A stretch of 43,883 bases of DNA. It comes from Candidatus Moraniibacteriota bacterium. Lineage in GTDB: Bacteria > Patescibacteriota > Minisyncoccia > Moranbacterales > UBA1568. The stretch's first letter is position 1; every line of letters starts with the position of its first letter. The notes beneath the pieces are model-generated. The model did no database searches. It was given only the letters and a program-made list of their open reading frames with translations, and had not been told where the DNA came from. The stretch is taken from the NCBI GenBank assembly GCA_018062205.1, contig JAGOSP010000008.1, positions 1 to 43,883 of the forward strand, given 5' to 3'. A program made the translations under genes and the position numbers. Shown here in pieces: positions 1 through 43,883 of this stretch.

Positions 1-80
1 ACTTAGTTACGATGAGAATCGTAACGGAGAATTATAGCACGAGATTGATTCGAAGTCAAATACTTGTTCGATCCCTACCA
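1..80 (+). other. Unidentified structured edge sequence
   Basis: No gene is visible here. A perfect 8-bp hairpin with a GAGA (GNRA) tetraloop lies at 6-25, and a TTCGATC heptamer resembling a tRNA T-loop occurs at 69-75. The flanking bases cannot form a T-stem, so I do not call a tRNA. Because a terminator follows at 92-119, this could be the 3' part of a structured RNA that begins before the window. Its identity is unresolved. Confidence 0.25.
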
Positions 81-91
81 ACCCTATACGA

Positions 92-119
92 AAAAAGAGG
101 CTATGAAGAGCCTCTTTTT
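92..119. terminator. Bidirectional intrinsic terminator
   Basis: An 11-bp stem (92-102 with 109-119) has a six-base loop, an A-run on the left arm and a T-run on the right. It can therefore stop transcription on either strand. On the minus strand it closes the three-gene set that ends at 172. On the plus strand it would end whatever RNA enters from the left edge. Confidence 0.75.
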
Positions 120-171
120 CAATGCTGTCCCTATGGGACGAAGTTGGAACCTATTTGATGTCTATTTCTTA

Positions 172-768
172 CTAATACCAAGCTTCTTGTATAGAGCAAA
201 ATTCCATCCTGTTCCCTACGGTACAACCTATTTGGAGTTCTTCGTCATTTTCCTTTAGAGGGAGGTAAAGTGAGTCATAGGTTCCTTCGTTGCAGCCATA
301 GTCCAACCTACGATTAGCTATGGTTGTTGTTGCTCCTGTAATAAAACGACAAGTTTGTTTGTTTTTTAAAATAATATACCAAGGCACGGCGTCTGTTTTT
401 TCGGTTTCTTTATCAAAATGGGGTCTGGATATCATTTTAAACATCATTGGATCTTCTTCGTATGGCTCACTTGGGCAAGAGATAATCGATTCATCACCAA
501 TCGGATCTTCGAAACAGGGATCATAAATACCATTACCAACTGAACATCTGAAGGCATCAGATCTGTTTGAACTTAGACTTGTTATCCAGCAGTCTGCTTT
601 TTTAAGGTCTGATGTATTTGACCCGTTATTTGAATTGGTGTAGTAATAGGTTTTTGTTTCAAATTTTTCAGTGTCGCTTTTTTGGAGAGAATAAATAACC
701 ATTGGAATAACAACGGCAATCAGAGTCCCGATTATCCATCTATGGTTTTTTGCTACGTATTCTCTCAT
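172..768 (-). CDS. Exported cysteine-containing protein, single N-terminal membrane anchor
   Basis: This 198-residue protein starts with a short basic stretch and one hydrophobic segment at about residues 10-28, followed by an extracytoplasmic domain. That domain has several spaced cysteines and recurrent phrases such as DCWITSLSSNRSDAFRC, IYDPCF and CRFITGATT. The pattern recalls a family of secreted actinobacterial proteins of unknown function (from memory, not searched). The cysteines suggest disulfides outside the cytoplasm. It is the last gene of a tight minus-strand trio, starting six bases after the TIR gene ends and running to the terminator at 92-119, so it is probably co-transcribed with it. 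Whether it belongs functionally with the TIR gene or is passenger cargo cannot be told from sequence. Confidence 0.7.
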   Translation of the reverse strand: MREYVAKNHRWIIGTLIAVVIPMVIYSLQKSDTEKFETKTYYYTNSNNGSNTSDLKKADCWITSLSSNRSDAFRCSVGNGIYDPCFEDPIGDESIISCPSEPYEEDPMMFKMISRPHFDKETEKTDAVPWYIILKNKQTCRFITGATTTIANRRLDYGCNEGTYDSLYLPLKENDEELQIGCTVGNRMEFCSIQEAWY

Positions 769-774
769 ACGGGC

Positions 775-1263
775 TTACCTTCCGGAATTTTTTGCTGCTT
801 TTTCTATCCAGTTGCCCATGTTGTTATACCCGTCGTCATTTACCCAATCATAGGTCGAGTACAGACTAGATAATTTCATTTTTTCACCATTTCTTGTTAT
901 TGACCAATCATCGAACGGGTTTCTTCCCTTAGCGCTTTTTAGTCCCTTGGAATTCTCCTTGTTGTGTATGTATATTCCAAGTAAGCCGTTCCCTTTTTTG
1001 TGGCTACTTTTTATCTCATAATTAATCCACTTTCTTCCCGCTGTATTTGATCCAATCAAAACAACAGTAACAGAGGTTCCGCCTAGTTGTTTATCGATCC
1101 ATTTTTCAATTTCAGAATCTTGTTTTTTCTTTACTTCTTCCCATTCTGCTGAATCAAAAAATCCAGCAGCCTTTCTTTCTTGTGTAACCCAGCTATTTCT
1201 TACCTGTGAAGCCCTCCAACAATCGGGAGCGTAGTGAAAGCTGAAAAATACGCGACGAGCCAT
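775..1263 (-). CDS. Thoeris ThsB-type TIR-like protein (DUF1863 family)
   Basis: The 162-residue protein matches the ThsB branch of TIR domains from end to end. It has the opening RRVFFSFHY strand, the QVRNSWV segment, a QLGGTSVTVVLIG core strand, the helix KWINYEI, then GNGLLGIYIH and a C-terminal YDWVNDDGYN motif. Glu83 in KWINYEI occupies the place of the TIR catalytic glutamate (the W-x-x-x-E pattern of NAD-processing TIRs). In Thoeris, ThsB senses phage infection and makes a cyclic or modified ADP-ribose signal that activates ThsA. No SIR2-SLOG or macro-domain ThsA is encoded here. The gene starts four bases after the membrane protein and ends six bases before the exported protein. The family call is strong; the signal made and the effector are unknown. 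Confidence 0.88.
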   Translation of the reverse strand: MARRVFFSFHYAPDCWRASQVRNSWVTQERKAAGFFDSAEWEEVKKKQDSEIEKWIDKQLGGTSVTVVLIGSNTAGRKWINYEIKSSHKKGNGLLGIYIHNKENSKGLKSAKGRNPFDDWSITRNGEKMKLSSLYSTYDWVNDDGYNNMGNWIEKAAKNSGR

Positions 1264-1267
1264 AAGC

Positions 1268-1669
1268 TTATCGTGTTAAATAAATTACAATTAACATTAT
1301 TATAATTAGTGGTGGATAAAACGATAATAGGGTTAGTGATCCCATGGAATTAATCCATGTGTTTTTACAGTAAACTTTATATTTGCTGGTATCCATTGAG
1401 AAATCTATCTCCTCCTCTTTTAGTTTTCTTACGTCATTGTACAACGCCCTAAATAATCTTTCTTGTGAAAGAAAATAGCCGTCTAAAATCCAAAAAATAA
1501 AAATAATAAAGAAGGAAATTAGCACGTATTCTGGTTTTGAGTCTTTTGCTGATAAGGCAAAAAGAGCGGATATCAACGTAATAGCCCACCCTTTTAAAAA
1601 GAACAAGTTCCCAGCCATTCTATTAATAGCGGTCTGTATAAATTCAAGGTGTTTTCGCTTATTATCCAT
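1268..1669 (-). CDS. Small three-helix membrane protein paired with TIR gene
   Basis: The 133-residue protein has hydrophobic segments at about residues 20-40, 47-68 and 108-131. Between the second and third lies a hydrophilic stretch containing the charged run QERLFRALYNDVRKLKEEE and the phrase DFSMDTS. The beginning (KHLEFIQTAINRMAGN, then KGW) looks like a conserved small membrane protein family that I recall from accessory regions, but I cannot name it. It has no SLOG, macro or other nucleotide-binding domain. As first gene of the trio it is a good candidate for a membrane-disrupting effector controlled by the downstream TIR protein, comparable to other short-membrane-protein defence effectors. 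That role is inference. Confidence 0.72.
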   Translation of the reverse strand: MDNKRKHLEFIQTAINRMAGNLFFLKGWAITLISALFALSAKDSKPEYVLISFFIIFIFWILDGYFLSQERLFRALYNDVRKLKEEEIDFSMDTSKYKVYCKNTWINSMGSLTLLSFYPPLIIIMLIVIYLTR

Positions 1670-1740
1670 ATTTGCTATAATGGTTCTAACAACTGAAATA
1701 TAGGCCTAAACTTAGCTTTAATCAAGCTGGGCATGGTCTG

Positions 1741-1850
1741 AAATCCTGCGTAACAATAACGGTCTCATGATCGGTACTTGTTACGCAGGTCTATGCTCGA
1801 AAGGGCGTAGGGTTTCCGCAAGGATTCCGCCGTCGTGAGACCTTTTTTGT
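1741..1850 (+). ncRNA. Candidate pseudoknotted structured RNA with terminal T-run
   Basis: A perfect 10-bp helix (1745-1754 with 1780-1789) encloses a 25-base loop. In that loop 1761-1771 can pair with 1832-1842 downstream (11 bp including two G-T pairs), forming an H-type pseudoknot. Between the two lies an 8-bp hairpin with a GAAA tetraloop (1791-1798/1803-1810) and a smaller GCAA-capped hairpin around 1816-1823. The downstream arm is followed by six T (1843-1848), as in an intrinsic terminator. It sits between the divergent TIR set and the DUF2726 gene. I recognise no known RNA family. It could be an independent ncRNA or the leader of the 1858 gene. Confidence 0.5.
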
Positions 1851-1857
1851 ATCCAAA

Positions 1858-2289
1858 ATGAAAAAGAAACAAATCGACAAAGTGCTGTATCTCAAGAATG
1901 ATTCATTGTTGACTCAATCGGAACAAAAGTTCTATTTCATTCTTGCTGAAATTCTTCAAGATCGTTATCTTATTTTCTCGAAGGTTCGTATCCCCGATAT
2001 CGTTCATATCCCAGAATGGTATAAACCATATTACTGGGCAATCTACTGGTGGGATAGGATCAAATCAAAACACGTCGACTTTCTCGTTTGTGATCGAAAC
2101 TCTTTTGAACCATTGCTTGTTATCGAAGTGGATGATCCGCTACATTTGTTGCCGAAGGGTAAAAAACGAGATGTCTTGGTAAACTTTGTTTTTCGCAAAG
2201 CACGCCTCCCAATTCTTCGCCTCACAGATAAATCTCTTGAGAATAAAAAGGCGCTAGAAGAATCGATTGAAAGTAGTCTTAAAAGTTGA
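1858..2289 (+). CDS. DUF2726-family nuclease-like protein
   Basis: The 143-residue protein has the DUF2726 layout: an N-terminal TQSEQKFYFIL segment, a central KVRIPDI, then KHVDFLVCD followed by LLVIEVDD and a closing RKARLPILRL. The spaced acidic residues in HVDF and IEVDD resemble the D...ExD arrangement of PD-(D/E)XK-fold nucleases, to which this family has been linked. Catalysis is not proven. Family members often occur alone or fused to helicase or zinc-ribbon domains; here it stands alone and about full length for the core domain. Its start lies nine bases after the T-run of the structured RNA, so the RNA could be its leader. Probable island cargo. Confidence 0.72.
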   Translation: MKKKQIDKVLYLKNDSLLTQSEQKFYFILAEILQDRYLIFSKVRIPDIVHIPEWYKPYYWAIYWWDRIKSKHVDFLVCDRNSFEPLLVIEVDDPLHLLPKGKKRDVLVNFVFRKARLPILRLTDKSLENKKALEESIESSLKS

Positions 2290-2343
2290 TTTTTATCTAA
2301 AAACAGAGCAGGATGGATTAGGAGATGAATTTATTTTAGTGCT

Positions 2344-2874
2344 ATGGAAAATCAATCAACAACTTTAGATAAGGCAGTAAAAGTCGCCATTACCGCAGGG
2401 GCTTTAATAGTAGCGCTATCAATCGCATACTATCTTGTTGTGTTTTTGCCACAAAAAGAAAAGGTGAGGTTGGAGGAACAGCGGCAAGAAAAATTGGCAG
2501 ACGAACAGAAGACGATGGAACAAAAAGAAAAAGAAGCAGCGAAAGAGGTAGCCATAAAAACGGAGAAGTGCTTCGAGGATGCAAAAAAATTTCATGAGGG
2601 CTACATTGAGTCTGTAACGGGTATTTATCAAGAGCCAAAGTACACTTATAACCAGAAGCTAGGACGGTGTTTGTATAGTGGTGGATATAATAAAAAATTG
2701 CGTCTTCTATCTGATGCAAATGCAGACAAGTTAGTAAAAACACCAGAATATTATTGGGAGAGAGTCGTAAAAGATGTGTATACAAATGAAACCATCTTAT
2801 CAGCATATAACTTTCAGGATACAGAAAGTATTAAGGCTTATTGGGATGAACACAGTAAGCTCATGGGTAATTAG
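2344..2874 (+). CDS. Membrane-anchored coiled-coil protein, function unknown
   Basis: The 176-residue protein has one transmembrane helix at about residues 14-36, then a highly charged Lys/Glu/Gln-rich helix (residues 37-75) that should form a coiled coil. A smaller globular end contains two cysteines (KCFEDAKKF and GRCLYSGG). I do not recognise the family. No clear ribosome binding site precedes this ATG. A GGAG sits 14 bases further up, directly next to another ATG that opens only a four-codon frame. It follows the DUF2726 gene by 54 bases on the same strand and precedes the hairpin region of the replicon, so it probably belongs to the island. Confidence 0.6.
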   Translation: MENQSTTLDKAVKVAITAGALIVALSIAYYLVVFLPQKEKVRLEEQRQEKLADEQKTMEQKEKEAAKEVAIKTEKCFEDAKKFHEGYIESVTGIYQEPKYTYNQKLGRCLYSGGYNKKLRLLSDANADKLVKTPEYYWERVVKDVYTNETILSAYNFQDTESIKAYWDEHSKLMGN

Positions 2875-2983
2875 TTTTCTAAGCGCTACTCTTGTATATT
2901 GACAAAAACCAATTCCTGATATAGCGTAGTCTTGGAAACTTGAAAACCGAGAAATCCCGCTATATATTACAAATCCAAATGCG

Positions 2984-3102
2984 CCCACCCTTACCTCCCG
3001 GTGGGATAGGACTATTGCTCAGACTTTAGCCCGAAATATCTGATAGGAGGTTTACACATTTTTAGGGATATCAATTCAGATTGATAGTTTGTGTAAACCT
3101 CC
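2984..3102. repeat. Two successive hairpins, candidate replication origin structure
   Basis: The non-coding stretch 2875-3179 contains a 6-bp hairpin (2984-2989 with 3000-3005). It is followed by a long hairpin in which 13 bases (3046-3058) pair perfectly with 3090-3102 and enclose a second perfect 7-bp hairpin (3069-3075/3080-3086, TCAG loop). Structures of this type are expected at double- or single-strand origins of rolling-circle replicons, and a Rep gene follows at 3410. The stems could equally form in an RNA that ends at the terminator just downstream. The origin assignment is inference. Confidence 0.5.
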
Positions 3103-3120
3103 GCTGGTAAAACAATAGGA

Positions 3121-3150
3121 AACCGACTTTCATTCTGAAGTCGGTTTTTT
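3121..3150 (+). terminator. Intrinsic terminator
   Basis: A perfect 9-bp stem (3121-3129 with 3138-3146) and an eight-base loop are followed by a run of T to 3150. It terminates plus-strand transcription from the 2344-2874 gene or from the hairpin region, and separates both from the rep transcription unit. Confidence 0.8.
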
Positions 3151-3179
3151 CGTTTCCCGGAATTCTTATTTTCTGGGAG

Positions 3180-3374
3180 ATGAAGCCACGGTTTAGCCAA
3201 GAATTACGAGATCGGATCAAGGCGTATTTCCAAAAACGCTGTGCTTTGACGATTTCCGACGATGAGGCCGATGAATATCTGGATTCGTTGGCTGATTTAT
3301 ATCAGGCGTTTAGCGAGATGCGACACCGCCCATCTTTTGCCGATAGGCAAAAGGGGCGGGGTCGCTCTTCTTAA
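3180..3374 (+). CDS. Small replicon protein of unknown function
   Basis: The 64-residue protein is acidic in the middle (SDDEADEYLDSLADLYQAF) and basic at both ends. It is probably helical, and similar short proteins occur near rep/recombinase genes in CPR elements (from memory). A GGGAG lies directly before the ATG, closer than the optimum. It precedes rep by 35 bases, so it may be a replication or copy-number accessory factor. Its last codons are written inside a strong hairpin (3320-3365), which constrains the C-terminal sequence. No catalytic motif is seen. Confidence 0.55.
   Translation: MKPRFSQELRDRIKAYFQKRCALTISDDEADEYLDSLADLYQAFSEMRHRPSFADRQKGRGRSS
3320..3365. repeat. 20-bp near-perfect hairpin before rep
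   Basis: The arms 3320-3341 and 3346-3365 pair over 20 bp with one mismatch and a two-base bulge, closed by a GATA loop. The stem is GC-rich, unlike the surroundings, and covers the end of the small gene, 45 bases upstream of rep. Candidate roles are a Rep nicking hairpin, an attenuator limiting rep expression, or a recombination structure. No strong T-run follows, so it is not a typical terminator. Confidence 0.6.
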
Positions 3375-3409
3375 CTTGATTATAACCACATTTAAACAGA
3401 ATTATTTTT

Positions 3410-4156
3410 ATGTACTATCATCGGAAAATCATCATCTCGGGGAAGTTTATCGAGCTCTACGAATACGAAAAAACGCTCCGGCGTGATTTCACGCGAAAGA
3501 AGAAAAAGAGACCGGATCCTGTGCAGGAGGAACTAGACGCCCGTATCGATCCGGAGCCGTCCGCAGGATCCAAGCAGGTGGAGAAACGCAAAGATTCGAT
3601 CTCTCGAACCCGAACGGAGATACGGCGGCTCATAAACTGCAATCAGGATTTCACGAAATTCTATACCCTGACATTCAAGGAAAATATCACCGATGTAAAA
3701 ATTGCGAACAAGCATTTTAGTAAATTCATCATGCGGATGGAGTATCGGTATGAAGATTTCAAATATGTTTCCGTCATCGAATTTCAAAAGCGTGGAGCTG
3801 TGCATTATCATTTCCTTTGTAATCTTCCCTACATCAAATCGAAAGAAGTCGAAACTATCTGGGGGTTTGGGTTTATCAAAATAAAAAGAATACAACACGT
3901 CACGAATCTCGGCGCGTATGTCTGCAAGTATCTGCAAAAGGACATGACGGACGGACGGCTGTTCAACAAAAAGAAATACTTCTGTTCAAAAAACCTTGAT
4001 CGACCGACGGAGATTTACGACGATCAGATCGTCGGACAACTCATTGCTCAATACGGTTTGGAAAGCGCGGCGGTTGAGTATGAATCGACTTTTTCCGGCG
4101 AGTATACCGGCAAGGTTGAATACAAACAGTTCCGATTGGAAGGAATCGACGCTTGA
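3410..4156 (+). CDS. Rolling-circle replication initiator (HUH endonuclease)
   Basis: The 248-residue protein carries the three motifs of HUH rolling-circle initiators. Motif 1 is FYTLTF at about residues 84-89. Motif 2 is the metal-binding His pair in GAVHYHFLC (His132 and His134). Motif 3 is GAYVCKYLQK, with the candidate nucleophile Tyr170 and Lys173. Such enzymes nick one strand at the origin, stay covalently bound through the tyrosine and start displacement synthesis. The single-tyrosine arrangement and size resemble plasmid and filamentous-phage-type Rep proteins. The N-terminal 75 residues are basic and less conserved. Two strong hairpins upstream are candidate origins, and the recombinase follows by 34 bases. 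All three motifs are intact, so it could still act on an excised circle. Confidence 0.85.
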   Translation: MYYHRKIIISGKFIELYEYEKTLRRDFTRKKKKRPDPVQEELDARIDPEPSAGSKQVEKRKDSISRTRTEIRRLINCNQDFTKFYTLTFKENITDVKIANKHFSKFIMRMEYRYEDFKYVSVIEFQKRGAVHYHFLCNLPYIKSKEVETIWGFGFIKIKRIQHVTNLGAYVCKYLQKDMTDGRLFNKKKYFCSKNLDRPTEIYDDQIVGQLIAQYGLESAAVEYESTFSGEYTGKVEYKQFRLEGIDA

Positions 4157-4190
4157 TTTTATCCGTTCATTTCTGTTACGTTGTACGGAT

Positions 4191-5729
4191 ATGAAATACA
4201 TCCTCTACGCCAGAAAATCCACCGAAAGCGATGATCGACAGGCAATGTCCATCGAATCGCAGGAAATAGAGCTTTTGAAAATGGCCGGAAGCCTCGGTTT
4301 CCGCATTGATAAGACATACAAGGAAAGCATGTCTGCCAAGCAAGTTGGTCGTCCGATCTTCGATGAAATGCTCCGGTATATCGGACAAAAAAAGGATTGT
4401 ATCGTGTTCGCCTGGAAAGTCGATCGACTGACTCGAAACATTTTTGACGGAGCAAAAATCATCGAGCTTTTGGAAAAAGGGAATATCAGGGAGATTCGGA
4501 CGATCGACAAGATCATCGTTGATAACCCGATCGACAAATTCATGCTCTCCATCGATTTCGGGGTCGGCAAGAAATATTCCGACGATCTTTCCGTCAATGT
4601 GAAACGAGGCAATAAGACGAAGCTTGAAAAGGGAGGCTGGCCGGGCGTCGCTCCGATCGGATATCTCAACGACAAGCTCGACAAGACGATCATCATCGAT
4701 GAGGAGCGCGCGCCCTACATTCGCGAGGCGTTCGATCTGTATGCGACCGGAGCATATAGCGTCATGGAGATAGCCACTATCCTGTATGAAAGCGGTCTGC
4801 GCACGCGGGCTGGTCGCAAGGTGCACAAGAGCAAGATTCATAAGATACTCACCAATCCTTTTTACACGGGGCTCATGCTTCGGCAAGGCAAGCTGTATCA
4901 GGGTTGCCACGAACCGGAGGTCTCCCATCAGGCGTTTGAAAAGGTGCAAGACGTTTTGTTTCGCAGAATCCCCACCAAAAGGAAGACGCTGTTTTTTCCC
5001 TTTCGAGGATATCTTAAATGCGGAGTCTGTGGCTGTGCCCATACCGCCAGCCGCAAGAAGGGGCACGATTATTACTACTGCACGAATGGCCGTGGTCTTT
5101 GTGGAGAGCACACAAGCTATATGCGGGCAGAAGACGTTGCGGCCATCGTGGCAACCCAGCTTGGAGAGATCAGGTTCGATGAAGAACTCATCGAATCAGC
5201 TTACCTTGCCAATAAGGAAAAGGGAGAACGCACCGAAATCTATCAGGAAACCTCGCGGGAAACCATCCTGAAAGGCCTCGAATTCATCTCCAAGAAAGAA
5301 TCGAAGCTCTTGGATAGTCATCTGTCCGATTTGATCACTACGGAGGTCTACGAGGCAAAAATGAAGGAATTGCACAACGAACGGGAGACGCTTCATTCCC
5401 AGCTCCGGAAAATCGGTCAAAAAACACGGGAGGGGCTTAGCACTTTGGAACAAATAAAAGAGGTGTTTTTGACCGCGAGCAAAGCCAAAAAAGATTTTCT
5501 CGATGCCGAGGACGAGCAAAAATCAAAAGTGCTGGAAAAGGTACTTTGGAACCTTGAAATCAAAGAGAAAGTTATGGCTTCTGCGAGCTTCAAAATGCCC
5601 TATGAAGCACTAAAAAAATCGCCCAAAAATGGCGACTTTTCACAAATGCTGGGGAGGAAGGGATCGAACCTTCGTATGGGGGCTTCAAAGGCCCCTGCCT
5701 TACCGCTTGGCTACTCCCCAAGAGTGTGA
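4191..5729 (+). CDS. Large serine recombinase (integrase/resolvase)
   Basis: I place the start at the ATG opening MKYILYARKST, because the upstream in-frame stretch lacks homology. Ser10 in YARKST is the catalytic serine. Arg residues downstream (for example DRLTRN) fit the resolvase fold. A recombinase domain with GVAPIGY and KIHKILTNPFYTG follows, then a zinc ribbon (CGVCG with CTNGRGLCG) near residues 275-310, then a long charged coiled coil. At 512 residues the length is normal for large serine recombinases that integrate or excise circles. The last roughly 25 codons run antisense through the tRNA-Gln gene, typical of an integrase whose attachment site lies at its own 3' end. It is the likely mover of this element. 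Confidence 0.88.
   Translation: MKYILYARKSTESDDRQAMSIESQEIELLKMAGSLGFRIDKTYKESMSAKQVGRPIFDEMLRYIGQKKDCIVFAWKVDRLTRNIFDGAKIIELLEKGNIREIRTIDKIIVDNPIDKFMLSIDFGVGKKYSDDLSVNVKRGNKTKLEKGGWPGVAPIGYLNDKLDKTIIIDEERAPYIREAFDLYATGAYSVMEIATILYESGLRTRAGRKVHKSKIHKILTNPFYTGLMLRQGKLYQGCHEPEVSHQAFEKVQDVLFRRIPTKRKTLFFPFRGYLKCGVCGCAHTASRKKGHDYYYCTNGRGLCGEHTSYMRAEDVAAIVATQLGEIRFDEELIESAYLANKEKGERTEIYQETSRETILKGLEFISKKESKLLDSHLSDLITTEVYEAKMKELHNERETLHSQLRKIGQKTREGLSTLEQIKEVFLTASKAKKDFLDAEDEQKSKVLEKVLWNLEIKEKVMASASFKMPYEALKKSPKNGDFSQMLGRKGSNLRMGASKAPALPLGYSPRV
5649..5720 (-). tRNA. tRNA-Gln (anticodon TTG)
   Basis: The minus strand folds into a complete cloverleaf. The 7-bp acceptor stem TGGGGAG/CTCCCCA has discriminator G, and the D-arm contains AAGCGGTAA. 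The 5-bp anticodon stem GGGGC/GCCCC has loop CTTTGAA, giving anticodon TTG. The T-arm GAAGG/CCTTC has loop TTCGATC. CCA is not encoded. It is the likely attachment site of the neighbouring element, since the recombinase ORF overlaps the entire gene on the other strand. Confidence 0.95.
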
Positions 5730-5741
5730 TTTTTTTTCTGA

Positions 5742-7388
5742 CTATCCTTGTTCAGGAACGATTTTTCCACCGAGCATTTCGAGTGCCTGAGAAACGAGCG
5801 AGGCGTCTTTCTCTGGAGTATCTGATTTGGCTGCGGGTGCCTTCTCGAGCACAATTTGGAACTTCGGTTCGAACGAAAGAATCTTAGCAAAGGCTTGCCC
5901 GAGCGTCAATTTACTCTCAGGATTATCAAGGCGTTCTTTGTGAAAATTGTGCTTGGTTTGGAGGATAAGTGTTTGATTGCGAACCTCTACCGGGCTAGAT
6001 TGCATGAGAGCAAGAGCGAGCGAGGCGTTCAATATCTTGGCTTGTTCGAGAATGCTTTTCCAGGCGGCTTGGATTTCTTCGATGGAAAAGGCAGGCGGAA
6101 GAGCCGCATCGGGTTGTGAAGATAGCGAAATTTTTATTTCAGCAATTTTTTCTTCTTTCTTGGTGATGACAGGGATTTCTGCTGGAGTCGTTCTAGGTGT
6201 TTTCAATGGAGTGGCTGGAGAGAAAGAAGCTGATGGGGTTGGGCGGAGTGGTGGCAGAGGAGTAGGGAGTTTGGGTTGAGGGGAAGAGGAAGGTGCTTCA
6301 TCGGGGGACAGACTTTTGACGAGCGCGATTTCGAGTGGAAGTTCGGGAATGGTAGCATTTTTGGAGTCACGCTTGGCAGCTTGGAAGAATTCAAGCATAC
6401 GGACAATTTCTCGGGGTGTCAGGCGAGAACTGAGATCGGTAATGGCGATCCGAGATATCTCGGGAAGGTCTTCGAGAAAAGACGAAGATTCTTTGGGTGC
6501 AGCACTCGCTAAGAGGAGCTTGCGGAGAAAACTGAGGAATGATCCAGCAAAAACAGCCAAATCTTTGCCATCTTGAGAGAGTGTGTTGATGAGATGGAGT
6601 GCAGCGTGCAAATCTTTGTCGACAAGATGATTGGCGAGTTCGATGAGATTTTTCGCTTCGGAAGAACCAAACATAACCGAAACGGTTGTTTCATCGATAG
6701 CGCTATCGGTTAGACTTACTATTTGGGTTAGGAGGGATTCAGCGTCACGCATTCCGCCTTCAGCGATCTCAGCAATCATGTCGAGCGCCCCTGATGTGAT
6801 TTGTATTTTTTCTGCCTTCGCAATTTTGGCGAGTTTTTCAACGATTTTTTTGACAGGGAAGCGGGAAAGGTCGAATCGCTGGCAGCGAGAAAGAATGGTG
6901 GCGGGTATTTTGTGAATTTCAGTCGTAGCAAGAATGAAGATGACGTGAGATGGCGGCTCCTCGAGAGTTTTGAGAAGCGCATTGAAGGCGCCAGTTGAAA
7001 GCATATGCACCTCATCGATGATGTAGATTTTATGAGAGCCCGTGGTGGGGAGGAGCTTGACCGTGTCGCGGAGTTCGCGAATATTGTCGACACCAGTGTG
7101 CGAAGCAGCATCAATTTCGACGACATCGAGCGAACGACCCTCTGTGATTTGATGGCAATGTTCACAGGTATCGCAGGGCTCAGATCCTTTTCTGTGGCTA
7201 CAATTGACGGCCTTGGCGAAGAGGCGAGCGAGTGTTGTTTTGCCGGTGCCACGTGGACCAGTGAGGAGATAGGATTGGCCAACTCTACCAAGCTTGAGAG
7301 CATTTTCGAATGTACGAACCACTGATTCTTGTCCGATGACATCCGAAAAGTGCTGAGGTCGATATTTGCGGTAGAGGGTAATTGACAT
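5742..7388 (-). CDS. dnaX: DNA polymerase III subunit gamma/tau
   Basis: This is the clamp-loader ATPase that opens and places the sliding clamp. I chose the start at MSITLYRKYRPQHF, the conserved N-terminus, over a 12-codon upstream extension. Walker A is GPRGTGKTT at about residues 44-52. It is followed by a four-cysteine zinc module (NCSHRKGSEPCDTCEHC), the DEVH Walker B and the sensor-1 region ending SRCQRF. After the AAA+ and collar domains come a Pro/Ser/Thr-rich linker and a C-terminal domain (548 residues in all), so the product is tau-like. I see no obvious slippery A-run for making gamma. It lies convergent with the recombinase, separated by the tRNA. Confidence 0.95.
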   Translation of the reverse strand: MSITLYRKYRPQHFSDVIGQESVVRTFENALKLGRVGQSYLLTGPRGTGKTTLARLFAKAVNCSHRKGSEPCDTCEHCHQITEGRSLDVVEIDAASHTGVDNIRELRDTVKLLPTTGSHKIYIIDEVHMLSTGAFNALLKTLEEPPSHVIFILATTEIHKIPATILSRCQRFDLSRFPVKKIVEKLAKIAKAEKIQITSGALDMIAEIAEGGMRDAESLLTQIVSLTDSAIDETTVSVMFGSSEAKNLIELANHLVDKDLHAALHLINTLSQDGKDLAVFAGSFLSFLRKLLLASAAPKESSSFLEDLPEISRIAITDLSSRLTPREIVRMLEFFQAAKRDSKNATIPELPLEIALVKSLSPDEAPSSSPQPKLPTPLPPLRPTPSASFSPATPLKTPRTTPAEIPVITKKEEKIAEIKISLSSQPDAALPPAFSIEEIQAAWKSILEQAKILNASLALALMQSSPVEVRNQTLILQTKHNFHKERLDNPESKLTLGQAFAKILSFEPKFQIVLEKAPAAKSDTPEKDASLVSQALEMLGGKIVPEQG

Positions 7389-7478
7389 ACAAGAAAATTC
7401 ACGGATAGTTGAAACCAAAAGCAAGACATCTGAAAATACGGCGTCTCTCTTATTGTACCCTCTTTTGATGAAGAAAAA

Positions 7479-7496
7479 AAGCTCCTCGGGGAGCTT
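7479..7496 (-). terminator. Intrinsic terminator after GtrA-like gene
   Basis: A 7-bp stem (7479-7485 with 7490-7496) with loop TCGG is followed on the minus strand by a run of T (seven A at 7474-7480 on the plus strand). It lies 37 bases beyond the stop of the 7533-8210 gene and separates it from dnaX. Confidence 0.8.
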
Positions 7497-7532
7497 GGTA
7501 GGTCTGCGGAAATGAGTGGGGAAGAAGGTTTC

Positions 7533-8210
7533 CTAGAAATTTTCTTCGGATTTTTTGAAAACAATGAATTTGTAGCCGATGAAATTCCAGACTAGTCCGG
7601 AAATACTCCCAACGGCAGCACCAGCAAGCCCCCATTGGTCCGCAGTGAAGCCGCCGATTTTGTGGAAGAAAGAAAACACCAGAGACGAAGCAGTAACATT
7701 GATAATAAAACCAATAAGACTGACAAGAAAAAATTGGGTAAATTCGGCTGAGGTTTTTTTACGACTCTTGTCTTCGAAGGTCCAATACTTGTTCCAAAAA
7801 TAGCTGTTTACATTTGCGATGATGAAAGAGATGCTTTTGTAAAGGATAAAAAAGGTGATTGGTATAAAAAGCGTGAAAAATATATCGCTAGATGCAATAG
7901 CGGCACCAGTGAGAGAGGCGAGAGAGAATAAAAAGGCAAGTATTCCTAGGTCAACCAGTGTGTTCAGCACGCCAATGACAATGAATTTTGCGATTTGCCA
8001 GATAAGAGAGAAACGATGACTTATCCAGGAGGCGACCACAAGACCAAGCGGAACCAGAATAGCGAAGACGGGGACGATAATAAATCTCATGGATTCAAAT
8101 AAATCCAGCTCGGTTGCTTTGAGAATTGGTATCAGCAGGAGTCCAATAAGAAACCCCGCGGCTGCCCCAAAAGAGTAATCTTTCTTCGTGCCGATGTGCT
8201 CTATATTCAT
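7533..8210 (-). CDS. GtrA-like polytopic membrane protein
   Basis: The 225-residue protein has about six hydrophobic segments. The C-terminal 140 residues carry the GtrA pattern: VIGVLNTLVDLGI, then NSYFWNKYWTF, then a final pair of helices ending WNFIGYKFIVF. GtrA-family proteins are linked to flipping of undecaprenyl-phosphate-linked sugars for glycan decoration. Two additional N-terminal helices (residues 14-60) precede the GtrA part. It is transcribed toward dnaX but isolated from it by a terminator. A link to the surface-glycan genes at 29.8-35.8 kb is plausible but unproven. Confidence 0.82.
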   Translation of the reverse strand: MNIEHIGTKKDYSFGAAAGFLIGLLLIPILKATELDLFESMRFIIVPVFAILVPLGLVVASWISHRFSLIWQIAKFIVIGVLNTLVDLGILAFLFSLASLTGAAIASSDIFFTLFIPITFFILYKSISFIIANVNSYFWNKYWTFEDKSRKKTSAEFTQFFLVSLIGFIINVTASSLVFSFFHKIGGFTADQWGLAGAAVGSISGLVWNFIGYKFIVFKKSEENF

Positions 8211-8249
8211 GAGAAATATAAGGAAAGAATTAAGAGACAGGGGAAGGAT

Positions 8250-9056
8250 CTATTCTTTGTTTGATGAAGCCGAAACCCCTGCTTCTGCAGCACGGATTTC
8301 TTTTTCAATTTCTTCCATGTCGCGGACCCAGTCATCAAGAGCAGACGGATCAATAGATTTGACAGTTGCCTGTATGGAAGGAGGGGTGATTTCTGTGGGG
8401 GATTCTTTGAGATCTGCTTTCCAGGAATTCATGGCTTCATTAGCCTCGGTTGCTTTTCGGAGATCGGATTGCCAGTCTTTGTGAGCACCGCGCTGGATGA
8501 CGTTCTCTATAGCTGCCCAATTGCTCTCGATATCTCGCGGGAGAACTATGGCGACCTCATCACCTGGGAGTGCTTTGAAATAGGTGACAGAAGCGAGGAG
8601 TACGCGATAAGGCTTTCCGTTGGTAAGAACATAGTAGTTTCCATTTTCGTCTTGCGTCATGATGCCAAGCGCGTTTCGGCGTTCAACTGGACCAATCTGC
8701 TTGTACAAAAACATACCGTCGTTTGTGATTGTGAGCTTGAGCATATCACCCTCAACCAGTTTGGATTTCGATGCGTAATTGGCTGGAACAGGGTATTGTT
8801 TCCCGTCGGTACCAACCATAACCTGACCGTCAAAAGGACCTTCGATAACAGTTCCTTCATTGTCTGAGTCGCTTTTTCGTGGTCGACCTGCCTTTTTCTT
8901 TCCTTCAAGCTGAAGGAGCATAGCCTTGGCACTCTGGATAGTCTTTTCTGCGCTTTGGACCATTTCACGAAGGGACTGAATTTTCTGTCCACGTTCAATC
9001 TCGGGGAGGCCATCGAACGGAGTATTGTTGTCTGATTGGTTTTGATTCATACTCAT
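8250..9056 (-). CDS. CPR-conserved protein with AT-hook-like motif
   Basis: The 268-residue soluble protein starts with a Gln/Asn-rich stretch and a helical segment (residues 25-52). An AT-hook-like KKAGRPRK follows, then a compact beta-rich domain with FDGQVMVGTDGKQYPVPAN, KLVEGDMLKLTI and GPVERR. The rest is charged helices. Homologues in CPR genomes are often labelled 50S ribosomal protein L7/L12, which I consider misleading because nothing here resembles the L7/L12 C-terminal domain. The AT-hook and a small barrel-like domain suggest nucleic-acid binding, possibly nucleoid- or transcription-related. It is a single gene with its own promoter region, 39 bases upstream of the GtrA-like gene on the same strand. 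Confidence 0.65.
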   Translation of the reverse strand: MSMNQNQSDNNTPFDGLPEIERGQKIQSLREMVQSAEKTIQSAKAMLLQLEGKKKAGRPRKSDSDNEGTVIEGPFDGQVMVGTDGKQYPVPANYASKSKLVEGDMLKLTITNDGMFLYKQIGPVERRNALGIMTQDENGNYYVLTNGKPYRVLLASVTYFKALPGDEVAIVLPRDIESNWAAIENVIQRGAHKDWQSDLRKATEANEAMNSWKADLKESPTEITPPSIQATVKSIDPSALDDWVRDMEEIEKEIRAAEAGVSASSNKE

Positions 9057-9164
9057 TTTTTATTTTTCGTCTGCATCTCGCACATTGCGAAAAACAAAAC
9101 GTCTTTTTTTGTTTTTATTCTCTTTTATGTAAGTATAATAATTTTTCAGAAAGCATGCAAATTG

Positions 9165-9302
9165 ATGTATGCGTCCCTAGAGATAATGTCCCTACCTTCA
9201 ATGAAAAACTCATCGATTGTCCTCTCTAGCACAATGAAGAGAGATCCTATTTTCCCCTGGGTCAGAGAAATCACCGCTTCAGGCGATGATGGAGAGAATT
9301 AA
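9165..9302 (+). CDS. Possible small protein, 45 aa
   Basis: An ATG at 9165 opens 45 codons ending GDDGEN, with a protein-like central phrase MKRDPIFPWVREI. A TATAAT box lies 26 bases upstream (9134-9139), but there is no good Shine-Dalgarno and no recognisable family. It may be non-coding. I list it only because it occupies an otherwise long gap. Confidence 0.2.
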   Translation: MYASLEIMSLPSMKNSSIVLSSTMKRDPIFPWVREITASGDDGEN

Positions 9303-9468
9303 CCCAAAAGAGTGTCATGTGTATCTGAACTTATGCAGTTGAGTAGGCTTCTTTTTGTTATCTGGAGAAGATTTTCGAATAACCCTGGAAGAGTTCTGAA
9401 GTAACAAGAAATATAGAGCAAGAACATTTTCCAAATAAGTATTGTGTTGTAATATTTCCTTGGTATTC

Positions 9469-9497
9469 TTGACATTCTTTCCGAATATGTGTTAATC
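9469..9497 (+). promoter_or_regulatory. Sigma-70-type promoter for 9604 gene
   Basis: A perfect TTGACA at 9469-9474, a 17-base spacer and TTAATC at 9492-9497 form the promoter. The predicted leader is about 100 bases long and contains the mini-ORF at 9573. Confidence 0.65.
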
Positions 9498-9572
9498 TTT
9501 TAAGTGTAGATTTTGGTGATTCTCACAGAAAACTCTTCCTGAAGGGAAATGCTCGGGTCAGGAGGGGTTTTG

Positions 9573-9593
9573 ATGATATATTCGTATTTATAA
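9573..9593 (+). CDS. Six-codon leader mini-ORF (MIYSYL)
   Basis: A strong AGGAGGGG (9560-9567) is correctly spaced before an ATG that reads M-I-Y-S-Y-L-stop. Its TAA overlaps the AAGGGA ribosome site of the main gene, which starts ten bases later. This geometry fits translational coupling or a regulatory leader peptide. Two of the six codons are Tyr (TAT). It could also be chance, but the best Shine-Dalgarno in the area serves it rather than the main gene. Confidence 0.4.
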   Translation: MIYSYL

Positions 9594-9603
9594 GGGATTT
9601 TTT

Positions 9604-10665
9604 ATGGCAATGCATACCACTGGAACTGAAAAGACACGATTTTCTTATGTAGCGACGCTCGAACGTCTGCTCGAGCGTTTACCGGTCCGTTCACGTGAAA
9701 TTGTAAAATTTCGCTTTGGAGTGCTTGATGGGAGAGTCCGTACCCTTGAGGAAATCGGTAAACAGCATGGTATTACTCGCGAGCGGGTACGGCAGGTTGT
9801 CGGGAGTGCTCTCACCATGATTTCTTCACACAGGGAATATCCAGAAGTAGTGGAAATTATGAAGCATATTGAACAAGCGTTGGGGTCTAAGAGCGGTGTG
9901 ATGAAGGTAGACCATCTTATTGAAAAATTAGCAGGAAAAGATAAGCCAGAACAAGGCGCCCTCTCCGTTTTTCTTGAGAGCCTGCCAGTTTGTGGAACCG
10001 AAAAGGAAAATGATGATCGTGAAAAAGTGTGTTTTTTGAACGGATTTTTGTTTTCTGAATGGAAAGAGATTCACGATATTGTTATTGATGTGCTCAAAGA
10101 ATCTAAAGTAGCACTTCCTCTTGAGGAGTTATATGCTTTGTTTGCAAAACGAGTAGATGGATTTTCGCAGGATCGATTACTCCACTTTTTGTTGGTTTCA
10201 AAAAGTGTGCGGCAGAATGTTTTTGGTAAGTGGGGATTGGCAGAGTGGAGTGAGATCAAACCACGTGGTATGCGTGAGAAGGCTCATCTCGTCCTCAAGA
10301 CCTCTGCTCAGCCATTGCATTTTCGTGATATTGCCAAAATGATTGATGAATATGGTTTGCATGGAACAAAGAAAAAGAAGAGTCATCCTCAGACCGTGCA
10401 CAATGAATTGATTAAAGATCAGCGTTTTGTCTTGGTTGGACGCGGTATTTACGCTCTTTCTGATTGGGGCTACAAAAAAGGAACAGTCAAAGATGTTATC
10501 ACGGAGATTCTTCGAGAAGCCAAGGAGCCTCTTTCCCGAGAAGATATTATTGAACGCGTTTTCAAGATTCGTCAGGTGAAAAAGTCTACGGTGGTTATCA
10601 ATTTGAATACCTATTTCGCTCGAGTGGGGAAAAATGTGTATACTTTAGGAAAGGACACTAAATAG
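9604..10665 (+). CDS. Sigma-70 region 4 / HARE-HTH transcription regulator
   Basis: The 353-residue protein opens with a sigma-70 region 4 helix-turn-helix (SREIVKFRFG, then RTLEEIGKQHGITRERVRQV, about residues 29-65). It lacks regions 2 and 3, so it cannot be a complete sigma factor. The middle and C-terminal parts contain winged-helix repeats of the HARE-HTH/RNA polymerase delta type (FRDIAKMIDEYG...YALSDWGYKKG, and EPLSREDIIERV...NTYFARVGKNVYTLG). This architecture is common in CPR genomes. It probably binds DNA or RNA polymerase to modulate transcription. Expression is likely controlled by its promoter at 9469 and a leader mini-ORF. Confidence 0.82.
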   Translation: MAMHTTGTEKTRFSYVATLERLLERLPVRSREIVKFRFGVLDGRVRTLEEIGKQHGITRERVRQVVGSALTMISSHREYPEVVEIMKHIEQALGSKSGVMKVDHLIEKLAGKDKPEQGALSVFLESLPVCGTEKENDDREKVCFLNGFLFSEWKEIHDIVIDVLKESKVALPLEELYALFAKRVDGFSQDRLLHFLLVSKSVRQNVFGKWGLAEWSEIKPRGMREKAHLVLKTSAQPLHFRDIAKMIDEYGLHGTKKKKSHPQTVHNELIKDQRFVLVGRGIYALSDWGYKKGTVKDVITEILREAKEPLSREDIIERVFKIRQVKKSTVVINLNTYFARVGKNVYTLGKDTK

Positions 10666-10815
10666 TATTCGAAAGGGAGTATACGTATTTTGTTTTTTGG
10701 CTGGAGAAGTAAGTAGAGACCGTCTTAGGTACAAAAAAGATTTTGTTCTTATTGGAAAGACTGCAGGAATCTCAGACTAAAATTTTTTAGAGAGACTTTA
10801 GAAAAAACTAATATC

Positions 10816-12114
10816 ATGGATCTTCTTGCTACCAGCTTGCTCAACGCAGTAAGCGGCATGAATCAAGGCCTCGCTGTTTTTTTTGATGTGTGGTATTTTG
10901 TTTTGCCCCCACTTCTGTATGGGCTTTTTTTATTGCTGTGGATGCAACATGTCTGGGGAAAATGGGCGTCCAAGATTAACTGGGTGCTTTTGGAAATTAT
11001 TCCTTCTCGTGATATCGAAAAGAGTCCGCAGCCAATGGAATCATTTTTTTCGGGTTTAGCAGGAGCGATGACGACGCCAACATCAACCGAGGAATATATC
11101 CTTGGTTTTATTCCGGTTTCATTTAGTCTTGAATTGGTGAGTACAGACGGAACGGTACATTTTTATATTCGGACCCAAGCACAATTTCGAAGTCTCGTAG
11201 AATCACATTTTTACGCTCAATATCCCGATATAGAAATTATCGAGGTTCCGGATTATGTCCACAATGTTCCTCGCACAATTCCGAATAAGGACTGGGATCT
11301 CTGGGGGGCTGATTTTGAACTAACCAAGGATGATTTATATCCGATTAAAACATACAAATATTTTGAAGAATCGGTTACAGGGAAAATGATAGATCCACTT
11401 TCGGGGCTGATTGAAACCATGGGTAGGCTTGGGCCCGGACAGCATCTTTGGTTGCAATTTATCACCACCCCAATCGGTGAAAAAGCAACACATGAATCGC
11501 TATCAAAAACTGTTGATAAGTTTTTGGGACGAGAAAAACCCGAAGAAATAGGTATTATCAGAATGTTTTTTATGGATATCTGGGATGTTGTTCGGAATCT
11601 TCCGCGTAGCTTGACTGCGACCGAGCCGGAATTCTATTCATACGCAACAGTGGAAAAAGATGAACAACCACTTGAATTTCGTTTGAGTCCGGGCGAGAAA
11701 GATGTGTTGAAAGCTCTTCAATCAAACCTAGGTAAGCAAATGTTTAAGGTCCGTATGCGGATGATTTATCTTGGGAGACGGGAAAACTTTTCTAAGGCCA
11801 TAGGAGTCTCCCCAATTATGGGAGCTATCAAACAATTTTCTGATCAAAATATGAATGGTTTTAAGCCGAATGATTCATCGAAAACATATGCGGAATTTGT
11901 GATGACACACGATCGACTTCGATATCGACAACGACGAATATTTCGCCGGTATATCACACGAGATGGTGATCCGGGAGATACAAAATTCATTTTGAGTGCC
12001 GAAGAAATGGCAACAGTCTTTCATTTGCCAGATATGAGCGTCGTTGCTCCGACACTAGCCCGAGTATCAGCAAAACGTGGTAACGCACCAACTAATCTTC
12101 CTGTTCAAGAATAA
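10816..12114 (+). CDS. DUF8128-like membrane protein upstream of VirD4-like ATPase
   Basis: The 432-residue protein has one membrane helix near residues 26-46 (WYFVLPPLLYGLFLLLWM). A large cytoplasmic part follows, containing WVLLEI, FIRTQ-type strands, a VPDYV segment and a C-terminal basic helix region (RLRYRQRRIFRRY). The pattern fits the CPR-typical DUF8128 family, nearly always next to a VirD4/TraD-like ATPase, as here (six-base gap). It probably anchors or regulates that ATPase at the membrane. There is no enzymatic motif. No clear ribosome binding site precedes the ATG. Confidence 0.72.
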   Translation: MDLLATSLLNAVSGMNQGLAVFFDVWYFVLPPLLYGLFLLLWMQHVWGKWASKINWVLLEIIPSRDIEKSPQPMESFFSGLAGAMTTPTSTEEYILGFIPVSFSLELVSTDGTVHFYIRTQAQFRSLVESHFYAQYPDIEIIEVPDYVHNVPRTIPNKDWDLWGADFELTKDDLYPIKTYKYFEESVTGKMIDPLSGLIETMGRLGPGQHLWLQFITTPIGEKATHESLSKTVDKFLGREKPEEIGIIRMFFMDIWDVVRNLPRSLTATEPEFYSYATVEKDEQPLEFRLSPGEKDVLKALQSNLGKQMFKVRMRMIYLGRRENFSKAIGVSPIMGAIKQFSDQNMNGFKPNDSSKTYAEFVMTHDRLRYRQRRIFRRYITRDGDPGDTKFILSAEEMATVFHLPDMSVVAPTLARVSAKRGNAPTNLPVQE

Positions 12115-12120
12115 ACACCT

Positions 12121-14262
12121 ATGCAAGAGGACATCGCATTTTTTGCCAAGACGAATTTTCGCAATCAAGAACGGGTGTTTGGTATTAAAACAGATGACCG
12201 GCGCCGACACATGTATGTGATCGGAAAGACCGGTATGGGGAAGACGAACCTTTTAGAAAACTTGGTGATTCAGGATATTCAAAAGGGTCATGGCGTCGCT
12301 TTTATCGATCCTCATGGTGATACGGCGGAAAAATTGATTAAAGCAATCCCCGCAAATCGTATTAATGATGTTATTTACTTTAATCCATCAGATCAAGATT
12401 TTCCGATCGCTTTCAATGTGATGGAAAAAGTTGGTCCAGAATATCGTCACTTGGTAGCTTCTGGCCTGGTGGGTGTGTTTAAGAAAATCTGGGCTGATTC
12501 TTGGGGTCCTCGTTTGGAATATATTTTGCGTAATGCCATTATGGCGCTTCTGGAATATCCTGGTTCGACATTGTTGGGTGTTACCCGTATTTTGGTGGAC
12601 AAATCATATCGTGAAAAAGTTGTTGAAAAAGTGACTGACCCAGTTGTAAAAAGTTTTTGGGTGGATGAATTTTCGAAATGGAATGATCGTGTTTTGCAGG
12701 AAGTTATTTCTCCAATCCAAAATAAAGTCGGACAATTTCTTTCAAGTGCTTTGATTCGAAATATCGTTGGCCAAACTGTCTCGTCATTTGATGTACGCGA
12801 AGCAATGGATAGTCGAAAGATTCTGATTATGAACCTTTCGAAGGGTCGTATTGGTGAAGATAATAGCGCATTGCTCGGAGCCATGATGATTACGAAAATT
12901 CAGTTGGCTGCTATGGGTCGGGTTGATATGCCCGAAGAAGAACGATCGGATTTCTATTTGTATGTTGATGAGTTTCAAAACTTTGCTACGGAATCGTTTG
13001 CGAATATTCTTTCTGAAGCGCGAAAATATCATCTCAATTTGGTCTTGGCAAATCAATATGTAACGCAGATTGATGAGAAAGTCCGAGATGCAATTTTTGG
13101 GAATGCAGGAACGCTTATTTCTTTCCGTGTTGGAGCAACCGATGCCGAATTTCTTGAAAAGGAATTTGATCCGGTGTTTTTGATGAATGATATTGTGAAT
13201 CTTCCGAAGTATCATATCTATCTCAAACTCATGATTGATGGTATCGCGGGGGATGCCTTCAGCGCTGTTTCGCTCGCTCCGATTCAGATTGATCATACGA
13301 GGGAGAATGAAGAAAAGGTTATTCGTATCTCACGTGAGCGGTATGCCTCGGATAAAACAGAAGTAGAAGATAAAATTCGACGCTGGAGCGGCATGCTGAC
13401 AGAAGAAGAAAAAATGGCTCTCTACCAGCGTCCAGGCGTTGCTCCACAAGGGAATACTCGTGCGTATGCGTCGCGCCCAACCCAAAATCAGGTTTCGGAT
13501 TCAAGAAGAGACGCAAATCATTCAGCTTCATCTATTCCGCGTCAATCGCCAGGAGTCTCGAGACCTTTTTCTGGGACACCTTCTGCTGAAAAACCAAGAA
13601 TAATTGTGCAGTCAGAGGGTGTTTCAAAGCCTTTTTCTGGGACACTTCCTATTGAAAAGGTAGAAACAAAAGTGAGCTCGATTCCCGTGCCAAATGATGC
13701 TGCGATTATTTCGAGAGAGCCATCTTCAGAAATAACCGTCGTTGGGAACGAAGGAATACGTAAAAAAATATCTTCTGAAAAAGAATCAACTGTTTCTCAG
13801 CCAGTAGCGAATAAACGGGCGGAGATATTTGCCGTGCCACAAAATGAAGTTCCTGAGGGAACTGAGCGAGAAATGTTTTCAGCTACTTGTGCTACCTGTG
13901 ATATTGCTATTTCTGTTCCATTCAAGCCAGTAGCAACCAGGCCGACTTTCTGCAAAGATTGTTTGCGAGACTATCAGCGGGCGGCAGCAAAAGTACGAAG
14001 GAGCATTGAAGGAGTGCCTTCAAGCGAACATGGGAATGCGTCGTCGAATCATCATTCTGTTGCTGCGCCAAAAATTCAGGCACCAGAAAAACGGGACATG
14101 CAATCAAAGAGATATTTGCCAAGTGAGGCACCGATGTCGCTTTCTCAGGTGCAGCATATTCAACCAAAAACATTCAAGTCATTGCATAAAAAATCGGATG
14201 TCAACCTCGATGATATTCGTGCCACAATTCATACCATCAGGAAACAAACACCGAAAGAATAG
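12121..14262 (+). CDS. VirD4/TraD-like DNA-translocating ATPase
   Basis: The 713-residue P-loop ATPase belongs to the type IV coupling protein/DUF87 group. Walker A is GKTGMGKT (residues 35-42), Walker B is LYVDEFQNF (about 279-287), and the sensor-like segment LVLANQYVTQI follows. There are no N-terminal transmembrane helices; the neighbouring DUF8128-like protein may supply the membrane anchor. After about residue 440 a Ser/Pro/Glu-rich linker leads to a zinc ribbon (CATCD and CKDC, about residues 583-615) and a basic tail. Two imperfect repeats of a phrase around RPFSGT and KPFSGT lie in the linker. No relaxase or VirB genes are nearby, so the transported substrate is unknown. DNA uptake or export across the envelope is the usual suggestion. 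Confidence 0.85.
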   Translation: MQEDIAFFAKTNFRNQERVFGIKTDDRRRHMYVIGKTGMGKTNLLENLVIQDIQKGHGVAFIDPHGDTAEKLIKAIPANRINDVIYFNPSDQDFPIAFNVMEKVGPEYRHLVASGLVGVFKKIWADSWGPRLEYILRNAIMALLEYPGSTLLGVTRILVDKSYREKVVEKVTDPVVKSFWVDEFSKWNDRVLQEVISPIQNKVGQFLSSALIRNIVGQTVSSFDVREAMDSRKILIMNLSKGRIGEDNSALLGAMMITKIQLAAMGRVDMPEEERSDFYLYVDEFQNFATESFANILSEARKYHLNLVLANQYVTQIDEKVRDAIFGNAGTLISFRVGATDAEFLEKEFDPVFLMNDIVNLPKYHIYLKLMIDGIAGDAFSAVSLAPIQIDHTRENEEKVIRISRERYASDKTEVEDKIRRWSGMLTEEEKMALYQRPGVAPQGNTRAYASRPTQNQVSDSRRDANHSASSIPRQSPGVSRPFSGTPSAEKPRIIVQSEGVSKPFSGTLPIEKVETKVSSIPVPNDAAIISREPSSEITVVGNEGIRKKISSEKESTVSQPVANKRAEIFAVPQNEVPEGTEREMFSATCATCDIAISVPFKPVATRPTFCKDCLRDYQRAAAKVRRSIEGVPSSEHGNASSNHHSVAAPKIQAPEKRDMQSKRYLPSEAPMSLSQVQHIQPKTFKSLHKKSDVNLDDIRATIHTIRKQTPKE

Positions 14263-14300
14263 TTTCTGAGGAAATATTTTCTCTTTTCCTAGGGTTTTCT

Positions 14301-14329
14301 TTGCTTGAAATGGTATTTTTTGGTATTCT
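14301..14329 (+). promoter_or_regulatory. Sigma-70-like promoter
   Basis: TTGCTT (14301-14306), a 17-base spacer and TATTCT (14324-14329) lie about 30 bases upstream of the small membrane protein. It would drive the 14359-17632 envelope gene group. Confidence 0.45.
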
Positions 14330-14358
14330 AAAGGGTGTAAATTATTTATAATTTTGAT

Positions 14359-14469
14359 ATGAGTTTTCGTAAATGGCACCGTCGAGCTTATATCTTTTGG
14401 GTGATTCTTTCTGTTTTGGTTGCGTTTTCTATGGTGGCCTTCCTTTTTGCACCACTAGCCTATTATTAG
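14359..14469 (+). CDS. 36-residue single-helix membrane protein
   Basis: The ATG at 14359 opens a 36-codon frame: a basic N-terminus (MSFRKWHRRAYIFW), one strongly hydrophobic helix (VILSVLVAFSMVAFLFAPL) and a short AYY tail. The positive-inside charge predicts a cytoplasmic N-terminus. It begins 30 bases after a promoter and ends 14 bases before the FtsB-like gene, so it is the first gene of that unit. The function is unknown; its size and position suggest a cell-envelope or division accessory peptide. Confidence 0.55.
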   Translation: MSFRKWHRRAYIFWVILSVLVAFSMVAFLFAPLAYY

Positions 14470-14483
14470 AATTTTTTTCGGTT

Positions 14484-14891
14484 ATGAATACACGGACTCT
14501 CTTAGTACGAGCGGTATTTGTAGGCGCATTTGGGATTTCTCTTTGGATTGGGACTGTTTCGTATCGGTTTTTTCAGCGTACAGGTATGATTAAAAGTGAG
14601 ATACAAGAGCTAGAGCATGAAGCAGATCGAATAAATCGGGAAAACGCAACGCTACGAGAGAAGATTGAGTATTTTTCCTCGGCGAGTTTTCAGGAACGTG
14701 AAGCAAAAGAAAAGCTTGGTTTAAAAAAAATTGATGAACAGGTAATTATTGTTAGAACACCGGTAGATGCAGAGAGTAAGATAAGCGAATACTCGATACC
14801 AATTATTGGGACTGGTCGTGTTGCGGAGTTTCGATCACCAAATTATGTGAAATGGTGGAGACTGGTATTTGGTAATCAGCGACCCATGTAA
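14484..14891 (+). CDS. FtsB/DivIC-like septum formation protein
   Basis: The start MNTRTLLVRAVF was chosen because the upstream in-frame extension overlaps the small membrane gene in another frame. The 135-residue protein has one membrane helix (about residues 8-28), then a coiled coil (KSEIQELEHEADRINREN, continuing to about residue 70) and a small outer end with EREAKEKLGL. That last motif (A.E.LG) is typical of FtsB/DivIC proteins that bridge FtsL/FtsQ and activate septal peptidoglycan synthesis. The gene overlaps nothing and lies seven bases before the PPIase gene. No FtsL or FtsQ is in the window. Confidence 0.72.
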   Translation: MNTRTLLVRAVFVGAFGISLWIGTVSYRFFQRTGMIKSEIQELEHEADRINRENATLREKIEYFSSASFQEREAKEKLGLKKIDEQVIIVRTPVDAESKISEYSIPIIGTGRVAEFRSPNYVKWWRLVFGNQRPM

Positions 14892-14898
14892 GATACGT

Positions 14899-15948
14899 AT
14901 GAAAAAATTTGAAAAAAAGATAACATTAAAAGTCGGCATACTTGCTCTCGTGGGTATCGCTGTATTGTTGATTGTTTTGTTGTGCCTAGTGGGGTACGTC
15001 GCTCCTGAAGGGAATCGGTTTGGAGAGATTACTCGGGCAACACTTCCTTTGCCGTTGGTAGTAGATGGGTTTCGTAGTGTGATAACCACGAAAGATGTAA
15101 TAGAAAACGTCCAATCAGTTCGGCGTTTTTACGAAACTCAAGATTTTTCACGGTATGGTCTTCGGATTGATTTTTCAACAACAGATGGAAAAAAGCGTTT
15201 ATTGGTGAGGGAGAAGGAGGTTTTGAACAAAATGTTTGAAGACCTTGTGATTATAAAATTAGCCCATGATCAGGGGATCAATATCACCAAAGAGGCTGCC
15301 CATGATGGCGTTCGCCGAAAATTGGAAGAGTATGGTGGTACAGCAGAAAACGTGGAGGCGAACTTGAACCGGTTGTATGGGTGGACGATGCAGGACTTTG
15401 AAGAAAAAGTGGTTTTGCCAGATCTGTACGAAGAGAAATTGATTGCGGTCTATGACAAGGAGGATGCTCATGCGTCACAAGCGGAACAAAGAATTCGAGA
15501 GGCTCGTCAGGCATTGGATTCGGGGATGTCTTTTGACCAAGTTGTCTTGCAATATTCTGATGGCAGAACGAAAGAAATAGGAGGTGATTTAGGATGGTTT
15601 CTTTTAAAAAATCTTTCCAAAAATCTTCAGCCGTCAGTTGCGAAACAAAAGGTGGGTATTGTTGGTGATGTGATTGAGAGTGAAATTGGATTTCATATTA
15701 TTCTTGTTGAGGGCACCAAGCAGGAGGGAGAACAAACATTCTACCGATTGAAACAGGTTTTTGTGAAGAAGAAAACCGCGGCCGATTGGTTGACTGAACG
15801 GATGCGGGCATCTCCACCGATTATTCTTTCTCGCGAGTATGTTTGGGACGCCGAGACTGCTCGAATTGAGTTTCAGAAAAGCGATATGAAGCAATTCGAG
15901 CAAGAGTTGTTTGAAGAAAATCAAAAAAATACATCTTTCATCCCGTAA
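14899..15948 (+). CDS. Membrane-anchored parvulin-type peptidyl-prolyl isomerase (SurA/PpiC-like)
   Basis: I start it at MKKFEKKITLKVG; the upstream in-frame extension overlaps the FtsB-like gene. The 349-residue protein has a single membrane helix at residues 13-33 (VGILALVGIAVLLIVLLCLV), an N-terminal chaperone-like helical domain and a parvulin domain around residues 190-285. Typical segments are SFDQVVLQYSDG, EIGGDLGWF and GEVIESEIGFHIILV-like text. Such proteins assist folding of secreted proteins outside the membrane. It lies directly upstream of the HtrA protease, so the two form a folding and quality-control pair. The degree of isomerase activity cannot be judged. Confidence 0.82.
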   Translation: MKKFEKKITLKVGILALVGIAVLLIVLLCLVGYVAPEGNRFGEITRATLPLPLVVDGFRSVITTKDVIENVQSVRRFYETQDFSRYGLRIDFSTTDGKKRLLVREKEVLNKMFEDLVIIKLAHDQGINITKEAAHDGVRRKLEEYGGTAENVEANLNRLYGWTMQDFEEKVVLPDLYEEKLIAVYDKEDAHASQAEQRIREARQALDSGMSFDQVVLQYSDGRTKEIGGDLGWFLLKNLSKNLQPSVAKQKVGIVGDVIESEIGFHIILVEGTKQEGEQTFYRLKQVFVKKKTAADWLTERMRASPPIILSREYVWDAETARIEFQKSDMKQFEQELFEENQKNTSFIP

Positions 15949-15984
15949 TCCTTTGCTTGATTTTTCGTGTAAGTAGTTAACAAA

Positions 15985-17286
15985 ATGCATATGCAACAAG
16001 ATACTGAAAATTTTACTCCCGATACTCCAGCGGAAGCAGCCAGCTCTTCGAGAAGAGAGCAGCCTATTAATTGGGAAATGCGAAAGAAAGAAGGACTCAA
16101 ATTTTTTGTTTTTTTGGTCGTTGCGGCAATATTTGGATTTGTAGGAGGAAGTACGGCTCCATCATTCAGTAAAATGCTTCAAGAGCAATCTCGCATGTTT
16201 TCTCAGGAATCTAATGAGAAGAAAGCAATAGAGCAGAATCGACCTGACCGCGAGGATGTTACCTCTTCGGATGATGAGGCAATTGTAAAGCTTGTAGACC
16301 GCAATGCTACTGGCGTGGTAAGCATTGTTGTTTCCAAAGATATTCCTAAAGCGAGAAGTTTTTTTCAGAATCCGTTTCATGTTCGTGAGCCAGAGAGCCA
16401 GGATTTGGGAGTCACCAAAAAACAACAGATAGGGAGTGGTTCTGGTTTTCTTGTTTCAGCAGACGGTCTTCTTGTGACAAATAAGCATGTGGTTTCAGAT
16501 GTGGCGGCTGAATATACGGTTATCACGAGTGACGGGAATGAGTATGTTGCCAAGGTACTCGGACGTGATCCAATGCATGATATTGCTGTTCTAAAAATAG
16601 ATGGAGTCGATTTTCCTTCTCTCGACCTAGGCGATTCTGATCAGGTGAAAGTGGGGCAGACGGTTATCGCTATCGGAAATCCACTTGGAGAGTTTGCAAA
16701 TTCAGTTACCCGTGGAATTATTTCTGGCGTGAAACGAGAGGTTTCTGCTGGGTCAGGTCTTGGTCGATCTGAACAACTCTTAGATATTTTTCAGACGGAC
16801 GCAGCTATTAATCCGGGTAATTCAGGAGGACCGCTGTTTAATATTTCGGGAGAAGTTATTGGAGTTAATGTGGCGATGGCTCGTGGAGCTGAAAATATTG
16901 CCTTTGCGCTCCCAATCAATCAAGTAAAACGAGTGGTTGAGCAGGTGAAGACGACCGGAAAAATTTCAACACCGTATATTGGCGTTCGTTATCTGATTTT
17001 AAATAAAACAGTTGCTCAAGAGAATAGTTTACCACTTGATTATGGTGCGTTGTTGATTCGCGGGGAAAAGGTAACGGATTTTGCGGTTATTTCTGGATCA
17101 CCAGCAGATAAGGCCGGCTTAATGGAAAATGATATTATCTTGTCGATAGATGGGGAAAAGATTGATGAGAAGCATCAATTGGCCAGTATTCTTTCAGAAA
17201 AAAATGTTAATGATGAAGTGACACTGGAAGTGTGGCATAAGGGAGAAACGAAGAAAGTGAAAGTGAAACTAGAGGAACGAAAATAA
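15985..17286 (+). CDS. HtrA/DegP-type serine protease with PDZ domain
   Basis: The 433-residue protein has an acidic cytoplasmic tail, a membrane helix at about residues 34-54, a trypsin-like domain and one C-terminal PDZ domain. The catalytic triad is complete: His168 in TNKHVVSD, Asp199 in DPMHDIAVLK and Ser280 in GNSGGP. The PDZ domain spans roughly residues 330-425 (YIGVRY, then SPADKAGLMENDIILSIDG). It degrades or refolds damaged envelope proteins. It follows the parvulin gene by 36 bases. A second HtrA at 28532-29686 has lost all three catalytic residues. Confidence 0.93.
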   Translation: MHMQQDTENFTPDTPAEAASSSRREQPINWEMRKKEGLKFFVFLVVAAIFGFVGGSTAPSFSKMLQEQSRMFSQESNEKKAIEQNRPDREDVTSSDDEAIVKLVDRNATGVVSIVVSKDIPKARSFFQNPFHVREPESQDLGVTKKQQIGSGSGFLVSADGLLVTNKHVVSDVAAEYTVITSDGNEYVAKVLGRDPMHDIAVLKIDGVDFPSLDLGDSDQVKVGQTVIAIGNPLGEFANSVTRGIISGVKREVSAGSGLGRSEQLLDIFQTDAAINPGNSGGPLFNISGEVIGVNVAMARGAENIAFALPINQVKRVVEQVKTTGKISTPYIGVRYLILNKTVAQENSLPLDYGALLIRGEKVTDFAVISGSPADKAGLMENDIILSIDGEKIDEKHQLASILSEKNVNDEVTLEVWHKGETKKVKVKLEERK

Positions 17287-17296
17287 TGGACATGTG

Positions 17297-17632
17297 ATGA
17301 AAAAACATGGTGCAGCCTCACTTGTTAAAACAACAAAAAGACACAGTAGTTATACAGATTTTGCTACTGAGGGTGTTCTGTTTCTGAATGGCATAATTGA
17401 AGTAGAAAAAATTGCTCCATCGGTGATTCGGGCACAATCAGGAAGACGGAGTGGGCATCGATCACTGAGAGTGAATCGAGTGGAACATGGTGGATTGGAG
17501 TTAAAATTTAGTTCTGCTGGGACACAAACGGTGTACGTTGTTGTCTCGGATCGTGAGCGAGTTATTTGCGCTCTTCGGGAATGGTCGGTAGAAAAAGGGA
17601 ATTGCGTATTTCATGCTACGGATGAGTCATGA
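17297..17632 (+). CDS. Hypothetical protein, weakly DUF2103-like
   Basis: The start is the ATG at 17297; a GTG three bases earlier is an alternative. The 111-residue basic protein contains the run GIIEVEKIAPSVIRAQSG, a basic segment RRSGHRSLRVNRV and a final strand TQTVYVVVSD. The rhythm resembles DUF2103 proteins, but I hold that weakly. It has no signal peptide or membrane segment. It lies 10 bases after the HtrA gene on the same strand and may be co-transcribed. Confidence 0.5.
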   Translation: MKKHGAASLVKTTKRHSSYTDFATEGVLFLNGIIEVEKIAPSVIRAQSGRRSGHRSLRVNRVEHGGLELKFSSAGTQTVYVVVSDRERVICALREWSVEKGNCVFHATDES

Positions 17633-17726
17633 GACTAACAGGATGGTTTGTCTTGTTGTGTAAGCACAAAGTGTGTTTCTTAAGATTTTTGCTTCAGGGT
17701 ATGTATCGCCGAGCGTTTGATTCTTG

Positions 17727-17735
17727 TGTTATACT
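17727..17735 (+). promoter_or_regulatory. Extended -10 promoter for ferritin-like gene
   Basis: TGT followed by TATACT (17730-17735) gives an extended -10 element 28 bases before the start codon. No clear -35 box is seen. Confidence 0.45.
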
Positions 17736-17763
17736 TGGAGTGTAACTTTTTATTGATACGCTT

Positions 17764-18186
17764 ATGTCTGTTACAAAAGAACAATTTATCACTGATTTAA
17801 ATAAGGCTCTCGAATGGGAGTATGCTTCGGCGATTCAGTATGTACAGCACTCAGCTGTCATTACCGGTGCGCAGTACGCTTCTATTGCGAAAGAACTCGT
17901 TATTCATGCGAACGAAGAAATCGCACATGCCGTACTTGTTGCCACGGTTATTTCTGATTTAGGAGGGGTGCCGACTATTGAAGTTGAAGCGCGCGAGGTG
18001 GATGTTAATTCTGAGACGATGCTTCAGCAGGATCTCAAGGGTGAAGAAATCGCGATAGCGCTTTACAAGGAACTTGTTAGGGATGCGGAAGAATTAGGCG
18101 AATACGGCATTCGCCAGACTCTTGAGGGTATTCTAATGCAAGAAGAAGAGCATCGTCGCGATATTATGACTTCATTGGGTAGATAA
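17764..18186 (+). CDS. Ferritin-like diiron protein (bacterioferritin/DPS-type)
   Basis: The 140-residue all-helical protein has a ferritin-like four-helix pattern. Glu18/Tyr20 lie in LEWEYASAIQY, the E-x-x-H motif is in HANEEIAHA, and a second-half E-x-x-H is in QEEEHRRD; together these supply diiron ligands. It probably oxidises and stores iron or removes peroxide. The length fits short bacterioferritin-type proteins, and no haem-ligating Met is evident. A single gene with its own promoter; the region after it has a hairpin (18290-18315) that may end or stabilise the transcript. Confidence 0.85.
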   Translation: MSVTKEQFITDLNKALEWEYASAIQYVQHSAVITGAQYASIAKELVIHANEEIAHAVLVATVISDLGGVPTIEVEAREVDVNSETMLQQDLKGEEIAIALYKELVRDAEELGEYGIRQTLEGILMQEEEHRRDIMTSLGR

Positions 18187-18363
18187 ATTTTTCGATTCGG
18201 AATTTGATTTTGAAGAAGCGCATACTGTTTCCTCTAGAGCAGAATAATTTCTTCCTTCCTCGTCTATTCTTAATTTAATGTGGATCTCATAAGCCGAGGG
18301 TAAGTTCTCGGCTTACACCATATTCTTACATGTCCGAAATCTTTTGATTGGGAGTAGTCATCC

Positions 18364-18453
18364 ATGACAACAAATAAAGAAGCAGCTGTTTTTGGAGGGA
18401 GTGTTTCTAGGAAGATTATCAAAGACAATAATAGAGACGAAAATAAAAAGTAA
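18364..18453 (+). CDS. Possible 29-residue peptide
   Basis: An ATG preceded by GGGAG 10 bases upstream opens MTTNKEAAVFGGSVSRKII and ends in a Lys/Asn/Asp-rich tail. No family is recognised. It might be a small protein or chance in AT-rich sequence. Confidence 0.2.
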   Translation: MTTNKEAAVFGGSVSRKIIKDNNRDENKK

Positions 18454-18624
18454 ATTTGGAATCTTCAAAATAACAAAAAACAATTACCTTTTTATAAATT
18501 TTTTCGCCTAGAATAAAAATATAAAACACATTTTTTTGTTTGATGGAAAATACGTTTCTTGAGTCAATTGAACCCCGTTTTTAAATCTCGATTTCTTTGT
18601 TCTTAATCGACGGTAATCTCTGCA

Positions 18625-18633
18625 TGATAGAAT
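18625..18633 (+). promoter_or_regulatory. Extended -10 promoter, near-leaderless
   Basis: TGA plus TAGAAT (18628-18633) forms an extended -10 element whose expected start point lies at the ATG at 18641. The mRNA would have almost no leader. Confidence 0.45.
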
Positions 18634-18640
18634 TAAAATA

Positions 18641-21319
18641 ATGGAAAAGATTTCTGAAAATTTTTACAATAAAGACTCATCGGAAGTTATTAAACATTTC
18701 AATACGAGCGAGCATGGACTTGATTCAGCTGAAGCGAAGAGGAGGCTTGAGGAGCATGGTTTCAATGAATTGCCAGAAGAGAAGCGCGATGGTATCGCTA
18801 CTATCTTTTTCCACCAACTGAAGAGCCCTCTTATTTTTATCCTGCTTATCGCAGGGATAATAATACTTTTTACCGGAGAAATTGCTGATGCCTCCGTCAT
18901 CCTTTTTGTCCTCATTTTTAATGCTATTATCGGTACAGTGCAAGAAGGAAAGGCGCAGAATACCTTTCTAGCGCTTAAAAAATTCATTAAAGGAAATGCA
19001 TTTGTTTTGCGCGATCATGAAGAAATAATCGTTTCTGACAAGTATATTATCCCAGGAGACGTTATTCTTCTTCGTGAGGGCGAAAAAGTTTCTGCTGATG
19101 CTCGCATTATTGTTTCGAATGCTCTTCAGATTGATGAATCCGCCCTGACAGGAGAATCGCTGCCGAAACATAAAGACTCTCGTCCACTTTTAGGAGAAAG
19201 CGTTGTTCCATCAGATCAAGGAAACATGGTGTTTAAGGGGACAGTGGTTATCTCTGGAAATGGAAAGGCTGTTGTTGTTTCGACTGGTATTGAAACATTT
19301 CTTGGGACGATAGCCGGAGAAACACTTGATATCGACGCAGATTTTCCTCTGAAAAATGACATTCGGAAACTTTCCAGGTTCATCATTTTGTTCGTTCTTT
19401 CGATTGCGTTTATACTTTTTTTGCTTGGCATTGCGAATGGGCATCCGTTGAAGGATATTTTCAAGACTATTGTTGCTATATCAGTTTCTATTATTCCGGA
19501 AGGCTTACCGATTGTGATCACGCTGGTGCTTGCAGGTGGAGTATGGAGAATGAGTAAGAAAAATGTGCTGGTAAAAAAACTACAAGCCATCGAGGTTTTA
19601 GGGGAAACAAGAATCCTTGCCGTTGATAAGACTGGAACAGTAACAAGAAACGAGCTCTCGATAGAGAAGGTGTTTGTGGGGAATGATTTGTTCGATGTTG
19701 GAGGAAGCGGGTATTTGCCGGAAGGAGAGGTTTATCTTCATGGGGATGTTATTGATCCGTTAAATCATCCAAATCTGCTCTTGGCTGGGAGGATAGCAGC
19801 TCTCAATAGCAGTGCTAATCTTATCTTTCATAAAAGACTGAAGCAGTGGAAGGTGGCTGGTGACCCAACTGAGGGATCAATGAGAGTCTTTTCGAAGAAA
19901 ATTGGTTTTAATCATGAAGATTTGCTTTCTGAAATGCCGATGATTGATGAGCTTCCTTTTGATTACGAAATGAAGATTCATGCGTCACTTCATCATACAA
20001 AACCGGAGAATTTTCTTGCGATAACTGGTTCTCCAGAAATAATCCTCTCTTTATCTGGAAGAGAGTCAGGAAAAGATAGATTTAAAAAACTTACCAACGA
20101 AAGAAGAAGCGCATTAGAATTAATGGGGGATACCCTGTCTCGGGATGGGTTAAGGGTTATTGGGTTTGCTTATAGTTTTACGTCAGATGAAAATATTGAT
20201 AAAGAAAGTTCACTTACAAACCTTGTTTTTGGAGGATTCTTTTGCATCAAGGATACACTTCGGGCAGAGGTGAAGGGTGCTGTGCAACAAGTAGAAACGT
20301 CAGGTATAAAGGTGGTAATGATTACCGGGGATCATGCAGTGACAGCGCGTGCCATTGCACTTGAGGCAGGTATTTATAAGGAGGGAGATAGCGTGCTTGA
20401 TGGGAAAGAAATAGACCTTCTTGGTGATGAAGAATTGGGAGCGAGAATAACTAGCGCGAGTGTTTTTTCTCGGGTTACACCAAGGCATAAACTGAGAATT
20501 ATTCAGGCGTATCGGTCGAGTGGCTTAGTAGTTGCGATGACCGGAGATGGGGTGAACGATGCCCTCTCTCTTTCGGCAGCGGACATTGGAATCGGGATGG
20601 GGAAAATCGGAACAGATGTCGCCAAAGAAGCTTCGGATGTTATTTTACTTGATGACAATTTTGGAAACATTGTTCATGGTGTTGAAGAGGGGAGAAATAT
20701 TTTTGCGACGATTAAAAAAGTTATTCTCTATCTTTTTTCCACGAGCTTAGGGGAAGTTTTTGTTTTATTAGGAGCCCTTATAATCGGATGGCCACTCCCG
20801 ATTTTGGCTGCTCAGATTCTTTGGCTCAACTTGGTAACAGATGGTTTTTTGGATGTCGCTTTGGCGATGGATCCGAAGGAAGCAAGCAAGAAGTCTTTTT
20901 TGAAGACCAATTTGGTTGATCGATTGACAATGGAGAGGATGTTTTTTATGGCGCTACCAATGGCCATTGGAACACTTTTTCTTTTTGGCCAATATTATCA
21001 GGAAGATCTCGCAAAGGCATGGACAATCTCTCTGACAACGCTTGCTGTATTTCAGTGGTTTAATGCTTGGAACTGCCGATCGGCAGAGAAATCAATTTTC
21101 TCAATGAATCCTTTTTCGAATAAATTTCTCTTAGGGGCGACTGCTATCGTAGTAGCTCTTCAATTGATGGCAGTTTATCATCCGTTATTCCAGAAAGTAC
21201 TCCGAACGGTACCGCTTGATCGAAATGACTGGTTTATTATTCTTCTTGTTGCATTTTCAGTAGTTATTGTTGAAGAGTTGAGGAAAGTTGTGTATAGAAG
21301 AAGAGTCGCTACTGAATAA
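18641..21319 (+). CDS. P-type cation-transporting ATPase (type II)
   Basis: The 892-residue protein has all P-type landmarks: an N-terminal cation-ATPase domain (HGLNELP-like GFNELPEEKR), actuator-loop TGES (residues ~182-185), phosphorylation motif DKTGTVTRNE and hinge MTGDGVNDA. Membrane helix 4 carries SIIPEGLPIV, and helix 6 carries NLVTDGFLDVALAMDP. PEGLP and NLVTDG are characteristic of the type II SERCA/PMCA branch, so Ca2+ export is the likeliest role, although helix 6 differs from SERCA around the second half of the ion site. The number of helices (about ten) and the length are normal. It stands alone behind an extended -10 promoter. Confidence 0.9.
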   Translation: MEKISENFYNKDSSEVIKHFNTSEHGLDSAEAKRRLEEHGFNELPEEKRDGIATIFFHQLKSPLIFILLIAGIIILFTGEIADASVILFVLIFNAIIGTVQEGKAQNTFLALKKFIKGNAFVLRDHEEIIVSDKYIIPGDVILLREGEKVSADARIIVSNALQIDESALTGESLPKHKDSRPLLGESVVPSDQGNMVFKGTVVISGNGKAVVVSTGIETFLGTIAGETLDIDADFPLKNDIRKLSRFIILFVLSIAFILFLLGIANGHPLKDIFKTIVAISVSIIPEGLPIVITLVLAGGVWRMSKKNVLVKKLQAIEVLGETRILAVDKTGTVTRNELSIEKVFVGNDLFDVGGSGYLPEGEVYLHGDVIDPLNHPNLLLAGRIAALNSSANLIFHKRLKQWKVAGDPTEGSMRVFSKKIGFNHEDLLSEMPMIDELPFDYEMKIHASLHHTKPENFLAITGSPEIILSLSGRESGKDRFKKLTNERRSALELMGDTLSRDGLRVIGFAYSFTSDENIDKESSLTNLVFGGFFCIKDTLRAEVKGAVQQVETSGIKVVMITGDHAVTARAIALEAGIYKEGDSVLDGKEIDLLGDEELGARITSASVFSRVTPRHKLRIIQAYRSSGLVVAMTGDGVNDALSLSAADIGIGMGKIGTDVAKEASDVILLDDNFGNIVHGVEEGRNIFATIKKVILYLFSTSLGEVFVLLGALIIGWPLPILAAQILWLNLVTDGFLDVALAMDPKEASKKSFLKTNLVDRLTMERMFFMALPMAIGTLFLFGQYYQEDLAKAWTISLTTLAVFQWFNAWNCRSAEKSIFSMNPFSNKFLLGATAIVVALQLMAVYHPLFQKVLRTVPLDRNDWFIILLVAFSVVIVEELRKVVYRRRVATE

Positions 21320-21340
21320 AAGAGCTTTTTATTTTTCTTT

Positions 21341-21883
21341 ATGAATCAGCGCCCAAAACTTATCATGCTTGGTGGCTTCGCGGGTTGTGGGAAGACTACC
21401 ATTGCAAATAAATATGTATCTGAAACTCCACTTGCGTTAAATATTGACGGCGATGAAATAATAACGAAGCTTGGACAATGGAGGAAGAATATACATGACG
21501 CCGTAGCAAGCAGACTCTCACTAACTTCAGCAATGGCGGAAGCTCATTTGAGAGATGGTCACGATGTTATTCTTCCTTTCTTGTTGAGGGACGCTGGCGT
21601 TGCAAAGCACTATGAGGAGGTTGCTCATAGTGCCGGAGCACATTTTATTGAGATACTGCTATCAGTTGAAAAATCTGAAGCTATTCAAAGATTGCTCCAG
21701 AGGGGAACTTGGGGAGAAGAAGGTCTTCCTCCTATTACAGAAGAAGATATACCTAAAATTGAAAAACTCTATGACGGTATGATGGAAGCCGTAAGTTATC
21801 GGCCTCATATGATGTGTATAGAATCCAAAGAAAATGATATTGAGAGCACGTATAAGGATTTTCTGACAGCTATCACGCAGTGA
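21341..21883 (+). CDS. P-loop kinase-like protein
   Basis: The 180-residue protein has Walker A GFAGCGKTT near residues 13-21, then the NIDGDEI strand typical of small-molecule kinases (compare gluconate or chloramphenicol phosphotransferase-type folds), and a lid-like segment with RLLQRGTWGEEG. It probably phosphorylates a small molecule or RNA end; the substrate is unknown. It begins 21 bases after the ATPase gene. The reading frame continues open for a further 44 codons beyond its TGA, and that extension looks like a kinase C-terminus. Confidence 0.75.
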   Translation: MNQRPKLIMLGGFAGCGKTTIANKYVSETPLALNIDGDEIITKLGQWRKNIHDAVASRLSLTSAMAEAHLRDGHDVILPFLLRDAGVAKHYEEVAHSAGAHFIEILLSVEKSEAIQRLLQRGTWGEEGLPPITEEDIPKIEKLYDGMMEAVSYRPHMMCIESKENDIESTYKDFLTAITQ

Positions 21884-21925
21884 AATACAGTGATAGCGAA
21901 TAAGGAGCTACCGAGGATCATTGAG

Positions 21926-22018
21926 ATGGGTATGAGTATGGGATCTTATGATTTTTTGGTAAAAACTGATCATACTCTGCAGGATATTGTCACGAAGGTG
22001 CAAGAGCGACTGCAATAG
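21926..22018 (+). pseudogene. Kinase C-terminus-like remnant or small ORF
   Basis: In the same frame as the preceding kinase, after its TGA, the sequence stays open to a TAG at 22016-22018. It reads MGMSMGSYDFLVKTDHT followed by LQDIVTKVQERLQ, which resembles the last strand and helix of P-loop kinases of this class. It may be a relic of a longer protein cut by a nonsense change, part of a duplicated kinase, or a separately translated 30-residue peptide (AAGGAG lies about 20 bases upstream of its first ATG, which is too far). Confidence 0.35.
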
Positions 22019-22110
22019 GCGTCTAGGGATTTGATGGATTGAAAAGCTTTTAAAAAGCAGCATCTCTCCTTTTTTAGGTGAAATTGGATCTTGTGTTTTA
22101 AGTAGATATG

Positions 22111-22139
22111 GTTACATTTTGAATAATTAGGCGTATAAT
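22111..22139 (+). promoter_or_regulatory. Sigma-70 promoter for LapA-like/Nudix pair
   Basis: GTTACA (22111-22116), a 17-base spacer and a perfect TATAAT (22134-22139) lie 32 bases upstream of the LapA-like start. Confidence 0.7.
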
Positions 22140-22171
22140 AGGAACATTCTAATTATCTGATTCTTTTGTTT

Positions 22172-22513
22172 ATGAAAATGCTTGTTGCTCTCGTGCTGGC
22201 CGGTATGGCACTTACTTTTTTTGTTGTGACGAATATTGTCATGGTCCCTCTCCATTTCTATTCTTATACGGTAAAAATTCCACTTCCATTCATTCTCATA
22301 TTTCCGACGGGAATTGCTTTATTATGTTTCGCATTTTACCATGAGCATCGGATGAAAAAATCGACTATTGTTATTCGAGAGCTTGAAAATGATTTGCAGA
22401 GCGAGCAAGAGAAAGGAATTGAAATAGTTAGACGCACGCATGAGCTTGAGTTGGAAAATCAAAAGCTGAAAATTCGCTTGGGTGATGTTGATAAAGATGA
22501 TGATTCAATATGA
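22172..22513 (+). CDS. LapA-domain-like membrane protein with coiled coil
   Basis: I start it at ATG 22172; a TTG two codons earlier is possible. The 113-residue protein has two hydrophobic helices (about residues 3-23 and 38-57) joined by a short loop, then a charged coiled coil (RELENDLQSEQEKGIEI continuing to the end). This is the layout of LapA/DUF1049 proteins, whose role is poorly defined and may involve envelope assembly. Its TGA overlaps the start of the Nudix gene (ATGA), implying translational coupling. Confidence 0.7.
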   Translation: MKMLVALVLAGMALTFFVVTNIVMVPLHFYSYTVKIPLPFILIFPTGIALLCFAFYHEHRMKKSTIVIRELENDLQSEQEKGIEIVRRTHELELENQKLKIRLGDVDKDDDSI

Positions 22514-23031
22514 GAGGATTTTTGCTTGTGCTTTGGAAAAAATTGAATTTTTCGAAGCATTTTCAGTTACATGTTATTCGATTATTCCAAGACCAATTTT
22601 TGGTTGGAGTGACTGGGCTTATTTTTAATGAGAAAGATGAAGTTTTGTTATTCAAACACACCTATCGTCAGAGAGCGTGGAGCTTGCCTGGTGGATATAT
22701 GAATCAAAAGGAACATCCGAAAGAAGCTTTGGTTCGTGAAATCAAAGAAGAGTCAGGCTTTTCAGTGAGTATTGATTGGAGAATGAAAGTACGGACAGAT
22801 CGAGAAACCGCTCGTCTTGATATAGCATACATTGGAACATATATTGGGGGAGCATTCGTTTCGTCAGAAGAAGTGAGTGAGGCCAGATTTTGCTCACTTC
22901 AAAATTTGCCGTCTATTCGCAGGGATCAGCTATTTCTTATTGAAAGTGCCTTGAGGCAAAGAAGGCATTTCTACTCAACATCCACTAAAGCAGAGCATAT
23001 TGTAGAAAGAGGACAGATAGCTCACTTATAA
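22510..23031 (+). CDS. Nudix hydrolase
   Basis: The 173-residue protein contains a complete Nudix box: GGYMNQKEHPKEALVREI then KEESGF, matching G-x5-E-x7-R-E-U-x-E-E-x-G-U, preceded by WSLPGGY. It should cleave a nucleoside-diphosphate-linked substrate with a divalent metal; the substrate cannot be told. An N-terminal 35 residues precede the domain. It overlaps the LapA-like gene by four bases, so the two are translated together. Confidence 0.9.
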   Translation: MRGFLLVLWKKLNFSKHFQLHVIRLFQDQFLVGVTGLIFNEKDEVLLFKHTYRQRAWSLPGGYMNQKEHPKEALVREIKEESGFSVSIDWRMKVRTDRETARLDIAYIGTYIGGAFVSSEEVSEARFCSLQNLPSIRRDQLFLIESALRQRRHFYSTSTKAEHIVERGQIAHL

Positions 23032-23071
23032 ATAAAATGAGTTTTGTTGGAAGTAAATTAGAGCAATCATT

Positions 23072-23100
23072 TTTAATTCACGTGAGATTTATCGTATAAT
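23072..23100 (+). promoter_or_regulatory. Promoter-like sequence before DUF389 gene
   Basis: A perfect TATAAT (23095-23100) has a weak -35 (TTTAAT, 23072-23077) at 17 bases. The leader would be about 85 bases and AT-rich. Confidence 0.5.
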
Positions 23101-23191
23101 AAAAACGAAATTCAAAAATCTTTGTTTTTATATTCAAGAATAGTTTTTGAAAAAAAGCATTATTTAGATACAAATTGCTTGTGAATCAAAT

Positions 23192-23923
23192 ATGGGTCTG
23201 TATACACAATTTCAACAAAAAAGGAAGATAAGACAACGTATTGAAGAAGAGGCAAGTTGTTCTTGGTCGTATTTGACTATGAACGTATTGGCTACCGTAA
23301 TGGCCACATACGGTTTATTTTCTAATAGTCAGGTAGTTATTATCGGGGCCATGATTGTTGCGATGCTTCTTGGCCCTATCGTAGGCATTAGTCTTTCTCT
23401 CGTTGATAACAATAAGAACCTTCTTTTAAAAGGAGTGGATTCATTAGCGCATGGTATTATAAGCGTTTTTGTGGTGGCGTTTTTTCTCGGGATTGTTCAT
23501 CGAGACATCCCTTTGACGAACGAGATTTTCATGAGAACCACTACCAGCGTGATGGATTTGATGATTGCTTTGTCCGGTGGGGCGGCAGCGGCCTTCGCTA
23601 CCGTGTCTACTCGGTTTGGCTCTGCCTTTATCGGAGTTGCCGTTGCTACCGCTATTGTGCCGCCATTGGCAGCTTCGGCAATTTTGCTCGCAAGAGGTGA
23701 GATACATTTAGGAATCGGAGCATTATTTCTCGCATTTGTTAATATGGCTGCTGTCCAGTTTGCAGCCTCAGTTGTTTTGTGGATAGTCGGTTTTCGAAAA
23801 ATCACCAAACTTAATGGCGGTGGTTTTCAGGTTTTTTTAAAACGAAGTGTGCTTTATTTATTTATTCTCTTTGTTTTGGGTACTGTTTTGAGTCTTAATT
23901 TTCAGCAGGTATTAGCGAGGTAA
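23192..23923 (+). CDS. DUF389 family membrane protein
   Basis: The 243-residue protein has about six transmembrane helices and the DUF389/TIGR00341 signatures: SQVVIIGAMIVAMLLGPIVG, GGAAAAFATVS and VAVATAIVPPLAASA. The family has no settled function; transport is assumed. The N-terminal cytoplasmic part is short (about 25 residues), and the extra N-terminal domain found in longer homologues is missing. A single gene. Confidence 0.85.
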   Translation: MGLYTQFQQKRKIRQRIEEEASCSWSYLTMNVLATVMATYGLFSNSQVVIIGAMIVAMLLGPIVGISLSLVDNNKNLLLKGVDSLAHGIISVFVVAFFLGIVHRDIPLTNEIFMRTTTSVMDLMIALSGGAAAAFATVSTRFGSAFIGVAVATAIVPPLAASAILLARGEIHLGIGALFLAFVNMAAVQFAASVVLWIVGFRKITKLNGGGFQVFLKRSVLYLFILFVLGTVLSLNFQQVLAR

Positions 23924-24107
23924 GTTCCCAGTTTTGTATTTTAAATACATTATAACGGGAAAGTAGTAAGACTCTGGTTTTTCTGTAGAATTTTTTAGCG
24001 GAAATAAGAAGTGTGAAATTTTAAAAAATGAGGCAGTGACAAGTCGGTAATAAATAAAAGACTCAGCCGTCTCGCTTGCGCGAAACTTTTGTACCACTAT
24101 AAAAAAA

Positions 24108-24128
24108 CAAGGAGTCCTTGCGGGCTCC
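24108..24128 (-). terminator. Intrinsic terminator for 24168-24497 gene
   Basis: A 7-bp stem (24111-24117 with 24122-24128, TTGC loop, one G-T pair) is followed on the minus strand by TTGTTTTTTT. It lies about 40 bases beyond the stop of the minus-strand orphan gene and supports that gene being real. Confidence 0.8.
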
Positions 24129-24167
24129 TAATGAACGTGGTGAAACAACTTGTTTCCAATTACTTTT

Positions 24168-24497
24168 TTAATTCTTGAGGGTACATCCTTTTATCTCAGA
24201 CATTCTTTTCGGGTGATACTCCCTTATAAAACCAATGATGGCGTTCCTGGGAACTTGTTCACGACGTATTCGAAATGCTTCTCTAGTGTTTCGACTGATG
24301 GCGACGAGCCAAAATAAACATGGGTCGGAACTATCGTAGAGATAAAAAGCTGGATAGGATTTATCCTGCTCGAATATCAGTACGCCAAATCCTTCTCGAT
24401 GATAGTTTGATTCATTGAGACATCCAGTCGACATATCTTCGCCAGTCGGTTCATGCCAAAAAATTGGCTTTGAACCACAGAGAAATTCTATTTGCAT
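24168..24497 (-). CDS. Orphan hypothetical protein, 109 aa
   Basis: I choose the ATG at 24497 because AAGGAG sits six bases upstream of it; longer in-frame starts lack a ribosome site. The protein starts MQIEFLCGSKPIFWHEPTG and holds aromatic-rich strands (YPAFYLYDSS, CLFWLVAISR) followed by a basic tail. It has no membrane helix or catalytic motif that I recognise. A terminator lies downstream, and a TATAAT box upstream (24571-24576 on the plus strand as ATTATA) could be its promoter. It resembles, in gene style, the other orphan genes at 37744, 40301 and 43780: short, monocistronic and with a strong Shine-Dalgarno. Confidence 0.65.
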   Translation of the reverse strand: MQIEFLCGSKPIFWHEPTGEDMSTGCLNESNYHREGFGVLIFEQDKSYPAFYLYDSSDPCLFWLVAISRNTREAFRIRREQVPRNAIIGFIREYHPKRMSEIKGCTLKN

Positions 24498-24847
24498 GGG
24501 AATCTCCTTCAAGAAAAGAACTTTTTTGTGACGCATGTTGTGACATGGTCCCGTTCTTTGCTTCAAGGGTATTATAAGAAAAGAAGGGACATGTCTCTTA
24601 CGAGGGCCCCTTTCTCCTTGTTTTTCCGTGCATACCGATGAATGCAACGGAAGGTTATTGGAGTTTGTTAAAATTACTCTGAAAAGTATTGTTTTTATAT
24701 CAAAAAGATGGAAAGATGTCAACACTTTGGATATACAATGAAAGATTTTCGTTCTTTTGATCTTCTGACCCGGTGGCTTATAGAAGATGAAAATTATATG
24801 TGAAACCGAATGAGTATTCGTACGGATGAAGGGCGGGTTCCAGAGTG

Positions 24848-24879
24848 TATAATTAGCACTCACATGATGAGATTGCTAA
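24848..24879 (+). promoter_or_regulatory. CIRCE operator (HrcA site) overlapping -10 box
   Basis: TTAGCACTC (24853-24861), nine bases, then GATTGCTAA (24871-24879) match the CIRCE consensus TTAGCACTC-N9-GAGTGCTAA at 17 of 18 positions. A perfect TATAAT (24848-24853) runs into the left arm, so HrcA binding would block initiation. The -35 is weak. The element lies 48 bases upstream of clpB and implies heat-shock control by HrcA. Confidence 0.9.
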
Positions 24880-24926
24880 TTTTCTGTTTTTGCAGTAGAA
24901 TAAGGGTGTCATTAAATGAATGGCTT

Positions 24927-27587
24927 ATGAATATCAATAAATTCACCACAAAGAGTCAGGAGGCACTCAGGCATGCTCAGGAGATTGCTTTGTCTCGCAA
25001 TAATCCACAGATGGAAATTGCGCATCTTTTATACGCGCTTCTGATGCAAGAAGATTCTATTGTGCCAGTGGTCATCGGAAAGCTTGGTATTGATGTGGAT
25101 ACAGTGCGTGGTCATATTCTTAGTGAAATCGATACCTTCCCTCGAGCTGAATCAGGAGCAATTGCTCAATTATATTTAGCACCAAATTTTGCGCAGATGT
25201 TTTCGGAAGCTGAAAAAGAAATGCAAAAAATTGGTGATACGTTTGTTTCAACAGAGCATTTGCTGTTGGCTATTCTTGTCGTTCCGAGTCGCATGAAGAC
25301 CTCTCTTGAACAAATGAAGATCGTGTACGATGTTGTACTTTCTCTACTGAAAGAAGTTCGTGGGAATCAGCGAGTCGAAAGCCAGGAACCAGAGCGAACA
25401 TACCAGGCATTAGAGAAATATGCAGTGAATTTGACAAAACAGGCACGCGAAGAAAAGCTTGACCCAGTTATTGGGCGTGATGAGGAAATTCGAAGGGTGA
25501 TGCAAGTTTTGTCTCGCCGAACCAAGAATAATCCTGTTTTGATTGGAGAAGCAGGTACGGGGAAAACAGCGATCGCCGAAGGATTGGCTCAGCGTATTAT
25601 TTCTGGTGACGTACCGGAGAGTCTCAAAGGAAAAGAAATCATCTCTCTCGATCTTGGGTCATTGCTTGCAGGCGCGAAGTTTCGCGGAGAGTTTGAAGAG
25701 AGATTGAAAGCAATTCTCAAGGAAGTCGAACGATCAGCTGACCACTTTATTCTCTTTATTGATGAATTACATACCCTTGTTGGGGCAGGAGCAACTGAGG
25801 GGTCACTTGACGCTTCAAATATGCTCAAGCCAGCCCTTGCTCGTGGTAAGCTCCGCACAATCGGAGCAACAACACTGAAAGAATATCAGAAATATATTGA
25901 AAAGGACGCTGCATTTGAAAGACGTTTCCAGCCAATAATGGTGAGTGAGCCATCTGAAGAAGATGCGATTGCAATTTTGCGTGGCATTAAAGAGAAATAT
26001 GAGTTACATCACGGTGTAAAGATAGATGATGACGCTTTGATTTCAGCGGTTCGACTCTCACGTCGATATATTAGCGATCGATTCCTCCCGGATAAGGCGA
26101 TTGATTTGATTGATGAGGCCGCTTCTCTTCGTCGTATGGAAATTGATTCAATGCCGGAAGACCTTGATCAACTTGAGAGGAATATTCGTCGTTTGGAAAT
26201 TGAAAAACGAGCTCTCGAAAAAGATCAAAGTGGATCGGTAAAAAAGAAAATTTCTCATATCAATCGTGAGCTATCAGAATTGCGCGAGCGAAGTCAGAAG
26301 TTTTCTCTTCAATGGAAATCGGAGCGCGAACTTATTGCGGCGATACGTGCGTGTAAAGAGGAAATTGATCGGTATCGCTCTGAAGCAGATAATGCTGAAC
26401 GGCAAGGCGAGCTTGATCGGGTGGCCGAGATTCGCTATGGGAGAATTCCAGAAACGGAAAAGAAAATGAAAATGGAGGAAAAAAAATTGGCTGGTTTGCA
26501 GAAGGCTGGATCGATTCTTCGTGAAGAAATTACAGAAGAGGAAATTGCCTCTGTCGTTTCGCGATGGACTGGAGTGCCAATTAAAAAAATGCTTGAGGGA
26601 GAAGAGGAGAAATTGTCGCATATGGAGGAGACTCTTAAAAATCAAGTTATCGGCCAGGATGAAGCGATACATATGGTAGCTAATGCCATTCGACGTTCAC
26701 GGACAGGACTTTCTGAAGAAGGGCGCCCGATTGGCTCATTTATGTTTCTTGGAATGACTGGCGTTGGGAAAACAGAACTTGCTAAGGCCTTGGCAGCATT
26801 TTTGTTTGATGATCAAAGGGCGCTTGTTCGGGTTGATATGAGTGAATATATGGAATCTCATGCAACCGCCAAGTTGATTGGATCGCCTCCTGGTTATGTT
26901 GGATATGAAGAGGGAGGACAGTTGACGGAAGTTATTCGACGTCGTCCGTATAGTATTATTTTGTTTGATGAAATCGAAAAAGCTCATCCGGATGTGTTTA
27001 ATATTTTTCTACAAATTCTTGATGATGGACGTCTTACTGATGCAAAAGGTCGAATAGTGAATTTTAAGAATTGCGTTATCGTTATGACATCCAATGTTGG
27101 TTCAGATGTAATTTCTGGTATGCAAGAACTTGGTTTTCGTGGTGATCGAGAGAATCGAAATAATCCGCGAGAAGATGAAATGAGAACGAAAATTATGACG
27201 AGTTTGAAGACAACTTTTCGTCCGGAGTTTTTGAATCGTATCGATGAGATTGTTGTTTTTCATTCATTATCGAAATCTGTAATTGAGCGCATTGCATGTG
27301 CTGAACTTAAAAAATTAGATCATCGATTATTGGAAAAAGAAATACACATTGAGTGGACAGAAGCAGTCAGAAAGCATCTGGCAGAAAAGGGATATGATCC
27401 TTTATACGGCGCCCGACCATTAAAGCGTGTTATTCAAAATGAGATTCTTGATGTACTGGCCCTACTCTTATTGGAAAAAAAGTTTTCCCCAGGCCAAAAA
27501 TTAACAGCAATCTTGGCAAAAGGGGAAATAGCCTTTCGGGTCACATCTTCCACTAAGAGTGCTTCCAAAAGACGTTCAAAGAAATAA
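24927..27587 (+). CDS. clpB: ATP-dependent disaggregase ClpB
   Basis: The 886-residue protein starts at [15 protein letters not shown]; an upstream extension runs through the CIRCE site and is rejected. The order is a double Clp-N domain (1-145), AAA-1 with Walker A GEAGTGKT (about 206-213), a coiled-coil middle domain (about 400-530, [20 protein letters not shown]), AAA-2 with Walker A GMTGVGKT (about 609-616), and a C-terminal small domain with [11 protein letters not shown]. The full middle domain separates it from ClpA/ClpC. No ClpP-binding loop motif is evident. It unfolds aggregated proteins with DnaK. HrcA/CIRCE control is expected from the operator upstream. Confidence 0.95.
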
Positions 27588-27643
27588 TGAGCTTGCTTTT
27601 CTTCCTGTCTAGTCTAAGCTAAGAGTATGTTTACTTTGGTTGA

Positions 27644-28411
27644 TTGAAATTATTCATGGTATTCCATTTTACTTTATTTTTGTGGTCACTTATTTTTTCC
27701 CTTGGGTTGTGGTTTGCCGCAGAGGGAAAAATACTTTTGCAGTGGAGTTGGTATTTTTCCGTTATCGGACCACTCGTAATAATTTCTCTTATTGCCGCGC
27801 AAAGGGTGACACACAGAATTGCCGATGCTGCTTTTCCGATATTGCTTTCGGTGACCGCACCTATTCTTCTTTCTCTTATTGATGCCCAAATTGAGCAAGA
27901 ATTGTTTGTCGTTATCGCTGGAGGGGTGTACTATCTGGGACTCTTGGCTTTGTATCGATTGCGCTCTGCTCCAGCAGACCAAACAGCCCAAGCGCTTCTC
28001 TCGACAGCTATTATGGCAGCGATGTTCTTTTTTTATTCTGGAATCTATGGATTTTATGTAAATTTTAATTTCCCCTTGTGGGGACTAATGACACTCTTTT
28101 TTCTTGGAACGGGAGCAGTGAGCTATCAGGCACTTATGAATCGAGAGCAACGAAATCGTCGACGCGCCTTGTTTTACAGCCTCGTTCTCGGGCTTATTAT
28201 GGGAGAATGTGCTTGGGCGTTTGGATTTTTACCCTTCGGATATCTCACAACCGGCACAATCGCACTTATTTTGTATGCTATACTTTGGGATGTCACTTTT
28301 ACGGCTTTTTATGGAGAACTTTCGTTAAAACGTGTTGTTGTTCGTGTTCTTTTTTTGCTTCTCCTTGTTGTGCTTATTCTTACAAGTACTCCCTGGTATA
28401 TTTTGACATAA
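27644..28411 (+). CDS. Polytopic membrane protein, DUF5656-like
   Basis: The 255-residue protein has about eight hydrophobic helices with few charged loops; a short basic loop (REQRNRRRAL) lies before the last three. Such sequences recall a CPR membrane family (DUF5656-like), a weak assignment. The start is uncertain: TTG at 27644 or ATG at 27656, neither with a good ribosome site. It follows clpB by 56 bases on the same strand. Function unknown. Confidence 0.6.
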   Translation: MKLFMVFHFTLFLWSLIFSLGLWFAAEGKILLQWSWYFSVIGPLVIISLIAAQRVTHRIADAAFPILLSVTAPILLSLIDAQIEQELFVVIAGGVYYLGLLALYRLRSAPADQTAQALLSTAIMAAMFFFYSGIYGFYVNFNFPLWGLMTLFFLGTGAVSYQALMNREQRNRRRALFYSLVLGLIMGECAWAFGFLPFGYLTTGTIALILYAILWDVTFTAFYGELSLKRVVVRVLFLLLLVVLILTSTPWYILT

Positions 28412-28531
28412 TAGTTGATAAAGTAGTATGACCGTGTTAGGATGGCTTCTCAAAGTTTTAGTAGAAACCGGTAAGGGTTTTGAAAGGCCATTTTTCTTTT
28501 CAGATCTTCTAAATTAAGAACATATTGATAT

Positions 28532-29686
28532 ATGAATATCCGTCAAACAGCCAAGTGGATAGGAATAATCATAAGTATTTTTATGCTTGGTGGTACTGGA
28601 GGAGTCTTTTTTGACCGCTCTTTTCTTCCGTGGCTTGCGGTGCAGCGCGGATTAGATAGAGTTGGATTTCTCAAGCGAGCAGCAGATAATGTGACGATTA
28701 TTAATAAAACAGAGCAGATTCTTGTTCAAGAAGATAATTCTCTTGGGACAATTGTTTCTCAGCCATCCACAGCGGTGGTGACGCTTATTCCGCGGTTGGC
28801 ATCGACCGCTGAACAGAACTCACAAATAAAAAAGAATCCGGTGACGGGCGTACTTTTGACGAATGACGGTGTCATTGTGACATATCGCAAACAAGGAATC
28901 GTCGAGACAAATTTTGAGTCTATGACAGCACTCCTTTTTGATGGGTCAAGTCATGAAGCACGTTTTATCGGAGTGGATCCACTGACGGAATTAGCATTTT
29001 TTCGTATTGATGTTGTTGATGTGCCATCGATTTCTTTGGCAGACTCCGATAGCGCGCTGGTTGGAAAAAAGCTAATTGCTTTTGCTTTTGCCTATCAATC
29101 GTATCAGAGGCGATTTATGACGGGAACATTGGATACTATCGATACCCCTTTTAATCTTTCTGGAAAAACAGTTTCGTCAACAGAAAAATGGGAAGGGGTA
29201 TTTCGCATGAATCTTGGTCAGGATACTGATTTCGTAGGAGGTCCTGTTATCCAGTACAATGGTGAGATGCTGGGAATAGTAGGAAGCCTGTCCATTGACA
29301 ATATCTCACAAACTTTTATTCTTCCGGCGAAAGCAGTTCGCCAATCATTAGATTTTATTTTGTCTGGTAAAAATTTGAAGCGGCCAGTTTTTGGGGCCTA
29401 TTATGTGCCACTTACGCAAGCTTATGCTTTGCAACATGGATTGACACGGACAGAAGGAGCTCTTATTCATTCGCCGTCAGGAAAAAGCGGACTCGCACTT
29501 ATTTCTGGGAAGTCAGCTGAAAAGGCTGGGTTGCAGGTAAATGATATTGTAGTTGCTGTGAATAATGAGACGGTGACACTCGCGAATCCTTTGGCTGTTC
29601 TTCTCGCTCGATTCAGGTCCGGGGAGGTTATTACACTATCTATTGATCGAGCTGGTACGTTGAAAGATATTCTTGTGACGCTTTGA
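28532..29686 (+). CDS. HtrA-like pseudoprotease with PDZ domain
   Basis: The 384-residue protein has an N-terminal membrane helix (about residues 9-27), a trypsin-like fold and a PDZ domain (SAEKAGLQVNDIVVAVNN), like the HtrA at 15985-17286. The catalytic residues are gone: the His motif TNKHVV is TYRKQG, the Asp motif DPxxDLA is DPLTELA, and GNSGGP is DFVGGP (Ser to Val). The fold-defining segments are kept and the frame is intact, so this looks like a selected inactive binding or regulatory protein rather than a decaying gene. It immediately precedes the glycan cluster and might recruit substrates or scaffold envelope complexes. Confidence 0.85.
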   Translation: MNIRQTAKWIGIIISIFMLGGTGGVFFDRSFLPWLAVQRGLDRVGFLKRAADNVTIINKTEQILVQEDNSLGTIVSQPSTAVVTLIPRLASTAEQNSQIKKNPVTGVLLTNDGVIVTYRKQGIVETNFESMTALLFDGSSHEARFIGVDPLTELAFFRIDVVDVPSISLADSDSALVGKKLIAFAFAYQSYQRRFMTGTLDTIDTPFNLSGKTVSSTEKWEGVFRMNLGQDTDFVGGPVIQYNGEMLGIVGSLSIDNISQTFILPAKAVRQSLDFILSGKNLKRPVFGAYYVPLTQAYALQHGLTRTEGALIHSPSGKSGLALISGKSAEKAGLQVNDIVVAVNNETVTLANPLAVLLARFRSGEVITLSIDRAGTLKDILVTL

Positions 29687-29784
29687 GACGTCGATCTAAA
29701 TTCTTGAAAGACTTCTTGCTAGTTTAAGAGTTGAAATGGGGGACAGTCCTTATTTTTTCATTTCTGTCTTCTTGTTTTCCCTGT

Positions 29785-29790
29785 TACAAT
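29785..29790 (+). promoter_or_regulatory. Extended -10 promoter before glycan cluster
   Basis: TGT followed by TACAAT (29785-29790) lies eight bases upstream of the chosen start of the first glycosyltransferase, so the mRNA would be nearly leaderless. The -35 is weak. Confidence 0.35.
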
Positions 29791-29798
29791 ATGGGTAT

Positions 29799-30968
29799 AT
29801 GAGAATCGGAATAAATGCATCATTTCTACGTAAACCAGCTACAGGTATCGGCCAGGTAACTTCGCATTTTCTTCAACAGCTGCAAGTATTAGCCACTTCT
29901 TTCCCGGCAGACCAATCTCTGGAAGTAATTTTGTATTTACAGGAACAACATGAAGACGTATTTGATTCACGCCTGAAGACAAGGGTGTTTCTACCTCGTT
30001 GGTGGAAACGAGACGATATTTTTCGAGAATGGTTATGGGAAAAACAAGTTGCTTACGAAGCGGAAGAGGACGGTTGTGATATTTTTTTGAGTCTTTCTCA
30101 ATCAGCAACTGTCTTTGATCAATCTTCACGCATTCGACATGTTATGATTGTCCATGATATTATTCCACACATTTTTCCTTTATATGTAGCTAAATATTCT
30201 CAGAAATTTTATTGGCAAATGACGGAGCGAGGAATTCGGTTCGCAGACACTCTTATTGCTGTTTCAAATTCCACAAAGAATGATCTTATTACTCGTCTTG
30301 GTATAGAGAATGTGCGGGTGCATTTGGCGTATCCTGGACTCTCCTCGATATTTGAGACTCTTCCTTCGGATGGAGAAACTGCTAGGGTGCTTGCGCAATA
30401 CGGATTGAAGCGAGGATACATTTATCATGGAGGCGGATTAGAAATTCGGAAGAATGCAGAGGGAGTGCTTCGCGCATATGCCTTTCTTCGTGCAGAAAAA
30501 AAGAAGCATCTTGTATCGATACCACCATTGGTGATTTCAGGGAGAGTGCACGAGAAGACGAATAAGCTTGCAACAGATGTTGTCGGATTGATTGCTGAGC
30601 TTGACCTTCATGATTGCGTGCGGCTTCTTGGATATGTACCAGCGAACGTTATACCATCGCTGTACCGTGGAGCGAAGTTTTTTGTGTTTCCTTCTCAGTA
30701 TGAAGGATTTGGTTTGCCGGTATTAGAAGCAATGTCTATGGGCTGTCCAGTGATTGCTTCTTCAAATTCATCTTTACCGGAAGTATGTGGTGGGGCAGCA
30801 TTATTGGTTGATGATATGGATATTTCAACTCTTGCTGTGGCGATGGATCGGGTCTTGACAGAGACAGCACTTCGCGAAATACTCAGTCGTCAGGGGAGGG
30901 GGCAAGCGGCTGATTTCTCTTACACGAAATTTACCAAACAAATAATGCAGATATGCCTTCCCTCTTAA
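29799..30968 (+). CDS. Glycosyltransferase family 4
   Basis: I start it at [20 protein letters not shown], the conserved N-terminus; a longer frame upstream has a hydrophobic non-homologous start. The 389-residue GT-B enzyme has the acceptor-domain glycine motif TGIGQ, an [13 protein letters not shown]-type segment, and the donor-site motif [19 protein letters not shown] (the E-x7-E arrangement of retaining GT4 enzymes). It transfers a nucleotide-activated sugar to a growing surface glycan. It is the first gene of the cluster and ends three bases before the polymerase/ligase gene. Confidence 0.9.
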
Positions 30969-30971
30969 ATT

Positions 30972-32564
30972 ATGAATAATTTTTTTTGTACTATTGCTAC
31001 GTTTCTTTTTCAACATCGAATAAAAACAATGTTGGTATTTGTGAGTATCTTGCTTGGTTCTCTGGGTTTGTTTTTTTCGTTGACTGGCATACTGCCTTTG
31101 AGTATCGGAAATTTTTTTTTCTTCTCTTTTTTGGTTTTTTTGATAGCGCTTTATCGGCCAATTTGGATTTTTCTTCTCCTTATCAGTATGTTGCCTTATG
31201 AGATAATTAATCTTGCTCCAGTCGAATTTGGCATACTTCTTCGTCCGTATCAATGGCTTATGTTGCTGCTTTTTGCAGCAATTGGAACGCGCCTGATCGC
31301 TCGTCGTCCTCTTTTTTCACCATTCCAGTTCTTGTGGATTGATATGCTTCCGGTACTTTTTTCATTAGGAGCATATCTCTCGGCTTTTAGTGTAGATTTT
31401 TCGGGTTCTTCAGGGAAACTCTCTTTAATCCTGAGTAGTTTCGTTGGGTTGTTTTTTTTGGTACGATTTTTTGTCCGAACAGAAAAATCAGCTATACATC
31501 TTTTACCATTTATTCTTTCTTCGTTTGGCGTGATTGCTTGCTGGTCTATTTTGCAGAATATCCTTTTTGCCTTTGGAAAAGAAAGTTTTCAGGTGATGGC
31601 TGGTCGGCCAAATGGAAGCTTCGCGGAATCAGATTGGTTAGGAATGTACCTTCTTTTCCCGATAGCTCTCTCTTTGGCATGGCTCTATCGCAATGAGGTT
31701 CTAAGAAAAAAATGGATTGAAATGCTTTTCCCACTCGGAGTGCTTTTTCTGGGAACATTAGTACTGATTCTATCCATGACCCGAAGTGCTTGGTTGGGGA
31801 TGACTGCTATGGGATTTTTTTTCGCAGGAGCTTCCCTTGTAACATTTTTTAAACTCGGAAATCCAAAGAGCGCTTTTCTTTTGATTGGGAAAGCGGGTTT
31901 TGTGGTTTGCCTTGCGCTTATTTCTGTCCCTGTCTTCCACCTCTCTCGGTTTTCATTCATTGATCGAGCTATTTCAACAGGTGGAATACAAAAAATAACC
32001 ATAGCATGTCTCTGGGGAAATCGAACGCCAGGACACATTCAAAATACTGAAGAGCTCTCTTTGTATGGCTGTCAACATATCTTGCTGGAAGAGCAAGCAG
32101 CTTTTCGTGAAGCTGGATACGCAATTCAAGAAGTTGGACGAGATGATCCAAATGTTGCTATTCGACAATCGGTGTATACGCAAGTAGTAACCTTGATTCG
32201 AGAGCATCCTTTTTTTGGAATTGGATGGGGAATAGTCGGTGCACATCTTGGGGTTGATAATCAAGGCTCCATGTTGAACGCAAGCAACATTTTCCTTGAG
32301 TTCTGGCTTGGAAGCGGTCTTGTTGGGGTGGGTGCATTTTCTCTGCTCTGGTTTTTATACGGGTTTCAATCAGGAAGAAGAACTCTTGTTGGTGGCGGAT
32401 CTGAAGTCGCTTTTCATTTGTTTTTCCATCTTGTTTGGATTGGATTTACCGTATTTAACCTTTTTAATTCTGGAATTTTACTAGGGATATTCTTTGCATT
32501 TCTTGGTCTTGGTGGCGTATTGTTTCAGAAAAAACAGCATGATCTTTCTTCGAATCACATATGA
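30972..32564 (+). CDS. O-antigen ligase/polymerase family membrane protein
   Basis: The 530-residue protein has about 11-12 transmembrane helices and a large outer loop between helices near the C-terminus (residues ~345-405). It carries REHPFFGIGWG, the Wzy/WaaL-family signature just before the final helices. Such proteins polymerise O-units or ligate glycan to a carrier. Between two glycosyltransferases and next to an LCP transferase, it probably handles a lipid-linked surface polysaccharide. Its stop overlaps the next start (ATGA). Confidence 0.88.
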   Translation: MNNFFCTIATFLFQHRIKTMLVFVSILLGSLGLFFSLTGILPLSIGNFFFFSFLVFLIALYRPIWIFLLLISMLPYEIINLAPVEFGILLRPYQWLMLLLFAAIGTRLIARRPLFSPFQFLWIDMLPVLFSLGAYLSAFSVDFSGSSGKLSLILSSFVGLFFLVRFFVRTEKSAIHLLPFILSSFGVIACWSILQNILFAFGKESFQVMAGRPNGSFAESDWLGMYLLFPIALSLAWLYRNEVLRKKWIEMLFPLGVLFLGTLVLILSMTRSAWLGMTAMGFFFAGASLVTFFKLGNPKSAFLLIGKAGFVVCLALISVPVFHLSRFSFIDRAISTGGIQKITIACLWGNRTPGHIQNTEELSLYGCQHILLEEQAAFREAGYAIQEVGRDDPNVAIRQSVYTQVVTLIREHPFFGIGWGIVGAHLGVDNQGSMLNASNIFLEFWLGSGLVGVGAFSLLWFLYGFQSGRRTLVGGGSEVAFHLFFHLVWIGFTVFNLFNSGILLGIFFAFLGLGGVLFQKKQHDLSSNHI

Positions 32565-33700
32565 AAACAATAGTTATTGACATAAGGTTGATTGGGAAGG
32601 GCCGCACTGGAGATGAAATGGTATTTCGATCATTGACACAGGAAATAGTTGCGCTTGACAGAGAGAATCAGTATCTTCTCCTCACGGATGAAACTGATCG
32701 GGGAAAGCTTGCTCGCTTGTATCACGAATTGGGCATTGTTGGTAAAGAGAATGTTGAAATTATTTCGCTTGTCGGGAGGAACCGTTTTGTCTGGAATCTT
32801 TTCGCTGTGCCATTTTTTTTGTTGAGGCAGCATGCCGATGTTTTCCATACTCAATATATTCTTCCAATTTTCGTGCCGAGTCATACACGAGTGATTGTTC
32901 ATATCCACGATGTTTCTTTCCGTGCTTTACCTTGGTTCGTGGATTGGAAAGATCGTTTAATGTTGCATTTTTTTATTCCACGTTCACTGAAACGGGCCGA
33001 CGCCATTGTTGTTCCTTCTCAGTTTACACGCGACGAAATCTCTCGTTATTTTAGTAGCGTCCAATCTGAGAAGATACACGTAGTACCAAATGCGTGTTCT
33101 CAGGAATTTAAAAAAGAAGCATCTCAGGAGGAAGTTTTAGCGGCACAAAAGAAATATCAGCTTCCTGAACGATATATCGTTGTTGTTGGTACTCTTCAGC
33201 CAAGAAAAAATCTCCCTTTTTTGATCCGAGCTTTTGCGGAACTACAAAAGCGTGATACTGATATTAAACTTGTTTTAGTTGGAAATCGATCAGCCCATCA
33301 TTTTGATCAAGGCATCGATCATGTTATTGCGGAACTCAATCTTGGTCAACAGGTGATATTTCCGGGTTTTGTCGCACAAAATGATTTACCAGCCGTTATC
33401 AGGGGCGCAATTTTGTACGCATTTCCTTCTCTGTATGAAGGGTTTGGCATTCCTCTTTTGGAAGCAATGAGTCAAGGTACCCCTATGGCGGTTTCAGATG
33501 TCCCTTGTTTACGAGAAGTTGCCGGAGATGCTGCGTTGTATTTTGATCCTTCGCGAGTTGATGTTTGTGCGGAAATCCTTTATACTCTTACCATTCATTC
33601 AGATCAGCGAAAGCAGATTATTGAAGCGGGGAAAAACCGTTTTGACGAGTTTTCATGGTCGAAGAGCGCTCAATTATTAGCTGCTATTTATTATGCATAA
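32561..33700 (+). CDS. Glycosyltransferase family 4
   Basis: The 379-residue GT-B enzyme contains VIVHIHDVSFRALP, VPSQFTRDEI, the domain-linker GTLQPRKNLPFLIRAF and the donor motif EGFGIPLLEAMSQGTPMAVS (E-x7-E). It is a second, clearly different GT4 from the 29799 gene, so it probably adds another residue or linkage. Four-base overlap with the polymerase and eight-base overlap with the LCP gene imply coupled translation. Confidence 0.9.
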   Translation: MKTIVIDIRLIGKGRTGDEMVFRSLTQEIVALDRENQYLLLTDETDRGKLARLYHELGIVGKENVEIISLVGRNRFVWNLFAVPFFLLRQHADVFHTQYILPIFVPSHTRVIVHIHDVSFRALPWFVDWKDRLMLHFFIPRSLKRADAIVVPSQFTRDEISRYFSSVQSEKIHVVPNACSQEFKKEASQEEVLAAQKKYQLPERYIVVVGTLQPRKNLPFLIRAFAELQKRDTDIKLVLVGNRSAHHFDQGIDHVIAELNLGQQVIFPGFVAQNDLPAVIRGAILYAFPSLYEGFGIPLLEAMSQGTPMAVSDVPCLREVAGDAALYFDPSRVDVCAEILYTLTIHSDQRKQIIEAGKNRFDEFSWSKSAQLLAAIYYA

Positions 33701-34907
33701 ACCTTTTAGGAGGATTGTTCCCACTGACCCATCACTTAAAAAAGAAGGAATATCTGATTCAAGTAAGAAGCGGAAGTGGTTGCGATTTTTCTTTGTTTTT
33801 CTCGCGATAGCCCTTCTTGCTGGAGGTGTTTTTGCTTGGAAAACCGGAGCATTTTTAAATAAGATTTCGGGAGGAAACGCGAATATCTTTAAAAGTCTCG
33901 TGAAAAATTTGCCCGGAGTTGAGAAGAAATTACAGGGGGAGGACGAAGGGAAAATTAATATTTTGCTTCTGGGTATGCGCGGCGAAGGAATGGATGGAGG
34001 GGCGCTTTTGGCTGATACCATCATGGTACTATCTCTTCATCCGAAGCAAAACGATCAGGATCAAACACGATCGTCCCTCGTATCTATCCCGCGTGATTTG
34101 TATGTCAAGGTGCCAAACCGAAATGAACAGAGAAAAATCAATTCCGTATTTGCATTAGGTGAACAACGAAAACCAGGTGGCGGAGGAATGGAGGATATGC
34201 GCGCGGTTGTTTCAGATATAACTGGCTTGGACATTCCTTATGCGGTGACGATTGATTTTCAGGGGTTTAAAGATTTAGTAAATGCACTCGGGGGAGTCAA
34301 AATAATTTTAGACCAACCTTTTGAAGAGGCGCTTCAGTTCCGTGAACCACAGGTTTGTGATCCATATGTATTTACGGTGCCAACCAAACCTCCACAATAT
34401 CAGTACAAGTACCATACTCGCGATACAGGAACGCGCTATATTGCTAAGGCGTACCCCCTTTGCTATAACCCCAACGTTGAGTGTGGTGGTGATTTTAAGC
34501 TCGCAGCTGGTGAAAATATTCTTGATGGAGATAAGGCGCTTTGTTTTGCTCGTTCACGAAAAACTTCCAGTGATTTCGAGCGTGCAAAACGTCAACAAAT
34601 GGTCGTTGAAGCTATTAAAAAGCAGGCTTTAAGTACAGGGACGCTCACCAGCTTTGATAAGGTTACTGGTATTATTGCAAGCCTGGGTGATAATGTGCGG
34701 ACGAATTTTGAAGCATGGGAGATACAACAGTTGTATGATTTGTATATCAAGCTTGGTGATGTTGCTCCTCTATCGAAGGTGCTTGATACAACAGAAGAGG
34801 GGCTCCTCTACCATCCAGAGAAAAATGACCCATCGGCTGGATATATCCTGCTCCCGCGTGGGGATAATTACGACCGAATCCGATCTCTATTCCAGACATT
34901 ACCATAA
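33693..34907 (+). CDS. LytR-CpsA-Psr (LCP) family transferase
   Basis: The 404-residue protein has a basic cytoplasmic tail, a membrane helix at about residues 28-50 and an outer LCP domain. Key motifs are NILLLGMRGEG, LADTIMVLS, VSIPRDLYVKV and ARSRKTSSDFERAKRQQ, giving the conserved Asp and Arg residues that hold the polyprenyl pyrophosphate substrate. LCP enzymes attach glycopolymers from lipid carriers to peptidoglycan or proteins. An insertion with several cysteines and tyrosines (about residues 220-270) interrupts the domain. Its position after the polymerase and GT genes suits it as the final anchoring step. Confidence 0.9.
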   Translation: MHKPFRRIVPTDPSLKKEGISDSSKKRKWLRFFFVFLAIALLAGGVFAWKTGAFLNKISGGNANIFKSLVKNLPGVEKKLQGEDEGKINILLLGMRGEGMDGGALLADTIMVLSLHPKQNDQDQTRSSLVSIPRDLYVKVPNRNEQRKINSVFALGEQRKPGGGGMEDMRAVVSDITGLDIPYAVTIDFQGFKDLVNALGGVKIILDQPFEEALQFREPQVCDPYVFTVPTKPPQYQYKYHTRDTGTRYIAKAYPLCYNPNVECGGDFKLAAGENILDGDKALCFARSRKTSSDFERAKRQQMVVEAIKKQALSTGTLTSFDKVTGIIASLGDNVRTNFEAWEIQQLYDLYIKLGDVAPLSKVLDTTEEGLLYHPEKNDPSAGYILLPRGDNYDRIRSLFQTLP

Positions 34908-34930
34908 CGACAGCTGTTGCTAGCAACTTC

Positions 34931-35764
34931 ATGACGAACGATTCTTCAGAGCCGCTTATTACTATTGCCGTAAATGGATACAAAAATCCAGAGCTTCTTC
35001 GACTTTGTCTAACCGCTCTATATCGAGAACTTTCCCAGGTCTCATTTGCGTATGAAGTTATCGTAGCTGATAGCGCAACAGAAGAAGACACGGAGTTGAT
35101 CATACGAGAAGAGTTTCCTCGAGTGAGATTTTTTCCTTTTGTGGCTAATGTTGGTTTTAAGACGCTTTTCAATACATCGCTTACTGAATCAAAAGGAAAG
35201 TATATTTTTCTTATCAATAGCGATATCTTGATCAATCAAGAGACAATTCCAATACTCATGAATTACTTGGAATCACATACGGAAGCCAAGCTTGTTGGAC
35301 CAAAGCAAATTAATTTTAACGGAACACTTCAGCTGAGTTGCTTTCGCTATTATCGGCCTCAAACAATTCTGTATCGGCGCACTTGGTTTGGACGCTTGCC
35401 ATTTGGGAAAAAGCATCTAGATTGGTTTGTTATGAGAAATTATGATCATCGAGTTCCAAAGATGGTAGATTGGATTACTGGCTCGGCAATGTTTGTGGAA
35501 CGAGAAGCGGCGCTTCGTGTTGGGCCAATGGACGATCGGTTTTTTATGTACATGGAAGATGTTGATTGGTGTCGGCGGTTTTGGGAAAACGGATATCAAG
35601 TAGCGTATTGTCCAGACGCAACTGTCTATCATTATCACGCAAAAGGGAGTGCTCGTGGGGGGGTATTTGGGATTTTTTTTAATCAGCTCACATGGTGGCA
35701 CATCATGAGCGCTCTTCGATATTTTCAGAAATATTTCCGAAAACCGATTCCGCATGTAGAATAA
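34931..35764 (+). CDS. Glycosyltransferase family 2 (rhamnosyltransferase-like)
   Basis: The 277-residue GT-A enzyme starts ITIAVNGYKNPELLRLCL, contains the metal-site motif FLINSDIL (N-S-D in place of D-x-D) and a catalytic-region ITGSAMFV followed by MYMEDVDWCRRFW. That E-D-x-D-W pattern is typical of WbbL-like rhamnosyltransferases and related inverting GT2 enzymes. It has no membrane helix. It follows the LCP gene by 23 bases and completes the sugar-adding part of the cluster. Confidence 0.88.
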   Translation: MTNDSSEPLITIAVNGYKNPELLRLCLTALYRELSQVSFAYEVIVADSATEEDTELIIREEFPRVRFFPFVANVGFKTLFNTSLTESKGKYIFLINSDILINQETIPILMNYLESHTEAKLVGPKQINFNGTLQLSCFRYYRPQTILYRRTWFGRLPFGKKHLDWFVMRNYDHRVPKMVDWITGSAMFVEREAALRVGPMDDRFFMYMEDVDWCRRFWENGYQVAYCPDATVYHYHAKGSARGGVFGIFFNQLTWWHIMSALRYFQKYFRKPIPHVE

Positions 35765-35783
35765 TAAAAAGAGAAAAATATCT

Positions 35784-37073
35784 ATGAATGATACCGTATC
35801 AACAGAAGAAATGACGCATATATCCGAACGCGAGAAAGGATTCCTTTTGTTTAAGAAACTCTTTCTTCTCTTTGGCATTCTTGCTCTTTTAGTCCTGACT
35901 TTTTTGGGTGGTTATGAACGTGGACGTGACTCGCTTTCTTCTGGAGACAGCGCTGTTTCAATAAACGGGGCGGTTATTTTGAATGGAAAAAGCCAGGACA
36001 ATGAAGTCGATTTTGCACTTTTTTGGAGAGTTTGGGAAATCTTGAAAGATAAATTTGTCGATCAGTCAAAGCTTGATGCTAAGCAGATGCTTTACGGTGC
36101 GATTGATGGTATGTTGGCATCTACCGGAGATCCGTACACCACTTTTTTTGATCCGAAAGAAAAACAGAGTTTTCAGGAAGATATAACAGGAAATTTTGAA
36201 GGCATTGGAGCTGAAATGACCATTAAGGATGAAATATTGACTATCGTTTCACCACTCGAAGGAACACCAGCTGAACGATCTGGACTCTTGGCAGGAGATA
36301 AAATTCTCAAGATTGATAATGAGACAACTGCAAATATAGCTATTGAAGAAGCGGTGCGTCGCATCCGTGGTCCCAAGGGGACGAGTGTCACGCTGAATAT
36401 TTATCACGAAGGTGACGAAGAGGCAAGAGATATTGTTGTGCCGCGAGAAGTGATTCACGTGAAAAGCATTCGTTTTGAAATGAAAGAAGAAAATATTGCA
36501 TATATTCGTATCAATCGCTTTGGCGATGAAACAGCAGATGAATTTGAGCGAGCGGTTCGTTTGGCGATAAATGCTCGCTCAAAGGGATTAATTATTGATC
36601 TTCGTAATAATCCAGGTGGATTGCTTACGTGTGCGGTAGATATTGCGAGCCTCTTGCTTCCGGAGAAATCGGTAGTGGTGATTGAGGAAAATAGCAAGGG
36701 AGACCGCAAAGAATTAAAGACACATATGATGGGGGATGTTTTTTCAAAGCTTCCGACAGGTGTCATAATTAACGGTGGGAGTGCGAGTGCCTCGGAAATT
36801 TTGGCTGGAGCATTGCGTGAGAATCGTGAGAATGTTTGGCTTATTGGAGAACAGTCTTTTGGGAAGGGCTCTGTTCAGGAGTTGATAAGTGTCACAAAAG
36901 ATACTGCTGTGAAGATCACAGTAGCCAAATGGTTGACTCCAAAAGGGAATCAAATTAATAAGGTTGGTATCGCCCCAGATGAAGAAGTAGATTTGACCCG
37001 AGAGCAAGTGATAAATAAAGAGGATCCTCAATTACAAAAAGCGATTGAATGGGTGGCATCTCAGCTAAAATAA
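35784..37073 (+). CDS. C-terminal processing peptidase, S41 family
   Basis: The 429-residue protein has a membrane helix at about residues 32-50, a helical N-terminal domain (YGAIDGMLASTGDPYT), a PDZ domain (GIGAEMTIKDEILTIVSP to about residue 215) and the S41 protease domain. The nucleophile Ser is in NGGSASASEILAGAL and the general-base Lys in FGKGSVQ, the Ser/Lys dyad of CtpA/CtpB. It trims exposed C-termini of envelope proteins. It lies 19 bases after the GT2 gene. Confidence 0.93.
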   Translation: MNDTVSTEEMTHISEREKGFLLFKKLFLLFGILALLVLTFLGGYERGRDSLSSGDSAVSINGAVILNGKSQDNEVDFALFWRVWEILKDKFVDQSKLDAKQMLYGAIDGMLASTGDPYTTFFDPKEKQSFQEDITGNFEGIGAEMTIKDEILTIVSPLEGTPAERSGLLAGDKILKIDNETTANIAIEEAVRRIRGPKGTSVTLNIYHEGDEEARDIVVPREVIHVKSIRFEMKEENIAYIRINRFGDETADEFERAVRLAINARSKGLIIDLRNNPGGLLTCAVDIASLLLPEKSVVVIEENSKGDRKELKTHMMGDVFSKLPTGVIINGGSASASEILAGALRENRENVWLIGEQSFGKGSVQELISVTKDTAVKITVAKWLTPKGNQINKVGIAPDEEVDLTREQVINKEDPQLQKAIEWVASQLK

Positions 37074-37114
37074 AGAGAAGGGAGTATTTAAAAAAAGTAA
37101 ATCAAAATTGTCGT

Positions 37115-37143
37115 TTGACAGAAAACCGGAAAAGCGCTAGAAT
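37115..37143 (+). promoter_or_regulatory. Strong sigma-70 promoter for rplU
   Basis: Perfect TTGACA (37115-37120), a 17-base spacer and TAGAAT (37138-37143) give a leader of about 22 bases before rplU. It may also supply the structured RNA downstream. Confidence 0.85.
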
Positions 37144-37171
37144 AAGCCGGTATTAATTTTCTTGTGATTCC

Positions 37172-37486
37172 ATGAATATGTTGGCCGTGATTCGTACAGG
37201 TGGTAAGCAGTACCTCGTTTCTGAGGGAAGCAAAGTGAAAGTCGAGAAGCTCGAGGCGGAGGTTGGTGCTACTGTTAATTTTGAGGTGCTCTTTACGGGT
37301 GATGAGAAATCAGTGGTAGTGGGCGTTCCAGTGCTTGAGAAAGCTAAGGTAACCGGAACAGTTCTGCGACAAGATCGAGCTGAAAAGGTGACCGGTATCA
37401 AATTTAAAGCCAAAAAGCGTGAGTTGACCCACTATGGGCATCGTCAAGCTTTTACTGAAGTCGAAATAACCAAAATTTCCACATAG
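37172..37486 (+). CDS. rplU: 50S ribosomal protein L21
   Basis: The 104-residue protein starts MNMLAVIRTGGKQYLVSEG; the ATG two codons later is an alternative start. GGKQY near the N-terminus, a central VVVGVPVLEKAKV strand and the KAKKRELTHYGHRQ basic segment near the end are L21 hallmarks. It binds 23S rRNA in the large subunit. The usual partner rpmA (L27) does not follow; instead there is a long structured non-coding stretch. Confidence 0.95.
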   Translation: MNMLAVIRTGGKQYLVSEGSKVKVEKLEAEVGATVNFEVLFTGDEKSVVVGVPVLEKAKVTGTVLRQDRAEKVTGIKFKAKKRELTHYGHRQAFTEVEITKIST

Positions 37487-37504
37487 AAAGATCCGTGTGG
37501 TCCA

Positions 37505-37680
37505 GAAGATCTCTCATCTCATGTCGAGGGAAAATAAGAGTATTTCGAGATGAAAACCTTGAAAAGTGAGGAAGGACTATTAGAATAATCCGACGAGCTT
37601 TGAGAGGTTTGCAACCGGAATACTCTTATTTTCACCGACAAGCATTCGAATGTCTGTGCGGTGAGATGTGAGAGAGACTG
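37505..37680 (+). ncRNA. Candidate 6S-like RNA (long rod with central bubble)
   Basis: The 250 non-coding bases after rplU fold into one long rod. The closing stem is 37510-37517/37668-37675 then 37518-37522/37661-37665. A central asymmetric loop has seven bases on the 5' side and 27 on the 3' side, the latter with its own small hairpin (37637-37640/37651-37654). An apical stem of 18 bp follows (37530-37547/37616-37633, one G-T), then 37554-37566/37598-37610 with tandem G-A pairs, and an apical hairpin. A closing stem, a central bubble with a 3'-side hairpin, a long apical stem and about 170-180 nt are the architecture of 6S RNA, which sequesters RNA polymerase. It ends before a terminator. 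The assignment rests on shape only. Confidence 0.5.
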
Positions 37681-37701
37681 AGTACCTTTTTCAACCAAAA
37701 G

Positions 37702-37736
37702 AAAAAGCCGGCACGTAGCAGTACCGGTTTTTTTTT
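37702..37736. terminator. Bidirectional intrinsic terminator
   Basis: The stem 37702-37711 with 37724-37733 (GCCGG core, one G-T) has a 12-base loop, an A-run on the left and nine T on the right. It ends the rplU/structured-RNA transcript on the plus strand and the orphan gene at 37744 on the minus strand. Confidence 0.85.
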
Positions 37737-37743
37737 GATTTTT

Positions 37744-38028
37744 TCATACAGTCTCTAGAGTACACTTCGCATCCCGGAAGAAGATGATTTCCAGGATTGG
37801 GAAATTTGAGTGAGATGGCCGCCGAATGTAGGCGTGAATTTCGTCTCCATCGAGCACAATTTCGACGGTATATTCCGTCTCAGCTTCGATGAAGCCTTCG
37901 CCGTGGATGGAACACTGGGCGTATTGTTCAACATCGACAGCGCAACAGCAGGCCGTCAAAATGAGTTTTTGCACTCCCAGAAGAGGCCGCTGACGTTCTC
38001 CTTCGTGAGATATTCTGATGATGGGCAT
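37744..38028 (-). CDS. Orphan cysteine-containing small protein behind a consensus promoter
   Basis: The 94-residue protein starts at ATG 38028 with AAGGAG five bases before it. It contains a cysteine cluster TACCCAVDVEQYAQC, an acidic strand TVEIVLDGDEIHAYI and a final strand ILEIIFF. It is soluble and probably beta-rich; the Cys triplet might bind metal. No family is recognised. A perfect TTGACA/TATAAT promoter with 17-base spacing (38072-38100, minus strand) and a terminator at the end make it a strongly expressed monocistronic gene. Confidence 0.7.
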   Translation of the reverse strand: MPIIRISHEGERQRPLLGVQKLILTACCCAVDVEQYAQCSIHGEGFIEAETEYTVEIVLDGDEIHAYIRRPSHSNFPILEIIFFRDAKCTLETV

Positions 38029-38071
38029 GACCTCTCCTTCTCAAGAAATTGTTTTAAATAACTTAATTTAT

Positions 38072-38100
38072 ATTATACACCTTTACTTCCTATTTGTCAA
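38072..38100 (-). promoter_or_regulatory. Perfect consensus sigma-70 promoter
   Basis: On the minus strand TTGACA (38095-38100), 17 bases, then TATAAT (38072-38077) match the consensus at every position. The -35 box lies inside the last codons of recR. It drives the 94-residue orphan gene with a leader of about 35 bases. Confidence 0.9.
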
Positions 38101-38670
38101 TGAAGCGGTGATAGAAGCTTCATCGGCATATTCAATATCGCCACCCGTCGCAAGACCACGTGCGATACGAGTGACTTTCACCCCTGACCCGTCGAGTTTC
38201 TTTTTGATGTAGAGAGCGGTAACATCACCTTCGGTGGTTGGATTGGTGGCAAGTATGACTTCTGAAATGCTATTTAAGGTGACTCGAGCCACTAATTCGG
38301 AGATTTTAAGGGCTGCCACTTCTTGTTCTCGACTCATATCCATAACACCACCAAGCACATGGTAGAGCCCCCGAAAGGCACTGGTGCGTTCGATAGCAAT
38401 CACATCAAGTGGCTCTTCGACAACACAAATGACCGATGCATCGCGATGTGAATCAGCGCAGATTTCGCAGAGCTCAGTTTCAGCGATATAGAAACAACGT
38501 GCGCAACTTTTCAGATGATGAAGATCCTCGATCGCCTCGGCAAAAGCGAGAAGTTTTTTCTCATCTTGCTTAAAGAGATAGAGCACAAGTCGTTCGGCCA
38601 TTTTGGGACCGATAGAGGGGAGGGCGGAAAAGTGACTGATGAGATGTTTGAATTTTTTGGGGTATTGCAT
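38083..38670 (-). CDS. recR: Recombination mediator protein RecR
   Basis: The 195-residue protein has the helix-hairpin-helix LPSIGPKMAERL, a four-cysteine zinc motif (CARC and CEIC, about residues 56-71), the Toprim domain beginning ICVVEEPLDVIAIE, and the C-terminal GVKVTRIARGLATGGDIEYAD segment. All are standard for RecR, which with RecO loads RecA onto single-stranded gaps. Its length is normal. It lies downstream of dnaB on the same strand with a 122-base gap. Confidence 0.96.
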   Translation of the reverse strand: MQYPKKFKHLISHFSALPSIGPKMAERLVLYLFKQDEKKLLAFAEAIEDLHHLKSCARCFYIAETELCEICADSHRDASVICVVEEPLDVIAIERTSAFRGLYHVLGGVMDMSREQEVAALKISELVARVTLNSISEVILATNPTTEGDVTALYIKKKLDGSGVKVTRIARGLATGGDIEYADEASITASLTNRK

Positions 38671-38792
38671 CGAAATGAAATCAAAAAATAAACAATTCCT
38701 ATTTCCAAATTTTTAGAATTGCATCCCTCTGCTGTTTATCCATCCATACTAGCGAAGCCAAGAGGATAGAGCTCTCAGCAGATGGAAAGAAA

Positions 38793-40157
38793 TTATTCTT
38801 CGGTGTGGACTCGTTCGAGCGAACGGAAGGTAGTCGCATTTTCTTCGAAAAAGAGGGAGATTTTTCCAACTGGGCCATTGCGATGTTTTGATACAATGAC
38901 GTCAACAATGTTTTTGTTGGGAGTGTCTGGTTTTACTCGGTCTTCGCGATAGAGAAACATGACCACATCAGCATCTTGCTCGATAGAACCAGATTCACGG
39001 AGATCAGAAAGTTTTGGGATTTGATCGGGTCTGGATTCAACGGCACGAGAAAGTTGTGAGAGAGCAATGACCGGAATATTCAGTTCACGAGCAAGTTGTT
39101 TTAATCCACGCGAGATCTCAGAAATTTCCTGGACACGGTTGTCGCCCCCACGTGAACGACCTTCCATAAGCTGGAGATAGTCGATAATAATCAGTCCTAG
39201 ATTGTGTTCGGCCTGAAGCCGGCGAGCCATGGTACGCATTTCCATGATATTGAGTGAACCAGAATCATCGATGAAAATAGGTGCTTCAGAAAGAATACCC
39301 ATAGCATCAGAGAGGCGTTCAAAGTCGTTACCTGGTCCATCGCTTGAGAGCTTTCCAGTACGGAGACGCCAGAGATCAACACCCGCCTGGGCGGCGAGCA
39401 TGCGATCAATAAGCTGATCGGAACCCATTTCGAGAGAGAAGATACCGACTGGTACTTTGGAGTAGACGCCAACTTGGCGAGCGATATCCAGTGCAAAGGT
39501 AGTTTTTCCAATACTCGGTCGTGCAGCCAGAATCAGAAGGTCGGAATTCTGGAGTCCTGCCAGAAGACCATCGAGATCGGGGAAATGGGTTTGGACACCA
39601 CGGAAGGCATTATCGCTTTTGTGGAGTTCGTCGATGCGATTAAAAGCTGTCTCGAGTATAGATTTTATGGGAATAAAATCCTGTTTGATATATTTCTGTG
39701 AGACTGCGAATAGTTTTTGCTCGGCTTCATCGAGAACTTTTTGAACATCTTCAGATTCATCAAAACCCATTTCGACGATTTCGCTGGCTGCAGCAATCAG
39801 ACGACGGAGGAGGGCTTTCTTTTGGACGACTTTGGCATAATGAACGACATTGGTGGCAGACGGAACGGTATTGACGAGCGATGCGAGATAACTTGAACCG
39901 CCGACCTTTTCAAGGATTGATATTTCTTCGAGACGGTTAGCAAGTGAAAGTACATCAATGGGCTCATTTTCTTCGTAGAGTTTAAGAATTGCTTCATAAA
40001 TACGATTATGGTCGTCCTTGTAGAAGTCACCTACTCGCACAATATCGGCCACCTGAATAATAGCGTCTTTATCTAGCATAAGAGAGCCCAAAACCGACAT
40101 TTCGGCCTCGATATTTTGTGGGGGAACTCGGAGATGATCTTGAGAAGTTTTTGTCAT
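38793..40157 (-). CDS. dnaB: Replicative DNA helicase DnaB
   Basis: I start it at MTKTSQDHLRVPPQN, because 15 upstream codons run through the promoter. The 454-residue protein has the DnaB N-terminal domain (EAEMSVLGSLMLDKDAI), a linker helix and the RecA-like domain with Walker A RPSIGKTTFA (about residues 205-214), Walker B LIIIDYLQLM and the C-terminal arginine-finger region SKHRNGPVG. There is no intein. It unwinds DNA at the fork. A TATACT box ends nine bases before the start, so the mRNA may be leaderless. Confidence 0.97.
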   Translation of the reverse strand: MTKTSQDHLRVPPQNIEAEMSVLGSLMLDKDAIIQVADIVRVGDFYKDDHNRIYEAILKLYEENEPIDVLSLANRLEEISILEKVGGSSYLASLVNTVPSATNVVHYAKVVQKKALLRRLIAAASEIVEMGFDESEDVQKVLDEAEQKLFAVSQKYIKQDFIPIKSILETAFNRIDELHKSDNAFRGVQTHFPDLDGLLAGLQNSDLLILAARPSIGKTTFALDIARQVGVYSKVPVGIFSLEMGSDQLIDRMLAAQAGVDLWRLRTGKLSSDGPGNDFERLSDAMGILSEAPIFIDDSGSLNIMEMRTMARRLQAEHNLGLIIIDYLQLMEGRSRGGDNRVQEISEISRGLKQLARELNIPVIALSQLSRAVESRPDQIPKLSDLRESGSIEQDADVVMFLYREDRVKPDTPNKNIVDVIVSKHRNGPVGKISLFFEENATTFRSLERVHTEE

Positions 40158-40166
40158 AGCCCATAT

Positions 40167-40172
40167 AGTATA
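40167..40172 (-). promoter_or_regulatory. -10 box for dnaB, near-leaderless
   Basis: TATACT on the minus strand lies nine bases before the chosen ATG of dnaB; the predicted start point is at or within two or three bases of the start codon. No good -35 is seen. Confidence 0.45.
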
Positions 40173-40201
40173 CTCGTTTGAAAAAGAAACGTATAGATAC
40201 A

Positions 40202-40230
40202 TTGACAGATATTGATTTTTGGTGTTTTAT
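40202..40230 (+). promoter_or_regulatory. Promoter for 40301 orphan gene
   Basis: Perfect TTGACA (40202-40207), 17-base spacer, TTTTAT (40225-40230). The leader is about 65 bases and ends in a small hairpin (40279-40283 with 40290-40294) that would partly hide the GGAGG ribosome site. Confidence 0.6.
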
Positions 40231-40300
40231 GAGAGTAGTTTTTTTAAGAGCGGTCTTCCTTGTTACCCTAGGAATATTTCTCCTCTAGTGGAGGTGTAAG

Positions 40301-40789
40301 ATGACAGAAGAAGTACGAAGAGTGTGGGCAACAGAGGCTTTAATCAGTTTGGCAGTCGAGTTCAGAGCGCTTCCTTTTCGGCTACTGACACCATCCCTGG
40401 AGCCCAGATTTTCTAGTGGTCTCGAGCATCGAGGACTTTGGGTCCATCCGAATCAGGAGCGTATTTTTTTTCGAATGACTGGTCATGGTATATACGGCTA
40501 TTTTCTGCCAGATCAAAACAGTTTTGAACCACAATCCTCAGACCATATCAGACAGTGTGCGAGCCTTACGGACCTGTGGTTTTTCGCGAAATTTCCACCA
40601 TATATTCCCTCATGTTGGCGCGGAAAATTGGTGTACGGATGGAAAACTTGTTTTTGTATCGGGCATTCATCACTCATAGCAGTTCCCTATCTCGACTGCT
40701 CTGAGTTGCCAAAAATTCAACCACGTATACGATACCGCTACCTCGATGATGCGTATGGAATAAATGACGTTGCAGCGGTGAGGACATAA
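40301..40789 (+). CDS. Orphan hypothetical protein, 162 aa
   Basis: The ATG follows GGAGGTG by seven bases. The 162-residue soluble protein is rich in aromatic residues, Arg and Pro (LPFRLLTPSLEPRF, RIFFRMTGHGIYGYF, KFPPYIPSCW) and ends with RYLDDAYGIND. No membrane helix or family is recognised. It has its own promoter and stands alone between divergent dnaB and convergent cysS, in the same style as the orphan genes at 24168 and 37744. Confidence 0.65.
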   Translation: MTEEVRRVWATEALISLAVEFRALPFRLLTPSLEPRFSSGLEHRGLWVHPNQERIFFRMTGHGIYGYFLPDQNSFEPQSSDHIRQCASLTDLWFFAKFPPYIPSCWRGKLVYGWKTCFCIGHSSLIAVPYLDCSELPKIQPRIRYRYLDDAYGINDVAAVRT

Positions 40790-40906
40790 TCCTTCTTCTC
40801 AGTATGTACCTCGCCTTTGAGTTGGGTATAAAAAAGATCTCTGTTTTTTTTGAGTCCTGTTTCTTTTGTCCTTTCGCTCACCAGCGTGAAAACAAGAAGC
40901 AGGATT

Positions 40907-42313
40907 TTATTTTCCCTTTTTTACGTGAGGGCCATTGGCGGTATCTTCAACGGTGTATCCGGCAGCGAGTAGGGCATCGCGAAGACGATCGGCTTCAGCG
41001 AAATCTTTGTTATCACGAGCGGTCTGTCGGTCTTTTGCTAATCTCTGAATTTCATCCGGAAGAGTCTCTTTCGCCTCTGGTTCCAATCCAAAGAGAAAAA
41101 AGAAAGTGGTAAAAGTTGTTTGCACATCGGGGCCAAGTGATTCGCCGCGGTCGAGAGCGCTATTCGTTTCTCGCACCAGTTCTTGGGCGATAGCGAGCGC
41201 AAGGGGAGTATTAAGATCGTCTTCGCAGGCTTCAATGAGACGTGTGAGCCAAGGTAGCGTAGAGAAACCTGTTTCAGCAAGAAGTGCCGTTTCTCTTCGA
41301 GCGTCTGTTTTCAGAAAAGACTCTTTGATTTTTCTTGCTTGATCGAGACTCTCCCAGGTGAAATTCATTTGGCTGCGATAGTGCGCTCCAAGAAAACAGA
41401 TGCGTAAATCCATGGGTGAAAATCCGTGTTCGATGATATCGGCTAAGCGATAGAAATTTCCTTTTGACTTAGACATCTTCGCGCCATCAATAAGAATATG
41501 ACGTGCATGGAGCCAGTAACGGACAAATGGTTTTCCGGTAACACACTCACTTTGAGCAATTTCAGCTTCGTGGTGAGGGAAGATATTGTCTTCACCGCCT
41601 GTATGAATATCAAAAGAATCACCGAGATATTCTTGGCTCATAGCTGAACACTCGATATGCCAGCCAGGGTAGCCTTCGCTCCAGGGTGATGTCCAGCGCA
41701 TGAGGTGTCCAGATGGCGCCTTAAGCCAGAGGGCAAAATCCCAAGGATGCCGTTTGTCAGGATGCTCTTCAAGACGTGCACCAACTTTGAGTTTGTCGAG
41801 AGTGTTGCCAGAAAGAACGCCGTAGCGATCAAAAGAGGTGACATCGAAGAACACATTTCCGTTGACAGCGTAAGCATGATGACTGGTGATAAGCTCCCCA
41901 ATGAGATTAATCATTTGGGGAATATGTGCGGTAGCACGTGGAAAAAAGTGTGCTGGTAAAATATGCATCGCTGTTTCATCCTGATAGAAATGCGCTTCGT
42001 AAAAGCGGGCAATTTCTTCGGGGGTTTTGTGTTCAGCGAGTGCTTTCTTCGCCATCTTGTCTTCGCCATTATCTCCTTGGGCCACATCATCAGCCGTCAT
42101 GTGTCCAACATCGGTGATATTTTTGATATGACGTACTTCATAGCCAGCTCGCAAAAGGACACGTCTTAGGGTGTCAGGAAAAATAAAGGCACGCAGATTA
42201 CCAATATGGGGATAGTCATACACGGTGAGGCCACAGGTATACATACCCACCTTGCCCTTTTCGCGAGGGATAAATACTTCTTTGGATTTAGTAAGGGTAT
42301 TGTAGAATTGCAT
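40907..42313 (-). CDS. cysS: Cysteinyl-tRNA synthetase
   Basis: The 468-residue class I synthetase begins MQFYNTLTKSKEVF (a start five codons upstream is rejected). The HIGH-type motif is YDYPHIGNLRAF (Asn for the second His, a common variant), preceded by the zinc-ligand Cys in YTCGLTVYDY. Further zinc ligands are in HIECSAMS and GEDNIFPHHEAEI, and KMSKSKGNF is the second active-site motif. A DALR-type helical end follows, finishing AEADRLRDALLAAGY. Length and motifs are complete. Confidence 0.97.
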   Translation of the reverse strand: MQFYNTLTKSKEVFIPREKGKVGMYTCGLTVYDYPHIGNLRAFIFPDTLRRVLLRAGYEVRHIKNITDVGHMTADDVAQGDNGEDKMAKKALAEHKTPEEIARFYEAHFYQDETAMHILPAHFFPRATAHIPQMINLIGELITSHHAYAVNGNVFFDVTSFDRYGVLSGNTLDKLKVGARLEEHPDKRHPWDFALWLKAPSGHLMRWTSPWSEGYPGWHIECSAMSQEYLGDSFDIHTGGEDNIFPHHEAEIAQSECVTGKPFVRYWLHARHILIDGAKMSKSKGNFYRLADIIEHGFSPMDLRICFLGAHYRSQMNFTWESLDQARKIKESFLKTDARRETALLAETGFSTLPWLTRLIEACEDDLNTPLALAIAQELVRETNSALDRGESLGPDVQTTFTTFFFLFGLEPEAKETLPDEIQRLAKDRQTARDNKDFAEADRLRDALLAAGYTVEDTANGPHVKKGK

Positions 42314-42432
42314 ACAGAGGAGAATCAAGAGAAGTTAGGGAAAAATTTTCAATAAGCTCTTCCAAAAGAGATAGTAGCAAAAAAATGGGTGCCTGCCCAC
42401 TTTTTAAGAATCATTTTTATGCTTGCAACGAG

Positions 42433-43341
42433 CTAGAACCAGCGTTTCCATTTGAAAAGCAAAACGGTGATAGCGGCAATAATGAGCATGAAGGCGGTAT
42501 GAATCCAAAAGGCGTTTGGATTGTTTCCAAAAGGAATGGCTGCAGTCATAGCGAGCATATTGGTATAAACCGACATTGGAAGGAGTACCGCAGAAAAGAT
42601 AGTCAATACCTTCATGGTGAGGTCGAGTTTGCTTGAGAGGAGAGAATTGTTAGTAGCTTCAAGAGCCTCGATGGTTTCCTTGTTGCTTTCCAGGATATTC
42701 CAGATACGAATGTTGGTACCAATAAGATCTTGAAAATATGGCTTAAGATCATCCGAAACGTGAGGATGATCTTTCGCAAGAAGTGATTCAAGTATAGAAC
42801 GCTGCGGTTTGAGAGTGCGTCGAAAATTAAGAATATCACGCTTGAGGACAGAGATTTCAAGTACCATTTCTTTTTCTTTTTCATCGAAAACTTGTGCCTC
42901 AACAAAGTCAAGCCGTTCAGAGATATGATTGAGTTTCGGGAAACAAGAATTGAAAAGAATATCAAGCACAGCGTAGAGAAGATGAGTTGGGGTTTGGCTC
43001 ATGTAGAGTCGCCGCCGACCCTCATTCTTTGCGAGTTCGGCGAAAAATTGGGTGAGAGGATATATTTCGTATTTGTGACTCGTAATGAGATAGCCATTCG
43101 TGAGAATGATATCAAGTTCACCTGGAAAAGTTGTTCGATGGTTTGTGTCGAAGAGGGGAATATGAACAGAAAGAAAGAGACACCCGTCATACTGAACGAC
43201 TTTCGGTTGGTAGGTGGGAGTGACGAGCTCTTCAATAGCGAGAGGATGGATGGAGAAGTTTTCCTGAAGATAGGTGATATCTTCATTATGAGGGTCCTCA
43301 AAATCAATCCAGGTGACCTGGTGAAATTTCACTTGATGCAT
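42433..43341 (-). CDS. CorA-like divalent cation transporter with altered signature
   Basis: The 302-residue protein has the CorA plan: an alpha/beta N-terminal domain, long helices (about residues 140-240) and two C-terminal membrane helices ending in a basic WKRWF tail. The YGMN signature at the end of the first pore helix is missing: where it should be, the sequence reads SVYTNMLAMTAAIPF. GMN lines the selectivity filter in CorA, and members without it may move other ions (as ZntB with GVN does) or act differently. Divergent from yidD; a single gene. Confidence 0.85.
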   Translation of the reverse strand: MHQVKFHQVTWIDFEDPHNEDITYLQENFSIHPLAIEELVTPTYQPKVVQYDGCLFLSVHIPLFDTNHRTTFPGELDIILTNGYLITSHKYEIYPLTQFFAELAKNEGRRRLYMSQTPTHLLYAVLDILFNSCFPKLNHISERLDFVEAQVFDEKEKEMVLEISVLKRDILNFRRTLKPQRSILESLLAKDHPHVSDDLKPYFQDLIGTNIRIWNILESNKETIEALEATNNSLLSSKLDLTMKVLTIFSAVLLPMSVYTNMLAMTAAIPFGNNPNAFWIHTAFMLIIAAITVLLFKWKRWF

Positions 43342-43412
43342 AGAGTGATTTTTGTTTTTTTGCTTGGTAAAGTTTCGATTGATATTTCATTTTGAAGTAT
43401 ATCAGAATCGCT

Positions 43413-43441
43413 TTGACAGCGGAAGAGAAATATCGTACAGT
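43413..43441 (+). promoter_or_regulatory. Promoter for yidD, near-leaderless
   Basis: Perfect TTGACA (43413-43418), a 17-base spacer and TACAGT (43436-43441) lie only eight bases before the ATG at 43450. Confidence 0.6.
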
Positions 43442-43449
43442 GTTTCGGT

Positions 43450-43686
43450 ATGCTGAAAGTATTTTTGCTTACATTGATACGATTTTATCAACGCTTCGTG
43501 TCGAGCGATCGGGGTTTGCTTTGGTATTTCACGGGTGGACGGATATGTCGTTTTCATCCAAGCTGTAGCCAATATATGGCTGAAGCAGTGGAGAAGTACG
43601 GAGCAGCTCGGGGTTTCTGGCTCGGAATGAAGCGTCTCAGTCGCTGCCATCCCTGGAATCCAGGTGGCTACGATCCAGTTCTTTAA
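43450..43686 (+). CDS. yidD: Membrane protein insertion efficiency factor YidD
   Basis: The 78-residue protein shows the full YidD pattern: [21 protein letters not shown], the helix [17 protein letters not shown] and the end [12 protein letters not shown]. It is a small amphipathic inner-membrane-associated protein that helps YidC insert membrane proteins. It is usually near rpmH-rnpA-yidC; none of these is visible before the window ends. Confidence 0.95.
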
Positions 43687-43779
43687 CATTTTTTAGAGAA
43701 AGGGGTGTTGGGCTCTGTAAGAAGCAGGGCATTCGCAGTGCACGTATTTTTTTTGTGTATCATTTTGAAGGAACATGCT

Positions 43780-43883
43780 ATGCAACAACGTGGTACTCCC
43801 AGTCACAACCAGCGTCGTACTGCTGGCAGTCGTAATCTTCTCCAGTGTGAGGAGCGCGGCCTGCTGCTTTCCGACGGCAATAC
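43780..43883 (+). CDS. Partial orphan ORF at window end
   Basis: GAAGGA lies six bases before an ATG opening MQQRGTPSHNQRRTAGSRN, which stays open to the edge. A second ATG six bases earlier opens another frame, also open to the edge (MLCNNVVLPVTTSVVLLAVV, hydrophobic). Spacing favours the first. The product cannot be identified from the truncated part. Its strong ribosome site resembles that of the other orphan genes. Confidence 0.35.
   Translation, partial: MQQRGTPSHNQRRTAGSRNLLQCEERGLLLSDGN

Follow-up and report, generated by a model that had tools for sequence, protein, structure and literature searches.

The window that we analyzed, a 43,883-nucleotide stretch of a contig from a Candidatus Moraniibacteriota bacterium, contains a DUF2726 gene at 1858 to 2289 (+ strand; Pfam PF10881, E 3.3e-24) that is preceded on the same strand by a structured RNA. 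Divergent from this element, at 775 to 1263 (−) and 1268 to 1669 (−), a ThsB-type TIR protein (PF08937, E 1.7e-27) sits beside a small membrane protein, and the two are possibly a defence pair.

A LOOT RNA upstream of a DUF2726 gene

Positions 1703 to 1828 (+) are LOOT RNA (RF03000), with a score of 76.7 bits against a gathering threshold of 46.4 (cmscan, Rfam 15). The match aligns to the model in full (positions 1 to 121), shares stems P1 to P4 with the Rfam consensus alignment, and is the only RNA that cmscan called here. Furthermore, the CCUAAAC ... GCAUGG ... AAA core and the GNRA-capped 3' hairpins of LOOT are all present. The initial annotation, which described the element as new and as matching no RNA family, was therefore mistaken on this point, and the idea of a new family is rejected. 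As far as the available portions of the literature go, the LOOT family was built from Weinberg alignments (PMC7779021, Rfam 14), gained two base pairs in Rfam 15 (PMC11701678), and is an extreme case with cross-covariation in six helices (PMC7657543). The same portions of these three papers give no pseudoknot, cis position, or function for LOOT; the founding description (10.1093/nar/gkx699) may differ.

From 5' to 3' on the + strand, the element opens with a TATAAT sequence (1676 to 1681; a 6/6 match), likely the -10 box of a promoter belonging to the leader itself. It is followed by ACAACT (1689 to 1694), an instance of the conserved element ACAAYT that emerged from a comparison of upstream regions and lies just 5' of the Rfam model. 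The P1/P1a 5' domain (1703 to 1738), placed by the Rfam consensus alignment, holds the CCUAAAC ... GCAUGG core, with near-invariant columns in A3. Stem P2 consists of P2a (CCTGCGTAACAA, 1745 to 1756) and P2b (TTGTTACGCAGG, 1778 to 1789); it had been described as a perfect helix of 10 bp, and it is indeed a perfect inverted repeat, with a length of 12 bp. Folding and the Rfam alignment both support the two hairpins that follow, P3 (1791 to 1811, with a GAAA loop at 1799 to 1802) and P4 (1812 to 1828, with a GCAA loop at 1818 to 1821). The element ends in a T-rich tail (TTTTTTGT, 1843 to 1850), a U-tract also capable of pairing with the A-rich strand that flanks P2a, and the DUF2726 start codon lies 7 nt past this tail. 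The initial annotation had recognized the two GNRA-type hairpins and the terminal T-run; the P1/P1a domain, the TATAAT box, and the role of the apical P2 hairpin (GGTC/GATC) as an alternative to the second helix had gone unmentioned.

An 11-bp helix that interlocks with P2 had also been reported, and it is present. Specifically, GGTCTCATGAT (1761 to 1771) pairs with GTCGTGAGACC (1832 to 1842), with two G-U pairs among the 11. The helix can be extended by CGGU (1772 to 1775) and GCCG (1829 to 1832), in which case U1771 is bulged rather than paired. In its extended form, the 5' arm (GGTCTCATGA, a bulge, then CGGT; 1761 to 1775) is supported by covariation across 56 loci, and the 3' arm (GCCGTCGTGAGACC, 1829 to 1842) by covariation and by a comparison of pairing within and between loci. 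Because the first helix encloses the 5' arm in its loop and leaves the 3' arm outside, the topology is that of an H-type pseudoknot. The apical P2 hairpin is a likely alternative to this second helix. Folding of the region gave a z score of -6.0 relative to dinucleotide shuffles, with 0 of 200 shuffles folding as well. The RF03000 model ends at 1828, which is 5' of the 3' arm of the second helix. The pseudoknot is thus outside the Rfam model, though the element itself belongs to a known family.

Distribution of LOOT

One LOOT is found in the window's own genome. More broadly, LOOT occurred in 43 of 187 relatives and in 83 of 380 genomes sampled from the phylum; a single genome carried as many as seven copies. 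Flanks were taken for 133 further matches, and the sources are metagenome-assembled genomes. When 84,980 species genomes were scanned for the core motif, the matches fell mostly in records named as candidate phyla or Patescibacteria. Of the remainder, seven pattern matches that were checked in records named as other bacteria (two in Cyclobacteriaceae and one each in Methylococcaceae, Flavisolibacter, Bacilli, Rhizobium, and Bacterium HR16) and one on a viral contig were not LOOT according to cmscan. Since these matches fail this search, we attribute them to chance.

Several loci depart from the standard architecture. A variant with a pseudoknot 3' arm resembling GGCAAGCGGGTGGCC was seen at L156, L181, L187, and the second LOOT of L155 (L155b), and in L181 and L187 P4 is absent or replaced. 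At L110 and L111, the 5' half of LOOT is fused within P2 to unrelated sequence, as if by insertion or misassembly.

A pseudoknot beyond the Rfam boundary

In nearly every locus, the P2 loop is complementary to the sequence directly after P4. The mean energy of the loop-flank duplex was -27.1 kcal/mol within a locus and -17.1 kcal/mol when loop and flank came from different loci, a between-locus test that corrects for composition and only partly for relatedness. The median length of the own-locus duplex was 21 bp. Across 19 pairs in an alignment of 56 sequences, 82.7% of pairings were standard. Double-sided changes numbered 139 compared to 48.7 in shuffles, with 0 of 500 shuffles as high and a maximum of 42 in slid controls. 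Likewise, the covariation score was 0.432, as opposed to 0.221 when shuffled and at most 0.184 in slid versions. The outer pairs (columns 75 to 177), which bring together the T-rich tail and the A-rich strand by P2a, also covary. In 81% of loci the tail contains 6 or more T among 8 positions.

The initial annotation had named homologues whose two helices do not covary as grounds for abandoning its proposal; that check was run, and the helices covary, which means that the second helix is not a product of chance. Its description of a structured RNA with an H-type pseudoknot is thereby borne out, with a loop of the first helix that pairs with outside sequence and covariation that backs the pairing. 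The pseudoknot is family-wide, and the LOOT fold extends past the Rfam boundary. Whereas the Rfam model is typed as 'Gene; sRNA' and stops before the 3' arm, the RNA in the window and throughout the family runs on to include a covarying pseudoknot and a tail rich in U, and it is located in cis ahead of genes.

Position relative to downstream genes

By position, LOOT is a leader, generally in Patescibacteria. An ATG frame of at least 60 amino acids began on the same strand 18 to 125 nt past the model end in 92% of LOOTs, compared to 20 to 34% of control positions, with gene starts called by a simple script; the remaining 8% or so had no ATG frame of 60 amino acids at the expected place. These figures support the earlier suggestion that the element might be a leader for the gene at 1858. 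The distance from the model end to the start codon had a median of 55 nt. In 105 of 131 loci LOOT shared its strand with the next downstream gene, while upstream genes were random in strand (62 +, 69 -). A TATAAT-like box (at least 5 of 6 matches) was present in 75% of LOOT upstream regions versus 18% of random positions. Between the -10 box and the start of the Rfam model, ACAAYT was found in 64% of LOOTs and in 1.3% of random positions; the model may also be too short at its 5' end.

The downstream genes are diverse. Fifty Pfam families were represented among 115 downstream proteins, the commonest being N6/N4 DNA methyltransferases (7/115) and DUF2726 (6/115), alongside zinc ribbons (zinc-ribbon membrane proteins), DUF4352, and SNase. 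The genes have no common function or pathway, which would be unusual for a ligand riboswitch. The idea of a defence RNA, also raised initially, is supported only indirectly: restriction-modification-type methyltransferases or DUF2726 are encoded after some LOOTs, but the majority of downstream genes are of other kinds. At L155, two units of LOOT plus gene lie in tandem, and the genes are paralogous. We also considered whether depletion of Shine-Dalgarno motifs is special to LOOT genes and rejected it, as the motif preceded 9% of them versus 11% of other genes at the same loci.

A copy of P2a at start codons

Counting copies at an ungapped score of at least 9, 31 of 130 loci repeat the P2a strand downstream, compared to 0.4% between loci, a comparison that likewise corrects only partly for relatedness. 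In most cases the ATG begins at -3 to +5 nt relative to where the copy ends; two of the 31 copies (L077, L154) lie within coding sequence and are probably due to chance. Start copies of other LOOT segments were sought and none were found, so that P2a alone recurs there. The pairing that the copy makes available is well matched to the stem itself, with a mean energy of -19.9 kcal/mol for P2a:P2b and -19.2 kcal/mol for P2b:start. Among leaders of methyltransferase genes, eight of nine have a start copy (Fisher p = 2e-5), an association noticed post hoc. In the roughly 75% of loci that have no copy, weak complementarity to the start was sought and was nearly absent. The window is one of these: P2a has no copy at the start of its DUF2726 gene, and a riboswitch-like platform that pairs alternatively with the start codon is not seen there.

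We considered that the copies reflect duplication at the DNA level. That explanation is disfavored: only the P2 strand is copied, directly next to the ATG, and this favors pairing. In L113 and L115, the P2a copy is followed by a short overlapping frame, possibly a leader peptide, that lies 5' of the main gene; the main gene carries a Shine-Dalgarno motif of its own.

Proposed mechanism and alternatives

We interpret positions 1676 to 1857 of the window as the promoter and 5' LOOT leader of the DUF2726 gene, and we think it reasonably probable that this leader is a bistable expression switch. The leader and gene would be transcribed together, and the leader would move between two folds. In the first, P2 and its apical hairpin would be closed, leaving the 3' arm free. 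In the second, the helix of pseudoknot and U-tract would form, acting as an attenuator (a terminator-like stem with a U-tract), occluding the start region, or both. Based on geometry and pairing, the full 20-bp pseudoknot is probably incompatible with a P2 that is closed and carries its apical hairpin, and the two are therefore likely alternatives. The pseudoknot and U-tract would be the output common to LOOT leaders, and in the window the ATG is near enough for occlusion to be conceivable. Some observations count against the switch: many tails read UUUGUGU, which makes a weak terminator tract, about 75% of loci (the window included) lack the start copy, and some 8% of LOOTs are not followed by the expected ATG frame. 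In about a quarter of leaders, there may be a second output, in which P2b would quit P2a and pair with the start-codon copy, blocking translation. If a signal is sensed, the sensor would be the conserved P1/J1-2/P3-P4 core.

More tentatively, LOOT may represent a large orphan class of riboswitch-like RNAs in Patescibacteria, where the pseudoknot and U-tract platform, joined in a quarter of cases by the start mimic, would control diverse accessory genes; this is a plausible reading that we would stop short of calling likely. It would extend to roughly a fifth of sampled genomes, with DNA methyltransferases prominent among the genes. Like translational and transcriptional riboswitches, LOOT has a 5' leader position, mutually exclusive pairings, a U-tailed stem, and a start region that may be sequestered at about 24% of loci. 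Unlike them, its genes share no pathway and it matched no Rfam riboswitch family; as the 5' leader of a controlled gene, it agrees with the riboswitch definition by position only.

Alternatively, LOOT could be a constitutive leader that stabilizes the mRNA or aids the start of translation without switching. The great diversity of downstream genes and the GNRA-capped architecture would be consistent with such a role, as would the absence of Shine-Dalgarno motifs from most leaders and background genes alike. Yet the apical P2 hairpin and the covarying pseudoknot are probably mutually exclusive, as are P2a and the start copy, which would compete for P2b at nearly equal energies. A constitutive role is unlikely in our view.

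We give somewhat less credence to the possibility that LOOT is a free-standing sRNA, that is, a transcript of about 160 nt acting in trans, with its own promoter and a terminator made of the pseudoknot and U-tract, and with the adjacent gene incidental. The promoter-like box, the U-tract after the last helix, and the Rfam typing all speak for such an RNA. However, for an RNA acting in trans one would expect neither the same-strand start codons that follow 92% of LOOTs (median distance 55 nt) nor the P2a copies at the start codon of that very downstream gene. LOOT is probably a cis-acting, bistable leader rather than a free small RNA.

Two further explanations are very improbable. An RNA antitoxin, paired with the downstream gene in the manner of a type III toxin-antitoxin system, would share with ToxIN-type antitoxins the order of pseudoknot RNA, U-tract, and gene (DUF2726 in the window), but LOOT has no repeat array, the RNA in the window lacks tandem repeats, and the 50 unrelated Pfam families downstream include no conserved toxin. 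Nor do we expect the helices to be a DNA-level site of a mobile element, such as a single-strand origin or recombination site: there are rep and recombinase genes 1.5 to 4 kb away and multiple LOOT copies per genome, but GNRA loops, an upstream promoter-like box, and a strand-specific tie to the start codon argue otherwise, and most LOOTs precede methyltransferase and other genes rather than rep.

Most Patescibacteria have not been cultivated, and there has been little study of how they regulate their genes. A widespread leader before genes for DNA methyltransferases and membrane proteins offers a handle on regulation in this group. Furthermore, the evidence for a cis leader, for start copies in many members, and for a pseudoknot missing from the model provides a concrete, testable mechanism and a corrected family boundary.

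Genomic neighborhood

Other features of the window lie farther from the LOOT leader. At the start of the contig (1 to 90), where no tRNA was called, a T-arm-like stretch (GTTCGATCCCT) has 11 nt in common with tRNA-Gln and is perhaps a cut tRNA or an attachment site. Downstream, an HUH-type Rep (REP_ORF2-G2P) and a large serine recombinase are encoded at 3410 to 5729. The 3' end of the recombinase gene overlaps tRNA-Gln on the opposite strand (5648 to 5720), as in a tRNA-integrated element. Upstream of the rep gene, a perfect 13-bp inverted repeat with a 31-nt spacer (GGAGGTTTACACA/TGTGTAAACCTCC, 3046 to 3102) could be a replication origin or an operator.
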